DNA from: Paramacrobiotus metropolitanus
Lineage: Eukaryota > Tardigrada > Eutardigrada > Parachela > Macrobiotidae
Reading direction: 5' to 3'
NCBI RefSeq assembly: GCF_019649055.1
Contig: NW_026570285.1
Location: forward strand, 248,001-312,000
DNA: 64,000 bases
Positions within the stretch are counted from its first letter, which is position 1, and each line of letters starts with the position of its first letter. A model generated the notes under the pieces. It searched no databases. It had not been told where the DNA came from and saw only the letters and a program-made list of their open reading frames with translations. The position numbers were made by a program, and so were the translations under genes. Below are positions 1 through 64,000 of the stretch, piece by piece.

Positions 1-74
1 TTCCATCAAACCTTTTTATGAAATTTCCACTCGAGGCAATAGCAAAAACATTAGGCGAATTACGGTGCATCAAG

Positions 75-83
75 ATATAAAAA
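75..83 (+). promoter_or_regulatory. TATA-like box of sulfotransferase copy 1
   Basis: An atataaaaa motif lies about 140 bp upstream of the ATG at 222. The same motif and surrounding sequence recur upstream of the second copy, so the promoter was duplicated with the gene. No initiator element was identified. Confidence 0.4.
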
Positions 84-221
84 CAGCATCACGGTTTGCA
101 AAAAAACGCATTCACATTCTCCAACATTTGTGACAAAGGACATCGGCAACATTAGCGGTTCTGTGCTACCCCGCACTCGGTATTCTTCTCCGATACCTAT
201 TCCACAAGCGACCGTTTTAAC

Positions 222-2198
222 ATGGTGCAATCAGCTAGAATTTCCTGTGCGACAACCGCTACTGTCAACTCCGCCGAGGCTGCTGCGGCCACACCAACTT
301 TTAAGTACAAATTTGGGGATGAAGGATACCTGTAAGTGACCCTTTGAGAAATCATAAGAAATTACAAGCGTATAACTGAATTACTCTCATAATTGTACAG
401 CCTGGATTATCACGGTACCAAGGTGTGTTATCCCATGTACGAAAGCCTACCGGTTGTGGAGCGCTTTCAAGCAACCGCCGACGACATCTGCATAGCCTCC
501 TTCCCAAAATCCGGTAAGCGCTTTCGACATACATCTAGAAAGCTGTCACCATATGTGCATTTAATATATCGTCAGAATGGAACATGCGGTGTTACTTACC
601 TAATGTTCATGCGGTTTCTGCTTGGCAGGGAGCCATTTCATGGGAGCGGTCGTCTGGATGATTGTCCACGACGGCGATCCTGCTTCCCTGTTGGAGGGTG
701 GCACTTTAGCATCTAAAATCCCTCGTCTGGAGTGGTCATTGCCGGGAATGCCAGCCAACATGCTGCCGGCTTACAAACTGAGCCAACAAGCGGGACAGCG
801 TGTCTTCTTGACTCATTTAGGATATGATGCGCTGCCGGAGAGTATCAAAACGCATGCCAAGGTAACGGTTCTGAGTTCTGATTAATTTATTATCTAGACA
901 TTTGAAAAGACGATCCGAAAAAATTACAATACAGTCGTACGGCGACTTGGTAAAAGCTGTGTATATTTGCTTCAGTTGCAATAAATATTTTTCTGATAAT
1001 AGCTGAGCAGTTAATTAAGGCTGGAAAAGCACGCGCTGAATATTCTGTGGTATACTGTGTAGAAATAAAGAGTCGGCTTGTGGCACACAGATTATTTTTT
1101 CGACAGATAATCTACATCGCGCGCAATGCAAAGGATGTCATCGTTTCCACGAATTATTTCTTCCGGGCGCTAAAGTTTAAACAGTTTACGGGTACAATGC
1201 AAGAGACCGCCCAGTCTTTTATGAACGACACTTGCGCCTTTGGCCCGTTTTTCGACCACGTCGCCGGATACCAACGACAAGCGTCCGATATGGCCAGCTT
1301 GTTTTTTGTCACTTACGAAGAGATGTTGCAGGTGATACCGCTGAATTAAACGATTTAATTACGGCATTATGCACAAAACTATACGCATACCGAACATTCA
1401 ATGTGAAATGTTTAGATTAATACACGATAGCCTTAATTATGCGAGTTTGATACATATTGTATATTCTTGTGCTTCTTTTATCTGGTCTTTCTGATGTTGA
1501 GTTTTTTCCAGGATGTGGAAAAGACCATTAAGGGAATTGCACGTTTCCTGGGGAAAGAACTGGATGAAGTGCAGATAGCTAACATTAAGCGATGCTGTTC
1601 GCGTGAAGAAATGAAAAACAACAAAACAACCAATTGTGAGGACCTGCACAATGCGGGTCTGATGGATTTTAAAGTGTCACCATTTATGCGAAAGGGTAAA
1701 GAAGACCTGCGAGTGCATGATGAAGTGGTGTAAGAAACTCGTAAGTAATTCCTCGTTTTAGGAATCGTTGGTGACTGGAAAAACCACTTTAGCCCGGAAC
1801 TGAATCACCAGGTGGACGAATGGATTAAGCAGGAAGGGCGTCGTGTCAAGCAAGATCTAAAGGAATTTCACTTCCAGTACCAGGATGAATCTATTGAGCA
1901 GGAAGAGCGTCGTGTTAAGCATAAGCAAGATCAAAGGAAAATCAGTTTCAGCACGACCACGTGCTCGCAGGATAAAACAGCGTGTATTAAAAATTTTTTT
2001 TTGCCCTTCAGAACCTCTTGCTTGTCCACACTCTTTGTTTCTTCGTCATACACAGGCTTACCTGCAAAGATCCAGTACATTAACCATTGTTTAAATAGTA
2101 CATTTGCAATAAACGTACAAGCCGGATTTCAAATGGGTTGCGTACACGAGCAGCGAAAAATACAAGTTTGTGGGTTACACACCAGTTACACCACATAA
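222..2198 (+). CDS. Cytosolic sulfotransferase (SULT family), tandem copy 1
   Basis: Exons read as 222-331, 401-513, 629-861, 1107-1331, 1512-1695 and 1762 to the stop. The enzyme should transfer sulfate from PAPS to a small hydroxyl or amine acceptor in the cytosol. Visible motifs are FPKSGSHF (5'-phosphosulfate loop, usually YPKSGTTW), THLGYDALP with the catalytic-type His, YIARNAKDVIVS (3'-phosphate site) and RKGIVGDWKNHF (C-terminal PAPS signature). All six exons have counterparts in the copy 5.2 kb downstream. Compared with that copy, one base is missing near 1942, so the literal frame runs past the expected stop at 1973-1975 to 2198. A polyA-type aataaa at 2108 lies inside this extension, which favours the shorter end. 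The protein would be about 359 aa with the short end, longer than the usual 290-300 aa because of a repeated charged tail. Confidence 0.85.
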
Positions 2199-5100
2199 TT
2201 TTGGCGTTTCTGGTACTTCGTATTCGGCACAGGCTCGTGCACGCCAAATGTTGATCTAGACACATTCGTTTAATTATTCCTTTTAATGTACAGGTAGTTA
2301 TTCTTGAGCGTGCCGAATATCATCATTAACTTTACAAACATCATTAGTTTCCGTCTTTCCGATGAATATTTAATGCTTTCTTCTATAAAATTTGTGTGTT
2401 TCTTCTCGTCTTTGTAACTACATTATACCTCATACTTCCTCCGTCCTCGAGCACTTCCTTGATGTGTTATTCTGGAAACATCAAAACTGACATTTTCATA
2501 GTGCAGCGGAGTATCCTGTTTTCATATGCGTTTGTCGAGTGCTTTTTGATTACGGCACAGCCACATTTTCGGTGACTTGACAGCATATTTATAAACGTAA
2601 AAGTCAGTATCGGACAAAACGGAGAATCAATAAAACATTTTTGCAAAAAAATGGCTTTTGCCGTGTAAGTGTTGTACTATGATGTTTCTCGTAATTATCG
2701 AATTTACACCTCCCTCCATAATAAGACCCCCCTCCGTAAAAAGCGCCCTTCTCATACCTAGTTGAAAATACAACTCACTCAGCGCCCAGTGAGTGTTTAC
2801 AAAATTTAATGTCGAGCGCTACAAAGTGGTGGGTACTGTACAAGTATGCGATTAAAACAAGTGCCGAAAAATGCTTTAGAATTACGTACTAGGAAAGAAC
2901 ACTCGCTTCTGACGGGCACTGCTTGAGCTTCTGACACTGCTTCTGACGAGCACTCATAAATTTATTACCTAGGTGCTGTAATAGCAGGTGCCTGTAAATT
3001 ATAATAATGACCTATGTTTCATCAATACAGCAGCAAAAATTTGTAGAATCTGTGTTAGGATTATGAAGTGTGAGCATAGCGTAAGTGCAATCCTGTAACC
3101 GGTGAAACCATCCGGACAGATTAACATTCCGTTGTTGTAGGGAAATGACACAAATTTAGAATGGGACAGTTTGCCGGCCATCCTGAAAAATATTCTGTAA
3201 AACCCGATTAGATGAAAGTTGTTTTTGTTAAAATTAAAGTGGACGTACGTCCAAATTACGTCCAAATACGGTATTTTGCTTGTCACATCGAGCAGCTGTG
3301 ACGTTTTCCGTGGCAATACTTCCAGGCTTGCATTGCAGTCTCATGGAGCGGGTGAATTGAAAAGCCCTTTAGCAATAAATACCCACGGTTACCATACATC
3401 GTGAGTATGCACGAGTGCACGACCACTAGTACTGTGCCTTTTATCCTTTTAAGTGAGGTGGCGGTGACGGACGGACGTAAACCATCGGTTACATGCAGTG
3501 TAACAGGGATGCAAAATGTCAACGTCAGACTCTCAAAGAACCATACTTTATCGCTGAAAATTCAGTACAACTTGAAATCGACGCTACAACCTTACATAAG
3601 CATAGCGTAGCATAGCATAGCATAGTTACGACCTTACATAAGTGGATTGGGTGGCGGTGACCGACGGACATTATAATTTACAGGTGCCTTGGGTATACCG
3701 CCAGCGCGCGTATGTGCATTTTAAAGTAGGAAAGCATTTGAGTGGCGGTGACCGCATATGTGCATTGAGTGGCGGTGAGTGTGACCGACCGGCACCACAT
3801 TTTTCGTAAACGCTGAACACAGAGGACCTTCACTACGCTTCGGTCGATAATGTAAGCGGTCAACTTGTCAGCACATTATCACAGTCCAATGGAATCCATT
3901 GAAACAGCGGCTAACATCTTCTAGAAATCTCCTTATTATTGCTTGATGGCACCGATAACGTGAGTCAAGATATCAAGATTCTACGGGCAGCGATTCGCCG
4001 TCTTCTGATAGAAAGTTAGAAACCTGGTATCTCAGCTTATTACGGTTAACGCATTTGCGGCTTAGAACCAGCGAAATGAATCGAAAATCAGCAACAAAGC
4101 GCAGATATAGCTAAAAAAACATCCAGAAAATTCGATAGAACACTGCGCAAGAGTACTGTAGGGCATGGCGATGTCGCTGGCTAGGCGCACATTATCTTCG
4201 ACGGCGGATTTTCGGACCACCGCGATTGCCCGTGGTCCGAAAACCAACTGACATGAACGGAGTTTGTAGCCAGCGTAACTCACAACCTAGCCGTGATAAA
4301 GCATGAAAATGCCCAGACAGGAAAAGACCTAGAAACCAACCAATGGCAGAGGTGCTGAATCATCAGATATGCGAAAGCCTGCCCTGACAGCGAACAGTTT
4401 ACAGTTACCGATTTTAGACAACGGCACCAAAAGAATTTTTAAAACAATTCAAATATACAGTGCTGATACGATCGATGGGCTGAACCACTTTTGCCAGCTG
4501 GTTTGCTCTAGTTTTTATCGAACTATAATACAAAACAAGCTTTCAGCATGGAAACCTTAAATGCAAAAGATGTCGGACAAACAGGGGTCATATGGACATT
4601 TGATACTAAGTAAGTTTTTCTGTTGTGTCGGATGATCTATGGAAATTTTTGAGAAAAACTGTTCCAACTTAACCCGGCAGGGCTGTAGATACCGCTTGTT
4701 AAAGTGCAACGGCACCGCATTAAACGCCGAACGCAGAAATGTTCCAGAAGTGAACAGACTATTAATTGGATGGATTATGGTCTGGTACAGCATTAATTTA
4801 TCTGCACAATTAAGCAGGCACTGATCCAATATGTAGTCCGAGTCCTACTGCCGATCCGAGTATACACATTTATTATCTTGGAAGCCAGTTAAATGCAATT
4901 AAATGCCGGTTGTTGACGTGTCCCAGCACCGCATCCAACGCCGTACGCAGAAACGTATGATCACATTATTAGAACCATTTGGCAAAATATTTTTTATCCA
5001 GACCACTATGTCAATAAATTAATGCGGTTTTCCAGCTACCACCACAAATGCCAGCTTGGCCAGGTGCGCGACTGGAAAGTATTCGCACTAAACTAGAAAA

Positions 5101-5240
5101 GCGCATTCGCTTCTGGCGAGCATTGTATGGCCGAAACTTAGCAGGAATACGAGCACATCACAAATTTATTAAGTAATTGCTGGTGCTAGTAAATTATAAA
5201 TATTTTTTATCTTTTTGGCAAGGGTATTTCAGTGACAGCG
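2199..5240. other. Intergenic DNA between the sulfotransferase copies
   Basis: I see no convincing gene. There is a short (catag)n run around 3598-3626, a recurring gtggcggtgaccgacgg motif at about 3459, 3650 and 3741, and a diverged direct repeat: 2881-3000 resembles 5080-5200, which lies just upstream of the second promoter. A second weak repeat pair is 4690-4745 and 4905-4965. ORFs here are short and have no recognisable domain. Confidence 0.5.
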
Positions 5241-5318
5241 CTTTTCCATCAACCATTTTTCCGATATTTCCACTCGAGGCAGTAGAAACAATACGCGACT
5301 TACCGTGCATCGGTACTG

Positions 5319-5326
5319 TATATAAA
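5319..5326 (+). promoter_or_regulatory. TATA-like box of sulfotransferase copy 2
   Basis: A tatataaa motif lies about 140 bp upstream of the ATG at 5462. It is paralogous to the motif at 75-83 and sits in the same relative position. Confidence 0.45.
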
Positions 5327-5461
5327 CAGCATCGGAGTTGCAAAAAGCTGCACTTACATTCTCCGACAATTTGTGGCAAAGGACACCGGCAACGTCAGCG
5401 GTTTTGTGCTACCTCGCACTAAGGAATTCTTGTCCGATACCTTTTTTCGTGACCTTTAAAC

Positions 5462-7267
5462 ATGGTGCAATCAGCTAGAATTCCCTGTGCGACAACCGCA
5501 ACTGTCAACTCCGGCGAGGCTGCTGCGGCGACATCCTCTTTAAGTATAAGTTTGGCGATGAAGGATACCTGTAAGTGACCTCTTGTCAAATCATAAAACA
5601 TTTCAGGCGTGTAATTAAATTATTCTCGTAATTACGTAGCCTGGACTACCATGGTACCAAGGTGTGTTATCCCATGTACGAAAGTCTACCGGTTGTGGAG
5701 CGCTTCCAAGCGACCGCCGAGGACGTTTGCATTGCGTCCTTCCCGAAATCCGGTAAGCGCATTCGACACCCGTACCTCCTAGGAACCTATTAACATTTAT
5801 ATATGAACGGGAGTTCCCATTCTGGGAAGAATGGGAATTACTTACCAAATGCTCATGTGATTTCTGCTTGATGGCAGGGAGCCATTTTATGGGAGCGGTC
5901 GTCTGGATGGTTCTGCACGACGGTGATCCTGCTTCGCTGTTGGAGGGTGGTACTTTAGCATCAAAGATCCCTCGCCTGGAGTGGTCGTTGCCGGGAATGG
6001 CAACCAACATGCTGCCGGCTTACAAACTGAGCCAACAAGCGGGACAGCGTGTCTTCTTGACTCATTTAGGATATGATGCGCTACCGGAGAGTGTCCAGAC
6101 GCATGCCAAGGTAACTTTAACACGGTTCCGACTAATTTGCCCGCTAGGACATTTGAACCGGTTGAGCCAGAAATGTTACAACATCTGAATACGACGATTC
6201 CTAGACACACTGCGCATTTTCTTCCGTTCCTTTTATCATTTTTTTTACATTAATCGAAGCAATAAAATGAGGCTGGAAAAAGCACATATTGAATATTTTG
6301 TAGTGTAGAGATAAAGAGCCAGCATAAAGAGCCCACTGAGTTTTGTTCAAAAAAGTTGACGCTTCCGAAGGTAGTAATTCTTTCTAACAGATAATCTACA
6401 TCGCGCGCAATGCAAAGGATGTCATCGTCTCCACGAATTATTTCTTCCGGGCGCTAAAATTTAAGCAGTTCACGGGCACAATGCAGGAGACCGCCCAGTC
6501 TTTTATGAACGACACCTGCGCCTTTGGTCCGTTCTTTGACCACGTCGCCGGATACCAACGACAGGCGTCCGATATGGCCAGCTTGTTTTTTGTCACTTAT
6601 GAAGAGATGTTGCAGGTAATTACTGTGCGCTAATCGATTTAGTCACGGCCATATCGTATGTACAATTTGGTTTGCATACCGGACTTTTCGATATGAAATG
6701 TCCACATTAATGGACGAATTTATGCGAATTTATGCGAATTTGATACGTATTGTATACTCTTGTCCTGCTTTTATCTGGTCTTTCTGATGTTGAGTTTTTT
6801 TAAGGATGTTGAAAAGACCATTAAGGGAATTGCACGTTTCCTTGGGAAAGAACTGGATGAGACGCAGATAGCTAACATTAAGCGTTGCTGTTCGCGTGAG
6901 GAAATGAAAAACAACAAAACAACCAATTGTGAGGACCTGCACAATGCGGGTCTGATGGATTTTAAAGTGTCACCATTTATGCGAAAAGGTAACGAAAACC
7001 TGCGAGTAAAATATGAAGTGGTATGAGAAATGTAAAACATTAACACTTTTAGGAATCGTTGGTGACTGGAAAAACCACTTCAGCCCGGAACTCAATCGCC
7101 AAGTGCATGAATGGATTGAGCAGGAAGGGCGTCGTGTCCAGCAAGATCTGAAGGAATTTCACTTCCAGTACCAGGATGAATCTATTGAGCAGGAAGAGCG
7201 TCGCGTTAAGCATAAGCAAGATCAAAGAAAAATTCAATTCCAGCACGACCACGTGCTCGCTGGATAA
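5462..7267 (+). CDS. Cytosolic sulfotransferase (SULT family), tandem copy 2
   Basis: Exons read as 5462-5570, 5640-5752, 5878-6110, 6391-6615, 6805-6988 and 7053-7267. It has the same motifs as copy 1: FPKSG loop, THLGYDALP, YIARNAKDVIVS and RKG-IVGDWKNHF. The C-terminal tail is open to a clean stop at 7265-7267 and contains two tandem copies of a ~23-aa charged unit (starting EWIEQEGRR and ESIEQEERR). Exon 1 is 109 nt against 110 nt in copy 1. The missing base is in acatcctcttt near 5534-5541, so translation from the first ATG goes out of frame before exon 2. The gene is therefore an early pseudogene, starts at an internal Met in exon 2 (with loss of the N-terminus), or contains a consensus error. 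The other five exons are undamaged, which argues against long neutral decay. An aataaa at 7387 follows. Confidence 0.8.
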
Positions 7268-8129
7268 AACAGCGCGTATTTTGAAAACTTTGCTTTGCCC
7301 TTTAGAACATCTTGCATGTCCACACTCTATATTATATGTACTTCGACGCTTGACTAAAAACGAGAATACATACTTTGAACATTTCTAATAAATATTTTCT
7401 TCATGCGCATTCGTTCGGAATAAAAGTTTAAAATTTTGCAAAGCCGGTACAAAGTCGTACAAAATTTGAGGGGGCCGGTACAAAGCGGTACTCGTAACTG
7501 TGCTCTAGCAAGTGTTTGAAGATTGCTCCCAACTTCCCTAAAAAATCACACAGCCCGATAAACTAACGTACAAACAGCCCGTACTTCTAACGCACCGTAT
7601 GGTTTAGGGACCTTGAAATGTCGTACAAAAATGCCGACAAGAAAGCCGTGAGGCTGATTTGTGAGTAATGTTTTGTGCTCGGTGTTGAACGAATATCAAT
7701 AAAATTTATAATTTTCTTTTCAGTTTATTTCATGCGCTTAGTAATTTATAAGTTTTGTATCCATGCAAAAGTTTTCTAAGTTTCCAGGTCACCTTGAAAG
7801 TGGGCTGGATCGTTTGCGGCATCAAGACGATTCTGATCGAATGTTTTCGAAAACAAAAATCATGTGAGCCAGTTCTGGACCACGGTCGATCTAATGGTGT
7901 TGTCAGCTTTTTTCAAAATTTCCTGGTAAGCGAGATCTGAAAGTATGGTTGATCGGGCGTAGTATACAGATCTTCTCTTAATAACGAGCAATTATTAGTA
8001 ACAAACTAAGAAGATAATGGAACCAAGAGAGCACTGCTGCTGTAAAATTCATCCTAATAGATTCCCAATACAGAAAATAAAGATATCACACTTCGTTAAC
8101 ACAGGAACGACACAGTTTCGCAGCTGGTT
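7268..8129. other. Intergenic DNA downstream of sulfotransferase 2
   Basis: No gene is evident. A putative polyA signal is at 7387-7392. From about 8010 the sequence is homologous to about 23490 onwards, marking the left edge of the duplicated EGF/F-box block. Confidence 0.4.
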
Positions 8130-9312
8130 TCAGACGGAGGTGATCAGCTGCTGGGCTTCTTCCAAACTGTTCCGCATCCCCCTTCGTAATTGTTTAGAAC
8201 GGTCCAGGTGAGCGGTCAGCGCTCGGAGGTCTTTGGCTTCGTTCTCTAGCGCTTTATCAATTTTCCACTGCATGCGTTGGAACCTTTCGCTTAGTTTGTG
8301 CTCTTTCCGCGAAGGTCGAATTTCTTTATAAACAGTTATGTGGGTGTCGTCAAAGGACCGACAGCAACATGTATCTTTGACAACATTCCACACATTTGCT
8401 CTTCCTTTGAGGTCATAAAGCTGCAAAGCATCATGTTTGAGCACATTTTGTCGATATTCAAATCAGCATTATAACCGCCGAGATACTAAACTTTGTCTCT
8501 CAAAGCTGACGAGTTGTTTCGGCTGGTCTTACTTGATAGCGCCTGACGCCAATATAGGCGCATAGAATACAACATCCACACAAAAATATTCCCAAGAAAA
8601 TCGCAGCCGAGACGGAGAACAGTTCCAGCGTTTCATATGAGCGAATGGTGTCGTCCAGAGAATTATTTTGCGCGCTGGCTGACGTCAGTAGGTTTGGATG
8701 CCGGGATATGTGCTCGCATTTTGCGCCGTAGTACGGCGATAAGCACTGGCATTTCGGTCCGGTTTGCGTGGCGATACACAGTCCGTGGGGGCCACAGTAG
8801 TTTGTCGTACACTCGAGAATGACCTTTTCGCAATCGACTCCCTGTGAGAGCGAAGATTAATGTAACAGGGTAGCTCAATCTCCCTGCACACTAAACTGTG
8901 CCATGCTGAGAATCAATTCGATACCGTCTGTTGCACAGTAATGCTGGATATTGCAAACGGTTCTTACTTGAAAACCCAAGTTGCACTGACATTTGTAGTC
9001 CCGATGTTCTCCAGGAACAGTAAAACAACTGCCGCCATTCTGGCACGGATTATCTGCACAGTTCAGTTTGCGTACACACTCAAACTGCAGCATGGTCTGT
9101 CCCGGTGGGCAACGACAATAATAGGTCCCCGGGGCACTGATGCAGCGTGCTCCCGGTGGACAGGGCTTGGAAAACTGACTTTCGCAGGTGTTCTCCACTG
9201 TTTCGCAGTGCCGGCCCCGAAAGCCAAGAGGGCATCGGCATGTGTAATCTTCCGTTTCCGGGCCGTAAAATACACACGTTCCGCCATTTGAACAGTGGAC
9301 GCAGGCGGCCAT
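8130..9312 (-). CDS. EGF-repeat single-pass membrane protein, copy A
   Basis: Three exons in minus-strand order: 9312-8968, 8841-8533 and 8420-8130, all phase 0, about 314 aa. The first exon encodes three cysteine-rich EGF-like repeats (pieces such as CSNGGTC, YTCRCPLGFRGRHC, NPCQNGGSC). The second encodes a fourth EGF (GLCIATQTGPKCQC) and then a hydrophobic stretch around SAAIFLGIFLCGCCILCAYI, a likely transmembrane helix. The third encodes a basic, Glu/Lys-rich cytoplasmic tail with predicted helix. This suggests a small cell-surface adhesion or signalling protein. No signal peptide is visible at the chosen ATG, so an upstream coding exon may be missing. It lies 415 bp downstream of F-box gene A on the same strand. 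The pair is duplicated at 23.6-27.9 kb, where the EGF copy is broken. No ligand or partner can be named. Confidence 0.75.
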
Positions 9313-9727
9313 TGATTCGTGTAGGTTTACAGCAGAAGAGCAGATGGAACGAAATACGTTTATTTTGATGAGTTGAACAATTTTGCCATAATTTGTTAAA
9401 TCCTTTTCTTTTTATTTGTTTTCCGTGTTGTCATAGCAATCATTATTGCATAAAAGCACAGAGATTAACACAAGCGGTGCCTATAAATCTGGTATCGATA
9501 ACATTCTGTCCATTATATCTGCACATTAATTACTAATATGAAGAAACAGGCGCAATGAATTTACGAAATTCGATTTAACTCACTAAATAAACAATCAATG
9601 AACTCATTTTATGAAGCTTATTAACACGGTTTAAACGCTAACGTATATAAATTCACTATGCACTCGAAGAACAAAAACTCAATTCATGCGTGATAGTTCC
9701 ATCCGCGTAAGAGACAGTCAGGCTCTG

Positions 9728-12668
9728 TTACCACGACAGCTCGCTGGTTAGCGTTAGTCGTCGAAATCGCAGCTCGCTCAACAGAGCGTGCACCGTAAAC
9801 CGCGTCAATTTCTTTACGTTCAGGCGGGATAGGAAATCGAAGTTGGTCTCTGTCGGCGCCGGAAACAAAACGTGGCTGTACTGATTGCCATCGCGAGGAT
9901 CCGGCACTTGAACTTTCATCAAAGCCTAAAAGGTTGTATTGGCACTTGGAAATACCGTACATATAGCGCACGCGTTTTCCATACAGTATACATTTGACTA
10001 AAATATTAGTAAGTTTTGAATTTCAATAGTAAGTTAAGCTTTTCGCGAACTGCAAACAGATTTCAGCCCTTTTCTACAGCGAACGTCGAGACCAAGTGAG
10101 CTGCCGTACAAAGGCACACATCTCAGGCAGTGATTGTTATATCTCTATTGAATAAATGTACAGAAGCAAACCTGCATTATGCTTCTGTATCGCGAGACGT
10201 TTTCCCGCTGAACAGTCTCCTGAATCCACGTCGCAACAGCCTTCAGATCATCGTCCGTTGGAGGAGGAAAACTGTCATCAATCAAATCCCAAAAATCGTT
10301 CAGACTCAGAGGCCGATCAGTTCCAATGTTCCCTCGGACAATCACCACTTGAAACTGTCGGCTCTTGCCCACACTCAACAAATTAACCGTCAGACTGCGG
10401 ATCACCAGTGCTTTACACACCGAGGCAAATGCCGTCAACTCCGCGTGCAGGTCGATAATAAACTCAGCGATGACACTTTCTTGAAATCGCCCGCTACAGA
10501 CATTCCACTGCTGGTTATGGATAATGACCTTTTGAGCTGGCTGGTAGCCCTTTTCCTGTATAATGCGCTGGAAGACGCCGGCATTCATGGTCGGTAGTTT
10601 GTGCTTGAAATGCACAGCATGTGGACAGTTCGTGATGGTGATGAGTTTACTCCAGCGGTGACAGATGCTGGCGGCGTTCAGGTATTCCTCTTCAGCTGCT
10701 TCTTCAACGGAGAGATATCCGTATTCTAGACTGGTTCGGTTGCTTAAGAGCGGAGACGTCAATATATCATTCCACTTGTGGCACACATTGCGGTTTCGAC
10801 ACTGTTGCGCAGTATTCAAATACTCGAAAATCTCCCTTGACAAGGCTATGGGCAGCATACAGAAACCGCTCTCCCGCGGCATCGTGTCCTCCGTTTTCAG
10901 CCGTTTCCCTCGGCCGAGATGGTCTTCGATGATCTTCCGCTTCAGCTTTCGTTTGCGGCATTTTTCTGAGCAACATGTTTGGTTCCCTTTCAGCTACGAA
11001 TGATAACACCTGATTGTTACTCCATCAACTTTTGGAACACCGAACAAGTTAGATTCAGTAGAACTGCAGAAGTAATTATCGGACTTTTACCGTTGCGGTG
11101 TAGAAATCGCCATCCTTGGCCAGTGTTGCCAAACGGCGATCGAATGGTGCATGGATGTATTTTCCCCGAACAACGGTAGTGATAATCCCGTTCGGCATTG
11201 TTATTCGTGCTAACCCGAAAGAGCACATAGCAAAGTCGCCCATCAGCAAAGTGGCGGGATATCGTTTCCACGGTTCTTCTCTTTCAAGACTAATTTCCAC
11301 TTCTGCTGCGAACTCCTCCTTTTGATCTGCATATACGAGCATTATACGATTATTATAGATTACACGAGTATTATTAAACAGTAAGTACAAAGATGCTGTT
11401 GTGAGAGTAATAGAAGCCACCAGTACGGTCGCTCGGTCGGGCATCTGTAGTAAAGGAATGGGGCAATGGTGGTTCGGTTGGGCAGTCGTGAATTATAATT
11501 CCCGTAATCCGATTTCCTTCCGGTTTTCGTCTTTACCTGATTAAGTATGTTGGTCGTACCTTGGTACAGAGTGCTTGGAATTTTTTGGTTTTTCCATTTT
11601 TATTCTGTGCACCAGTGCATGTGTCCCTCACACACTGCGACGGCGCACCCGCCCGTTTTTGGTGTGGCTTAAAAGTCTCGTAACTGTTTTTTTTAATGAC
11701 GCACTTGCACGAAAACTCAGGCACTCTGTTAAGGCCGCGTTTTGCTTATTCACGTAATGAAAAATACCAGGACGAACTCGGTTTGTGCGGAATATAATTC
11801 ATGAATGCCCAACCGAACAACCAGCACCCATTCACTTACTACCCTTTCCAACCGAGCCACCGTACAGGTAGCTGATGGCTGGTACGTTACGTATCTACGT
11901 AATACGTACACTGCACACTCTCATTCATTTTAATGAGCACATTATCTTATTGAAACATCGTATGTACACTGTACCAGTGTACAGTACATACAAATAAATC
12001 TGTTGTAATAAGAAAATGTGCTTACAGAAACCCTCGAATAGAAACCCTACAGAAACCCTACAGAATGAGCTTACAGAAACCCTCGAAAAAACCAAACCGA
12101 CGAAGTTCAGAAAAGTATTGGTATATATCATCGACACCTGATTCTGCGCGTAATATCAGTACATGTAATGTTATTCACAAATTTTCTTTTCGTGGAATTT
12201 GCATTTTATAAATTTCGATGCAAATGTTTCAACGTTAACTAACTGCACGTAACCGCCACTACTTTCAGGTTGCAATACTTCGTAAGTCGCACCTATTGAA
12301 CGCGCGTGAAGTTGGCCGGTTTGGCCTTTGGCCTGCAATAAGTTCCAATTCTGCCGAAGGTAGATGCGGTCGAACGGAATCCGGTGTATGAATGGACCGT
12401 GGCATTTACTCCCACAGTCAAAATCAATGTATATCCCTTCACCCATGCAACAGCAGCGACACGTTTGAAAGACGCTCCCGCTCAACAGTTCGCCATCAAC
12501 ATCCACAACATCCACCGTGGTGACGCTGCTACCACCGCGTCGCAGGATACAACATGTACGATGGGGCGGCGGAGGTGCACGGTCCGGACCACCGCGCGAT
12601 TTGCTGTTGGCGAGCTGCCCGGTGGGTCCGGTCCGCCGTTTGGGACCTTCAGCCAGTGGTTTTGGCAT
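9728..12668 (-). CDS. FMRP-type tandem Agenet/Tudor-like plus F-box protein, copy A
   Basis: Four exons in minus-strand order: 12668-12293, 11326-11091, 10993-10172 and 9925-9728, 543 aa, frame open throughout. Residues about 50-108 (TVDVVDVDGELLSG ... IPFDRIYLR) and 130-190 (AEVEISLE ... RYPATLLMG) resemble the two Agenet/Tudor barrels of the fragile-X protein FMRP. A Cys/Lys/Arg-rich stretch (SEKCRKRKLKRKII, ~213-226) is a possible nuclear signal. An F-box follows at about 250-290 (LPIALSREIFEYL ... VCHKWNDIL). The rest is conserved only within this family. F-box proteins normally dock substrates on SCF ubiquitin ligases through Skp1. The Agenet pair could recognise methylated lysine or an RNP partner, which is inference. 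Every splice site is conserved in copy B. Intron 1 holds a MITE that copy B lacks. Confidence 0.82.
11447..11842. mobile_element. MITE-like element in intron 1 of F-box gene A
   Basis: About 396 bp bounded by imperfect terminal inverted repeats of roughly 50 bp. The left end reads gtagtaaaggaatggg and the right end, reverse complemented, gtagtaagtgaatggg. Both continue through ttcggttgggca and gaattat. There is no coding capacity. The equivalent intron of copy B lacks it, so it inserted after the block duplication. No target-site duplication was resolved. Confidence 0.6.
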
Positions 12669-13299
12669 TGCCAACCAGTGCAGGTAACTTTAAGCTGAGA
12701 CAGTCTACTGGGTCGAAAAAATCATGCCACAAGTCACAAGATAATTGGGATGCACTGACTGATGCAATACCAAGAAAACAATCATGGTTTTGCAGATCGC
12801 CTCTTCACATCACCGCATCTCTAGAGTACAACGGCGATCAGATAAAAAACCGAGTACACTGGCTACTCTCCGAGGCAGAGTGTTGGTTTGTGACGAGGCC
12901 AGAGGGCGCCAATGGCGAAGGTGAAACTGCACACGGTGAGCGGTGTGCCATGCGACACTCGCATTGTCGTATGTGGAACGTTGATTTCATGATGGGACTG
13001 GGAGACGTTTGTAACTGCCGAAAAAATAATCTGGGCTCATTATTCTAGGAGCACGCACGAACTGTCTTATAATTCGGTTATCAGTGATCAGGCGGTACCG
13101 TAAAATTTGGAGATTGATAAACATGTCTGGCCCAGATCAGGAACGCCTCAAGTCCACGATAGTTGTGTATTGCCGATTAAGGATCGCTGGTTTTGTACGG
13201 TTTTCACCGTGCAAAACCAGCGATCCTCAAGCCGCCCATCCGCCGCCTAACCTGGTTGGCTCAAGCTCAAGCACAAATATCTTGATCTTCGCCAACAGC
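12669..13299. other. Intergenic DNA with one hairpin
   Basis: The right edge of the duplicated block is near 12720, where gacagtctact is shared with the sequence near 27890. No domain is recognised in the ORFs here. A near-perfect hairpin lies at 13180-13227. Confidence 0.4.
13180..13227. repeat. Near-perfect hairpin, 22-bp arms
   Basis: The left arm starts aggatcgctggttttg and the right arm is its reverse complement with one mismatch. The loop is 4 nt (tttc). Confidence 0.85.
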
Positions 13300-13370
13300 G
13301 GCGATGGCACAGTGGCTGTGCTACGTGGATCCCACTCGGTAGCCAGCGGTTCGATTCCGCTCCATCGCCA
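13300..13370 (+). tRNA. tRNA-like element (pseudo-tRNA or tRNA-derived SINE head)
   Basis: The 7-bp acceptor pair gcgatgg/ccatcgc, a D-arm with cacagtggctgtg, and a perfect T-arm (agcgg ttcgatt ccgct) are visible. The region includes a Pol III A-box-like tggcacagtgg, a consensus B box ggttcgattcc and a ttttt run just downstream. It is only about 69-71 nt and I could not fold a normal anticodon arm: the middle forms gctac/gtagc around a 14-nt loop. A decayed tRNA gene or SINE head is more likely than a working tRNA. No anticodon is assigned. Confidence 0.4.
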
Positions 13371-13972
13371 TTTTTCGGAATTTCCTCAACAGACAGGACT
13401 TCATCTGACCGCCCTCCCTCGCTGAGATCACCACGGACAGCCGACTTATGGCTGACTCTGTGATAACAAGCATATGCATAAAGCGAGCGGTTTGGCTAGC
13501 AGTTATGCTGATCGGTCGTTTGTTTTGTAACGCCCGCCAACGGTGTTGCAATTACCCGGGTGCGCGATTGAAGGAAGGGATTGTAAGCTGGCTGCGGAGC
13601 GAGCCGCAGAGGAACACGCGTAATACGCGTTATGACTTTGTACAAATTCAGCAGTTATACAGGCATACTGCGTCAGCCGTCAAGTACAGTAAATACTGTT
13701 TCAATGCCAACTCAGTGTGCTCAACTGCTCATAACAGCATTGGCATTTGGCCATGGCGGTATTTTTGCTTTATGCCGGGTTGAAAACTTAAATTATAACA
13801 GAAGCGGGCACCGTCGTTTGCTTCACATCTACCGTCAGCTGACCACTTAAATAATTATTACAGTCATTGTTGCAGAATATAATTTTTTTATCCTGCCTTG
13901 GAAAAAATGTACGCATTAGACAAACAGAATTCACACATTGAATCCGATCGATGAAACCTTTAGATGGGTCAT

Positions 13973-14481
13973 TCAGAGTCCCGAATGGGACAGAGAAAGA
14001 TCCGGAAACCAAACTTGGATTTCTGTGCCACCAGCGGGCATCCGGGAAAGGACCGGTTCCCGTGGAACCAGACCGCAGTGGGTGAGAACAAACCACTCCT
14101 GTTGGCTGGTACCATAGCGCGCCCAGCACTCCAGCCGGGCACCAGTGTGGTTTGGCCAGGGCACGTGCAGCATCAGTCTCGAAGCGCAGCGCTGGCGATC
14201 GTCGGCGCCGGTTCTCTCGGAGGTGGTGGTGTGGATCATCAGCGTCTGGCGGTCAGTTTCGATACAGGCCGTCGGCTGCAGATAGTGATCCGGTGGCCAG
14301 GCCAGGTTGGATCCTGGTAGGGCAAGATGGAGTGCTGCGCCGAATCGGAGCCCCATGGAAACGCCAGCTCACAGGTCACAGAAAAGGGCATGTACGGCGG
14401 AACAGTTAACGACCGGGGGGAATGCGCTGCGCGAACACCCTGTCCCCTCTTTTGTCTATTTTCCTTCTTTTGGATTGTCAA
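13973..14481 (-). pseudogene. Ig-like domain fragment with frame break
   Basis: On the minus strand, one frame reads PPYMPFSVTCELAFPWGS, with an Ig-type VTC cysteine. The matching C-terminal half, SRLMLHVPWPNHTGARLECW, with its second cysteine and Trp, is in another frame. The join lies near 14280 and needs a one- or two-base shift. It resembles the second Ig domain of the gene at 18.5-20.4 kb, so it is probably a broken paralogue or an exon with a consensus error. No partner exons were found with confidence. Confidence 0.4.
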
Positions 14482-14857
14482 CGTTGAATTTGCAGTTTTT
14501 TATCATGGTGTCACGTTCGCGCAGTACAGATACACGCGTTTTACTGTAAGAATTTTTTTCCGGTAATATCAAAGTGACCGAACGTACTCACAGTACAGGC
14601 ACACTATAAAACATTCAGTTTGCCATAAGTACGAGTACTGCCTGACTTCCGCACATGTGCAGCTATTTCACACCGAGCCGGTAATTTTGCGAGCCGAGCC
14701 GGTGAACCGTACAAAAAACAAAAAACATTTTTTTACAAAAAATGTCACAACAAAGCTTCTTTACCAAGCTGTGAAACCGCTTCGCTCCGGTCTGCTAAGG
14801 CACGCCAACGTGCATTTTTCTAGTGTGTATTGTACGTCATGATGGCAATTTCCGGCT

Positions 14858-15050
14858 ACGTTTTAGTTTAGCCAATGTACAAAGCTATCCAGGCGAACAT
14901 GTTGGCGGTACACGCAGCTATCCCTGCCGGGCGGTGGGCATCACACACGTTACGTAGAAAATCGAGCATGGTGCGTGACCTCTCCGTAAACGTGTTCCGT
15001 CTTTCACATTGTATCCCAGTTGTCATGGAATGGCCGATATGTCGGCAATC
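14858..15050. repeat. Direct repeat, copy 1 of 2
   Basis: 193 bp closely matching 15723-15922 at about 95% by eye, starting acgttttagtttagcc. The minus strand contains a short reading frame ending in MLDFLRNVCDAHRPAGIAAC plus a hydrophobic tail and a stop. I cannot tell whether this is coding. Confidence 0.75.
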
Positions 15051-15081
15051 TTCATCGACTTGCTCGATGAAGATTGCTGAC
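15041..15081. repeat. Hairpin, 18-bp arms
   Basis: gtcggcaatcttcatcga pairs with tcgatgaagattgctgac across a 5-nt loop with one mismatch. It lies at the end of direct-repeat copy 1 and is absent from copy 2. Confidence 0.85.
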
Positions 15082-15600
15082 TTGCTAGGTTTCTGCGCTT
15101 ACATATTTTGCAGATGTACGAGAACATTAATGTAGACTCGGGTTTGATGTACTCGTATCTGTACTCGATATTATTATAGACAGAGGTCGATCGAATTTCT
15201 GAATGCAGCTTGTAACTTTAGGATAGTGTTTTGTGAACTGAACAGTAACCGAATCGCAGTAGTTGACTACCGTATACTATGCCCATGGTAACAAAGCAGC
15301 ACATGGTAGCCCTATGGAATCCATGGTAACAAGCGTTAGAGTGACCACTGGGCGTAACAAAATAAGGCTGGCGAAAGGTAAACAGCCCAAGAACAAACCC
15401 CGTAGCCTGCAGATTCTGCTGCACTTTAAATCAGCAAAATCGGGTGATTAGAAGCTGAGATCACTGGCCGGGAGGGAGAGGAGCAAAATTCCTGGCACAG
15501 ATAATTAGTATTCATATAGTTCCGTAACCAGTTTACGGGACTTACATCCGCACCAAATTTCGTGGCGTTCTCTAGTGTCGACGGAAGTTTATTCCGGCCG

Positions 15601-15725
15601 CTCAAGAAACTTAAAAATAATAAATCAGAGAAAACCTCAGAAACCCTAGCAAACCTAAGAAAACTTAAGAAACATGAGAATCTTAGAAAATCTAAGAAAC
15701 CTAAAAAAACGTAAGAAACCTAACG
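15601..15725. repeat. Degenerate CCTAAGAAA array
   Basis: Repeated aaacctaag/aagaaacct words with many variants, ending exactly at the start of direct-repeat copy 2. The same word makes arrays at 19381-19410, 28287-28488 and 28991-29078. Confidence 0.7.
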
Positions 15726-15922
15726 TTTTAGTTTAGCCGATGTACAAAGCTATCCAGGCGAACATGTACATGTTGGCGGTACAAGCAGCTATCCCCTGCC
15801 GGGCGGTGGGCATCACACACGTTACGTAGAAAATCGAGCAGGGTGCGTGATCTCTCCGTAATCGTGTTCCGTCTTTCACATTGTATCCCAGTTGTCATGG
15901 AATGGCCGATATGTCGGCAATC
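15723..15922. repeat. Direct repeat, copy 2 of 2
   Basis: Matches 14858-15050 with a 6-8-nt insertion (tacatg) and a few substitutions. Confidence 0.75.
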
Positions 15923-17140
15923 GGCGTAGACTCGTAAATACAGATCTGCAGTTGTGCGCAAAATCAGTTCGATTTAGCCATTAATTTCGGTTGTGTTCCG
16001 CAACATTCTGCCATTTTGTTAATTTCCAGCCCGCGGATTTCGATTTCTGTGCTGTAGACTTACAGGATAGTAAACACAAGTATAAGAATATTATTATTAT
16101 TACTACACCATCTCGATCTTTTCCCATTAAGAAAGTTCACATGTCCAGATCTGCGCTCATTCCCTGCATTGTGTATTGCGTTGTCGAATGACTGTGGATG
16201 CTGCACTGGTGCTCGGGATTCGTCGGACATCCCAAGCACCAGTGCAGTATCCACAGTACCCACGCATCATTACAAAGGTCACGAACAGCCAGTCGTAAGT
16301 ACTCAACGTAAAAATAACTTTTTTTGTCATTTTTATAAGTTAAAGGTGGTCTCTTTGCAAAATTGTTTTACTCCTCTCACTCAGTTTGCAACTGTTAGCG
16401 CTACTTTGTAATCGGTAGACAAAATTTTGCATGCCATTTTCGAACCTTCTGGTTAATCTGGAAAAGAGTGTGGAAACAAAACTCCACATTGAAAAGCTAA
16501 TCGTAAATTAATCAAGATAGAATTTTAACATGTGAAGGCCGATAGCTCCGCCTTCACGATTGGCCATTCGCCGTTGTGTTTCGCTGTTTCTGGGGATTTC
16601 CATCCCACACATTTCTGTGGTGTTTGACGGACCTACAGCACAGCTGCGCTGGCTGTAGGATCCGATCTCATTAGTCGGTGTTTGCTGCGCCACGGTGCGC
16701 ACCTTAGATTTCGGCATTAAAGCCTCAATCCGGGTTCTCCGCTGTTTCGCCGTCGAAGGTACGTGGGCGCCCATAAGGCCCCACGTTACAAACACTAATT
16801 AATATATTATTTCCTAATACAATTACGAAAATGCGAAAGGTATTTGAAAGTAAATTTCGAGATTCGAACGTAGTTAGGAAAATTTTTCATTCCTTTAAAT
16901 TAATGCGCAGAGTAATTTCCAAAACTCGGAATTACTGAAAAAGTTTGATACAGTTACTAAATTAATTTGCAGAAGAACCGTGAAGTTTCTTGGCTGTTTT
17001 TAAATTTAGGAATAGACTTTACTTTCCGAATTAATTTCCGGTTTTCGAATTTAATTTCTGCATTACTTTCGAGGTTTCCGGAATACAGTTTTTTATTATA
17101 TACTCAATTTAAAGTTTGGCAATGGGTACGCGCTAGAACA
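15923..17140. other. Intergenic DNA, repeat-bearing
   Basis: Holds an inverted repeat at 16191-16257. A 95-codon minus-strand frame at 16508-16795 has no recognisable domain and is probably chance. The 16800-17100 stretch is AT-rich with tttccg/aattt words. Confidence 0.35.
16191..16257. repeat. Inverted repeat, 29-bp arms
   Basis: Left arm 16191-16219 (actgtggatgctgcactggt...) and right arm 16229-16257 are reverse complements with two mismatches and a 9-nt spacer. Confidence 0.85.
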
Positions 17141-17294
17141 ATCCCGCACTATGAGTTTTGGCTACGCGCGAGAGTTTCTCGCGCTATGAGTATTCACTAC
17201 GCGCGAGTTTTTCTCGGCACAATAGAGATAAAGTTACAAACCAAATGTTTATGCGACGAAAAACCGCGCGAGAATATCTCGCGAATATTTTCGA
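17141..17294. repeat. Long-range inverted repeat, left arm
   Basis: About 154 bp with two ~35-bp internal tandem units (ctatgagttttggctacgcg and ctatgagtattcactacgcg). The reverse complement occurs at 20635-20791, 3.3 kb away. The two arms bracket the Ig gene. Confidence 0.7.
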
Positions 17295-17514
17295 TCATTA
17301 GTTTCGGCAAAAACTGGAGATTGTACGCTTCTTTCCATTCATTTTTCGAACACACGCCCCGATATGTCAAATTTATAATTTCCTGAGATGGTGAAGTTAA
17401 GAAACAGAGCCGAAAGTTGCTGCCCACATACTAGGGTACGGGTTTAGCTACTCGTAAGTATGTGAGCAATATTCACAGCGCAACTGATCTGTATCCGCTA
17501 GGCAGATGCAACTG

Positions 17515-18029
17515 CCGGCGTATTTCCACCGTGGTGCTCCACGTCGGTGTTCTTTTCCGTTTCGCCTTCTTTCTGGAAATGTTGGGGGATCTTCTCCCGG
17601 ACCACATGGTTATGGTCTTCTGAAGCCGGCAGGTGAATGACCTCCATCATGCCATCCACAAGTTTTAAGCGGACCACTTTCTTTTTCGCAGTTAATTTTT
17701 CGAGTTGTCGTAATGTTTTTCTTTATGGGAACCGAATTCCGCCGGTGTGGACGGTAAGCGCCAGCATTTTTGTTGACCCGCTTCAGTGAGCACTGAGCTG
17801 TAAGTGTAGGGGAACCGCCGTGGCGGCAATGCCAAACGGTCAAAGACGCCCGCTTCATGACACGTTCCCGGGGAACATGAAGCGGATGCGTCTTTGACCG
17901 TTTGGCATTGCACAAATTATGGCGGCAATTTGTAAAGACCTGATGTGTTCGCTGGCTCGATTGCTCCACCGCTCTTAAAACCTCCGCGTACGATTCATAT
18001 CTTTTTTCCACATTAAGTTCTGACGCCAT
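17515..18029 (-). CDS. Possible small hypothetical gene, interrupted
   Basis: The start side reads MASELNVEKRYESYAEVLRA from an ATG at 18029. The end side (17515-17710) reads KKKVVRLKLVDGMMEVIHLP and continues to a stop at about 17515, with a charged, coding-like composition. The two sides are in different frames and are separated by an 86-bp inverted repeat (17826-17911). An intron or a disruption by the palindrome could explain this. No family is recognised. The frame is clear, but expression and exon structure are uncertain. Confidence 0.3.
17826..17911. repeat. Inverted repeat, about 36-bp arms
   Basis: gcaatgccaaacggtcaaag on the left mirrors ctttgaccgtttggcattgc on the right. The arms continue through the cgcttcatg segment with a 2-nt gap, around a short GC-rich centre (cccgggg). 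Confidence 0.85.
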
Positions 18030-18521
18030 AACGGCTGAGAGTTGTGAAAACTCGAATCATCAGAAAATTTTTGACAGTCTGACATTTTAAGTGAAGCCAG
18101 TCTCCGATGTGTGAGCACTAATAACAACGGTACATGGCTGGAAGCGCTTCCAGCAGCATCCCATGGGAACTTCCTTAAAGAAACTACTCTCAGAATTTCT
18201 GCCGGCCTGCGTCTCGGCGTACCGATCACAATTCCTCACCGTTGCATTTGTGGTGAATGAACCGATGCGCGAGAATACCATGGTCTGAGCTACAAAAAGC
18301 CGGGACCGGAAGTCCAGACACACTTGCTCTAAAACGCGCCTTTTCTTCATCCAGTACTGAAAAGGAATTGGAACCACCGGGTATTTGCCGGACCAACGGT
18401 TTGCGTACCGACGGAGTCTCATACAAGAAAAAGTCAGTGGAATGTAGCGAAAAATGATTAACCAACGTACATCCATCAAATCATCCGAAAAAATTCCCAC
18501 CCATTCGGAAGTGCTCTGTAT
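18030..18521 (-). other. Open frame of unknown status
   Basis: A minus-strand frame of about 137 codons at 18087-18500 has no stop and a plausible amino-acid mix (hydrophobic start WLIIFRYIPLTF, then basic). It follows the stop of the Ig gene by 22 bp. It could be a further exon or a separate gene, or chance. I recognise no domain. Confidence 0.2.
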
Positions 18522-20449
18522 TTAAATGACATGCAGGTAGGCTTCTTGCACGACCCACTCGTCGAGCCGATCGTTGATACGGAACCAGCATTCGTACAGA
18601 CCGGCGCCTTCCCATGTGGCACTGTTAAGCTTCAGGGTGGAGTTGCATAGACACTTTCCATTTTCGCCAAAAGTGAAATAGCCGTTAAATCTATAGGGCG
18701 ACCTGGCGGTGACCGCTACCTTTGCGATGGATCCGGCCCAAAGCAAATAGACTCCTTTGCGCCACAGAAAGCGGTTCTCAAAGGAGCCGGGGAGAAAACT
18801 GAAGCGGACCGCGCAAACCATCTCCGCCGGGTCGCCATAGCGGACGGTGACGTTCTTCATGGGCGGATCGAAGACTTTGTGGCGGATGAGGGTCGCGCTG
18901 ACCCAGTAACGCTTGGTCACCACCAGCTGGCTTCCGTTAGAGTGCAGGCAGTCGTACAGACCGGTGTAGACGTACGAGAAGTGGTCCAGCTCGATGGTGA
19001 ACGCACCCGTTGCCACCTGGTACCCGGACACCGTCAGCGACCTAACAATTTCGTTGTTTGTGCAGTTGCAGCAACGATAGGTTTCATTAAGCGGTTCCCA
19101 GGTCAATGCGGCCCCTTTAATAGTGTACTGCACTCCGTTGTATGCGAATGCCGGTGGATTCGCAATGTGGGACACCTGTGGGCAATGCCGACACTCAGTC
19201 AAAATTGATTCAAAAGGACAAGATGAATTCAACTGCGAATTGACCATTTTGCCGCAGCTTTTGCGGCAAAATAGTCTTTTGCTATTTTGCCGCAGTATCT
19301 TCGGCCAGTTAGTTTGTTGGCTATTTTGCCTCACCGCAGGTTTTCAACTTGTCAGCTATTTTGCCGCCGTTTGATAGGTAAAACCTAAGAAACCTAATAA
19401 ACCTAAGAAAGCCCAACATGATTATTTTGTAGGTTGTTGGTGGACTTGCATTAATCAAAAATTTTAAAATAATTCAAAAACCACGCGGATCAAACAGCAT
19501 GCTGTTTTTCGAAGCAAACTTCAAAATGCCAATTTCCTCCACCTGCCATTCTTGGACAACAATTTTTATTGCAAACGAAAATTTCGAAAAATCGGCTTTC
19601 ACAAATCGCAGGCGGTTCATGAAGAGAGGTAAACGCACCCGCACGGGAACGCGCGCCACAATATAACTACGGGCAAACTAAATAAACCACTGCAGAGGGC
19701 ACCTCCTAGAAAACAGACTTTCATACCGTCCCACAGTAGTAAAAATTTAGAAGCGTCTCGTCCATTTTTGTCCAGTTTCATTTCTCTTCCCAAACTGAAT
19801 TTCGTCACAAAATGGACATACTTTGGGCGACCAAATTTTATCTGTTATGGAATATAACGTTCCAATTCCGCTGCAGCGGAATTGTGAAAAACGCGTGTCT
19901 GCTGTTGAGACAGTGGCGGGGTGGTCGGTTCAGCAGTGGTGGGTTCTTACCTTTTTTCATAGACTATGTGCTAAGGTTTTTTGGAGTTTTCTTTCAGACG
20001 TAACTTTTTCTTTAAAAACTGACTTGAGATGGCAAAGCTCCACACCAAGGGCTATCGATTGATACGTAGACGTGGAAATCTGATTCAGTGGATCGGGTTG
20101 ACGTACGACCCACGTACCCGACTTAGTGGGAATTTCGTTAAGGCTTACGCGATTATTATATAGTGATGATAATGGAGTCTTAATGCCGTACCTGCAAGTT
20201 GTTCGGGTTGCTACAAGGAATGAAGAGTTTGCCGCCTTCGGGGACTCGAATGATCTCCGTCTGCGGTGGCCATTCCGCTACAAGAAATTTCGGAGATCCA
20301 TAGCCGCGCAGATGCATGGTGCCGCTGCCGTTGCTTTCTTTGGCTTCGTTCAAAACCTTATTCACTACAGTAGACAGAAAAATTACGGAATCAATGCAAC
20401 AAGTGGCAGCTGCATGTTCCTTTCTGCTGTTTGGAGGCTGAAGTGACAT
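18522..20449 (-). CDS. Two-Ig-domain protein, probably secreted or membrane-anchored
   Basis: Two exons on the minus strand, 20449-20192 and 19175-18522, joined in phase 0 (AAC TTG CAG | GTG TCC CAC), 303 aa. The N-terminus has a moderately hydrophobic stretch (ATCCIDSVIFLSTVV) that could be a signal or anchor. Ig domain 1 runs from VPEGGKLFIPC, across the intron, to YTGLYDC. Ig domain 2 runs from RYGDPAEMVCAV, past the conserved Trp (FLWRKG), to the L-x-L..GAGLYEC signature and the G strand AYLHVI just before the stop. Several N-x-S/T sites suit an extracellular protein. The function is unknown. Adhesion or recognition is the usual role of such domains. The 1,016-bp intron contains two repeat families. 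A broken relative lies at 14 kb. Confidence 0.65.
19225..19375. repeat. TTTTGCCGC short-repeat cluster in Ig-gene intron
   Basis: At least five copies of a gctattttgccgcag-like word in both orientations, including gccgcagcttttgcggc, which folds on itself. A short CCTAAG array follows directly. Confidence 0.65.
19381..19410. repeat. Short CCTAAG array
   Basis: Three consecutive aaacctaa(g/t)a units, the same word as at 15.6, 28.3 and 29.0 kb. Confidence 0.65.
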
Positions 20450-20634
20450 TTGTTCGTACTCCACATACGTACAGCAATACACACCAAGTAAACTCGAAGC
20501 AAACCGAGGACAACTGCAGAATATTGATTATTAAAATTTTTAGAAAATAATTTTTGAAAATGTTGCTAAGGTATTTTGGCTACAGGGGCGGTCGCCCCTT
20601 CCTTGTCGATTTTTGACCGACGGGGGTAAAGCCG

Positions 20635-20791
20635 TCGAAAATATTGCGCAAGATATTCTCGCGCGGTTTTTTTGTCGCTTAAACTTTTTGTTCGTAACTT
20701 GATTATTGTGCCGGAAAAACCTCTCGCGCGTAGTCAATACTCAAAGCGCGAGATACTCTCGCGCGTAACCAAAACTCATAGCGCGGGAGTG
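20635..20791. repeat. Long-range inverted repeat, right arm
   Basis: Its reverse complement matches 17141-17294, including the internal tandem ctcgcgcgta units and the flank aatattttcga. Confidence 0.7.
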
Positions 20792-20822
20792 TTTTGACAT
20801 GACCTTTCTTTTTTTCCATTCT

Positions 20823-20860
20823 GTGGTGGATGAGTGTACGTACGTGCACTCATACACCAC
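20823..20860. repeat. Palindrome, 19-bp arms, no loop
   Basis: gtggtggatgagtgtacgt followed directly by its near-perfect reverse complement, with two mismatches. Confidence 0.8.
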
Positions 20861-23634
20861 ACATTCATTCACTCCAAATTCTTTTCTCTGATTGCAAATT
20901 TCATTTCAAATCAGTTTCACTCCATCATTTCAAAAATGCCTCGACCAAACCGATGGAATTTCAGGCAAAGTCCTCACGGCGGCCATATTATACTTCCGCG
21001 TCCCAAGAGTACGAAGCTATGCAAAACGGGAAACAAAGCAGTTTGTTGTGCATGTAACCGCCAGCCAGAGAGGCTGCTGTTTGTTAACCAGCTAAAGTTG
21101 TCCACACAAGCCCTGCGCTCAGTGTGCTGCCACTGCTGCGTCCCGTTTAATTTAATTTCCTATTTCAGTGCGCCGTTGGGGCGGATGGAGTTTCCTGCCA
21201 AGGCCAAGCAGCGCTCTTGAAACATTAAACCGCTTCTTGTGCTTTATTCTTCATTTTTTCAACGGAAGAATTGCAAAAAAGCCACGTCTACGTTTTACAA
21301 CGAAAATGGAAAAGGAATAAAAGGGAATTTAGAAAAGTTTGCACGACACAAACCGCATTACGCTGCCACGCCGGGTGGCTGCCATTCTGTCGCTGATTTC
21401 CTGTCGCTGATTTCCTACAATTTTCCTGTGTTGTATTTTAATTCCAAGCCTAAGTGATTTAAAAAATTGCCTTAGAGAGGAATGGGATTAATTCCACAAA
21501 AGCACAGACCAACTTGAACGAAATCATCACCCGTGTGCGTTACAAGCGATGCGTCTGGAGCGATGCGTCCTACCTGTTTTTTTCGGCAGTGAAAATCAGA
21601 CGAAGGTCAATGGCGCGGTGCGGTAAACTTGTCCAGTAAAATCGCTCCGACTTGAGCGGTGTTACCGTATTAAAACATGTCACCGCAGCGCACCGACTGA
21701 CGGCAGTCACTGCACTATACGACATACAAATGCCTAAAGCTTCTTCCCTACGTACGTAAAAGAAACTGATTTGCATGAACATTATACCGAGTATAATTTT
21801 TAATCCCGACGATGGTATCTTCCCTCTTCCCTCTTGATGCGCGTTCCAACAAAAAATAGTACAATAAAGCTGAACAAACGAAGATGTTTTAAAGAAATAT
21901 ACGCTTTCATGCGAATTATTATTTCCTATTCATTTTTGTTTTGGCACCGGTGCACCGCTAATTTTACCGACAGTACGCTGGATTCTCTTTTTTTTATACA
22001 GATACACCGGTGGAACACGACGCAACCTTTTTCCGAAAACTGCACCGACGTCACGAGCATTTTCAAACAATTTCACGGCGATTTTTTCGAATTTAATTTA
22101 ATAATTTCTTCATTTCCGAATTTAATTTAATTTTAAAAATTTAACAAATAATTCAGGTATTCAACCTTATCAGTATGTATGCAGTCTGTACTCTGCGGCA
22201 GGTTGGTACAGCAGAAAATCAGTCAGATACAACAGATGTCCACAGAGTCTGGCTGAGACAATTTCTGGATACGACCGCACGAATCGTATTTTGAATAACT
22301 AATTATAATAATTATTATCATCATTATGACTACAGTAGCCAGATTTTTTATTAATGGAGACATATTATTATCAGGCAACTGGAAAATTTTTGGGCAGTTT
22401 AAAAGAATTTATATTTTTTTGAAAATTTGATTTTGTTAGATAGAAGTTACCCAACGTAGATATTTTGAAAAAATAATCTATCAAGGCAAATCGTCCAGTG
22501 GGACATGTAAAGAAAGACTTTTCCTAAATCTAAATTCCTGGAAATTAATGTCCTTTTTTTCCGAGTGCAGAATTTAGAGAGAAAGAGCTCCGCTTCCCTC
22601 GTCACGCCAAGCGACGCACGTTTTCCTGTGAAATAAACCCGAAATTCCATGAAAAACTTTTCGAAATAATAATAATTAATCATAAAACTTTTCGAACATT
22701 ATTATTTTCCACACCCCGCCCTTGACATAATTTTAAAAATTAGAAATTTTTCTAATACAGTACACCGGAATTGGACAAGTATCTGTAAATTAACACGACG
22801 CACAGCGCGGTGACAAGTGACAACTGCAAAAATGCTTACAGCTGCATTTTAGCCTAACCAAATCCAGTCTGAGTGCCTGTTTAGGGAAACGTGCTCCGAA
22901 ACAGAATAATCATCCCACGCCTCGCTGAACTCAAGGAGAAAATCTATTTTTCTTGTGCATAATTACATTGTACTCACGATTGATTGGCGATGTCTTTCGA
23001 TGGGGACATCCGGCCGAAAAGTGCAGCTGCAGTAGAAGCAGCAGCAACGTTTGCAACGACCAGCAGTTGCATGCTGGTGACAACCAGAGGCTGCCAGTGC
23101 CTCTTTTCCCTGCGCACGCAGACATCCTAGCGGCGGCCAGCAGAATAACGCTACCTGGATGATAATGATTTTAATGATTACAGCAGAGAGACCAGATTGC
23201 AGAAATAAAGGCATAAAATAATATATTAATCATTTAATCTAGAAATTCAAGTTGTTTTCACTAATTCATCAGCACATAGCAGGCTGTAAGCGTTACGTAA
23301 ACAACCGCGCGTGCAGCTTGTGCCATTTGCAGGCACAACGAAGAAAGGACCAGTGGCGTGGTAAGCTTACCAATTGGGCGCCCATCGCTCGCTCCACTCC
23401 AAAAGGCTCCGCAGATGTCCCACCATCGACCGCTCGTTACGCGGCTGCAAGACAATCAATAAAATAATTCGGGCATATGCTGGTAACAGAGTGAGAAGAA
23501 AAACTGGTACCAAGAGGCAAGAGGGCCCTGCTGCTGTAAAAGTAAAATACATCCTAATAGATTCCCAATACAGAAACTAAACATATCACACGACATAATC
23601 AGGAACGGCACAGTTTCGCAGATGGCATCCAAGT
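20861..23634. other. Gene-poor AT-rich DNA
   Basis: I find no ORF with a recognisable domain. The stretch is AT-rich with homopolymer runs, especially 21.9-22.8 kb. From about 23490 it becomes homologous to about 8010, the left edge of the duplicated block. Confidence 0.4.
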
Positions 23635-24810
23635 TTACACGGATGCGATCAGCTGCTTGACTTCTTCCAAGCTGTTCCGCGTCCCCCTTCGTAATTGTGG
23701 AGCGGTCCAGTGAGCGTTCAGCGCCCGGAGGTCTTTGGCTTCGTTCTCTAACGATCTATCGATTTTCCACTGCATGCGTTGCAACCTTTCGCTTAGTTTG
23801 TGCTCTTTCCTGAGTTTCCACGAAGGTCGAATTTCTTTATAGACAGTTATCTGAGTGTCGTCAAAGGACTGACAGTAACATGTATCTTTGACCACCTTCT
23901 ACATATTGGCTCTTTCTTAGAGATCATACAACTACAAAGCATTCTCTTTAAGCACATCTTTTCGATACGTAAATCAGCATTATAACAGCCGAGATACAGT
24001 ATTTGTTTCTCGAAGCTGACGAGTTGCTTTGGCTGGTCTTATTTGGTAGCGCCTCACGGCAATATAGGCGCATAATATACAACATCCACATATGTAAAAG
24101 CATTCCCAAGAAAATCGCAGCGGAGACAGAGATAAGCTCCAGGGTTTCATATGACTGATATGAGTGAATGGTGTCGTCCAGAGAATCATTTTGCGCGCTG
24201 GCTGACGTCAGTAGATTTGGATGCCGGGATATGTACTCGCATTTCTCTCCATGGTATGGCGACAAGCACTGGCATTTCGGGCCGGATTGAGTGGCGACAC
24301 AATACACATAGACCATGGGAGCCGCAGAAGTTTGTCGTACATTCAAGGATTACCTTTTCGCAATCTACTGCCTGATGGAATCTTAAATAACGTACAGCAG
24401 AAATGCTCAATTTGCTGCACAATAAAATGTGTCAAGCTGATACTGAACACGATAGTGTCTTTTTAACATCGAGACGCGATAAATTAAATGGTTCTTTCTT
24501 GAAAACCCAGACTGCATTGGCAGTGGTAGTTCCGATGTTCTCCAGACACATTAAAACAACTGGCGCCATTCTGGCACGGATTATCCGCACAGTTCAGTTT
24601 GCGTACACACTCAAACTGCATCATGACCTGCCCCGCTGGGCAGCGGCAGTAATACGTTCCGGGGCACTGATACAGCGTGCTCCGGTAGATAGGGTCGCAC
24701 GTGTTCTCCACTGTTTCCTTATGCCGGTCCCGGAAACCATCGGCATTCGGCATGTGTAATCTTCCGTTTCTGGGCCGTAATATGTGTGTGCATGTTCTGC
24801 CATTGGAACA
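23635..24810 (-). pseudogene. EGF-repeat membrane protein, copy B (pseudogene)
   Basis: The same exon layout as 8130-9312 is recognisable: EGF pieces NPCQNGASC and ATQSGPKCQCLSPY, and the Lys/Glu-rich tail to a stop at 23635. The lesions are several and independent. The exon 1 donor is lost (plus-strand A to T at 24498, so GT becomes GA). A four-base insertion lies at the transmembrane segment near 24098. Two stops (complementary to 23899-23901 and 23917-23919) fall at the start of the last exon. The first EGF repeats are frame-shifted. Together these rule out a single consensus error. The neighbouring F-box copy B is intact. Confidence 0.8.
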
Positions 24811-25225
24811 GTGTAGATATTACTCGTATTTTAATGTTTTTGACGAATACATTTACCATATTTAAATTGCTAATTTCACTTCTGTTTTGTTTATTTTCCG
24901 TGTTGCCATAGGAATCATAGAATCATGATCATAATAGTGAAAGTAAACATGAGCGGTGTCGAACAAATTCGCCATCAGTAACCTATATCCGCATACAATA
25001 AATCTGAAATTCAGAGTAAATGCATACTGTTTTGACCTAACACCGTCAACTCATCACTCAACTCAATTAGGAAATCCATCAAAACGGTAACCCCATATAA
25101 ACTCACTGTACGCTCAAGAAACTACAAAATCAAAAAACCGTTCTTAGGTGACTCGTTGCAGCAGCCCCCTTTGCTTCTTTGTTTCCTTCTTTCTGTTCCT
25201 CTTTGCCACAGCTCGACGCACGCCT

Positions 25226-27851
25226 TTACCAGGACAGCTCGCTCATCAGCGTAAACCGTCGAAAACGCAGTTCACTCAGTAAAGCATACACAGTGAACCG
25301 CGTCAGTTTCTTCACATCCAGGCGGGAGAGGAAGTCGAAGTGCGTCTCGGCCAGCGCCGGAAACAAAACGTGATTGTAATGGTTGTTATCACGCGGATCC
25401 GGCATCTGTATCTTCATCAAAACCTGAAACAATGTCTTGTTATATTTAATATTATGACGCTTTCAGAGACAATTATACTGTGAGTACATTTCATCGGTTT
25501 ACGAATGGCGGAATTTTTAGATGTACGAGTAACTTTATCGGTGTGCATTCGACTGAAATGATACGAAACACAGCTATTGGAATCGGCAACTCATTTTCCT
25601 GTTGTCTTGATAAGTAATTGGTTTTACTTCAGGTTTTGCAACGCAGTCGTTGGGACCAAATGCGTATTCTCTCAAAGATGTATACTTTACTTTAATATAT
25701 ACTTAACTTTACTTTAAAGGTGTATACCTTACTTTAATAATAGCTAAAAAAAATAACTGACCTGTATTATGCGCTTGTACCGCGAGTAGTCTTCGCGTTG
25801 AATCGTCCCCTGTATCCAAGTCGCGACAGTCTCAAGATCGTCGTCCGTTGGGGCCGGAAAACTGTCATCAATCAGCCCCCAAAAATCATTCAACGACAAA
25901 GACCGATCCCTTCCGACGAACCCTTGGGCGATCACCACTTGAGACTGCTGGCTCTTATTCAAGCTTACCAAATTAATAGTTAAGTTGCGAATTACCAGGA
26001 CTTCACAAATGGATGCAAAAGCAGTTAATTCCGCATGCACGCCAAAAATAAATTCCGAGATTGGGCTTTCCTTAAATTTTCCACTGAAGACATTCCATTG
26101 CTGATTATGGAGAATGACCATTCGAGCAGGCTGATAACCTTTCTCTTGTAAAATGCGCTGAAAAACAATGGCATTGACGGTTGGTTGTTTGTGTTTGAAA
26201 TGCACCACATGCGGAGAGTTCGTGATGGTGATCAATTTACTCCAGCGGTGGCAGATGCTAGCGGCGTTCAGGTACTCCTCTTCGGCTGCTTCCTCTGCTG
26301 ACAGATATCCATACTCCAGACTGGTTCGATTGCTTAAGATAGGTAACGCCAGGATATCATTCCACTTGTTGCAAACATTGCGGATTCGGCACTGCTGCGC
26401 AGTATTCAGATATTCGAACATCTCCGTCAAAACTGATATGGTCAGCGAACCCAAACCGCTCTCCAACGGTTCCACATCATCCGATTTGCGGCGTTTGCTA
26501 GCGCCGATATGCTCATCAATTATTTTTTGTCTCAGCTTCCGTTTTCGGCATCTTGCTGAACAACTGTTCTGGTTTTTGTTTTGCTACGATAATAAACGAG
26601 ATTTTACAAACAACCCTAAGAAACATCCAGCGAGTTACAGACAATACAGTACCGTTGTCATGTGGAAATCGCCTTCCGTAGCCAGTACAGCCAAGTTTCG
26701 ATCAAAAGGTGCATGAATGTGCTTCCCACGAACAATGGTGATGATGATCCCATCTGGAAGTGCCACTCGCACCAGTCCGAAAGAGCACATCGCAAAATCG
26801 CCCATCAGCAAAGTCGCAGGATATCGTTTGAGCGTCACTTCTCTCCCTAAGCTCATTTCCGCTTCCACCGCGAACTGTTCATTGTGGTCTGCATAGGGAA
26901 TAAAGTGATTCAAAAGTTAATAAATTTTTAATTTCCAATAGAGCGATAACAATATCAAGATTCAGTTACACTTAAACAAAACAACATTTTCCACGGTACC
27001 AATAACAGAAGCGGCATTTCCTCTTTGAATAGCTAAAGAAATGTTCTGCTTTAAAAACTCATGGCTGCGAATCTCGCCTGTTTGTAATTCAACCCTCTTT
27101 CCGACTTCTTTAACCAGTTTCTTGGCTGATGAACCAAAACTACCAAAAGTTTCGAATCCAACAGCAGCGAACTCATATCGTCCTGACAGGAAGCTGTATT
27201 TTTGCACTTTTTCAGCTTCTGCCTGGTCGGCTGCCGCTCCGGCCCTTAAGCTGGTGTGATCCAGATAAGAGCGCGCGACGGTGTCCACACAGGTTACATC
27301 CCAGGCCAAACACAGCCCTCTCGTCCAGGGGAAAGTGGTGATTCCGTCTGGGTAATCGCTCTTGCTACTACACAGTATACACAGTACTACACACTGCACT
27401 TTTTATTGATACAATGAGCTGATTCAAAAAGCGCAGAACACCCGAACAAAGCAGATCACAAAAAGGCATGTTTACTAGCTTTATCTAGCCTTGAATCACT
27501 GCAGTTACCCATTGAATGCGCATATAGATGATTGGTTTTGCCTTCCGCGCACAAAAAGTTCCAATCCTGCCGTAAATAGATGCTGCCGAACGGGATCTCG
27601 CGTCGGGACCGAACTTGACAACGACCAAAATCAATGCGAAGCCCATTTTTGAATGCCGAATTAGGACTAAAACAAACTGTTCCACTTAACAGTTCGCCAT
27701 CGGTCATAACATCGACCGTCGTAACGCTGCTGCCACCGCGTCGCAGAACACAACATGGCGCAGGAGCCGCCTGGCCAAGTATCTGCTTGCGTGGCAGTGA
27801 TCGTATGGGACTCCTCCGCCGCTTCGACCCACCCAGCCATGAACACCACAT
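25226..27851 (-). CDS. FMRP-type tandem Agenet/Tudor-like plus F-box protein, copy B
   Basis: Four exons in minus-strand order: 27851-27509, 26888-26653, 26583-25762 and 25423-25226, 532 aa with no frame break. Exons 2, 3 and 4 have exactly the lengths of copy A (236, 822, 198 nt) and the same phases. Agenet-like module 1 is RRGGSSVTTVDV ... IPFGSIYLRQ. Module 2 is AVEAEMSLGRE ... KRYPATLLMG. The Cys/basic stretch reads SARCRKRKLRQKII. The F-box reads LTISVLTEMFEYLN ... VCNKWNDIL. The C-terminus ends LMSELSW as in A. Amino-acid changes are spread over the protein while frame and splice sites are kept, so both copies look functional. Intron 1 contains a transposon-derived ORF absent from copy A. 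The likely role is as an SCF substrate adaptor with an unknown ligand. Confidence 0.82.
26962..27399 (-). mobile_element. Retrotransposon-type ORF fragment in intron 1 of F-box gene B
   Basis: A 145-codon frame reads PDGITTFPWTRG, LAWDVTCVDTVA, GAAADQAEAEKVQKY and SLAIQRGNAASVIGT. This set of words recurs in transposon-derived proteins of many invertebrates. I recall it as the C-terminal part of non-LTR-type elements, and the PD...D...E.K order suggests a PD-(D/E)XK-like nuclease fold. It is in the same orientation as the host gene. It is a 5'-truncated remnant with no reverse-transcriptase motif in view. The exact element class is uncertain. Confidence 0.55.
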
Positions 27852-28072
27852 TGTCAAAGTGGAAATAACAGTTTTCAAGCTACGACAGTCTACTTGGGGA
27901 AGCTATCAGTAGGTAGGGTAAGTGAAAAAGAAAAAATGATGGCGCGAGATAGCTGGGAAGAATATGGTTGGTGCAATTATTTTTTAATACCAAGAAAACA
28001 AACGTACGTTTTCTTTGGCATACCGTCTAGCCATCGCACGACTGAGACGTAGCTCGCCATGGGTTTTCTTAC

Positions 28073-28265
28073 GGGCACCGCGACATTTCGCCGCCGACAA
28101 CTCGTCGCAGGACTTTTGTTCGCAGACATTTCGTCGCAAGGTCATCTCGCCTTGCGACGCTTCGTCGCCGGCCATTTAACCGGCAGGACATTACGCCGCG
28201 AGACATTTTACCGTTCGGCCGTTTTGACGCCGAGCCATTCCGCCGCAGAGCTGTTTTGACGAAAA
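28073..28265. repeat. GCCGC fold-back repeat, block 1 (forward)
   Basis: About ten degenerate 17-19-bp units of the type gacatttcgccgcgg/aggacttttcgtcgca. It begins gggcaccgcgacatttcgcc and matches block 3 unit by unit. Confidence 0.75.
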
Positions 28266-28286
28266 GTCCATTTTAGCAGGAAAACA

Positions 28287-28488
28287 TTTAAAATACGAAG
28301 GCTAAGAACCATAGGAAAACCCTTACAAACTTAAGAATAACCTAAGAAACCTGAAAATAACCTAAGAATGACCTAAGAAACCTAAGAATAACCTAAGGCT
28401 AACCTAAGAACAGCCTTAGAACAGCTTAAAAAGCCCAAAAGGCTTAAGAAAACCTCCTAAGAAACCCGGAAAACCTGCGAAAATTAAG
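28287..28488. repeat. CCTAAG array
   Basis: About 200 bp of aataacctaag/aaacctaag units filling the gap between GCCGC blocks 1 and 2. Confidence 0.75.
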
Positions 28489-28494
28489 CGTGAG

Positions 28495-28680
28495 GAATGC
28501 TTCTGCGGCGAAGTGTCCGCGACCAGACGTCTTGCGTCAAAATATCGCAAAGTCAAAATGTCTCAATGCTAATTGTCCCTAGCCGAAGTGTCCCAGCGTC
28601 AGAATGTCCCGCGGCGAAATATCTTCGCGGCGAAAAGTCGTGCGTCGAATTTAATTGCGGCGAAATGTCGCACTCCCAAA
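28495..28680. repeat. GCCGC fold-back repeat, block 2 (inverted)
   Basis: The same unit family in reverse complement (gcggcgaaatgtcgc, cgcggcgaaaagtcg), so it can pair with block 1 or block 3. Confidence 0.75.
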
Positions 28681-28740
28681 TGCCCGGGTGCGTTTCTTAC
28701 GGTAGGTGGCAACTGACAATTACGTGCAGTGTAGGCTGCA

Positions 28741-28918
28741 AGGCACCGCGACATTTCGCCGCGGACAACTAGTCGCAGGACTTTCGGTCGCAGACATTTC
28801 GCCGCAAGGCCATTTCGCCTCGCGACGTTTCGTCGCAGGACATTTTGTCCATAGGACTTTACGCCGCGAGACTTTTCGCCGCAAGGATATCTCGACGAAG
28901 CGACATTTCGACTATCCG
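28741..28918. repeat. GCCGC fold-back repeat, block 3 (forward)
   Basis: Starts aggcaccgcgacatttcgcc and follows the same order of variant units as block 1, so blocks 1 and 3 are direct duplicates. Confidence 0.75.
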
Positions 28919-28990
28919 ATAAATAATTTACTAAGCTAACTCCAAGAGTCAGTACAGGGAAAAATAAGAAACAAAACCAAGCAAACAACA

Positions 28991-29078
28991 TAAGAGACCC
29001 AAGAAACCTAAAAAACCTAAGAAATCTAGGAACCTAAAAAACTTAGGAAACCTAAAAACCTAAAAACCTAAGAAAACC
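28991..29078. repeat. CCTAAG array
   Basis: aagaaacct/aaaaaccta units ending the composite repeat. Confidence 0.7.
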
Positions 29079-30080
29079 AGTCTTTTTATTCGTTTTTAAC
29101 TGAAAAGAATATTGCGCAGCGATACTCAAGCGCATATTGTTTTGATACTTGATACTTTTCAATAATATTGTTTTGATTGTTTTGATACTTTTCAACAGGT
29201 TATATTTTTAGAAATTCAAATGTGGTGATACAATTTAGAAGCATACTGTCTGCACGCATAATGTCAGTCTGTATGTCATGACATTTGTGCACATGCGGTC
29301 GAGTTTAGCCCTTACATACATACATGCAAGACGTGTAAACGGGCGCAGTTTTGCGTTTGATGTCTGTATGTCACGGGCAAAAAACGTTGTAAGTAAGTCC
29401 GCGTTTGAACTTTGCGCATTCGCTGGATTAACTATGGAAAAGACGTACAAAAACGAAAATTTTCATTTGGATTTACTGAAATTTAGTATTTTTCGACGAG
29501 CTTTTCTTGATTTTCACAGCATTAAACTTTCCTAGTCGAACATCCGCCAAATTCCTGTTTGACATGCTCTGTGTAGCCGGCCGTGCCGCGAGCCGGGCCG
29601 TAATGAGGGACGGCTCCGCCCTCTCTCCCGGTCCGGGCTAGTCCGGACCATCCAACACTAATTCTTGCTCCCACTAACAGCACCAGTTCCATTATCAAGT
29701 GCCACCACCAGTACCACTAAGAGCAACAGTAAATTTATTAGTAGTACTTTTTGATAAGCTATTTCGTAAAGCACAATGACGCACAAGGAAACCGAAAGTT
29801 GCATTCAGTCGAGACTAAAAAAACGCACAGCGAAAACTCAGACTTGACATATTACAACGGCAACACTCGTCGCAATATCAAATGCTGATAAAACATTTCT
29901 GAATTAGGTACAGCCACTAGAATACTATTCTAAATACTAATACCTCACACACTTAAAAATGTGAACTCGGTTGTCGAGTTTTAAATCAACACCGCCACCC
30001 GCCGCTGCGGTAGCGTAATTATCACTCTAATCGAGGACAAATTCCCAAAGAAATTTCGTTTGGTCACGTGGCCAAGAGAG

Positions 30081-30285
30081 CGGTGTCGCTTTCCTCGCGG
30101 CGTATTTCTGTGTGCGGATAAGCACAGCAACAACACGGTCGCGGTTGTAGCGGCACTGTCGCGCTAATATGCCGTGTCGCTGTCGTCGCGCCGTGTTTCT
30201 GATTATGTTGGGGCATAGCACAAGCACGGTCGCGGCTGTAGCGGCACTGTCGTGCCTATATACCCTGTCGCTGTCGTCGCATCGT
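30081..30285. repeat. Tandem repeat, about 91-bp unit, 2.2 copies
   Basis: Unit starts gtgtcgctgtcgtcgcg and contains cacggtcgcgg..gtagcggcactgtcg. Copies start near 30083, 30174 and 30265. Confidence 0.65.
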
Positions 30286-32584
30286 ACTATTTGTCGGCCA
30301 CTTCGCAACTTCTTTTTTAGCAGTCGCGAAGTTTGGTCCGCAACGAGACAGTGACAACAGACGCCAAGTTTGGTACAGATTGAGCCACTTCTGTTCGGGT
30401 GACTCTTTCATTGTTTCTGTTACTGTTTATTCGGTATCGAATGGTCCAAAATTTTTCCGGATTTCGATTAAATTTATGCCGCTCTTGTATCTATAAAGTA
30501 TAAAGTATTACCAGAGTCCGAAATTTTCAGTCAGAACTCTCGTTCGTGCTCAGCTAATAGCTATTCATAGTACTGTACTGCGATCGATTATTGTGGATAC
30601 TCAAATCTTCGCTTCGCAGAAAAAGGTTATTCGCTTTTTTGTCATAAGAAGAAGCGCAGTAAGCTAATAATGTTTTACCAAAGCTTGAGAAACTGATCAT
30701 TCACAATCATAGAAACGCGTTCGGGAGTTCCACGTAAAACACGCCATTAGGGAGAGGATGGGCGAAGGTGGCCGGTAAATCAGTGTTCAAAAAAAGTTGA
30801 CCAGTAACTGAGAAAACCAATCAAAAACGATGTTCAAGGTAACGACAGCGATGCCATTACGTATATTTATATATCACCGCTAATGTTAGTACTTCTGCAT
30901 GTTTGGTAATTAACAGATACCTTTGAAAACGTGTTTGTAGATCTTACTCATCGTAGCACTTCTTTGTGCGTACGTGGAGGAACGGGCATGAAAACGATAA
31001 GCGCCTCGTATATCATAATTCGATTTATCTGCAGAAAATGCCATAAATGTTTTGTAGAAGTTATCTCCGCCTACAATGTACTTTTTATCACCTTCGGGTC
31101 CCGTTTACCACCTATAATTATGTAACTGTTTACCACGCGTGACCCGTAATACCTGTGCAAAACCACCTTCTGCCTACGCATACCACAACTTTTAAATACC
31201 TATGATTTGCACATATGATATTTTATAAATTTGCGGTCATAATATTTTTATGACTGAAAGGTTAAAGAGTCGAACTGAAAGGTTAAAGAGTTCAAATAAG
31301 CGTGATATACGTAGTATGCATAGGAGTCCGTCGTAGGTACTACTTTTCACCCAGCAGTTAAACAGCTCGTATTCCTTTCAAATTATTAATATTGCCGGTC
31401 AATATTCTTATTCCATGTTCAAAGTAGTAATTAAAATACTTAAGTATCTGCGACTTTAAATCGTATGTTGTGGGATCAGTTCCCTGGATGGGCACTATAG
31501 AGGACTTAGTCCTCAAAATTTAACCACAAAATGTATTAGATTTTTAACGTATATCAAAACAACTTTCTAAAGGCTGGTAAGGTACTCGTACTGACTGTAT
31601 TTTCGTTAGAATCTCATGGTGTTGGGTTCTGAATTTTGTATCAAACGACCGTTATTTTTTCGGTACATTCGTGGATGATTTCTGCCGACGAAAGAATTCA
31701 CTTGCAATTATGAAAGAAAAGAAATAATTTACTTAAGATACTGTGAAGTGCAATTGAATAATACTATGTAACGCCCAGTAACTTTGTTACCATATCAGTT
31801 GCCCGTGCTTTGGTTGCCAGTGTCAGTTTGGCCGGAACTAGAGCAATACCAGTATTACGGTAATGATAATAACAGTCACAAACACCCGGTTACAATGAAA
31901 ATAGGGCGAATTTGGAGTACAGAATGAGTATCAAGAAGTTCCCAAGCATTGCGCCTTATGGAGCCAGAAGGTAACTGCTTGTAACGAACAGTTTGTCCGA
32001 AAACCGGTTTGAAAACGCGGCATTTTATTTTTGGCATCCCGGCATCGCTAATATAGTGACTTATTTCCATTCATGCATTTAGCACCTGTCATGATCAACT
32101 TTTTCCGTTGATAACAGTATGTAATGATTGGTTATTTTTTTTTAAAGGAAACGTTTTTTATTCGTAAAGCTAGTAACAGACTAAGCTTGCCTTTCTAGTT
32201 GGTGCAAATTATAAGCCCATGCAAAACTGGCTCTGTTCCTACAGTTTATGCCGTCCTTTTGCAGCGTCGGCAGTTCTTATACTTAGGTACCAAACACAAC
32301 TGCGGTACTAAAAAGCGTAACGAAGCATCAACTGTCCACCGAAGCGCAAAAGAAACAATTGCATCTGTTGACTTGTATCTACTAATTAATATCAAAATTA
32401 AATTGTACTACAAAACACAAAAACGTAAATTACACTCCATAAATAAAAAAAGTAAAGCAGAAAATTATAAAGTTAGCGAATGATATGGATAACATGCGAT
32501 CAGTAATTACGGCGTGAATCAACTTTCGCTGCTACAAGAAAGCATCTTTTTTCCTTTAAGTGCCAGTTTCTTTATCATTCAGTA

Positions 32585-33011
32585 AGGGTACTCAAACATC
32601 CTTTTAGAATGGCTCTATAACTTAAAGGGGCCAGATCCTTTAACTTTTGGCTCCGCCTCTGCACGACCATTGGACGGAAGGCTCTATAATTTTCCTCTCT
32701 TTAACTTAAAGTCCTTTAACTTAAAGTACCAAAATCGTTACTTTTCGGTATAGAGCCCGCTGAGTTAGAAATCGCTGGTGCAAACTGAAACGGATCTTGC
32801 ATCTAATGTGCAGATATCTTTTGCAGACTACTGAAATTTGTTTCCAATGGTTTTAAACTTTCTGTCCTCTTGTGACGTGGGATGCGTAAACACCCATTCA
32901 AACCTAATTTATCATTAACCGATTTAGAGAAGTATGATTGGCTAGTGAGAGTTAAAGAGAAATCGCATCTATAACTTATAGAGCCGTTCATACAGGATGT
33001 TTGAGTACCCT
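32585..33011. mobile_element. MITE with TA target-site duplication (Tc1/mariner-like)
   Basis: 427 bp with inverted ends starting agggtactcaaacatcct. The similarity continues inward to ggctctataa on both sides (about 45 bp). TA lies on both flanks (32583-32584 and 33012-33013). There is no ORF. The TA duplication fits mobilisation by a Tc1/mariner transposase. Confidence 0.8.
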
Positions 33012-34239
33012 TAGTGCCATAAGTTAATTTTGTTCTGTGGTTCGATTAAAGAACCGATCCAGTACACTGGAGCACACAAAGTAAAACATAAATCTTAATT
33101 GCATCGCGCCTAATTGTCAGCTGGCGTATACAGCGTGCGTACACGACCGCCCGCCGACATCCGCCGATCACACAGCGCACCACACGTGTCCATTTTCCGC
33201 AGTCCGCAGCCGCGCACTCATAATTAGGCGCGCGCGCCAACACCGTAAAACGGCGCTGTTTACGACGGCCCGGTCCCTGTTGTGACTGCATAATACCCAC
33301 ACCACCGCAGACCGGTGCTGGAAAGATTCGTGGCTTACGGTCGTTAGCGGCCTAGGCAGGTGTGCTGATTTATCGTCATAATTACGACCCGGCACATGTA
33401 CATTTCGCTGTACGTACAAACCGTTTCTACACTGGCACACCGGCCAAAAGTACCACAAAACGTGCTGGCGCATAAAAATGCCAGCTTGACTGTCATAGGG
33501 AGACTTTTAATGAGCATCGGTGGACATAACTAATTTCCTATAAATCATACCCGGGTTCTGACATTACCGCATTGTACGCTGCGGCGCTATTTACCCGGTT
33601 TATTCTTCTATATTGAGTCAAACATCCGTATTACAACACACAGCCCAGACGCTTTCATTGCGATCAGTTGTGTACTGTGCACCGCGACTGTATTCCTTTT
33701 CATCCATACTGTGTATCCATAACATTTAAGCGGTCTATGTACATACACACCGGCGTACAATACCCGCGTTCACACCGGGGAATTGATCGCGAAAGCGACT
33801 GAAAACATATCTCCCACACAGCTTCAACATTTATCCCGCGTGTTGCGCATATATACACACTGCCGCACTTGACACCTTCCTGAATTGTTATCCGCTCTTG
33901 CTAACCGTATGACCCTTGATCGTGGGATGATGTCTTTTATCTTTACACCGGGAATATTATGGATAATCAGCGCATCCCCCGCCGCGGCTCACTTGACACC
34001 CCGCTAATCCCGCTTAGGAGGCCGTGCAGCGCATGCGCCGGCTATTAGTGACCTTTTCTATTGTGTGCGCCACCAGCGGCTTTCAGTATGACGGATGCGG
34101 TCGCCGGTAAGGGATTATAATATGCCGTAATTAGCGTCGATTACAATACAAGGGTTTCGTGTTTTGTGTTGGCGCGTTGATGGTTGTGATTAGTAAGGGT
34201 ACGCGTCGCCGGTTGTGATGTTAGTCAGTGTGCACGAGA

Positions 34240-37200
34240 ATGTCGGCGTTAACGTTGGTCTCGGCATCCACAGTTTCCGGTGCCCATCTGCCGGCCCATG
34301 CGGCTAACCGCGATACATGGGATCGGAAGATTGAATTCCTCCTGTCCATTATTGGATTCTGTGTAGATCTGGGGAATGTCTGGAGGTTTCCCTATGTCTG
34401 CTACAAGAATGGTTAGTTTGTTTTACTACTTGTTCGCGTTAAAAAAGGTGGCCGTTAATTTTGGCAAGATTATTTTGTCCAACTGTTCATAGTAATTAAT
34501 ATATAAACTTACCGCAATTCAGTTCCATGACTGCTTAATATAACAATTACATACAGCTGTTATTTTATTTCAGTATGCTGTACAGATAAGTATCTGTATT
34601 GCCATAGTGTTTTCTTTAAAATTTATACGTACAAAAAATATCTTCACAAAATATTGCATCCATTTACTGTTTTATTCCTGGTGTTCATTGTATAATTATT
34701 GGTTAATTAACTTGTCCATATCATACGGTAAAATGCGCATTACGATGCGTACTCGGCACTCCAAACTACATACTAAAATTAATAAGAATATTAAAATACA
34801 AAAGTTTCCTTAATATTATGAATCTATTTAAATGTAAGATTGTAAAAGTCTTTAATTGTTAAACGAACACTTTGCATGGTCACAGGTTCCTGTTGACTGT
34901 TATTGTGCTTGTAAAAAGTAAATTGTTTTCCTTTCCACCCGAAAAGTACGTAATTCTGTACTGTATGGATACAAACTTTGTTGGAATTGCAGGAGGAGGT
35001 ACGTATAAATGCTGGAGCTTTTTCCATCATCAAATTAAAGCATGCTGACCGTTACGCTAACTTCCTGTTGTTTTGTGCCTCTCTCCGCTGGCACGAACGT
35101 CCACTGCAGGCGCCTTTCTCATTCCCTACACCGGTAAGTTGCCCGACCACGTATATATATAAACCAATGACTTTTTCCACTTCCGGTTTCCTGTCCTTTT
35201 ACTGGATTAAAAACCCATTGATCGCATTGAGCTGCGATAAATAAAAGCTGTTCAGCGTGTATGTATCCTCTGTCTCTGTGCCGCAGTGATGCTGATCCTG
35301 GGCGGGATGCCATTGTTTTATTTGGAATTGGCGCTGGGACAATATTACCGGTCGGGATGTATCAGCATTTGGCGGTACATATGTCCGCTATTCAAAGGTA
35401 CCAATGGCCAAAAAATGCTCAAGAAAAAAAAACACTTTAATTGTTACAATTACAATTTACAACCAACTTGGGTGGTTATTATCTCTTTAGGCGCAGTTAG
35501 CACTTACTTTTAATTTTCGTGATATAATTTACATTGCAACATAAATACGAGCTTCAGTTAAATACATTGATGGGCTATTACAAGATTCAAAACATTTTCT
35601 CAGTTGCACATTTTTGGAAGAAAGTTGAAGCAGCAGCAGTGTACACTGTACACTCTGTCATTTATTATGCAATAATTATGTAACTGTCAGCAAAATGCGA
35701 TTAACCATACTTGTATCTAACAAATCTGTTTACAGCAGCTTCTAAGTTTCTAACATATGTGTATAAAGGCCGATTTCTTTATCATTCTCGAAAACGCACG
35801 ATACTTATGTGGCTGATGCCTTGCTTGGTCCGTAAATGTTTCATCATCAAAATAATAACTAGCTATTTTCCGTAGTTCATTAGATTACTAAATGTAAGAT
35901 TAGTACATAAATCCTTATACTGTTTATTTTATTTAATTGTATTACTATTTATAAATGCTAACAGATGTTCGGTATGCAAACTGAATTAGTTTGGTGTTAA
36001 TTAGTTAAAGTATACAATTAAATACATGAAAATAAATCTGGATGGAACCCGATCGTTTACAGATTTCGACTAAAGAAAATTACTAAATAGAGCTGGTACA
36101 TACTTTCTGGTTTCTGGAGTCATAGCGTTTTTTTAAAAAGTTTTTAATTACTGTGGCACAGACTTTCGTTGCGATAGTGTGCGGACAAAGTACTTAATTT
36201 TTATTATAAAATGATACTATTGTAAACGTTTTTTTATGTACACAGGTGTGGGATTTGGGATTTGTGTGATCGCATCGTATATGGTACAATCCCTTGCGCT
36301 TCGTGTTTCGACCATCATGTAATCACGATGTCGGCGTACTTATTATCCTGTGATTGCAGAGTTTTTATTATAATACAATTATTTCCACGGCAATATATTA
36401 TATTGTGGCCTCTTTTCAAGCGGAATTACCATGGGCACGTAAGTGAAAAATTACCCACATATAAACATACTTGTAGTAGCTAATCAATCGATTAAACATG
36501 AATGGTGGCGATATGGCGACGTGTACAGTATACAGGAACACGCTACTCGATCGTAACTACCGCATACCGTATTGCACAATAACTATTTTTGGATCGTTCG
36601 CTGCTTCTTAACTGTTCACTATCACTCTCATTGTTAATCCGCCGTTTTCGGTGTGTATGAGATTGCTATAATACGAGTATATGTATATACTTGTAACAAG
36701 TTGTATGTATTTTATATTGTTTTAAAAACTGTATGGACATCCCTACCAAGAACAAAGATCAATCAATATTTCACTTTTTTTCCGCTGATGTACATTGTAC
36801 ATAAGATAGAGTATATTCGAAATTAATCAAGCGGAGGCTTGCATATCCCGTACGACATATAAACCTGTCGCAATTTACTTACCATCGAGGCACATTATCG
36901 TTTTGGAAACCTAATAACCTTCCACAACATCGGGAGTCTCGCGCGTGTATGTTTGACAATTAGTTAGTTTGGCCACGCTCCGAACAGGCCGGTGTCATAC
37001 AGCGGCGGAAGCGTTTGTAATCTTTTGAAGCCCTCCTCGGCTGATTCCTCCTGGGAATCCGCTGCACGGCCCGTTTAACCGTCGGGCCGCAGGTATCTTA
37101 TCCAGGAAATTATTCCCGGGTGAGCCCTGCGCGCGTTCCAGGTTACGCTCTCCCATCGCAGCTAAACACCGGTCTGTACTGTAACTTTCACCGGACTTTT

Positions 37201-40200
37201 CCCACCTGACTGCGCCGCCACACTTAACCCATTCCGCGAAGTGTGTGCGCCCCGGTAGTTTCTTTGTGATAAAGGGCGTCTAATCGGCTTCGAATGCGCC
37301 GGTTTAGTCGGGTCTGCTTAATCTTCATTAGAAATTCCGGCTACGCCCGCAAGCTTTTGGTCCCTTTTGAAATGATGTGAAATTAGATCCGAAATTTAGA
37401 AAAACGATTTTTAAATGATTTTATTCTCTGACAGGAAAACGAAATCATTAAAAAATACTTCTAAGATTTTTGCATTTCGGACATTTTTACAATAGATTCG
37501 CATACTGGACACTAGAAGACAGTATTCTCTGCGTTGTTTCACGTTAGAAAACTTAATGATTTCTTAATATAAATTCGTATATGAGCTTGTGTAGACGCTT
37601 ACTATTACTTAATCAGTTTCGAAAAGCTTTTGTAATGCGGAACAATTCGCGAAGAATACTGTGTACCTGGTGTCCTCCGCCCGGTACGCGAATCCATATT
37701 GTCAAAATGTCCGGAATGCGAAAAATGGCGAAGTGTTAATAGTTACTGTTGTAAAAGCATCGCTCTTGTCAAAAGCTATTTTTATTGTATTTTGTTTCTG
37801 TTGATTCGGCATTTAATTTGATCGACCTGCAGTTTTTAAACTTTGCGCTTCAAACCGTTTCAAATCACTGAAGGCCGGTTAGAATTTGACATGATTTGAT
37901 TTGAAGCTAAAAATGTGAAACGTATGAAATTGTGATGTTCGCCCTACGCCACGCCAGTATGACAACCGAATTATGGATGTTATGCCGCTGAACGTGTGAC
38001 ATTTTACAGATTGCAATCACACATGGAACACTGCCAACTGCAGTCAGAACGCCAGCAGTGCCAATGATTCGTCGCGCATCTCACCCGCGGAGGAATATTA
38101 CTTGTAAGTCTTCCTGACCCGGCGCACTACTCTAATCGCTCATTTCCACTTGACTCGCGATTTCCGCTCATCCCAGTGCAGCGACAATCCATACATGACA
38201 TATGGGCGTGCAAATGATCATCGTCTTACGTTTAATGTCTTCCTCGTGTTTCTCATTAAATATGAACGACTTTTCTGCGGGCAGCGAAAATTGTTTCTTT
38301 CAAGTTTAAACGCGTTGGTTATGGGAGCTGCGTAAAAAAGCGTATTTGGTGTGTATAGCGCGTGTGTGTAGGCTCTTATCAGACGCAGCCTGTCACGCAT
38401 GATTGGCTGCGCTGCCAGACCGAGCGTTGGAATGTCAGCCATTTTGTGTGTATGAGAGCAGAGGGAGAGAGTGAAAGACTGGTGCGCTGATCGGCATTGT
38501 CGCTCGGTGTCGTAATAACATGCCCATCAATCAACGTGTCAAGACGGACTCGCGCTACCGTAACATAAACAGTTTTGCCAGCTCCTGCGATTTTACATAA
38601 CTACGCATATGGAAAATTTCGTCCAACCATCGAATAAAAAAGTTTACCGGCATCATAGACACGTTTTCAAAACGTGTTAGCCGTTGCCGTTTAAGCACTA
38701 TTTCGCCCAGAATAAATTTTTTAAACGGTGCAACATATAACATGATTTCCCGATTTCCGTAGGCTTTTCCTTTAGCTATCTCAGCCTATCTGTAATTTGT
38801 TTGATTTTGCAGTCGGCAAGTGCTGGAAATTCACAAATCCGATGGCATCCACGACCTGGGTCCGCCACGATGGCAGTTCGTCTGTGGACTGGTGGTGGTG
38901 TTCATAATGGTGTATTTTGCACTCTGGAAAGGTAACTGCAAATTTCTTTATCGACCTGTGAAATCCGTTCGCAGACAGTGGCACCTCCAATATTGTCGGT
39001 GATCAGCGAGAGCAGCTAATTTGATGGTTTAGCTCTTTGTTCGTTTGAAAATCTTTATGCTGTTATTATTCATTGGTCACGTGACCAATGAAGAGAAACT
39101 TCTTTAAATGTTTTGGTAACGGATGCACATGATCCGACGAATCGGACCATTTACAACATCAACTTATTTGCCGACAGTATCGAGTATCGAATCATCCATA
39201 AAGGCAGAATGCATGCAGCCTTCATCCATATAAATTATAGATTTCATAGTGCAGTGGCAGTCAAATATACGCCTTAGACCAATCCAAACTTGACTGTGCC
39301 AGTAGCAAATTGCTAATAACGGCGGGTTTCAGATTTTGATCAGTTAATTTTTATACTTACCAAAATCTCCTTGAATAGACATCTTTCTCTGCTTTTCCAG
39401 GACCAAAGAGTTCGGGGAAGGCCGTATGGGTGACGGCCCTATCGCCTTTTGTTGTGTTATTCATCCTGCTGATCCGCGGACTGACCCTGGATGGATCCCA
39501 CGACGGCCTCAGTACGATCCGTACTTTCTCTCTCTCTAACACAAAAAGCACAACAGCTAATACGGATGCCGTTGTCTTACAGAATATTTCCTGGAACCCG
39601 AATGGAGTCGTTTACTGGCCGGTGAGGTGTGGTCGGACGCGGCGGCCCAAGTTTTCTTCTCCCTAGGTCCCGGCTTCGGCGTGCTGATGGCGCTGGCCTC
39701 GTACAATCCCTTCCACAACAACTTCTACCGGTAATGCTCGCATACCCTTTACTCGATCGGTACTTCGATGTTTTTCGCATTTCGGACGTGTCCTGTATAT
39801 TGATTCACATACCGGACACCAGTCACGGTATTCTCCGCATTGTTTGTTCCACTTCCACATGACAACTTCTCAAAAAATTTTTGAATACACACGCGATATA
39901 CTCTGTATATTGCTCTTATACAAATCTGCACATGGGATTAATGAAAAATTAGCAAACTTTCGAATGTGGAAGCCAGATGAAGACACCCTCTCTCTGGTGT
40001 CCAGTACGCGAATCAGTATGATGTACGCGTCCGGAATGCGATACACCTCGGAGTACTCGTTCTGTATATTCGATCGATACCGATGGAATCTTCTTAATTC
40101 TACAAAAGGCACAGACGTGACACTCAATGTCATGACCTTTACCGCATCCATAAGGATCGTGTACTGGGCTCACCAACCTAATTTACCTTGTCACACTGTC

Positions 40201-42603
40201 TGTTGGGGTGTTTGTAGGGATGCCCTCTTGACGAGCTTCATCAATTTCTTCGCCAGCTTCCTCAGTGGACTGGTGGTGTTCAGTGTTCTAGGTTATTTGT
40301 CGCACGTAACCGGCAAAGAGGTTAAGGACGTCGTGTCCGATGGTACAGTACACAACATGCTTGACACGTTTCTGTATGTATCACTGACTGGTCTGTCAAA
40401 TTAGGTCCGGGATTGGTTTTCGTTGCGTATCCGTAAGTCTGTATACCGACAGTGCAGCTATTTAAAGGAGTATAATTATATGCCTTCAAGGTCATATGAT
40501 GCGTTTTCTAACAGGACCGCCATCGCAACGATGCCGGGTGCTCAGTTCTGGAGTGTTATCTTTTTTATCATGCTGGCCTCGCTGGGATTGGATAGCACGG
40601 TAAAGGTCATCAATTCGCTTTTTGCTCGGAAATACAGTGTTTACACTTTCCAGTTTGGTGGACTGGAAGCCATTTTAACGGCAATATCCGATGAATTCCC
40701 CGTACCTTTTGGCAAACATCGAAAACTTTTCTGCTTAGGAATCTGTTTGTATTGTTTCTTGGGCTCATTACCAACCACTACTTATGTACGAAAGTCTGCC
40801 TACTAATTGGAAAATTATTGAAAACTGTCCATAAAAAATTCGCTAAAAATAACAACATTTTTTGCATGTTTAGGGTGGACAGTACGTCATTACGCTATTA
40901 GGTAAGTACACCGTACAAGACGCAACAAAATACCGAACAGATGAACATTATAATATAGCATCTATTTTTGTTGTTTTTTCAGACTTTTTCGGACCGACAA
41001 TCGCAATTCTGTTCATTGTATTTGTGGAAGCAGCGGCGTTTTGCTGGTTTTATGGTAAATTTAAAAATTTTCCGCTTCGTTATGTTTTTACCTAACTGGA
41101 ATTTTTTATGCTTTCGTGCAGGTATATCGCGGATATCACATGATGTTAACCTAATGTTGGGCCACAAACCGGGATTATTTTGGATTATATGTTGGACATG
41201 TATTAGTCCTGTTTTCATATTGGTATAAATTCAATGATATTACAAACTCTAATCAGTGACGGCTAATTTGATAAATACAATGACAGAATCGATGGGGTAA
41301 TATTGTTTAACTGCAGGCAATCTTCATTTTGACCCTGACCAACTACACGCCGTTGACCCTGGGCAGCTATGTGTTCCCCGAGTGGTCGGTGGCGTTGGGA
41401 TGGGTGCTGACCTTCTCGTCCATCCTCTGCATTCCCGGCTACATTATCATCGCGTTGCTCACGAGAAAAGGGACACTTCTCAGTGTAAGTTACCTTACAT
41501 TTAATATTTATTTTAGAGGACAAAAGCAGAATGATAGGTTCTTTCTACGTAAAGTAAAATAATAATTTGTAGTACAGTGGCTGATAAGTCTGCGAATGCT
41601 GTCATTACGAAACAGCACTCTAAGGAAACGTCGGATTTAAATTTCAAATTAAATAAGGACAGAGATTTTGGTTACTTTTTCGATGTTAAAGATTTTAACG
41701 GTAAAGTAGTATGTATACCCGCGTTTGTACTTCATACCATTTTGATATATCAAAATGGTATGAAGTACAAACGCGGGTTTGTACTTCAAAAGATTTATTA
41801 GACAATAGCTATATAGCTATTGTCTAATAAATCTTTTTATTTATTTTATGATTTCATTACACAGTATTAGCACACCAAACTGCATCGAATAATTCCATTA
41901 AATTACGATACTACGAGCGATAATCAGCGAGCGAGCGCTCGTATATTAGCGAGCATAATCAGTGATATTCAAAAAAGCTCCATTCTTAATCTTATTTAAA
42001 AAGTGCAAAGTGAATATTATTATCGTCGATCACAGGATGCGGCTGGGGCGTGAAAGGAGCAACACAAACGTTTTGTATAAATAATAAAGAATTAATGACA
42101 GCAGAATTGTAAGGCAGAAAAAACTGGCGAAAATTAATAAACAGTAATTAAATTTGGTGCAAGAAAGTAATTTCTGTGCAAAGGGAGAACATTCGTATAG
42201 AAGTACTAAAGTAATCTTGTGCTTGTACACTTTTCAGCACTAAAATCCATGTAAAACTTATTTTCTAATCAAATTATAGAAACTCGCACGTAATTATTGA
42301 AATTTTTACTGTGAAGTAACGTGCCCGCGTTTGCACTTTTGAACCGGATGACTAAGTACTTCTGTTGCCAGCTGTTAAATTTTATTTGATTTGTAATACA
42401 GAAATCCGTATTATTTAAGCGTAAATAAATTGCAGAAATTTCACAAGCTGATCCGACCGGAAGAGTTCACCGCGGAGCCCAGCGAGACGGTGGCCCTGAA
42501 CAACGGCAAACACCTCGACACGGAGCACCCCCCGGTCATCACCTTCCCCACCTTCACCATGTCCCCGCCCACCACCACCACCACCAGCTCCACCTTCGAC
42601 TAG
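34240..42603 (+). CDS. SLC6 sodium-coupled monoamine transporter (dopamine/serotonin/octopamine type)
   Basis: Nineteen exons: 34240-34411, 34993-34998, 35110-35133, 35287-35397, 36246-36283, 36360-36438, 38010-38103, 38813-38931, 39401-39511, 39583-39730, 40218-40342, 40405-40432, 40515-40599, 40654-40785, 40874-40901, 40983-41054, 41122-41222, 41317-41484, 42436-42603. All phases agree, giving 602 aa. It should take up a monoamine at the plasma membrane with Na+ and Cl-. TM1 reads [20 protein letters not shown], with the Asp that marks monoamine transporters. TM3 is [15 protein letters not shown]. The glycosylated loop has LPWAHC ... WNTANC. TM6 has [18 protein letters not shown] and TM8 [20 protein letters not shown] and YVFPEW lean to the dopamine-type group, while LDSTF leans to serotonin, so the substrate is not settled. 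The N-terminus is short (about 30 aa before TM1). Confidence 0.93.
34993..34998 (+). other. 6-nt micro-exon of the SLC6 gene
   Basis: The sequence between ttgcag and gtacgt is just gaggag. Including it restores the invariant GGGAFLIPY of TM1b (KN-GGG-A). Skipping it keeps the frame but loses two glycines that every SLC6 transporter has. Confidence 0.75.
41717..41778. repeat. Perfect 62-bp palindrome in the last SLC6 intron
   Basis: 31-bp arms with no spacer, centred at 41747/41748 in gatatatc. Each arm carries cgcgtttgtacttcatacca. Confidence 0.95.
41788..41837. repeat. Perfect 50-bp palindrome in the last SLC6 intron
   Basis: 25-bp arms with no spacer (aaaagatttattagacaata...), centred at 41812/41813. 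It starts 10 bp after the first palindrome. Confidence 0.95.
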
Positions 42604-43721
42604 CCACCCCTGTGTTCTCATCCGCATTTGTATTCGTTCGACGAATGTGATTGCTCTGCGCGGCACTTTTAATTAGACTACACAGTATAAACAAATCCTT
42701 AATAAAACTGACTAGTCAAGAGACCCAACACAGACGCGCACAACCCTCTCCGTCGTCAAGCACCAAAAACAGATTAAATTAATTAAAACCATACACCCCG
42801 AGATTAATCAATCAAAGCAGTCACCGGACTGGACAGATCAGATTACACCAAAACGCAGACAATTACACCAACACCGTACGAGGCTGCACATATCGAAGAT
42901 TTTTGGAATGAGAAGTTGCCGATTTGGTTAGGGAAGGGAGTGTCGGACTCTCAAGTCTCCTGGATGTCCGTGTAGCGGACGCGGCCGGCGCTGGATCCGC
43001 TGGTTAGTCCCGTGCGCTCGTTGGCGTCCCCTGGTCCTATTAATACACAAAGCTCTTCAATAACGATTTATCTGGGAAAGACCCATCTACATTACAAAAA
43101 AAAATCGAGGCCGGTAGACACTAATCACAACGATTCAAAATTTAATACAAAAAAATGAGTCAGAATTACTGAAAACCCCGAAAGTCATGGCTTCGGCGAC
43201 GGCCTGTCCAAAAATCAGAAAATTTGCGACTGCATATCAAGGCAATTCAACAAGGTATGAAATACATCATCTGCATTTGAGGAATATTTAAAAAGTACTC
43301 CTACAGAGTACTATTCCTGCTAATAGAGAGAATAATATATTTCTAACAATAGAGAGCTTTTTACCACTGTCGACTACCGAGCCTACATTAAAGGCCAGAA
43401 AGCATGGCAATTTCGTTGCATAAAACCACATATTTTGTAGTACAGTGGCGAGAGGTCCAGGCGTTATTCATCATTTCTACTAATGTGCAGCACTATAAAA
43501 TATTCTGCCTCAATTCGATAACTGATAAACATGAAAAAAAAACGTTATTTTTTACTATTCACAGAGTAAACGATATTTGTATCTTTTTGTGAAAATATAT
43601 TTTGAAAAATAATTTTTCTTGATACATATTTTTCTTTAAAAAATACAAACAACCGACAATGCTTTCCCAGCAGTTCGTTTCCTATCGTGTATTTACAAAT
43701 TTTGTTATTACGGTATACTAT
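42604..43721. other. Convergent intergenic region (SLC6 / cysteine-string protein)
   Basis: Contains the SLC6 3' UTR, with aataaa at 42701-42706. The two genes converge here. No other gene is seen. Confidence 0.5.
42701..42706 (+). terminator. Polyadenylation signal of the SLC6 gene
   Basis: AATAAA, 98 bp after the stop codon. Confidence 0.6.
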
Positions 43722-46021
43722 CTACGAGCAGCTGCATTTTTCCCTGCACGTACCCAGCGGAATGGCCGCGCCCCGCACCTGATCGCGTCCGCCCTGTCCC
43801 GCATACCCCTCCGTCCGCCACTGCTGATCACTGGGCGGGAACTGGCTGCCGCCGCCGGTGGAGCTGGTCCACGGCTGCTCCGTCATGGGCGAGTAGCCGT
43901 CGCCCCCCGTGGGGGACGTCGCGTCGCCGGCGAATTCCTCCTGCGGCACGGGATAGTCTGATTGCAAGGACAGCACAGTGAGAAAAGAGAGTCAAACGTG
44001 ATGCTCACACGTAGGAAGCCGTATTCACCTTCGTCCATTTTGTGGCGGGGCTTATATTTGCCGAAACAAAAATTACAACAGCAACAGCAGCAGCAGCATC
44101 CGAAATAGCACCCGGTAATCACTCCACAAAATATGAATAACGCCTACGAAATCGTACACGGCACTGATCATGCAACCGAAAATAAATGGAACAGCACATA
44201 CAACACGAATTCCGTACAGCATCGGTATAATAATTACAGATTCACTTATCCGTATAACATTAAACAAAAATATTTATCGATAATCAACAACCAACGTTCA
44301 TGTTCAAGTACATTCTGTACGATTACCAGTTGATTCGAAGCATTATTGTCATTACAGCATTTCTTTTGAAAAAAAGCGTGAGCTTGATGTTCCGTATTTA
44401 GTAAACCTTTAGTAGAGTATAAAAAAAGCGTGATTTACAAATGAGTAAAAAGTCGCCAAATTTTCGAACTGCATTATTAAAAGCGCCAAATACATACTCT
44501 AATCAGAAAATTAGTATTTATCTACCCATACAGTGTAAAGTCCTGACATATTCAGCGTTCAAATAGTAAGTACGAAAAACACCTACAATTAGGGAATTTT
44601 TCGTTTCTGTGCAGTACTATTTAATCATCACACTGCACAAAATCAGTTTAAATGGCAGCTAGCAACCAATAATTTTAAAAATTTGCTGGTAACAAAGTGA
44701 AAATTTGATAGAATAACTGGAAGAGAAGCCAACTTCAATACTAATTATTTTGCAAATGACGCAAAAGCTGAACTTCCTTCCATACTATTACTAAATCATG
44801 TTTAATATAAATTAGACATGCAGTGCGTTAAAATATTAACATTCGAATCCCCTGTGGCCTTCTGACAATACAAACAAGAAATATATACGAATAAAATCCT
44901 TCAACGAAAAAGAAAAATGTCCAAATTAATCTGTGCAAGCGCAACGGAAGGAAATGAAAGAAGCCAAAGCGTGTTCTAGACCATACTTTGCACCACTTGT
45001 TCTGCAGGAGGAAATAGGTGTGCGCGTTCTCTTCTCCCAGCTGTTCCGCGATGTACAAACCTAATGACAAACATAACAGCAATTACAAGTAGCACTTGTA
45101 CGTGATAGTTCTACACAGTCGGCATTCCGCAGAATGAAGCGGGAAATTTTCAACACGAAATCGAATAACAAAAATTTTAACGCTTACTGTTCAAATGATG
45201 GCTACAATAGTGCAAATAATTCCATAAAAATTACAGCTCAAAATTGCACATGCACTTGCACAACCAGCACAGACTGCAACTCAAAAATCAAACCAATTAG
45301 AATTAAATATGTCACTTTTCTGATACTTCCACATTTATCCTTGAGAAAAGCAGTTGTAAACAATTTATCAGAAATATTTCAAAAAAATGTAAACAAGCAA
45401 ACAACGCTAAATCGTGTCAAGCAAAAATCAGTAAGCAAAGTAAAGAAAAGCTACAAATACCCGTAATGATCTATATAAAAATTTGCAAAATTTATGTTGT
45501 GCCATTTGTCAATTCACTGTCTGTACCAGTTTAAATTACAACGCATAAAAAATAAGGGAAAAAAATGAGCCACTTACCAACCGATCCATACGCATCATAG
45601 ATTTCCCGTTTGGTCGGATCGCTCAGCACGGAATTGGCGTAATTAACATCGCGAATCTGCCCAACACCAATCCCGTGATCAGTCCAACAGCACCGGGCCA
45701 TTCGCATTTCGCACCGTTCCATACATTTGGTCAATTCATGCTCACTAATGACTGATATCGTACTATCCCAGAGCACTACGCAACGTACCCGATCGGCGGC
45801 GATGGGATCGTTGGGATTCTTATCCGGATGGTACTTCAAGGCCAGCTGCAAGGAATTCCGAAATCACGTATCAAAACCACCGTGTACAGCGTTCATGATG
45901 CACCCACGCGTCGATAGGCGCGCTTGATATCGTCCGCTCCTGCACCCTTCTCCAGACCCAGCTGCTGGTACAGCGACTGCCCCGTCGCCGATAATTTCCG
46001 TCCCCCGATCTCCGCGTCCAT
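43722..46021 (-). CDS. DNAJC5: Cysteine-string protein (DNAJC5-type J-domain co-chaperone)
   Basis: Six exons in minus-strand order: 46021-45908, 45845-45789, 45656-45578, 45060-44987, 44143-44029, 43957-43722, 224 aa, all phases consistent. The protein is a synaptic-vesicle co-chaperone that stimulates Hsc70 and helps keep SNAREs folded. The J domain has [23 protein letters not shown] and the key LKYHPDKNP (HPD) motif, then [15 protein letters not shown]. The linker reads [16 protein letters not shown]. The string exon has [15 protein letters not shown] followed by eight consecutive cysteines, the palmitoylation anchor. The tail (DYPVPQEEF onward) is rich in Gly, Ser and Gln and is variable in the family. 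Length matches known CSPs (about 200-225 aa). A 150-bp piece of exon 4 and its upstream intron is copied in inverted orientation at 48.6 kb. Confidence 0.93.
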
Positions 46022-47539
46022 CCTTCACGGCGCTCCGGACTAAGGACAGCACAGATTATCATTATTATCAACGCTGCGAAACCAGTACCGAAACTAATCA
46101 CTCGTGGGATGCAGTGAAAACACTCGCAGTCATTCGCAGTGGAAAACACTAAATACTGCAACTAACTGCTGACATTTTAAAGAATATTTCGCACTTCGTC
46201 AACCTTCCGTGCATGCCCTGACACAACCACAGCACCAGAAACGGATGTCATCAATGGAAAAAAATCAAAGAATAAATTATTAAAGTATTTCAATAATTAA
46301 GAATCGAAAAAAGCAAAATTATCTGAGTTTCCGAAGAAGTTCTACAATTTTTCACCTGTCAACAGGGAACCCAGTCAAGATCTAACTGCGACGTCTCCAG
46401 CCTTTTCTAATACTCCAATAAATGCAAAATATTGTACAGTTCAAAACCAAAACAACTGGCGCAGTAGGCAAAAAGATAAGATAACAGAAAAATTGAAGAA
46501 CTGCGGCAGTCAGACGAAATCCCACTGAAAACTGCAGAAGCACCTTATGATCCTTATCACAACTTGTGCCAGGCTGCTGCAGCCACTTTGCACAGGTTCC
46601 CAGCCTGCAGGCAATTACGCAACCGTGCAAACGTGATACGACCAACTGCAGGATATCACACAAATGAGAATTATCCGCAGAAAAACGCTGTGCACGCGGG
46701 GAGAGTTCAAAATAGGCGAGAGAAAGTAGAAACTGGGGATGAAAAACGGGATCAGATCGATGATCTCTGTACAGTCACTACGTGACTACAGTGTACAGTT
46801 GGCACACAGAGAAGAGAGGAAAAGGCGAAAGCCAATGCACAGCCGGAAGCTGGCCGACACCCGCCTCCGTATGGCCGCTACGGAAATTTATTTGCAGCAG
46901 GCTGCTGAACGCTTGGCATCATTAACGCGCCTAGCACGGTGTGCAGGGGTCTTCCGGTCGCACCTGTTCCCATACTTCCAGTATTTTTATACTCTATAAG
47001 AATGTTTTTGTAAGTATTTATTTTTAATTTACAGTAATTACAAGAATTTTTGCTTCAGTTTGGGAGCACTCCGGTCGTTCTGTAACGAAATTTCCCAAAC
47101 GTCTCTGTGACTTCCGCCCCTTTTCTGGCAGTCTCGTGCGGTGACGCCACTATGGCCAGCACTTGCAGTGGCAGACGTTGCACGACTGTTGTACTTTCTT
47201 TCTTTTCTCAGTTTTGAGCCTTAGATCTCATCTTTCGTTTTTCTTTCTCCCACGCTTTCATAGTAGTTACTAGTTACTAACAGATTGCTGAATATACTTT
47301 GAGATGCTCCTGCCGCGCTTAGCTTGTTATTCTGCATGGTGCGTCTAGGCTGCATCACTGGGAGCACGGAACGGTCCACACCACTGCTTATTTGATCATA
47401 GTGACATAAGTGACATATAATAATAATATGTCACATATTCCATCGAAACCTGGATGAAGTACTCGGTTTAAACGAATAATTACACGTTTATCGCACTCTA
47501 ATCTTTCCTCGCATTGCTGTGTGCGGGATATTGCGCTGT
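46022..47539. other. Region upstream of the cysteine-string protein gene
   Basis: No recognisable gene. ORFs of 70-95 codons at 46.4-47.0 kb show no domain. This stretch should contain the 5' UTR and promoter of the cysteine-string protein gene. Confidence 0.4.
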
Positions 47540-47800
47540 TTCCGTGAGCTCGCGCGCGATCAGCTCCATTTCGCTCGGCACCAACACCGTGTTTCCATTG
47601 ACTACGGACGCATGCTGCTGGTGCAGCGCGAAAACGGCCAGCGGGAACTGGGTTATGTGCAGGACATCAACGGCTACGACTTTTTTTGGTTGATTTCGAC
47701 AATGGCGCAATTTGAATGCCGAACGGATTCGTTTACAGCATTCCATCAAGTTTCCGGAAGTCGCCTCACTTCGCACTGTGGTGAGTGTGGTCAGCATGAC
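47540..47800 (+). pseudogene. Agenet/Tudor-like module, relic of the F-box family
   Basis: The stretch MLLVQRENGQRELGYVQDIN from 47612 onward looks like the first FMRP-type Agenet module. After a 7-T run (about 47679-47686) the frame must shift to read LVDFDNGA, and again near 47707 to read AERIRLQH, which matches the IPFDRIYLR end of the F-box proteins. There are no F-box or C-terminal exons nearby. A basic frame with ASRKRPRSLKNS at 48.25 kb may be a further remnant. The call rests on motif likeness alone. Confidence 0.4.
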
Positions 47801-48600
47801 GAAGAAGTTTTAGTTGCAGTTCTGACTTCTGTTAATTTTACCGAACCATAACGGAAGTAAATATATATATTTAAAATTTACAATCATTTAATTTATTAAC
47901 TTGAGCAGACGCACGTTGATGTTGTGTTGCAGTGAAATGGTCGGACACTGGACAGTGTAAAATGTGAATTTAGTTCGGAGTTGGTGGAAAAACGATGCAT
48001 ACTTAAGTCTTAAGTATAGCATACAGGTTAAAATTTGATTTTGTTACAGTATGGTATCACACTCGAAATAGCTTATCAGTTCGTTCACTTCGTTATGAAG
48101 TCAATTAGCGTGGTATAAGTACTTGGTATGGTACAATTTATATAATAAAAAAATGTGGTACATATTCAAAAAAATTGGTGTACTTCTGTTGTGTGTTAGC
48201 AATTTAGCACTAATTTCGAATTCATTTTTGCTGGACGGTAAGGTTGCCAGCATCGCGCAAACGGCCACGTTCACTGAAGAATTCCGTTAGTACTCCGGAT
48301 ATTCCGCACGTGTCCCCTACCGCCAAGTTTGCACATGCTGATGCCCAGTATGGCAGTAACGGCCGCGCGCAATGTTTCCGGAACATCCGCGGTGTGTGGA
48401 TTAAAAACGTGCAGCAGTTACCCGACGGACGACAATCTCCAGTGAAGGGATACGATTGATCATAGGATGGATCTTCGGCAACTGGATGCTGCAGATTGTT
48501 TCGAATTTTGACAAGGATACATCATACATGGATGTTAAGCAGCACGGTCCGCCTAGTCTTTCGTGTATAACGAGTTTGTATGAAAACAATAATTAGCATG

Positions 48601-48750
48601 TATTCGATTTCGTGTTGAAAATTTCCCGCTTCATTCTGCGGAATGCCGACTGTGTAGAACTATCACGTACAAGTGCTACTTGTAATTGCTGTTATGTTTG
48701 ATTAGGTTTGTACATCGCGGAACAGCTGGGAGAAGAGAACGCGCACACCT
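48601..48750 (+). repeat. Inverted copy of cysteine-string protein exon 4 and flanking intron
   Basis: The sequence is the reverse complement of 45016-45167 with one 2-bp difference (tttgattagg against tttgtcattagg). It includes the intron 3' end, the acceptor and the first ~45 nt of exon 4 ([14 protein letters not shown]), then stops. Because intron sequence is included, the copy was made from DNA and not from mRNA. Confidence 0.92.
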
Positions 48751-49080
48751 CGATTCGACGAAAACCGTCGAAATACCGAAGTATCGCAACAGAAAATACA
48801 GAACTGATAAAAACATTATCAAGTTTTCTAATGTGAAACAACGCAAAGAATACCATGTCTCTGGTGTCTGTAGTATAAGTAACTGCAAGATGTTTATGTA
48901 AGCCTATGACAAACGGAAGAAGCGCTTTTTAGTAGCCAGAAATGCGTCAGTTATTTTTTTTCATCAACGATACGAGGACGAGCTCGTATGCCATTATTAA
49001 TGCAGAATGTACAAAGTGACTATTGCGTTTTTGCTGTACGTTTACATTTAACGTAGGTATGAATTAAAGGGAGTATTCAC

Positions 49081-49810
49081 TAGTGATGTGCTACTAAATT
49101 AAACTAAATAAATGCTATTTAATTAGTAAAAGCTTCCCTAAAATTAAATGTGTAGTAAACAGTAAAGTTTTATGGCAAAATTAGTAAAAGTAAGTAAATA
49201 TTCAGCTACAATAGTAAATAGTAAGTAAATAGTAAGATTCGGCTTTCGCTAAATAAAAGTTATTTACTAATTCATTTACTAATCGAATTTTAGCGAATAA
49301 CCAGATGAAAAACTCGTTGCTGTACTGGGCAGGTTCATAAATAACGGCGTTGCATACTGAAGTTGGTGCCTTAACAGACGGTGGTATCGCTGTTCACGTA
49401 AACGCAATGTACCGCCAACCCGAACCTGCGGTTACGTTACGTATAATAATAGAAACTTTAAACACTGCAGTGCAGCAGCAGCCTGGCAAGCCGATTGTGC
49501 AGTTTGCAGCACAGTTGTTGTGCTAGATTTTGCCTTTACAGATCGCATAAATATTAACGTAAATACAGTACAAACACAGATTCGCATAAATACAGTGTAT
49601 TTTCATGAAATGCATAAGCGTCCCAAACATTGAGTTAAAAATTAAACAAGTTTGTTTAGTATAAGTAATTGGTTGGGAAAAATGGGAATAGTAAGTAATA
49701 GTAAGTATTTCAAAAATTTTGGGTTTGATAGTAAGTAATAGTAAGTAAAAGTTTTGGAATATTAGTAAATAGTAAGTAAGGTAGCAGGAAGCTGTAGTAG
49801 CACATCACTA
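49081..49810. mobile_element. hAT-type MITE with 8-bp target-site duplication
   Basis: 730 bp with perfect 16-bp inverted ends (tagtgatgtgctacta) and an exact 8-bp duplication gtattcac at 49073-49080 and 49811-49818. The subterminal regions are dense in agtaagtaaatagtaag words. There is no ORF. An 8-bp duplication and a TAGTGATG end are typical of hAT superfamily derivatives. Confidence 0.88.
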
Positions 49811-49818
49811 GTATTCAC

Positions 49819-50817
49819 TTTACTAAAGCTCATCGCTCAAATGCTCTACTTAATAAGCATTCAGTGTAAGGCTAATTTAAGTCTTGACCGCTGGAAGGCT
49901 CCTATGGCTTGAAGCAGATTTAAATAATTGGCGGCTGCAAGAAAGAGAAAACAATTCATATACTCGTATAATGATTAAAGTGCGCAGCAGTGAGAAGAGT
50001 AGGAAACAACTTGTACGAGAAAATAACGCCGAGGATGTGGTACTGAGTACTCTTGTGTTTTGCTGGCTGAAGGCCATTTTATCAGTTTTCAAGAGATAAA
50101 CTGGTTTATAGAACAAACCTAACCTAACATGTCTTACCGAGATTCATTAAGCTGTCTTGCTACCTGACTGCATTATTAAAATTCACTATGGTTTTCGGTG
50201 AATACGCTGTCATCCTGACAATTGCAAACCATTTACGGTTTTATCTGTATGATTGTGTCAGTAAATAACGTTTATGCATTCCGGCTGACGTATCTTTACA
50301 ATATTAAGCTGTAGTTCGGAAGTTCTGCAACGACCTACATTATCCAGCAACCAGCTCTGCCCTAGGTCATCGTTTGAGGTTAGTTACCACAGTTCTCCAG
50401 CAATATAATGGATATTGTTCTTATAGTTTTCTTAACTATTTGGAAGGATGTGTGTACTTGTAGCTGTATTCTAAGTGTTTTTTAGCAGAATTTTCAATAA
50501 GGCGTGGTGGCAGTAAATTGCGTTTTTTTAGCCGCCAACGTAAACCAGTTAAAACAACACACACATTACAAATGTTCACTTGTCGCAGACGATTGTTATG
50601 CTGCTAGGCAGCTAGGTGGAAGAATTCGATTTTCATAAACGCTAACGAGGGCGTAGCCAGAAGGTTCCACTCACCAAACGACCGCTCGAACTTGCTCAAC
50701 AACTTACGCACTCCATTGTTCCAACGCTAACGAGACATCCTTAATTAAATTTTCATTTCTGTGAAAAGACAAAGCGCCGCAGTCTGGAAACCAGAAATTA
50801 AGCTGTTGTTAGCGATT
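49819..50817. other. Intergenic, upstream of the GPCR cluster
   Basis: No recognisable coding sequence. It probably contains the promoter and 5' UTR of the first GPCR gene. Confidence 0.4.
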
Positions 50818-52359
50818 ATGTATGATAATTCCACGTCGACCACCATAACGGGTGCATCGTTACCGGGTGCCTACAACGCCTCAGCGGCCAATGGCGACCA
50901 TGCCGTCACCTGGTGGGAATACGCGCCGGGGTCCAATCAACACGCCAAAGACAGCGCTGTTCTATTATACGTCGTCTGTTATCCCATTCTGCTGACGGTG
51001 TGCACGATTGGCAATATTTTGAATTTGATTGTCCTGATCGGCTACAAGAAAAAATGCACCACCAACTGCTACATGATGGCCATGGCCATAGCGGACATTG
51101 TTTTTTCGTAAGGTTATCTTACTTGCGCAGAGTACATTCATAATTATTCTTTGCAGTTGTGGTACAATTTGTTTACGGAGTTTCTTTAACAGGTGGTCCA
51201 ATCTGCCAAAATACAATGCACTGACCAGTCAAGTTTTGCAGCGACCGTACAACGTGGCGGTCAGTCGAGCCGTGCATCCGTATGTTATCTTCGCGAAGCA
51301 CTGGAGCATGATCTATTGTGATTGGTCAGCAGCTTGTTATTTTTAATTCTCCATAATTTTAAATTTTTTTTAAAATACTGTTCAAATCCGAAATATACAG
51401 CTCGTGATTATTTTTCCAGGGTGCTGATTGCGTTTTCCCTGGAGCGTCTTCTAGCGGTCCTTATACCGCTCCGCGTCAAATGGCTTCTCCGACCACGGAC
51501 GGCCCGCATCATAATCGTGGCGCTGTTTTTCCTAGCCGTCATCTTTGCCATGGAGCGCTTCGTTCTGGAATATATCCGCTATACATACAATGACTTCCCA
51601 CCGTGGATTAAACGGTGGAACGAGATCGAGAATATCGCCGGGGTAAGGTTGCTCTTATCCCTTACCGTTGTATCAATTTAGCTACTTCATGCTGAACTTG
51701 TGTTCCAGTTGACCGTCGTCGTGGGGAACTTCTCGAGCCTCTTCATCATCGACACCATGATCATCATTGCACTGCGCCGTCACCGCTCCGCCGTCGGCCA
51801 CATTCGCACCCAGCAATCCAACCGGCAGCACAACAGCAACATGATCGTACTAACCGATGTCGCATTGTACCTCATCTTCACCTTCCCTACGTTCGTCCTC
51901 AACTGCTTGATCGAGGCGACCAACGTCAAGATGTACAGTCTGACGCCGCAATCGCGGCTGATTGCCGATCGGATTTGTGTGGTGCTGCACCAATGCGGCC
52001 ACTCCATCGGATTTTATTTATACCTTATCGTGAGCAAACAATACCGGGAATCCTTCCAGCAGATGTGTAGCCACGTCGCTTGCCTGGGATGGGCGAGAAA
52101 ACACTGGAGTGTTGCCACGGAATCGGCGGCTAGTTGGAAATATCGGATGTCGGGAAAAGTTGGGGGTGCTCGGTATTCTCATCCAGCGATAAGCCAGCAG
52201 AGCAGCGTTTCCGAAGACTTTGTCAAGCAAAAGCTAAGAGCCGGTAAAGCGTTGGTGAGAAGCCCATCGACCGACGTCTCCCTGATTGACCAGGTTCAAT
52301 GCAGCGAGATCCCGATGACCCCGGTGGCGCATGCAGCAGATGTGCAGTTCAAAGTTTAG
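50818..52359 (+). CDS. Rhodopsin-like GPCR (peptide-receptor type), copy 1
   Basis: Four exons: 50818-51107, 51193-51324, 51420-51642, 51709-52359, 431 aa, frame intact. The N-terminus carries N-x-S/T sites and a WWEYAPG motif shared with copy 2. TM1 is LLYVVCYPILLTVCTIGNIL. TM2 is CYMMAMAIADIVFS. The TM3 side contains FAKHWSMIYCDW and ends in FSLERLLAVLIPLRV (an ER-L in place of DRY). TM6 is LYLIFTFPTFVLNCL. TM7 ends GFYLYLIVSKQYRESF, replacing NPxxY, as seen in FMRFamide-receptor-like families. The C-tail is Ser-rich. The ligand cannot be named. It is the only member of the three-gene cluster without a frame break. Confidence 0.82.
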
Positions 52360-55111
52360 ACAAACCTGAGATTGGGGCTTTTTTTCGCCAGCTCGGGGAG
52401 TTGCTGTTTGATTCTGCTAGCGCTGTATGTTTCGTACCTCTCATAACTCATCAGAAACGATTCGGTGATCGGTTAAGTTAAGAAATTAATGAATGCTCAG
52501 GATTGATGATACGCTTGTGGGTCATGATTTATGTTGTCGACATAAATCGTAATACATAATTTAATTATGCATAAGTGAAGTGGCACAGTGAAGATGTGAG
52601 ATTCTCGTCTTATGATACGTCTTATGGCACTATAGTGCTGGATGTATAATTCTTAAATTACCTGAATAAATTACGTTGTTCAGAATCTTCGAGGTGAATC
52701 TTCGCTGTACGAAGTGAATTTTCACAATATCTTCTTTTATCGCTCTGGTTTGATGGATGTTGGATATGACTTTGTTCAGTACGTTCACAAATGACTGCGC
52801 CTGCTCACAAAGCATCTAAATTCTCTAAGTTCCAATTAGCACGCGAAAGATCAGTTCCCTCTTTTAATCTCAAGACGTGTTAACGCTGAGAACGAAAGCA
52901 ATTAAAGCGGCTGTATCTCCCATTATGGGTTAATAATGCTATACTGCCACCACTATACCGACGTCATTGACAGTGACCACAAATTACGCGGACCATCGCC
53001 ATTTCCTCGTCGCACTAGTCTTACACACCGGTAAATTACGCACGAGCATGCAAACCAGGATGCCTACAGGCGGCGAAGAATGCCGCACTATACAGTATAC
53101 AGTGATTAAAAATGCACAGAATGACGTTTTAAGGTTGGGTAAGTAGTCTTACCATAAATCAATGCCGGTCATTTTTGCACACTCAACTCACACTCGTGAC
53201 TCGTGAGTTATCGTAAAAGACCGCCCAATATGACTTAAGCTGTACAGGAAGTACTGCAAGTACAAGTCTGTAATGCGCGCGATGGCTTTGTTCGCCGCAC
53301 AAATATCTGTATAATTACAGTGTATTACCTGCCCTAAAACCACGATACAAAAACCGGTTTTTCTATGCTTCTGTTACTAGCTTTGCAATTAACGGCGGCG
53401 CGTACATTTGTTAACCACCGTATTCACAGAATACGGTGATTAACAACTGTAAACTACTCTGTAAACTTGGATTTCATAAACAATGGCTAATTCTGGGCGA
53501 TGGTACTGCCAATGAGCAGCAGTGAGGCAGAAAAAATGTCATTTTGTTCGGCGAGACACCGTCATGTCCATGGCAGGCGATTTCCATATTTGCCATGAGA
53601 ATGTTCCGCGCATTGTGCGTTGTTAATTTATTCTTTTTTAAGTGTACCAATTATAACAGTACTTTATTTGTATTTCAACCCAAGACCGACGTTGATTTAT
53701 GGTTATTTAAAAATCTCGTCAATCCAGTTGACAAAAACTGCACTGTAAATTTTGCACATTTGCGGCACTTTAAATACGTACATGCGCACAAACACGTATC
53801 TGACCAACGTAGTCAAACATTTCCGGTTTAGCATTTTTTTCTTGTATTTTAATTTAAATTGCTTAACATTGCCGTGTGGGAGTTGGGAAACACCACTAAA
53901 CGGCATCAGCACAATCATAAATTATTTCGATTTTGACACCTAAACTTCCGCAGTCGCCGCAGGGACTAATTTCCTCTGCAAAAAACTAGTGGGTTAAGTG
54001 AGGCAGTTAGTACTGCACCTAGACACGCGTACGACCGGCGGTACAATAGGTTGATGTAAAAATTCGGTGAAAACCCCTCGAAATCGCCTGTGTAACGGAA
54101 GTATACATGCGTGAAATGCGCACAAAAGTCATACTGAAGCAGTCCGATTTCCCCTGCAGCTAACTTGACCAGTTTCTTAGTACAAAGCCATAGCGAAGCC
54201 AAATTGACTCTTATTACGTTGCCATTCACGCACGCCACTGTTTCAAAGTGCCTTCTTGAGGTGATATAGATTATCATGTTACATGATAAATAATGATGTG
54301 ATTATGAATTCGGAAATATTTTCCATTAAAATCTGGAAACGTTTTCTAAAAAATTCTGGACTACGAATTTTTACCGGTTTATGGAATACGATTGATTATG
54401 ATTGTGGATTCATTCCTGTAATGGAATACACACTGTCCGTCAAAGCCATTTGTGCTTGAGGTGTGGAAGTGAAAAAGTGAGTAATGATACGCGTGTATAA
54501 TTATGCAAAATTAAATTCTTCGACCGCGCCATCTCTTTTTCTCTTATTACCGATTTTTTTGGCTTCTTTCCGCCGCATCAAAGGCTCTTATAAGTTGTGA
54601 CCACCCCACGAGTGGCGGAAAAAGATGAAAAGTCTGTTGTGTGAGAAAAGAAGACGGTGCGAGTCGAAGAAGATACTATGTTTAGTTAAAACGCAAAAGC
54701 TTTGCGCAACAAATTGATATATTCATAAGCTAAATAAATGTAAGCATTTAAATTACTACAACAGCAATATTTTTATGATATGCCGTATATACGTGTAACA
54801 GCGTGTTTATAGGGCTACCGAAGCGATCGAAAGTGATACATATTTTTCGTATGATTTTACAGCACTGATTTTTGTCCTGTAATACTGTATTCAGTGCTCA
54901 TAAAACGTATTTTTAATGGAAATGTTGTTACAGGTTCATTATTTCTGAATACCCACTTTTTGTTGTGGACCACACAGCCAGGTTGCAATCAACAAGGAAA
55001 AACTCGATAAACAACTTGTGATTGGTACCCCCCGGCCGATCAGATTTACCGCTTGACGCCTGTCAAAAAAACTTTGGCATCAATTTTTTTTATCTATATA
55101 CAGTATACGAC
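52360..55111. other. Intergenic between GPCR copies 1 and 2
   Basis: No recognisable gene. A hairpin lies at 53410-53444. The rest is AT-rich with short ORFs only. Confidence 0.4.
53410..53444. repeat. Hairpin, 16-bp arms
   Basis: gttaaccaccgtattc and gaatacggtgattaac around a 3-nt loop, with one mismatch. Confidence 0.8.
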
Positions 55112-58100
55112 ATGGCCAACTACAGTGATGTGGGGTTCAATTTCACGCAGTCTCTCTTCGATAGTCACATGAGCGTCAACAAATACAACCAATCACATGA
55201 TAAGGGCCCGTTGTGGTGGGAGTACGTGCCGGGATTAACCAATCCGACCGTTAATGGCTCCGTTGTGTTTTATTCCATCTGTTATCCTTTTCTTCTGCTG
55301 CTATGCACGGTTGGCTCGACGCTCAATCTCATTCTGCTCACGCATCCCAAGGTCAGGAAGAACACCACCAACTGCTACATGACGGCCATGGCCATCGGGG
55401 ATCTTGTCTTCTTGTAAGTCTCTTATCTCACTCTATTCACGCTTCACGCTGTCGGCGAGCAATGACTCGACATTATTTCCCTGTCAAAAGCGCGAGTTGA
55501 CGGCTAGCTTACTGATAGATGCGCATTGCTTTGGGATAGAAAGTATAGAACAAAAGCAGTTTTGCCATCGATCAGATGCGCACGAGGTGCTCGTGTCCCT
55601 TTGTCGTACTTATGCACTGCTTCCTTGCGTCTTGAAAGCAAAATACCCGGATAGGGTAAATCTTTTTCGGTTTCTGAATAATGAGCCAACAAATGTGTGG
55701 CTGCTCTATTAAATTTATGAGCCGGCTCTACAGATATTAATTATAGCCACCTGCTTATTCTTGCTGTGATTTATTAACCGTTTTACAGTGAAGTAGTTTT
55801 TGATCGCACGCGCTACTCAGCTGCAAGTGGCCGTAGTGAGATCTCGATGACTTATTTTTTGTTTGTTTCTTTAAAAATTTTTCTTGATAGTTTAATTTAT
55901 GACGTCGTTTTATAGCCCTGGGTTTTGTGCGCGTACATGCATCGTTGGATGCAGTGGCAGTGTGACTAATCTCTACGTAGCCATTCTATTCATATTTTTA
56001 AAATTGATGTTTATTTCAAAACTGTTATCGAAAATAATTATTACAGTATGTATTTAGGTTTGAATTGTGAAATTTTTGCTTCATGACCTAACCATTAAAA
56101 AGCGGTCAGGTAAAGAAGACTGGAAGCGCTGGTGGCGCATTGACATACTTGACAGACATACGGCATGGTGTACAGCTGTATATGTACGATGTTTATTTCT
56201 AATACGGTTTATTACTCACAGGCGTACCGAAGAATATCCGGCATGTATTTTTAATGTTTTTGTGTCTGTAATGGTAATAAACGTGTATAACGTCGTGTTT
56301 CAGGATGCAAGGAAGCAGTGCAAGCACAGACGTCAACGACCATTGTCGCAAAACTTAATGGTGATGGTGTTTATTACGGTGGGGAGCCCCGGCTTATATT
56401 TGTTGAAATTATTTTCTGTTTTAATATTTTTAAAATTGTTCCAGATGGGCTGATTTGCTAAAATATGTGGCGCTTGTGTGCCATGCTATGGGACATCCGT
56501 TCGACCGGAGTACGGGTCGGCAGATATACCCGTATATGGTTTTTGCCAAGCACTGGAGCATGATCTTCACGGATTGGTAAGTTTTCAAGTGAGATTTTAA
56601 GGGCATGCAGGACCATTATCCGATTATCGTATACCTTTACAATATTTGCTCAGGCTTGTACTTTCGCGCACTTGAAAACACGTATTGTTTCCTCCCTTTC
56701 TGCAAACGAATAGTAAGTAATTTATTTAGCGTATACTTATGGTTTGAAAAGCGTTGCTGATATCCGGTTGCTTAGCCACTTTGTATAGCGAATAAAAAAT
56801 GGACAAAAATTTAAAGTTACAGTATTATCGTGAATAAATTTACATATTATATAATTCCGCGTGGGCTAAGCAACTGCTATACCGGGAAGCGCTAGATTCG
56901 ACTTCCGGCCATGTAGTTGTAGTTTGTACTATTCAAAACTCGTACATATGCACAAACTTGATAACTCTGCTTTACGATATAGCTACTAATGCTGAAGTGT
57001 TTAACGCAATTTTCAGTCTTATATTTTGACGATTCATCTGAGTACGGGATCACAGCTAGCTTATTTCTGCAGGGTCCTGTTTGTGTTTTCCTGGAACGCC
57101 TGCTTGCCGTACTCATGCCGTTTCGGGTGAAATGGCTGCTCCGCCCCTTGACAGCGCGCATCATCATTGTCGTGCTCTTCGTAGTCGCCGGGGTGTTTGC
57201 GGCGGAACGTTTTGCCGTGGAATATGTGCGAACCTTGAAAATTGGCTGGCCGCAATGGCTACTCCACTGGAACGAAGTGGAGAATTTTGCCGGGGTATGG
57301 TTTTTCTACTTTTTATCAACTGTGGCATTTTATCATATAGCATTTTTACAGCTGCTTGTGGCCTTTGGACTCTTCTTTTTCGGCATCCTAATCATCGACA
57401 TCATCCTGGTCACGGCGATAAAACTCCAGGAACGCTCCGCCATGGGTCAAATCCGGCAAGCCCAAAAGGTGCGCTGCAACGTCCACCAAAACAGCAACAT
57501 CATATTAATGGCGGATGCGGCGTTGTTCCTCTTCGCGGCATTTCCAACGATCGTCCTTAACTGCCTGATCGAGGCCAGTATCCACGGCATGTACCATCTG
57601 GATCCCCATGCGCATCTGGTCGCCGACCCCATCTGTGACGTCTTCCACCAGTGCAATTACGCACTGCCCTTCTACTTGTACCTCTTAATTTCCAAAAAGT
57701 ACCGCGAAGATTTTGTCATGGTCTTCGGACCGATGCGGTGCACGGTATGGGGCAAAGGGACGGTGGAACAGCGTGAAGCGGGTCGCATCACGTTGGCACA
57801 AACGGATGGCCAAGACCAAAGTGCTGCCCAATACGATTGCGGTGATCGCTACCGAAGCAGCCAACCACAATCATCGTCGAAAATCCAGTAGATTGCATGA
57901 CATCCAGTCGGCTCGCGCTAATCTGGAATTGAAGCGCGATTCTATAGGCACGGTGTCTTCCTATTCGTTGGACGAAGAGTCCAGTAGCGATGGGAATGAT
58001 ATTCGCATGGAAAGTGTACCGAGCGTTACAGTCCTGAAAACTGTAGCGAAACGCACGACGACGGCCGATTCGACCCAGTCAAACGGGTCGGTGGTGCTAC

Positions 58101-58150
58101 ATGCGATAGGATCGGGAAAGTCAAACGATACCCAAAACTCGGACTTGTAG
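55112..58150 (+). pseudogene. Rhodopsin-like GPCR, copy 2, with two frame breaks
   Basis: Exons by homology: 55112-55413, 56445-56576, 57073-57294, and 57352 to the end. TM1-TM2 (ICYPFLLLLCTVGSTLN ... CYMTAMAIGDLVFL) and FAKHWSMIFTDW are intact. Exon 3 is 222 nt against 223 in copies 1 and 3. One C is missing in ttttcctgg near 57090, so joining exon 2 to exon 3 breaks the frame just before ERLLAVLMPFRVKWLL. The rest of exons 3 and 4 is open, with TM7 PFYLYLLISKKYREDF. A second break near 57762 separates the literal stop (57889-57891) from a continuing tail frame ending at 58148-58150. The 57-nt last intron (57295-57351) contains no stop and would be read through if unspliced. It is either a young pseudogene or a gene with consensus errors. 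Confidence 0.6.
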
Positions 58151-59454
58151 ATATCGAAGCTACGTATTAGAAGTAGCATAGAACGTATTTTTGTTCTAAA
58201 ATCGGCAATTATGTCACTACAAATTTAAATTGTAGCGAAGTTCTTTGGCATTTATTTTTTGTTGTTGCAGTCGAGATATGCAGTGCCCCAGTCGCAGAAC
58301 GCAAGACTGGATCTTTATGTATTTTAAACTTTCTGTGCATCTGACAGTATTGGGCTGGAAATACGCACTGATCCGCAGATGAAGCGGACCGCTGAAAAAT
58401 TAATGGGTTCTTGCACTAATTTTAGCATTTTCTTGACGATCTGGTGGTGTATTTCCAAAAGTTGTTTATTGTTGTATGCGCCCATTTGTACAAAATAAAA
58501 TATTCCTACTCGTGATTTGCTGTGATGAGAACAGATCAAGAAACTCTGCGATTTTTATCCAAGACACGTTAGGTGTAGTGTCATTAATTGGCTAAAAGAT
58601 GCCACGTGATCCTGCAACACTCCATGCGACCTTGACCAGAACGTCACGGCAAAAGAAAAATATTTCATAACAGGGTGTGTTCGACAAGAGCGTGGAAAAA
58701 ACGAAAGAACACTTATTACTGCAACCATTCACAAAACAGATACCTGCACGAGATGACCGGCAAGCGTCGTGTATTAACTGCAAACACATACGTACACTTC
58801 ATTTTCATTCATATTTACCGACCGCGATGGAAGAACGGAAAATGCCTGACAAAGCAAAATATTTCGAGAATTCAGAGCCGGTATGTGTCACATTGTGAGC
58901 CTGAGGCTCTCTAACTTTCTCATTTGTTTATTTGGGTTTTTTTACTGACAAAACGCTGAAGAATGAAGCAGACTTACTGTATGAATGGCTGCATTACATA
59001 GTGCAGTATGCAGATGTCAGAGAGCTTCTATGTACGACTTTGCTGTAATATTAATTTATCATCAGACAAAACATTGGTATAGTTATTCATGTTTGATTCT
59101 GTTGCCAGCTTCTGTTGCAGTCATATAATTTTGACAATAATATTCTTTTGATCACAAAATTCCGGAGAGCCTGAGTGAGTACGAGGTAATGTTGGCGTGC
59201 AATATCGAGACGTTGTACATTAGCATATGCAAAATGTATAGGTGAAAAGAGTTTTGAACTTTTTAACAGTTCCTTTCTTTTTCTGAAATAATTATTGTAT
59301 TAATTCTATGAATACATTTTTAGAATGAACGTTCTTGCAAACTGTGTACAGTCTGTACAGATCTATATGTCACATAGACAACATTGGTTCTTTTCCGGTT
59401 TCAGTAATCTGCCACATGGAAGTGAAGATATTGTAGGCTTCCATAAGCAGTATC
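58151..59454. other. Intergenic between GPCR copies 2 and 3
   Basis: No recognisable gene or repeat. Confidence 0.4.
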
Positions 59455-61115
59455 ATGGACGATGCTTTCGATCATGCCATTGAGGCTAACGCCACAATGG
59501 TCAACCTGACCAGCAGATTAACGGCCGTACTGGATACCACCGGCAACGAGACATCGCCCGACGTAGCCATATGGTTCGATCATGCGCCCCGAGCGTTTCC
59601 ACGGGGCGCTGCGCCATGTGGTCCTGTTCTACATCATCTCCTATCCACTTCTGTTGACGATGTGCACGGTGGGCAATGGGCTCAATTTATTCCTGCTGAT
59701 CCATCCGAAAACCAAGAAGAACACCACCAACTGCTACATGACCGCCATGGCCATTGCCGATATTGTTTTTTCGTAAGTACCGCACACTTGATGCCGGCAA
59801 TTCGGTTACGGGAATTAACAGCGCACGTATAATTTGCTAGGATTGCTGACTGATTGAACTTCTACTGTTTCTTGGATTTTTTTACTTGCTTTATTTTGCA
59901 GATGGCAGGCAGTTCTCAAGTACAATGCACTGGCCAGCCAAGTGTTAAAGCATCCATACGACGAATCCGCCAGTAAAACCATCTATCCGTACATGGTTTT
60001 CGCGAAGCACTGGAGCATGATTTTCTGTGATTGGTAAGATCGGTTCTCGTTTAAAAAACGCTTGGGCTGTTAAGCTAAGATCAACATAATGTCAGAACGA
60101 AAAACTTTGTAAAGTAAATCGCGTGTTAAGCTGCTGATGTCGTAGGGTCCTGGTGGCCTTTTCAGTCGAGCGTTTCCTCGCCGTCATTATACCACTGCGA
60201 GTCAAATGGCTTCTGCGACCTATAACAGCGCGCATCATAATAGTCGCGCTGGCTATCATATCCGGCGCTTTCGCCGCCGAACGCTTTACCATGGAGTATC
60301 TGCGCAACTTCTCTACGGGTTTTCCCGAGTGGATAATACGCTGGAACGAAGTGGAAAACATATCTGGGGTGAGGACCGCAAAGTCACTATAATGTTTGCT
60401 CTCTGTTTTTGCGCACCTGGCGTTTTAGCGGTATCTTATATTGCAGTTGATTGTCGTCTTCGCCAATTTTTCCATTCTGCTACTATTGGATACCCTGTTG
60501 ATAATAGCCATTAGGCGACAGGAACGCTCGGAAATCGGTCGTATGCGAGCCGGTTGTAACCGTTATCATAACAGTAACATGATCGTGCTGGCCGATGTTG
60601 GATTGTATCTATTCTCGTCGTTTCCAACGGTGATACTGAATTGTTTGATGGAGGCCGACTTCTACGGCGTTTACGACTTTGATCCAACATCGCGTTTGGT
60701 AGCCGATCGTATATGCAGCATCTTACACCAGTGTAACTATTCGCTGGATTTCTACCTGTACCTCATCGTGAGCAACAAGTACAGGAAAGACTTTGCGCGG
60801 GTGTTCGGTCCGATTTGTTGCACGCCATGGGCAAGAAAGCACTGGGATGACCTTAAAAAAAAGTTTACCAGGTGTCGTTTAGCCTGCTGTCATGGGCAGG
60901 AAGAACACGATGGACTCTCCGCGACCACCTCGCAGAGCAGCCGCAGCAGCAGCGAGTATGGCGAAACCTGGCACTCGCAGAAGCCGATAGCGGACAAACG
61001 AAGCATGTCCACTGTCATGACGACATTCGCTATTGATAGTCCTACACCGAGAAAAAATAAAGAAATCAGCAAGAAAATTATAGCATCAAAAGACCAGACA
61101 CCGAGGTATCCATGA
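59455..61115 (+). CDS. Rhodopsin-like GPCR, copy 3
   Basis: Exons: 59455-59772, 59902-60033, 60146-60368, 60447-61115. TM1 is LFYIISYPLLLTMCTVGNGL, TM2 CYMTAMAIADIVFS, the TM3 side FAKHWSMIFCDW then FSVERFLAVIIPLRV, and TM7 DFYLYLIVSNKYRKDF. The tail is long and Ser-rich. From the ATG at 59455 the glycosylated N-terminus (NATMVNLT) is in a different frame from TM1. Removing one C from the cccc run at about 59585-59588 would join them. Alternatively, translation starts at the in-frame ATG at 59582 and gives a short N-terminus. Exons 2-4 match copy 1 in length (132 and 223 nt) and are open. The aataaa at 61313 is a candidate polyA site. Confidence 0.7.
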
Positions 61116-61811
61116 CAGCACAGTCTGCACCGTTCCAGGATACGAAAGCTTTGAGGATTCTGGATTTGTGAATTGTGATGTCGGTGACTATACTGTGAAG
61201 TGTGAACTCGCACATTTCTAGCGAAATATGTTTTTCAAGATTATTATCGTTACTGTGCCCAGTTTTTCAATTGCTGTACGAGTACGTACCCGTGTACGAT
61301 TGTAATGATGATAATAAAATTATTATAACCTTGCCGAAACTGCAACGCCTTTCTTGCAAGTATATTAGCCCGTTCATCGGCAGTGCCAAATTACTGTATA
61401 AGCCGCGCCTGTAACGCTTGACTGTAACAAATGTATTCTGCAGCTGAAAAGTAAAACTACTTCTTAATAAATACAATGGATCCACTCACCCAACAAAAAA
61501 TGCAGCAAAAACTGGAAAACGCAAACTAGGTAGCACATAATACGTAGAAACAGTCAAGTAAATACTGTTTAAGTAGTGCACAATTGTAAAGAAAGCTAAA
61601 ACATTTTCAGCTAGTAGCAATAGAATCGATGAAATGAAGGAACGCCAAGCTTAAAGGCCTGTCTTTAGGCACGCAAAAAAGGCAACACTTATTATGTAAG
61701 AATAAAGTTTTTTATGCTGGTGGTATGGTCATTGATCCTTCTCATAGCCTTTTTCTTATAAAACAACATGTTCAAATGCTTACATTTCTTTACCTCGCTG
61801 TAGCTAAAAGC
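61116..61811. other. Convergent intergenic region (GPCR 3 / F-box C)
   Basis: 3' flanks of the two genes. No other gene is seen. Confidence 0.45.
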
Positions 61812-63698
61812 TCATACATCGGGCGAAAAGTATTTGGCCACCTTCATCAACGACAGCAAGGCAATGCGAGACAACTTGTCCAACCGCAGACCAGCCAGAC
61901 CGTCAACGCACCATTTCTTCTCACACCAATGTGATCGCGGACGCGAATCCACGGACTGCGTTCCACACAAAACCTGCAGCGATAAGAGCTGTTGTTAATC
62001 AGAATTTAAATTACTGAGAAAAGATGTCTCACCGTGCAACAGGGCTCAATATGGTGCTCGGCTACCTGTCCGGCAAACACAGCTGCCAACCATCGCGACA
62101 AATGCTGTTGTTCCTTGTCACTGGCTACCGGCAAACCACTCTCCAGCGCATCCCACATGGCGCAGCCCAGATCGTAGTCGCTGCTCCGCTGCAATCGTTC
62201 CCTGGAGATCGTGATTTTAAGATGCGGTAGAGAGCCGCCGCGGGCTAGAGCAAGCCGCGTTGACAGATAGACAGCGGTCAGTTTCAGGTTGAATTTACAA
62301 CCGATGAGTTGGAGAGAGTGACACGGGAGCTCCCGGCATGTCGCCGTGAAATCACGGAGGCTGACATGTCCAGCTTCCCGTGCCCCTTTTTTCCACGCTT
62401 TATAAGCCGGATGCTGTTCACCGGTGTACTGGTTACCGCAGTCGGTTCTGACGCCCAGGAGGGACCCTTTAAGACCCAATAGAAAGATGGTGCTCAAGTG
62501 TATCTTTTCCCGCTGTTGCGCAATATAGTGGATCATCTGGAACACCTTCAAGAAATCATCTCCCTCCAGCAGCAACTCGCGACAGTCGACGACGATATAT
62601 CTTGTCGACACGCGCAGACACTTGAAGACTGGTGCCGTCAAAATGTAGTCGCTATACAGTTCATCCGTATCATCATCTTGCCCTCCTATGATAATGCAAG
62701 TGGTCAGCTCCGTAATAATATAGTTCCATGCTGCGCAGACTTTGCGTAGTAAAATCTGCGTCACTGTACTCAGATGCGAGAAGATCTCCAGCAACACGTT
62801 TGTTGTCAAAGCGCTAATGTCACCGTCATCCATTGTTTTATTGCCGGTTTCATCCGTAACGCTCTCCTTCATATCATGGTCTTCTGCGCTGAATGTGTAA
62901 TCAGTTCCTTCATAATCTGTCTGGAAAGCAAAACCGGCAACATATTAGGGCACAACTGACGGTATAAAGTGTCCTGCAGTCCCAGACACTTACCCAGCAT
63001 TCGTCAAAACATGGCGCATCCGCATCTAGCTCATATTCGGAAGACCGCTTCTCTAAATAGAACAGTTGCCCATCTTTCGCTTCGATGACTAGGATGGGCC
63101 GGGAATCGTTATCCCAAAGGTATCTGAGTTCATTTAGTTTCCGCACTAGTTTTTGGGCGGCTGCTGGCGAAATAGAAGCCAAACGCGTGCAACGGCGCGC
63201 TGCCCTTTACAAAAGTCCATTTGCTCACGGGAACCCTGTTCTTCGCTCCAGCAGCTCCAACCTGCGACAAATCCGAGGACCAGACGCTCCGGCGAATTCG
63301 CTCAACAGGAACAATATCCGTGCAAGCTTCTTTATTGCACCAGCGAACCACGGCGACATCGTACGCCACGTGCTGCACACCGTGTGCCAGGTTAAACACT
63401 TCAGCCGGATACCAAATCCAGGGATCGGCGGGACTGTGGCGCATGCGAACATCCACCCGGGTCGTTATCTCCGCTGCTGCAAAAATCTGCGCCAGATCTT
63501 TTCCCGTCAAAGGCGGAGAAGCGGACCGGAACACGCTATCGAAAGGGACAAGTTCGCGGCGACGGCCTTCGCAGTACAAGTCGATAAAAGTCCATTGTCA
63601 GCCACATCGACCACGCTTCCGTAGCGGTACAAACCGTCGACGCCCAAAACATCAACACTGTTCATTGGCATTTCTGAAACGGAGAGGTACCGCTCCAT
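61812..63698 (-). CDS. FMRP-type tandem Agenet/Tudor-like plus F-box protein, copy C (diverged)
   Basis: Minus-strand exons: a 5' part 63698-62994, then 62920-62033 and 61973-61812. The last two junctions (ECW|TDYEG and CCT|VLCG) are phase 0 and equal those of copies A and B. Module 1 reads SVDVLGVDGLYRYGSVVDVA ... LVPFDSVF. Module 2 reads RVDVRMRHSPADPWIWYPAE ... DIVPVERIRRS, the best match in this window to the second FMRP Agenet domain. The F-box reads ISALTTNVLLEIFSHLS ... VCAAWNYII. The C-terminus (LRLDKLSRIALLSLM) aligns with the A/B end. One base appears missing in the tttt run at about 63587 inside module 1. The join between FVKGSAPLHAF and QKLVRKLNELRY near 63150 is also out of frame, so either a small intron or another break exists there. 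Confidence 0.68.
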
Positions 63699-64000
63699 GG
63701 TGACACAATTGTCAGACTGTTGTAGGTATGACAACTAACAAGGGAACAAAAGGTTGTGAAAATTTTGCAACTCCACATTCAGTTCTTAATTTCGCAACGA
63801 TTTGTCGGTAGCTAAATACGGTAATTTACAGAGCAAAATTAACAACCGAACCGCTTCACACTCCATAGCCAAAATCAGAAAATCTGATCATCACTCAGCA
63901 GCACCAAAAACTGAGAATCAGCGTGCATCCAGACTGTACATGCGGAAAAGCAAGCGAGCACGCAAAAACGATCCATCATCCATTCTCAGCTGTTTTGAAT
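63699..64000. other. 5' flank of F-box gene C
   Basis: 302 bp upstream of the chosen ATG, presumably promoter and 5' UTR. No motif is called. Confidence 0.3.

Follow-up and report, generated by a model that had tools for sequence, protein, structure and literature searches.

The three loci A, B and C on the minus strand of the window, the whole 64,000-nt stretch of tardigrade DNA analyzed here, are probably members of a very large tardigrade gene family, in whose products an FXR-type pair of Agenet (Tudor) modules docks a shared partner, an F-box docks Skp1/Cul1, and a variable C-terminus selects the target. An F-box is a plug that connects a protein to the disposal machinery of the cell, the copy number of FXR genes is usually between one and three, and tardigrades are known for their stress tolerance. 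The tardigrade identity of the animal follows from CAHS, a protein that matched 20 places in the genome (best E 3.0e-69, 65% identity); a lipocalin search gave three ordinary-looking FABP-like matches. In this stress-tolerant animal group, the front part of an FXR gene seems to have become a module shared by what appear to be hundreds of F-box genes. The search of the genome (a 169.8-Mb assembly of 533 contigs) located C-type tandem modules at at least 251 distinct places on 55 contigs, counted as the union of the listed matches of three queries, and these look like hundreds of gene copies. Two contigs, C35 and C82, hold 55 and 43 of these places, suggesting large arrays, and a few module matches contain internal stops, indicating that some copies are broken. 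A-type modules gave 51 match rows at E ≤ 10, with the strong ones on the window's contig (C65) and on C74. The earlier note had named three loci and proposed a lineage expansion; the loci are real and the expansion is borne out, but its scale, far beyond three loci, had been missed.

All three loci share the order module 1, module 2, F-box and conserved C-terminus, and the coordinates of their parts follow the numbering of the window. Locus A begins with an exon (12293–12668; open frame with a donor) that includes the ATG, a leader and Agenet module 1 (about 12354–12521), and the frame of this exon matches a 44-row C-type module profile at an E-value of 1.3e-3 and the seed profile at 1.6e-6. 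Agenet module 2 lies in exon 2 (11091–11326, 236 nt), the splice borders of which are common to A and B. Exon 3 (10172–10993) comprises a basic stretch (about 10895–10993), the F-box (10742–10858; Pfam F-box-like 8.6e-8 and F-box 6.5e-5, both above the cut-off) and the start of the C-terminal domain, and exon 4 (9728–9925), read from its open frame, acceptor and stop, encodes the conserved C-terminus and is equal in length to that of B. In locus B, Agenet module 1 is located in exon 1 (27509–27851; seed profile 5.5e-4, C-type profile only 0.02), Agenet module 2 in exon 2 (26653–26888), the basic stretch, the F-box (about 26332–26448; F-box-like 6.8e-6 and F-box 2.6e-5, both above the cut-off) and the C-terminal domain in exon 3 (25762–26583), and the conserved C-terminus with the stop in exon 4 (25226–25423). 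Both loci thus form open four-exon models, with exons 2, 3 and 4 of 236, 822 and 198 nt in each.

The module exon of locus C (62994–63698) carries Agenet 1 (about 63526–63662), Agenet 2 (63289–63465) and a further stretch, and matches the 44-row C-type profile in two frames (2.4e-44 and 9.2e-11). This exon shifts frame twice, at about 63600 and at about 63180. The same region reads as open in the neighbouring copies L004 and L023, which leaves a young pseudogene or assembly errors as explanations for C. According to the portion of the source available, the assembly of Paramacrobiotus sp. TYO was made from nanopore plus Illumina data (PMC8277472), so either an assembly error or a young pseudogene may account for the shifts. 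The F-box exon of C (62033–62920) contains an F-box (62708–62818; Pfam F-box 5.7e-6, above the cut-off) and the C-terminal domain, and matches a 31-row family profile of F-box exons at 2.3e-77. The last exon with the stop (61812–61973) resembles the terminal motif in L004, L013, L021, L023 and L050. The F-box family PF00646 exceeded its curated cut-off in A, B and C, and the F-box-like family PF12937 did so in A and B and remained below it in C. Translations and splice borders agree with the coordinates and part order that the earlier note had assigned to the three loci, and the motifs quoted there, the basic stretch preceding the F-box in A and B, and the F-box itself are all present.

Pfam detected F-box families only (E ≤ 5) in A (543 aa), B (497 aa) and the pieces of C without its last exon; KH1 and KH2 were absent from the same set, and no RGG box was read in the translations of the three loci. 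Profiles built from the family found no members in the window besides A, B and C. By eye, a conserved CSxxC(R/Q)KRK-like motif opens the F-box exon in A-type copies (10895–10993 in A, with counterparts in B and other A-type copies) and might serve as a nuclear signal or a small metal site. The window has a mean GC content of 43.3%, and a sodium:neurotransmitter symporter (SNF) exon (39688–40401), a weak, below-cut-off match to a 7TM receptor (51322–51678) and an Srw-like 7TM receptor (60429–61112), all on the plus strand, lie between its F-box genes.

Profile comparison shows the N-terminal modules to be homologues of the FXR tandem Agenet (Tudor) pair. A mixed profile of 24 diverse, hand-picked rows, none of them from FXR, was searched against 177,635 distinct PDB sequences, and the six best were all from the FXR family and were matched across the whole tandem, namely FXR1 (7.6e-8), FMRP (4e-6 for 4qvz, 4.2e-6 for 4ova, 7.3e-6 for 4qw2 and 3.2e-4 for 2bkd) and FXR2 (6.6e-6). 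The likeness to the FMRP/FXR pair proposed in the earlier note, for which a missing profile match to Agenet or Tudor domains would have been adverse, is therefore upheld. The C-type profile, for which 44 of 60 fetched copies were used after 16 with too short a profile coverage had been dropped, scored 68.2 against the genome's own FXR protein in hhalign, and 200 shuffles gave a mean of 13.2 and a maximum of 19.6. The A-type alignment, with 12 of 13 rows including A and B (L070, whose first exon shifts frame, was dropped), scored 93.9 against the C-type profile (maximum of 60 column shuffles 19.5) and weakly, 28.3, against FXR directly (shuffle maximum 18.5, probability 26%). A third type, X-type, with four rows, scored 111.8 against the C-type profile (shuffle maximum 21.6) and 35.0 against FXR (shuffle maximum 18.4). 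Module 2 of the A-type alone reached 32.8 against the C-type profile (maximum of 60 column shuffles 22.4) and 16.6 against FXR, with a probability of 1.4% and as a score without a shuffle control. AlphaFold2 returned a pLDDT of 33 for the 155-aa frame of C without an alignment, and of 31 for the F-box exons of A, B and C with a three-row alignment.

The stretch downstream of the module pair, a candidate KH0 that looked clear by eye, gave mixed values against shuffles: a local alignment of about 23 residues with the tardigrade FXR scored 19.4 (maximum of 100 shuffles 19.0), the global alignment of the region scored 10.1 (shuffle maximum 13.8), and Pfam KH_9, the KH0 of FMRP, matched none of the 44 C-type rows at E ≤ 1.

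The true FXR gene is present in the genome apart from the F-box-joined family. It is found at L003 (C5:3430500–3436500; 1753–3642, minus strand) as one open frame of 630 aa, and its protein (P0001) contains Tudor_FRX1, KH0 and two KH_1 stretches by Pfam and an RGG-rich tail by eye; as these domains share one open frame, they lie in one exon. Two further loci, L001 and L002, have a Tudor_FRX1 exon above the Pfam cut-off and a TKxTF stretch resembling the start of KH0, and were considered as a bridge from FXR to the family. This was not carried, because the downstream F-box is weak in L002 (0.0022) and is seen by eye only in L001, where the profile match sits upstream of the Tudor exon. They are possible early-branching members of the family.

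The F-box accompanies the module in most copies. In a sample of 60 C-type copies, drawn as every 2.5th of the best 150 C-module matches (the first, C of the window, being replaced by the second), an F-box lies downstream on the same strand in 57 and on the opposite strand in none. The best 150, of which the last has an E-value of 7.2e-21, were taken from 922 first-look candidates, and the F-box profile had been seeded by eight of the 60 sampled copies; without these eight, the proportion is 49/52. No F-box was found within 2 kb in L031, L035 and L047. The A-type loci behave similarly, with an F-box on the strand of the module in 10 of 11 (the exception is L065) and on the opposite strand in 0 of 11. 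All 31 downstream exons in the F-box-exon profile, retained from 39 long F-box frames after eight had been dropped, match the Pfam F-box at E ≤ 1, the first row below the cut-off.

Viewed from the F-box side, a C-type module precedes 30 of the best 150 F-box matches at a distance of up to 2500 nt, and for 117 none lies within 5 kb. Ten F-box loci picked by hand (nine of these 117 and C82:275278) include eight with a divergent tandem or part of one, and a module was found by profile in 10 of a random 18 of the other 108 matches; in the same 18, there was no module on the opposite strand and none in the reversed sequence. By extrapolation, roughly 60% of those best 150 F-box matches would share this architecture. 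Of the ten loci picked by hand, L084 has no module and reads as an ordinary F-box gene. At another of them, L087 (C82:275000–277100), a coding-like tandem repeat (LRWVACSCVGLHAVALGCMQ...) was seen by eye in the place of the module, upstream of a normal C-type F-box exon.

The function of the Agenet pair can be approached through the methyl-binding pocket. The consulted parts of two studies place F32 and Y96 in a putative methyl-binding pocket of FMRP, the pair of which is reported to bind methylated RGG proteins and has a still disputed ligand (PMC5430443), and describe weak binding of H4K20me3 peptides by the tandem Tudors of FXR1 and FXR2 via the Tud2 cage (PMC2970552). Of the 44 C-type rows, 29 have F, 13 have L and two have M at the F32 position, 40 have an aromatic residue at the Y96 position, and all have W at the W79 position. 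In the mixed set, F occupies the F32 position in 22 of the 24 rows, and the Y96 position is aromatic in 11/12 C-type rows and in L094, whereas each of the four A-type rows has I or V there and each of the seven X-type or other divergent rows has V, A, M or I; W79 is replaced by R in three of the four A-type rows. The tardigrade FXR has I at Y96 in the same alignment, which may be a misalignment. This pattern makes methyl reading by module 2 plausible for the C-type and doubtful for A and B themselves. The earlier note had suggested a reader of methylated proteins, an idea that may hold where the pocket aromatics are mostly kept, in the C-type, and that fits poorly with the A-type and X-type rows examined, from which the Y96 aromatic is gone.

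These residues bear on what the pair contributes to the ligase. It might act as a variable substrate reader, by which each copy hands its own methylated lysine or arginine target to an SCF ligase, and the pocket of the C-type rows and the reported binding of H4K20me3 by Tud2 of FXR1 and FXR2 (PMC2970552, in part) and of methylated RGG by the FMRP pair (PMC5430443, in part) are in line with such a role. However, the aromatic at Y96 is not kept in the A-type, X-type and other divergent rows of the mixed set, W79 is R in three of the four A-type rows, and Agenet 1 is among the most conserved rather than the most variable parts, with the reservation that copies found by their modules bias this comparison, so that a variable reader is rather unlikely. 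The mean pairwise identity among 26 copies is 59% for Agenet 1, 53% for the F-box, 41% for Agenet 2, 28% for the stretch that follows and 27% for the C-terminus. This gradient is biased in favor of the Agenet values, since modules served to find the copies; the difference between F-box and C-terminus suffers less from that bias.

Such a distribution of identity suggests that constant docking parts are combined, on an SCF ligase, with a receptor part that varies with the target, which corresponds to the reading favored at the outset. The front of an FXR gene may have been joined to an F-box gene, and the fusion would then have multiplied, largely in clusters. The F-box would dock the fusion protein on Skp1/Cul1, and the genome contains four matches to Skp1. 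The Agenet pair would be the docking module common to all copies, and its conserved partner may be an RNP, a protein of FXR-like kind, or a protein that is methylated or of RGG type; the fast-changing C-terminal part, perhaps together with the stretch after Agenet 2, would select the individual ubiquitination target. A bolder and quite tentative extension is that a captured FXR tandem Tudor anchors hundreds of SCF adapters at RNP granules or other FXR partners, with variable C-termini that recognize foreign or selfish proteins, as a form of intracellular surveillance; its scale would be like that of the nematode F-box families, but the anchor is different.

The assignment to FXR meets a further alternative, in which the modules would be small SH3-like barrels of a generic kind (KOW or another Royal-family type) and their resemblance to FXR would be convergent. 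The 44-row C-type profile found the trypanosome uL24m in the PDB at 1.4e-4, over a short stretch that is mostly WIWYP, ranking above FMRP (0.11), with FXR1 at 0.14 and FXR2 at 0.36 over the tandem. Single rows are evidently too divergent for Pfam, in which the best matches among the 44 C-type rows were Tudor_FRX1 at 0.053 (three rows) and Agenet at 0.075 (two rows), and the S1 domain was weakly matched in six of the 44, at best with 0.0091. The ionic lock reported for FXR1 (E6/R47 with E65/R112; PMC2970552, available section) is also altered, as the position of its arginine R47 (48 in FMRP) is mostly F or Y in the 44 rows. Against these points, uL24m falls to 0.044 with the diverse rows of the mixed profile and FXR tandems take the six best places, the two modules stand in FXR order, and the E7 position (D in 31/44) and the E66 position (E or D in 38/44) are mostly kept, which leaves convergence very improbable.

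The exon structure strongly suggests that the module exon and the F-box exon are expressed in one protein. The proposal of a fusion gains from the order of parts, the exon borders and the phases. An arrangement of two adjacent genes, duplicated jointly and transcribed apart, would fit the three of 60 sampled modules without an F-box within 2 kb and the 12 of 57 copies with more than 300 nt between the open frames (the F-box frame overlaps the module frame in 12, follows it after 1–100 nt in 17 and after 101–300 nt in 16), but it is most unlikely, since the introns of 97, 69 and 73 nt before the F-box exon of A, B and C, with GT-AG borders, leave hardly room for a gene boundary, the F-box is downstream on the same strand in 57/57 copies, and exon lengths and phases match between A and B, in which all joins are GT-AG. 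Module distances and F-box/C-terminal distances were correlated across 26 copies (r = 0.66, a value reached by none of 9999 permutations), with nearest neighbours in agreement in only 12 of the 26; joint copying of two adjacent genes would also yield congruent distances. The dN/dS of the module exon was 0.20–0.51 in 9/9 close pairs, indicating that the module is under coding constraint. The locus L060, where module and F-box share one open frame, was set aside as proof of fusion, as this frame seems to cross an intron.

If the fusion proteins are SCF adapters, the ligand of the module could be tested on hundreds of naturally occurring tandem-Tudor variants, and the family would represent a further large F-box expansion beside those of nematodes and plants, with a testable anchor domain. 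The earlier note knew of no described fusion of this kind. A combination with plant Agenet domains does exist, as a figure legend in PMC4634149 lists the F-box among the domains combined with them, while no F-box fusion with an FXR-type tandem was found in the open-licence literature, which was surveyed in part and gives weak evidence of absence. In that literature, nothing was found on Paramacrobiotus together with F-box, and matches for a tardigrade F-box expansion were, by their titles, on other subjects. The accessible parts of a 2025 study on F-box genes and transposable-element domains (PMC12062965) do not mention tardigrades, Agenet or Tudor, and those of a 2017 tardigrade genome paper (PMC5531438) do not mention F-box.

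The family shares features with several known systems. As far as their description goes, the plant Agenet and F-box proteins show a similar domain pairing, with Agenet domains of a plant clade (PMC4634149, legend). The nematode and plant F-box families (F-box/DUF38, KSL/KSS and plant FBX) are likewise large and fast-evolving sets of adapters (PMC5392922, PMC12680543, both in excerpt), but the tardigrade family differs from them in the FXR-type tandem Tudor ahead of the F-box, and Pfam DUF38 was detected neither in A, B and the F-box exon of C nor in the 31 F-box-exon rows. The same excerpts report that nematode F-box and MATH genes respond to infection (PMC5392922) and that F-box proteins have acted as antidotes in toxin-antidote pairs (PMC12680543). 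A link between SCF ligases and FXR proteins is also known from SCF-Fbxo4, which targets FXR1 according to the part of PMC5688124 consulted; there, FXR1 is a separate substrate, whereas in the tardigrade family the F-box protein itself seems to include the FXR-type module. With the FXR family proper (FMRP, FXR1 and FXR2), the tardigrade proteins have in common the two Agenet/Tudor modules, which agree in order and register, with pocket positions largely kept in the C-type. In contrast to that family, they carry an F-box in place of KH1, KH2 and RGG, appear in hundreds of copies, and in the A-type have an intron between the two modules.
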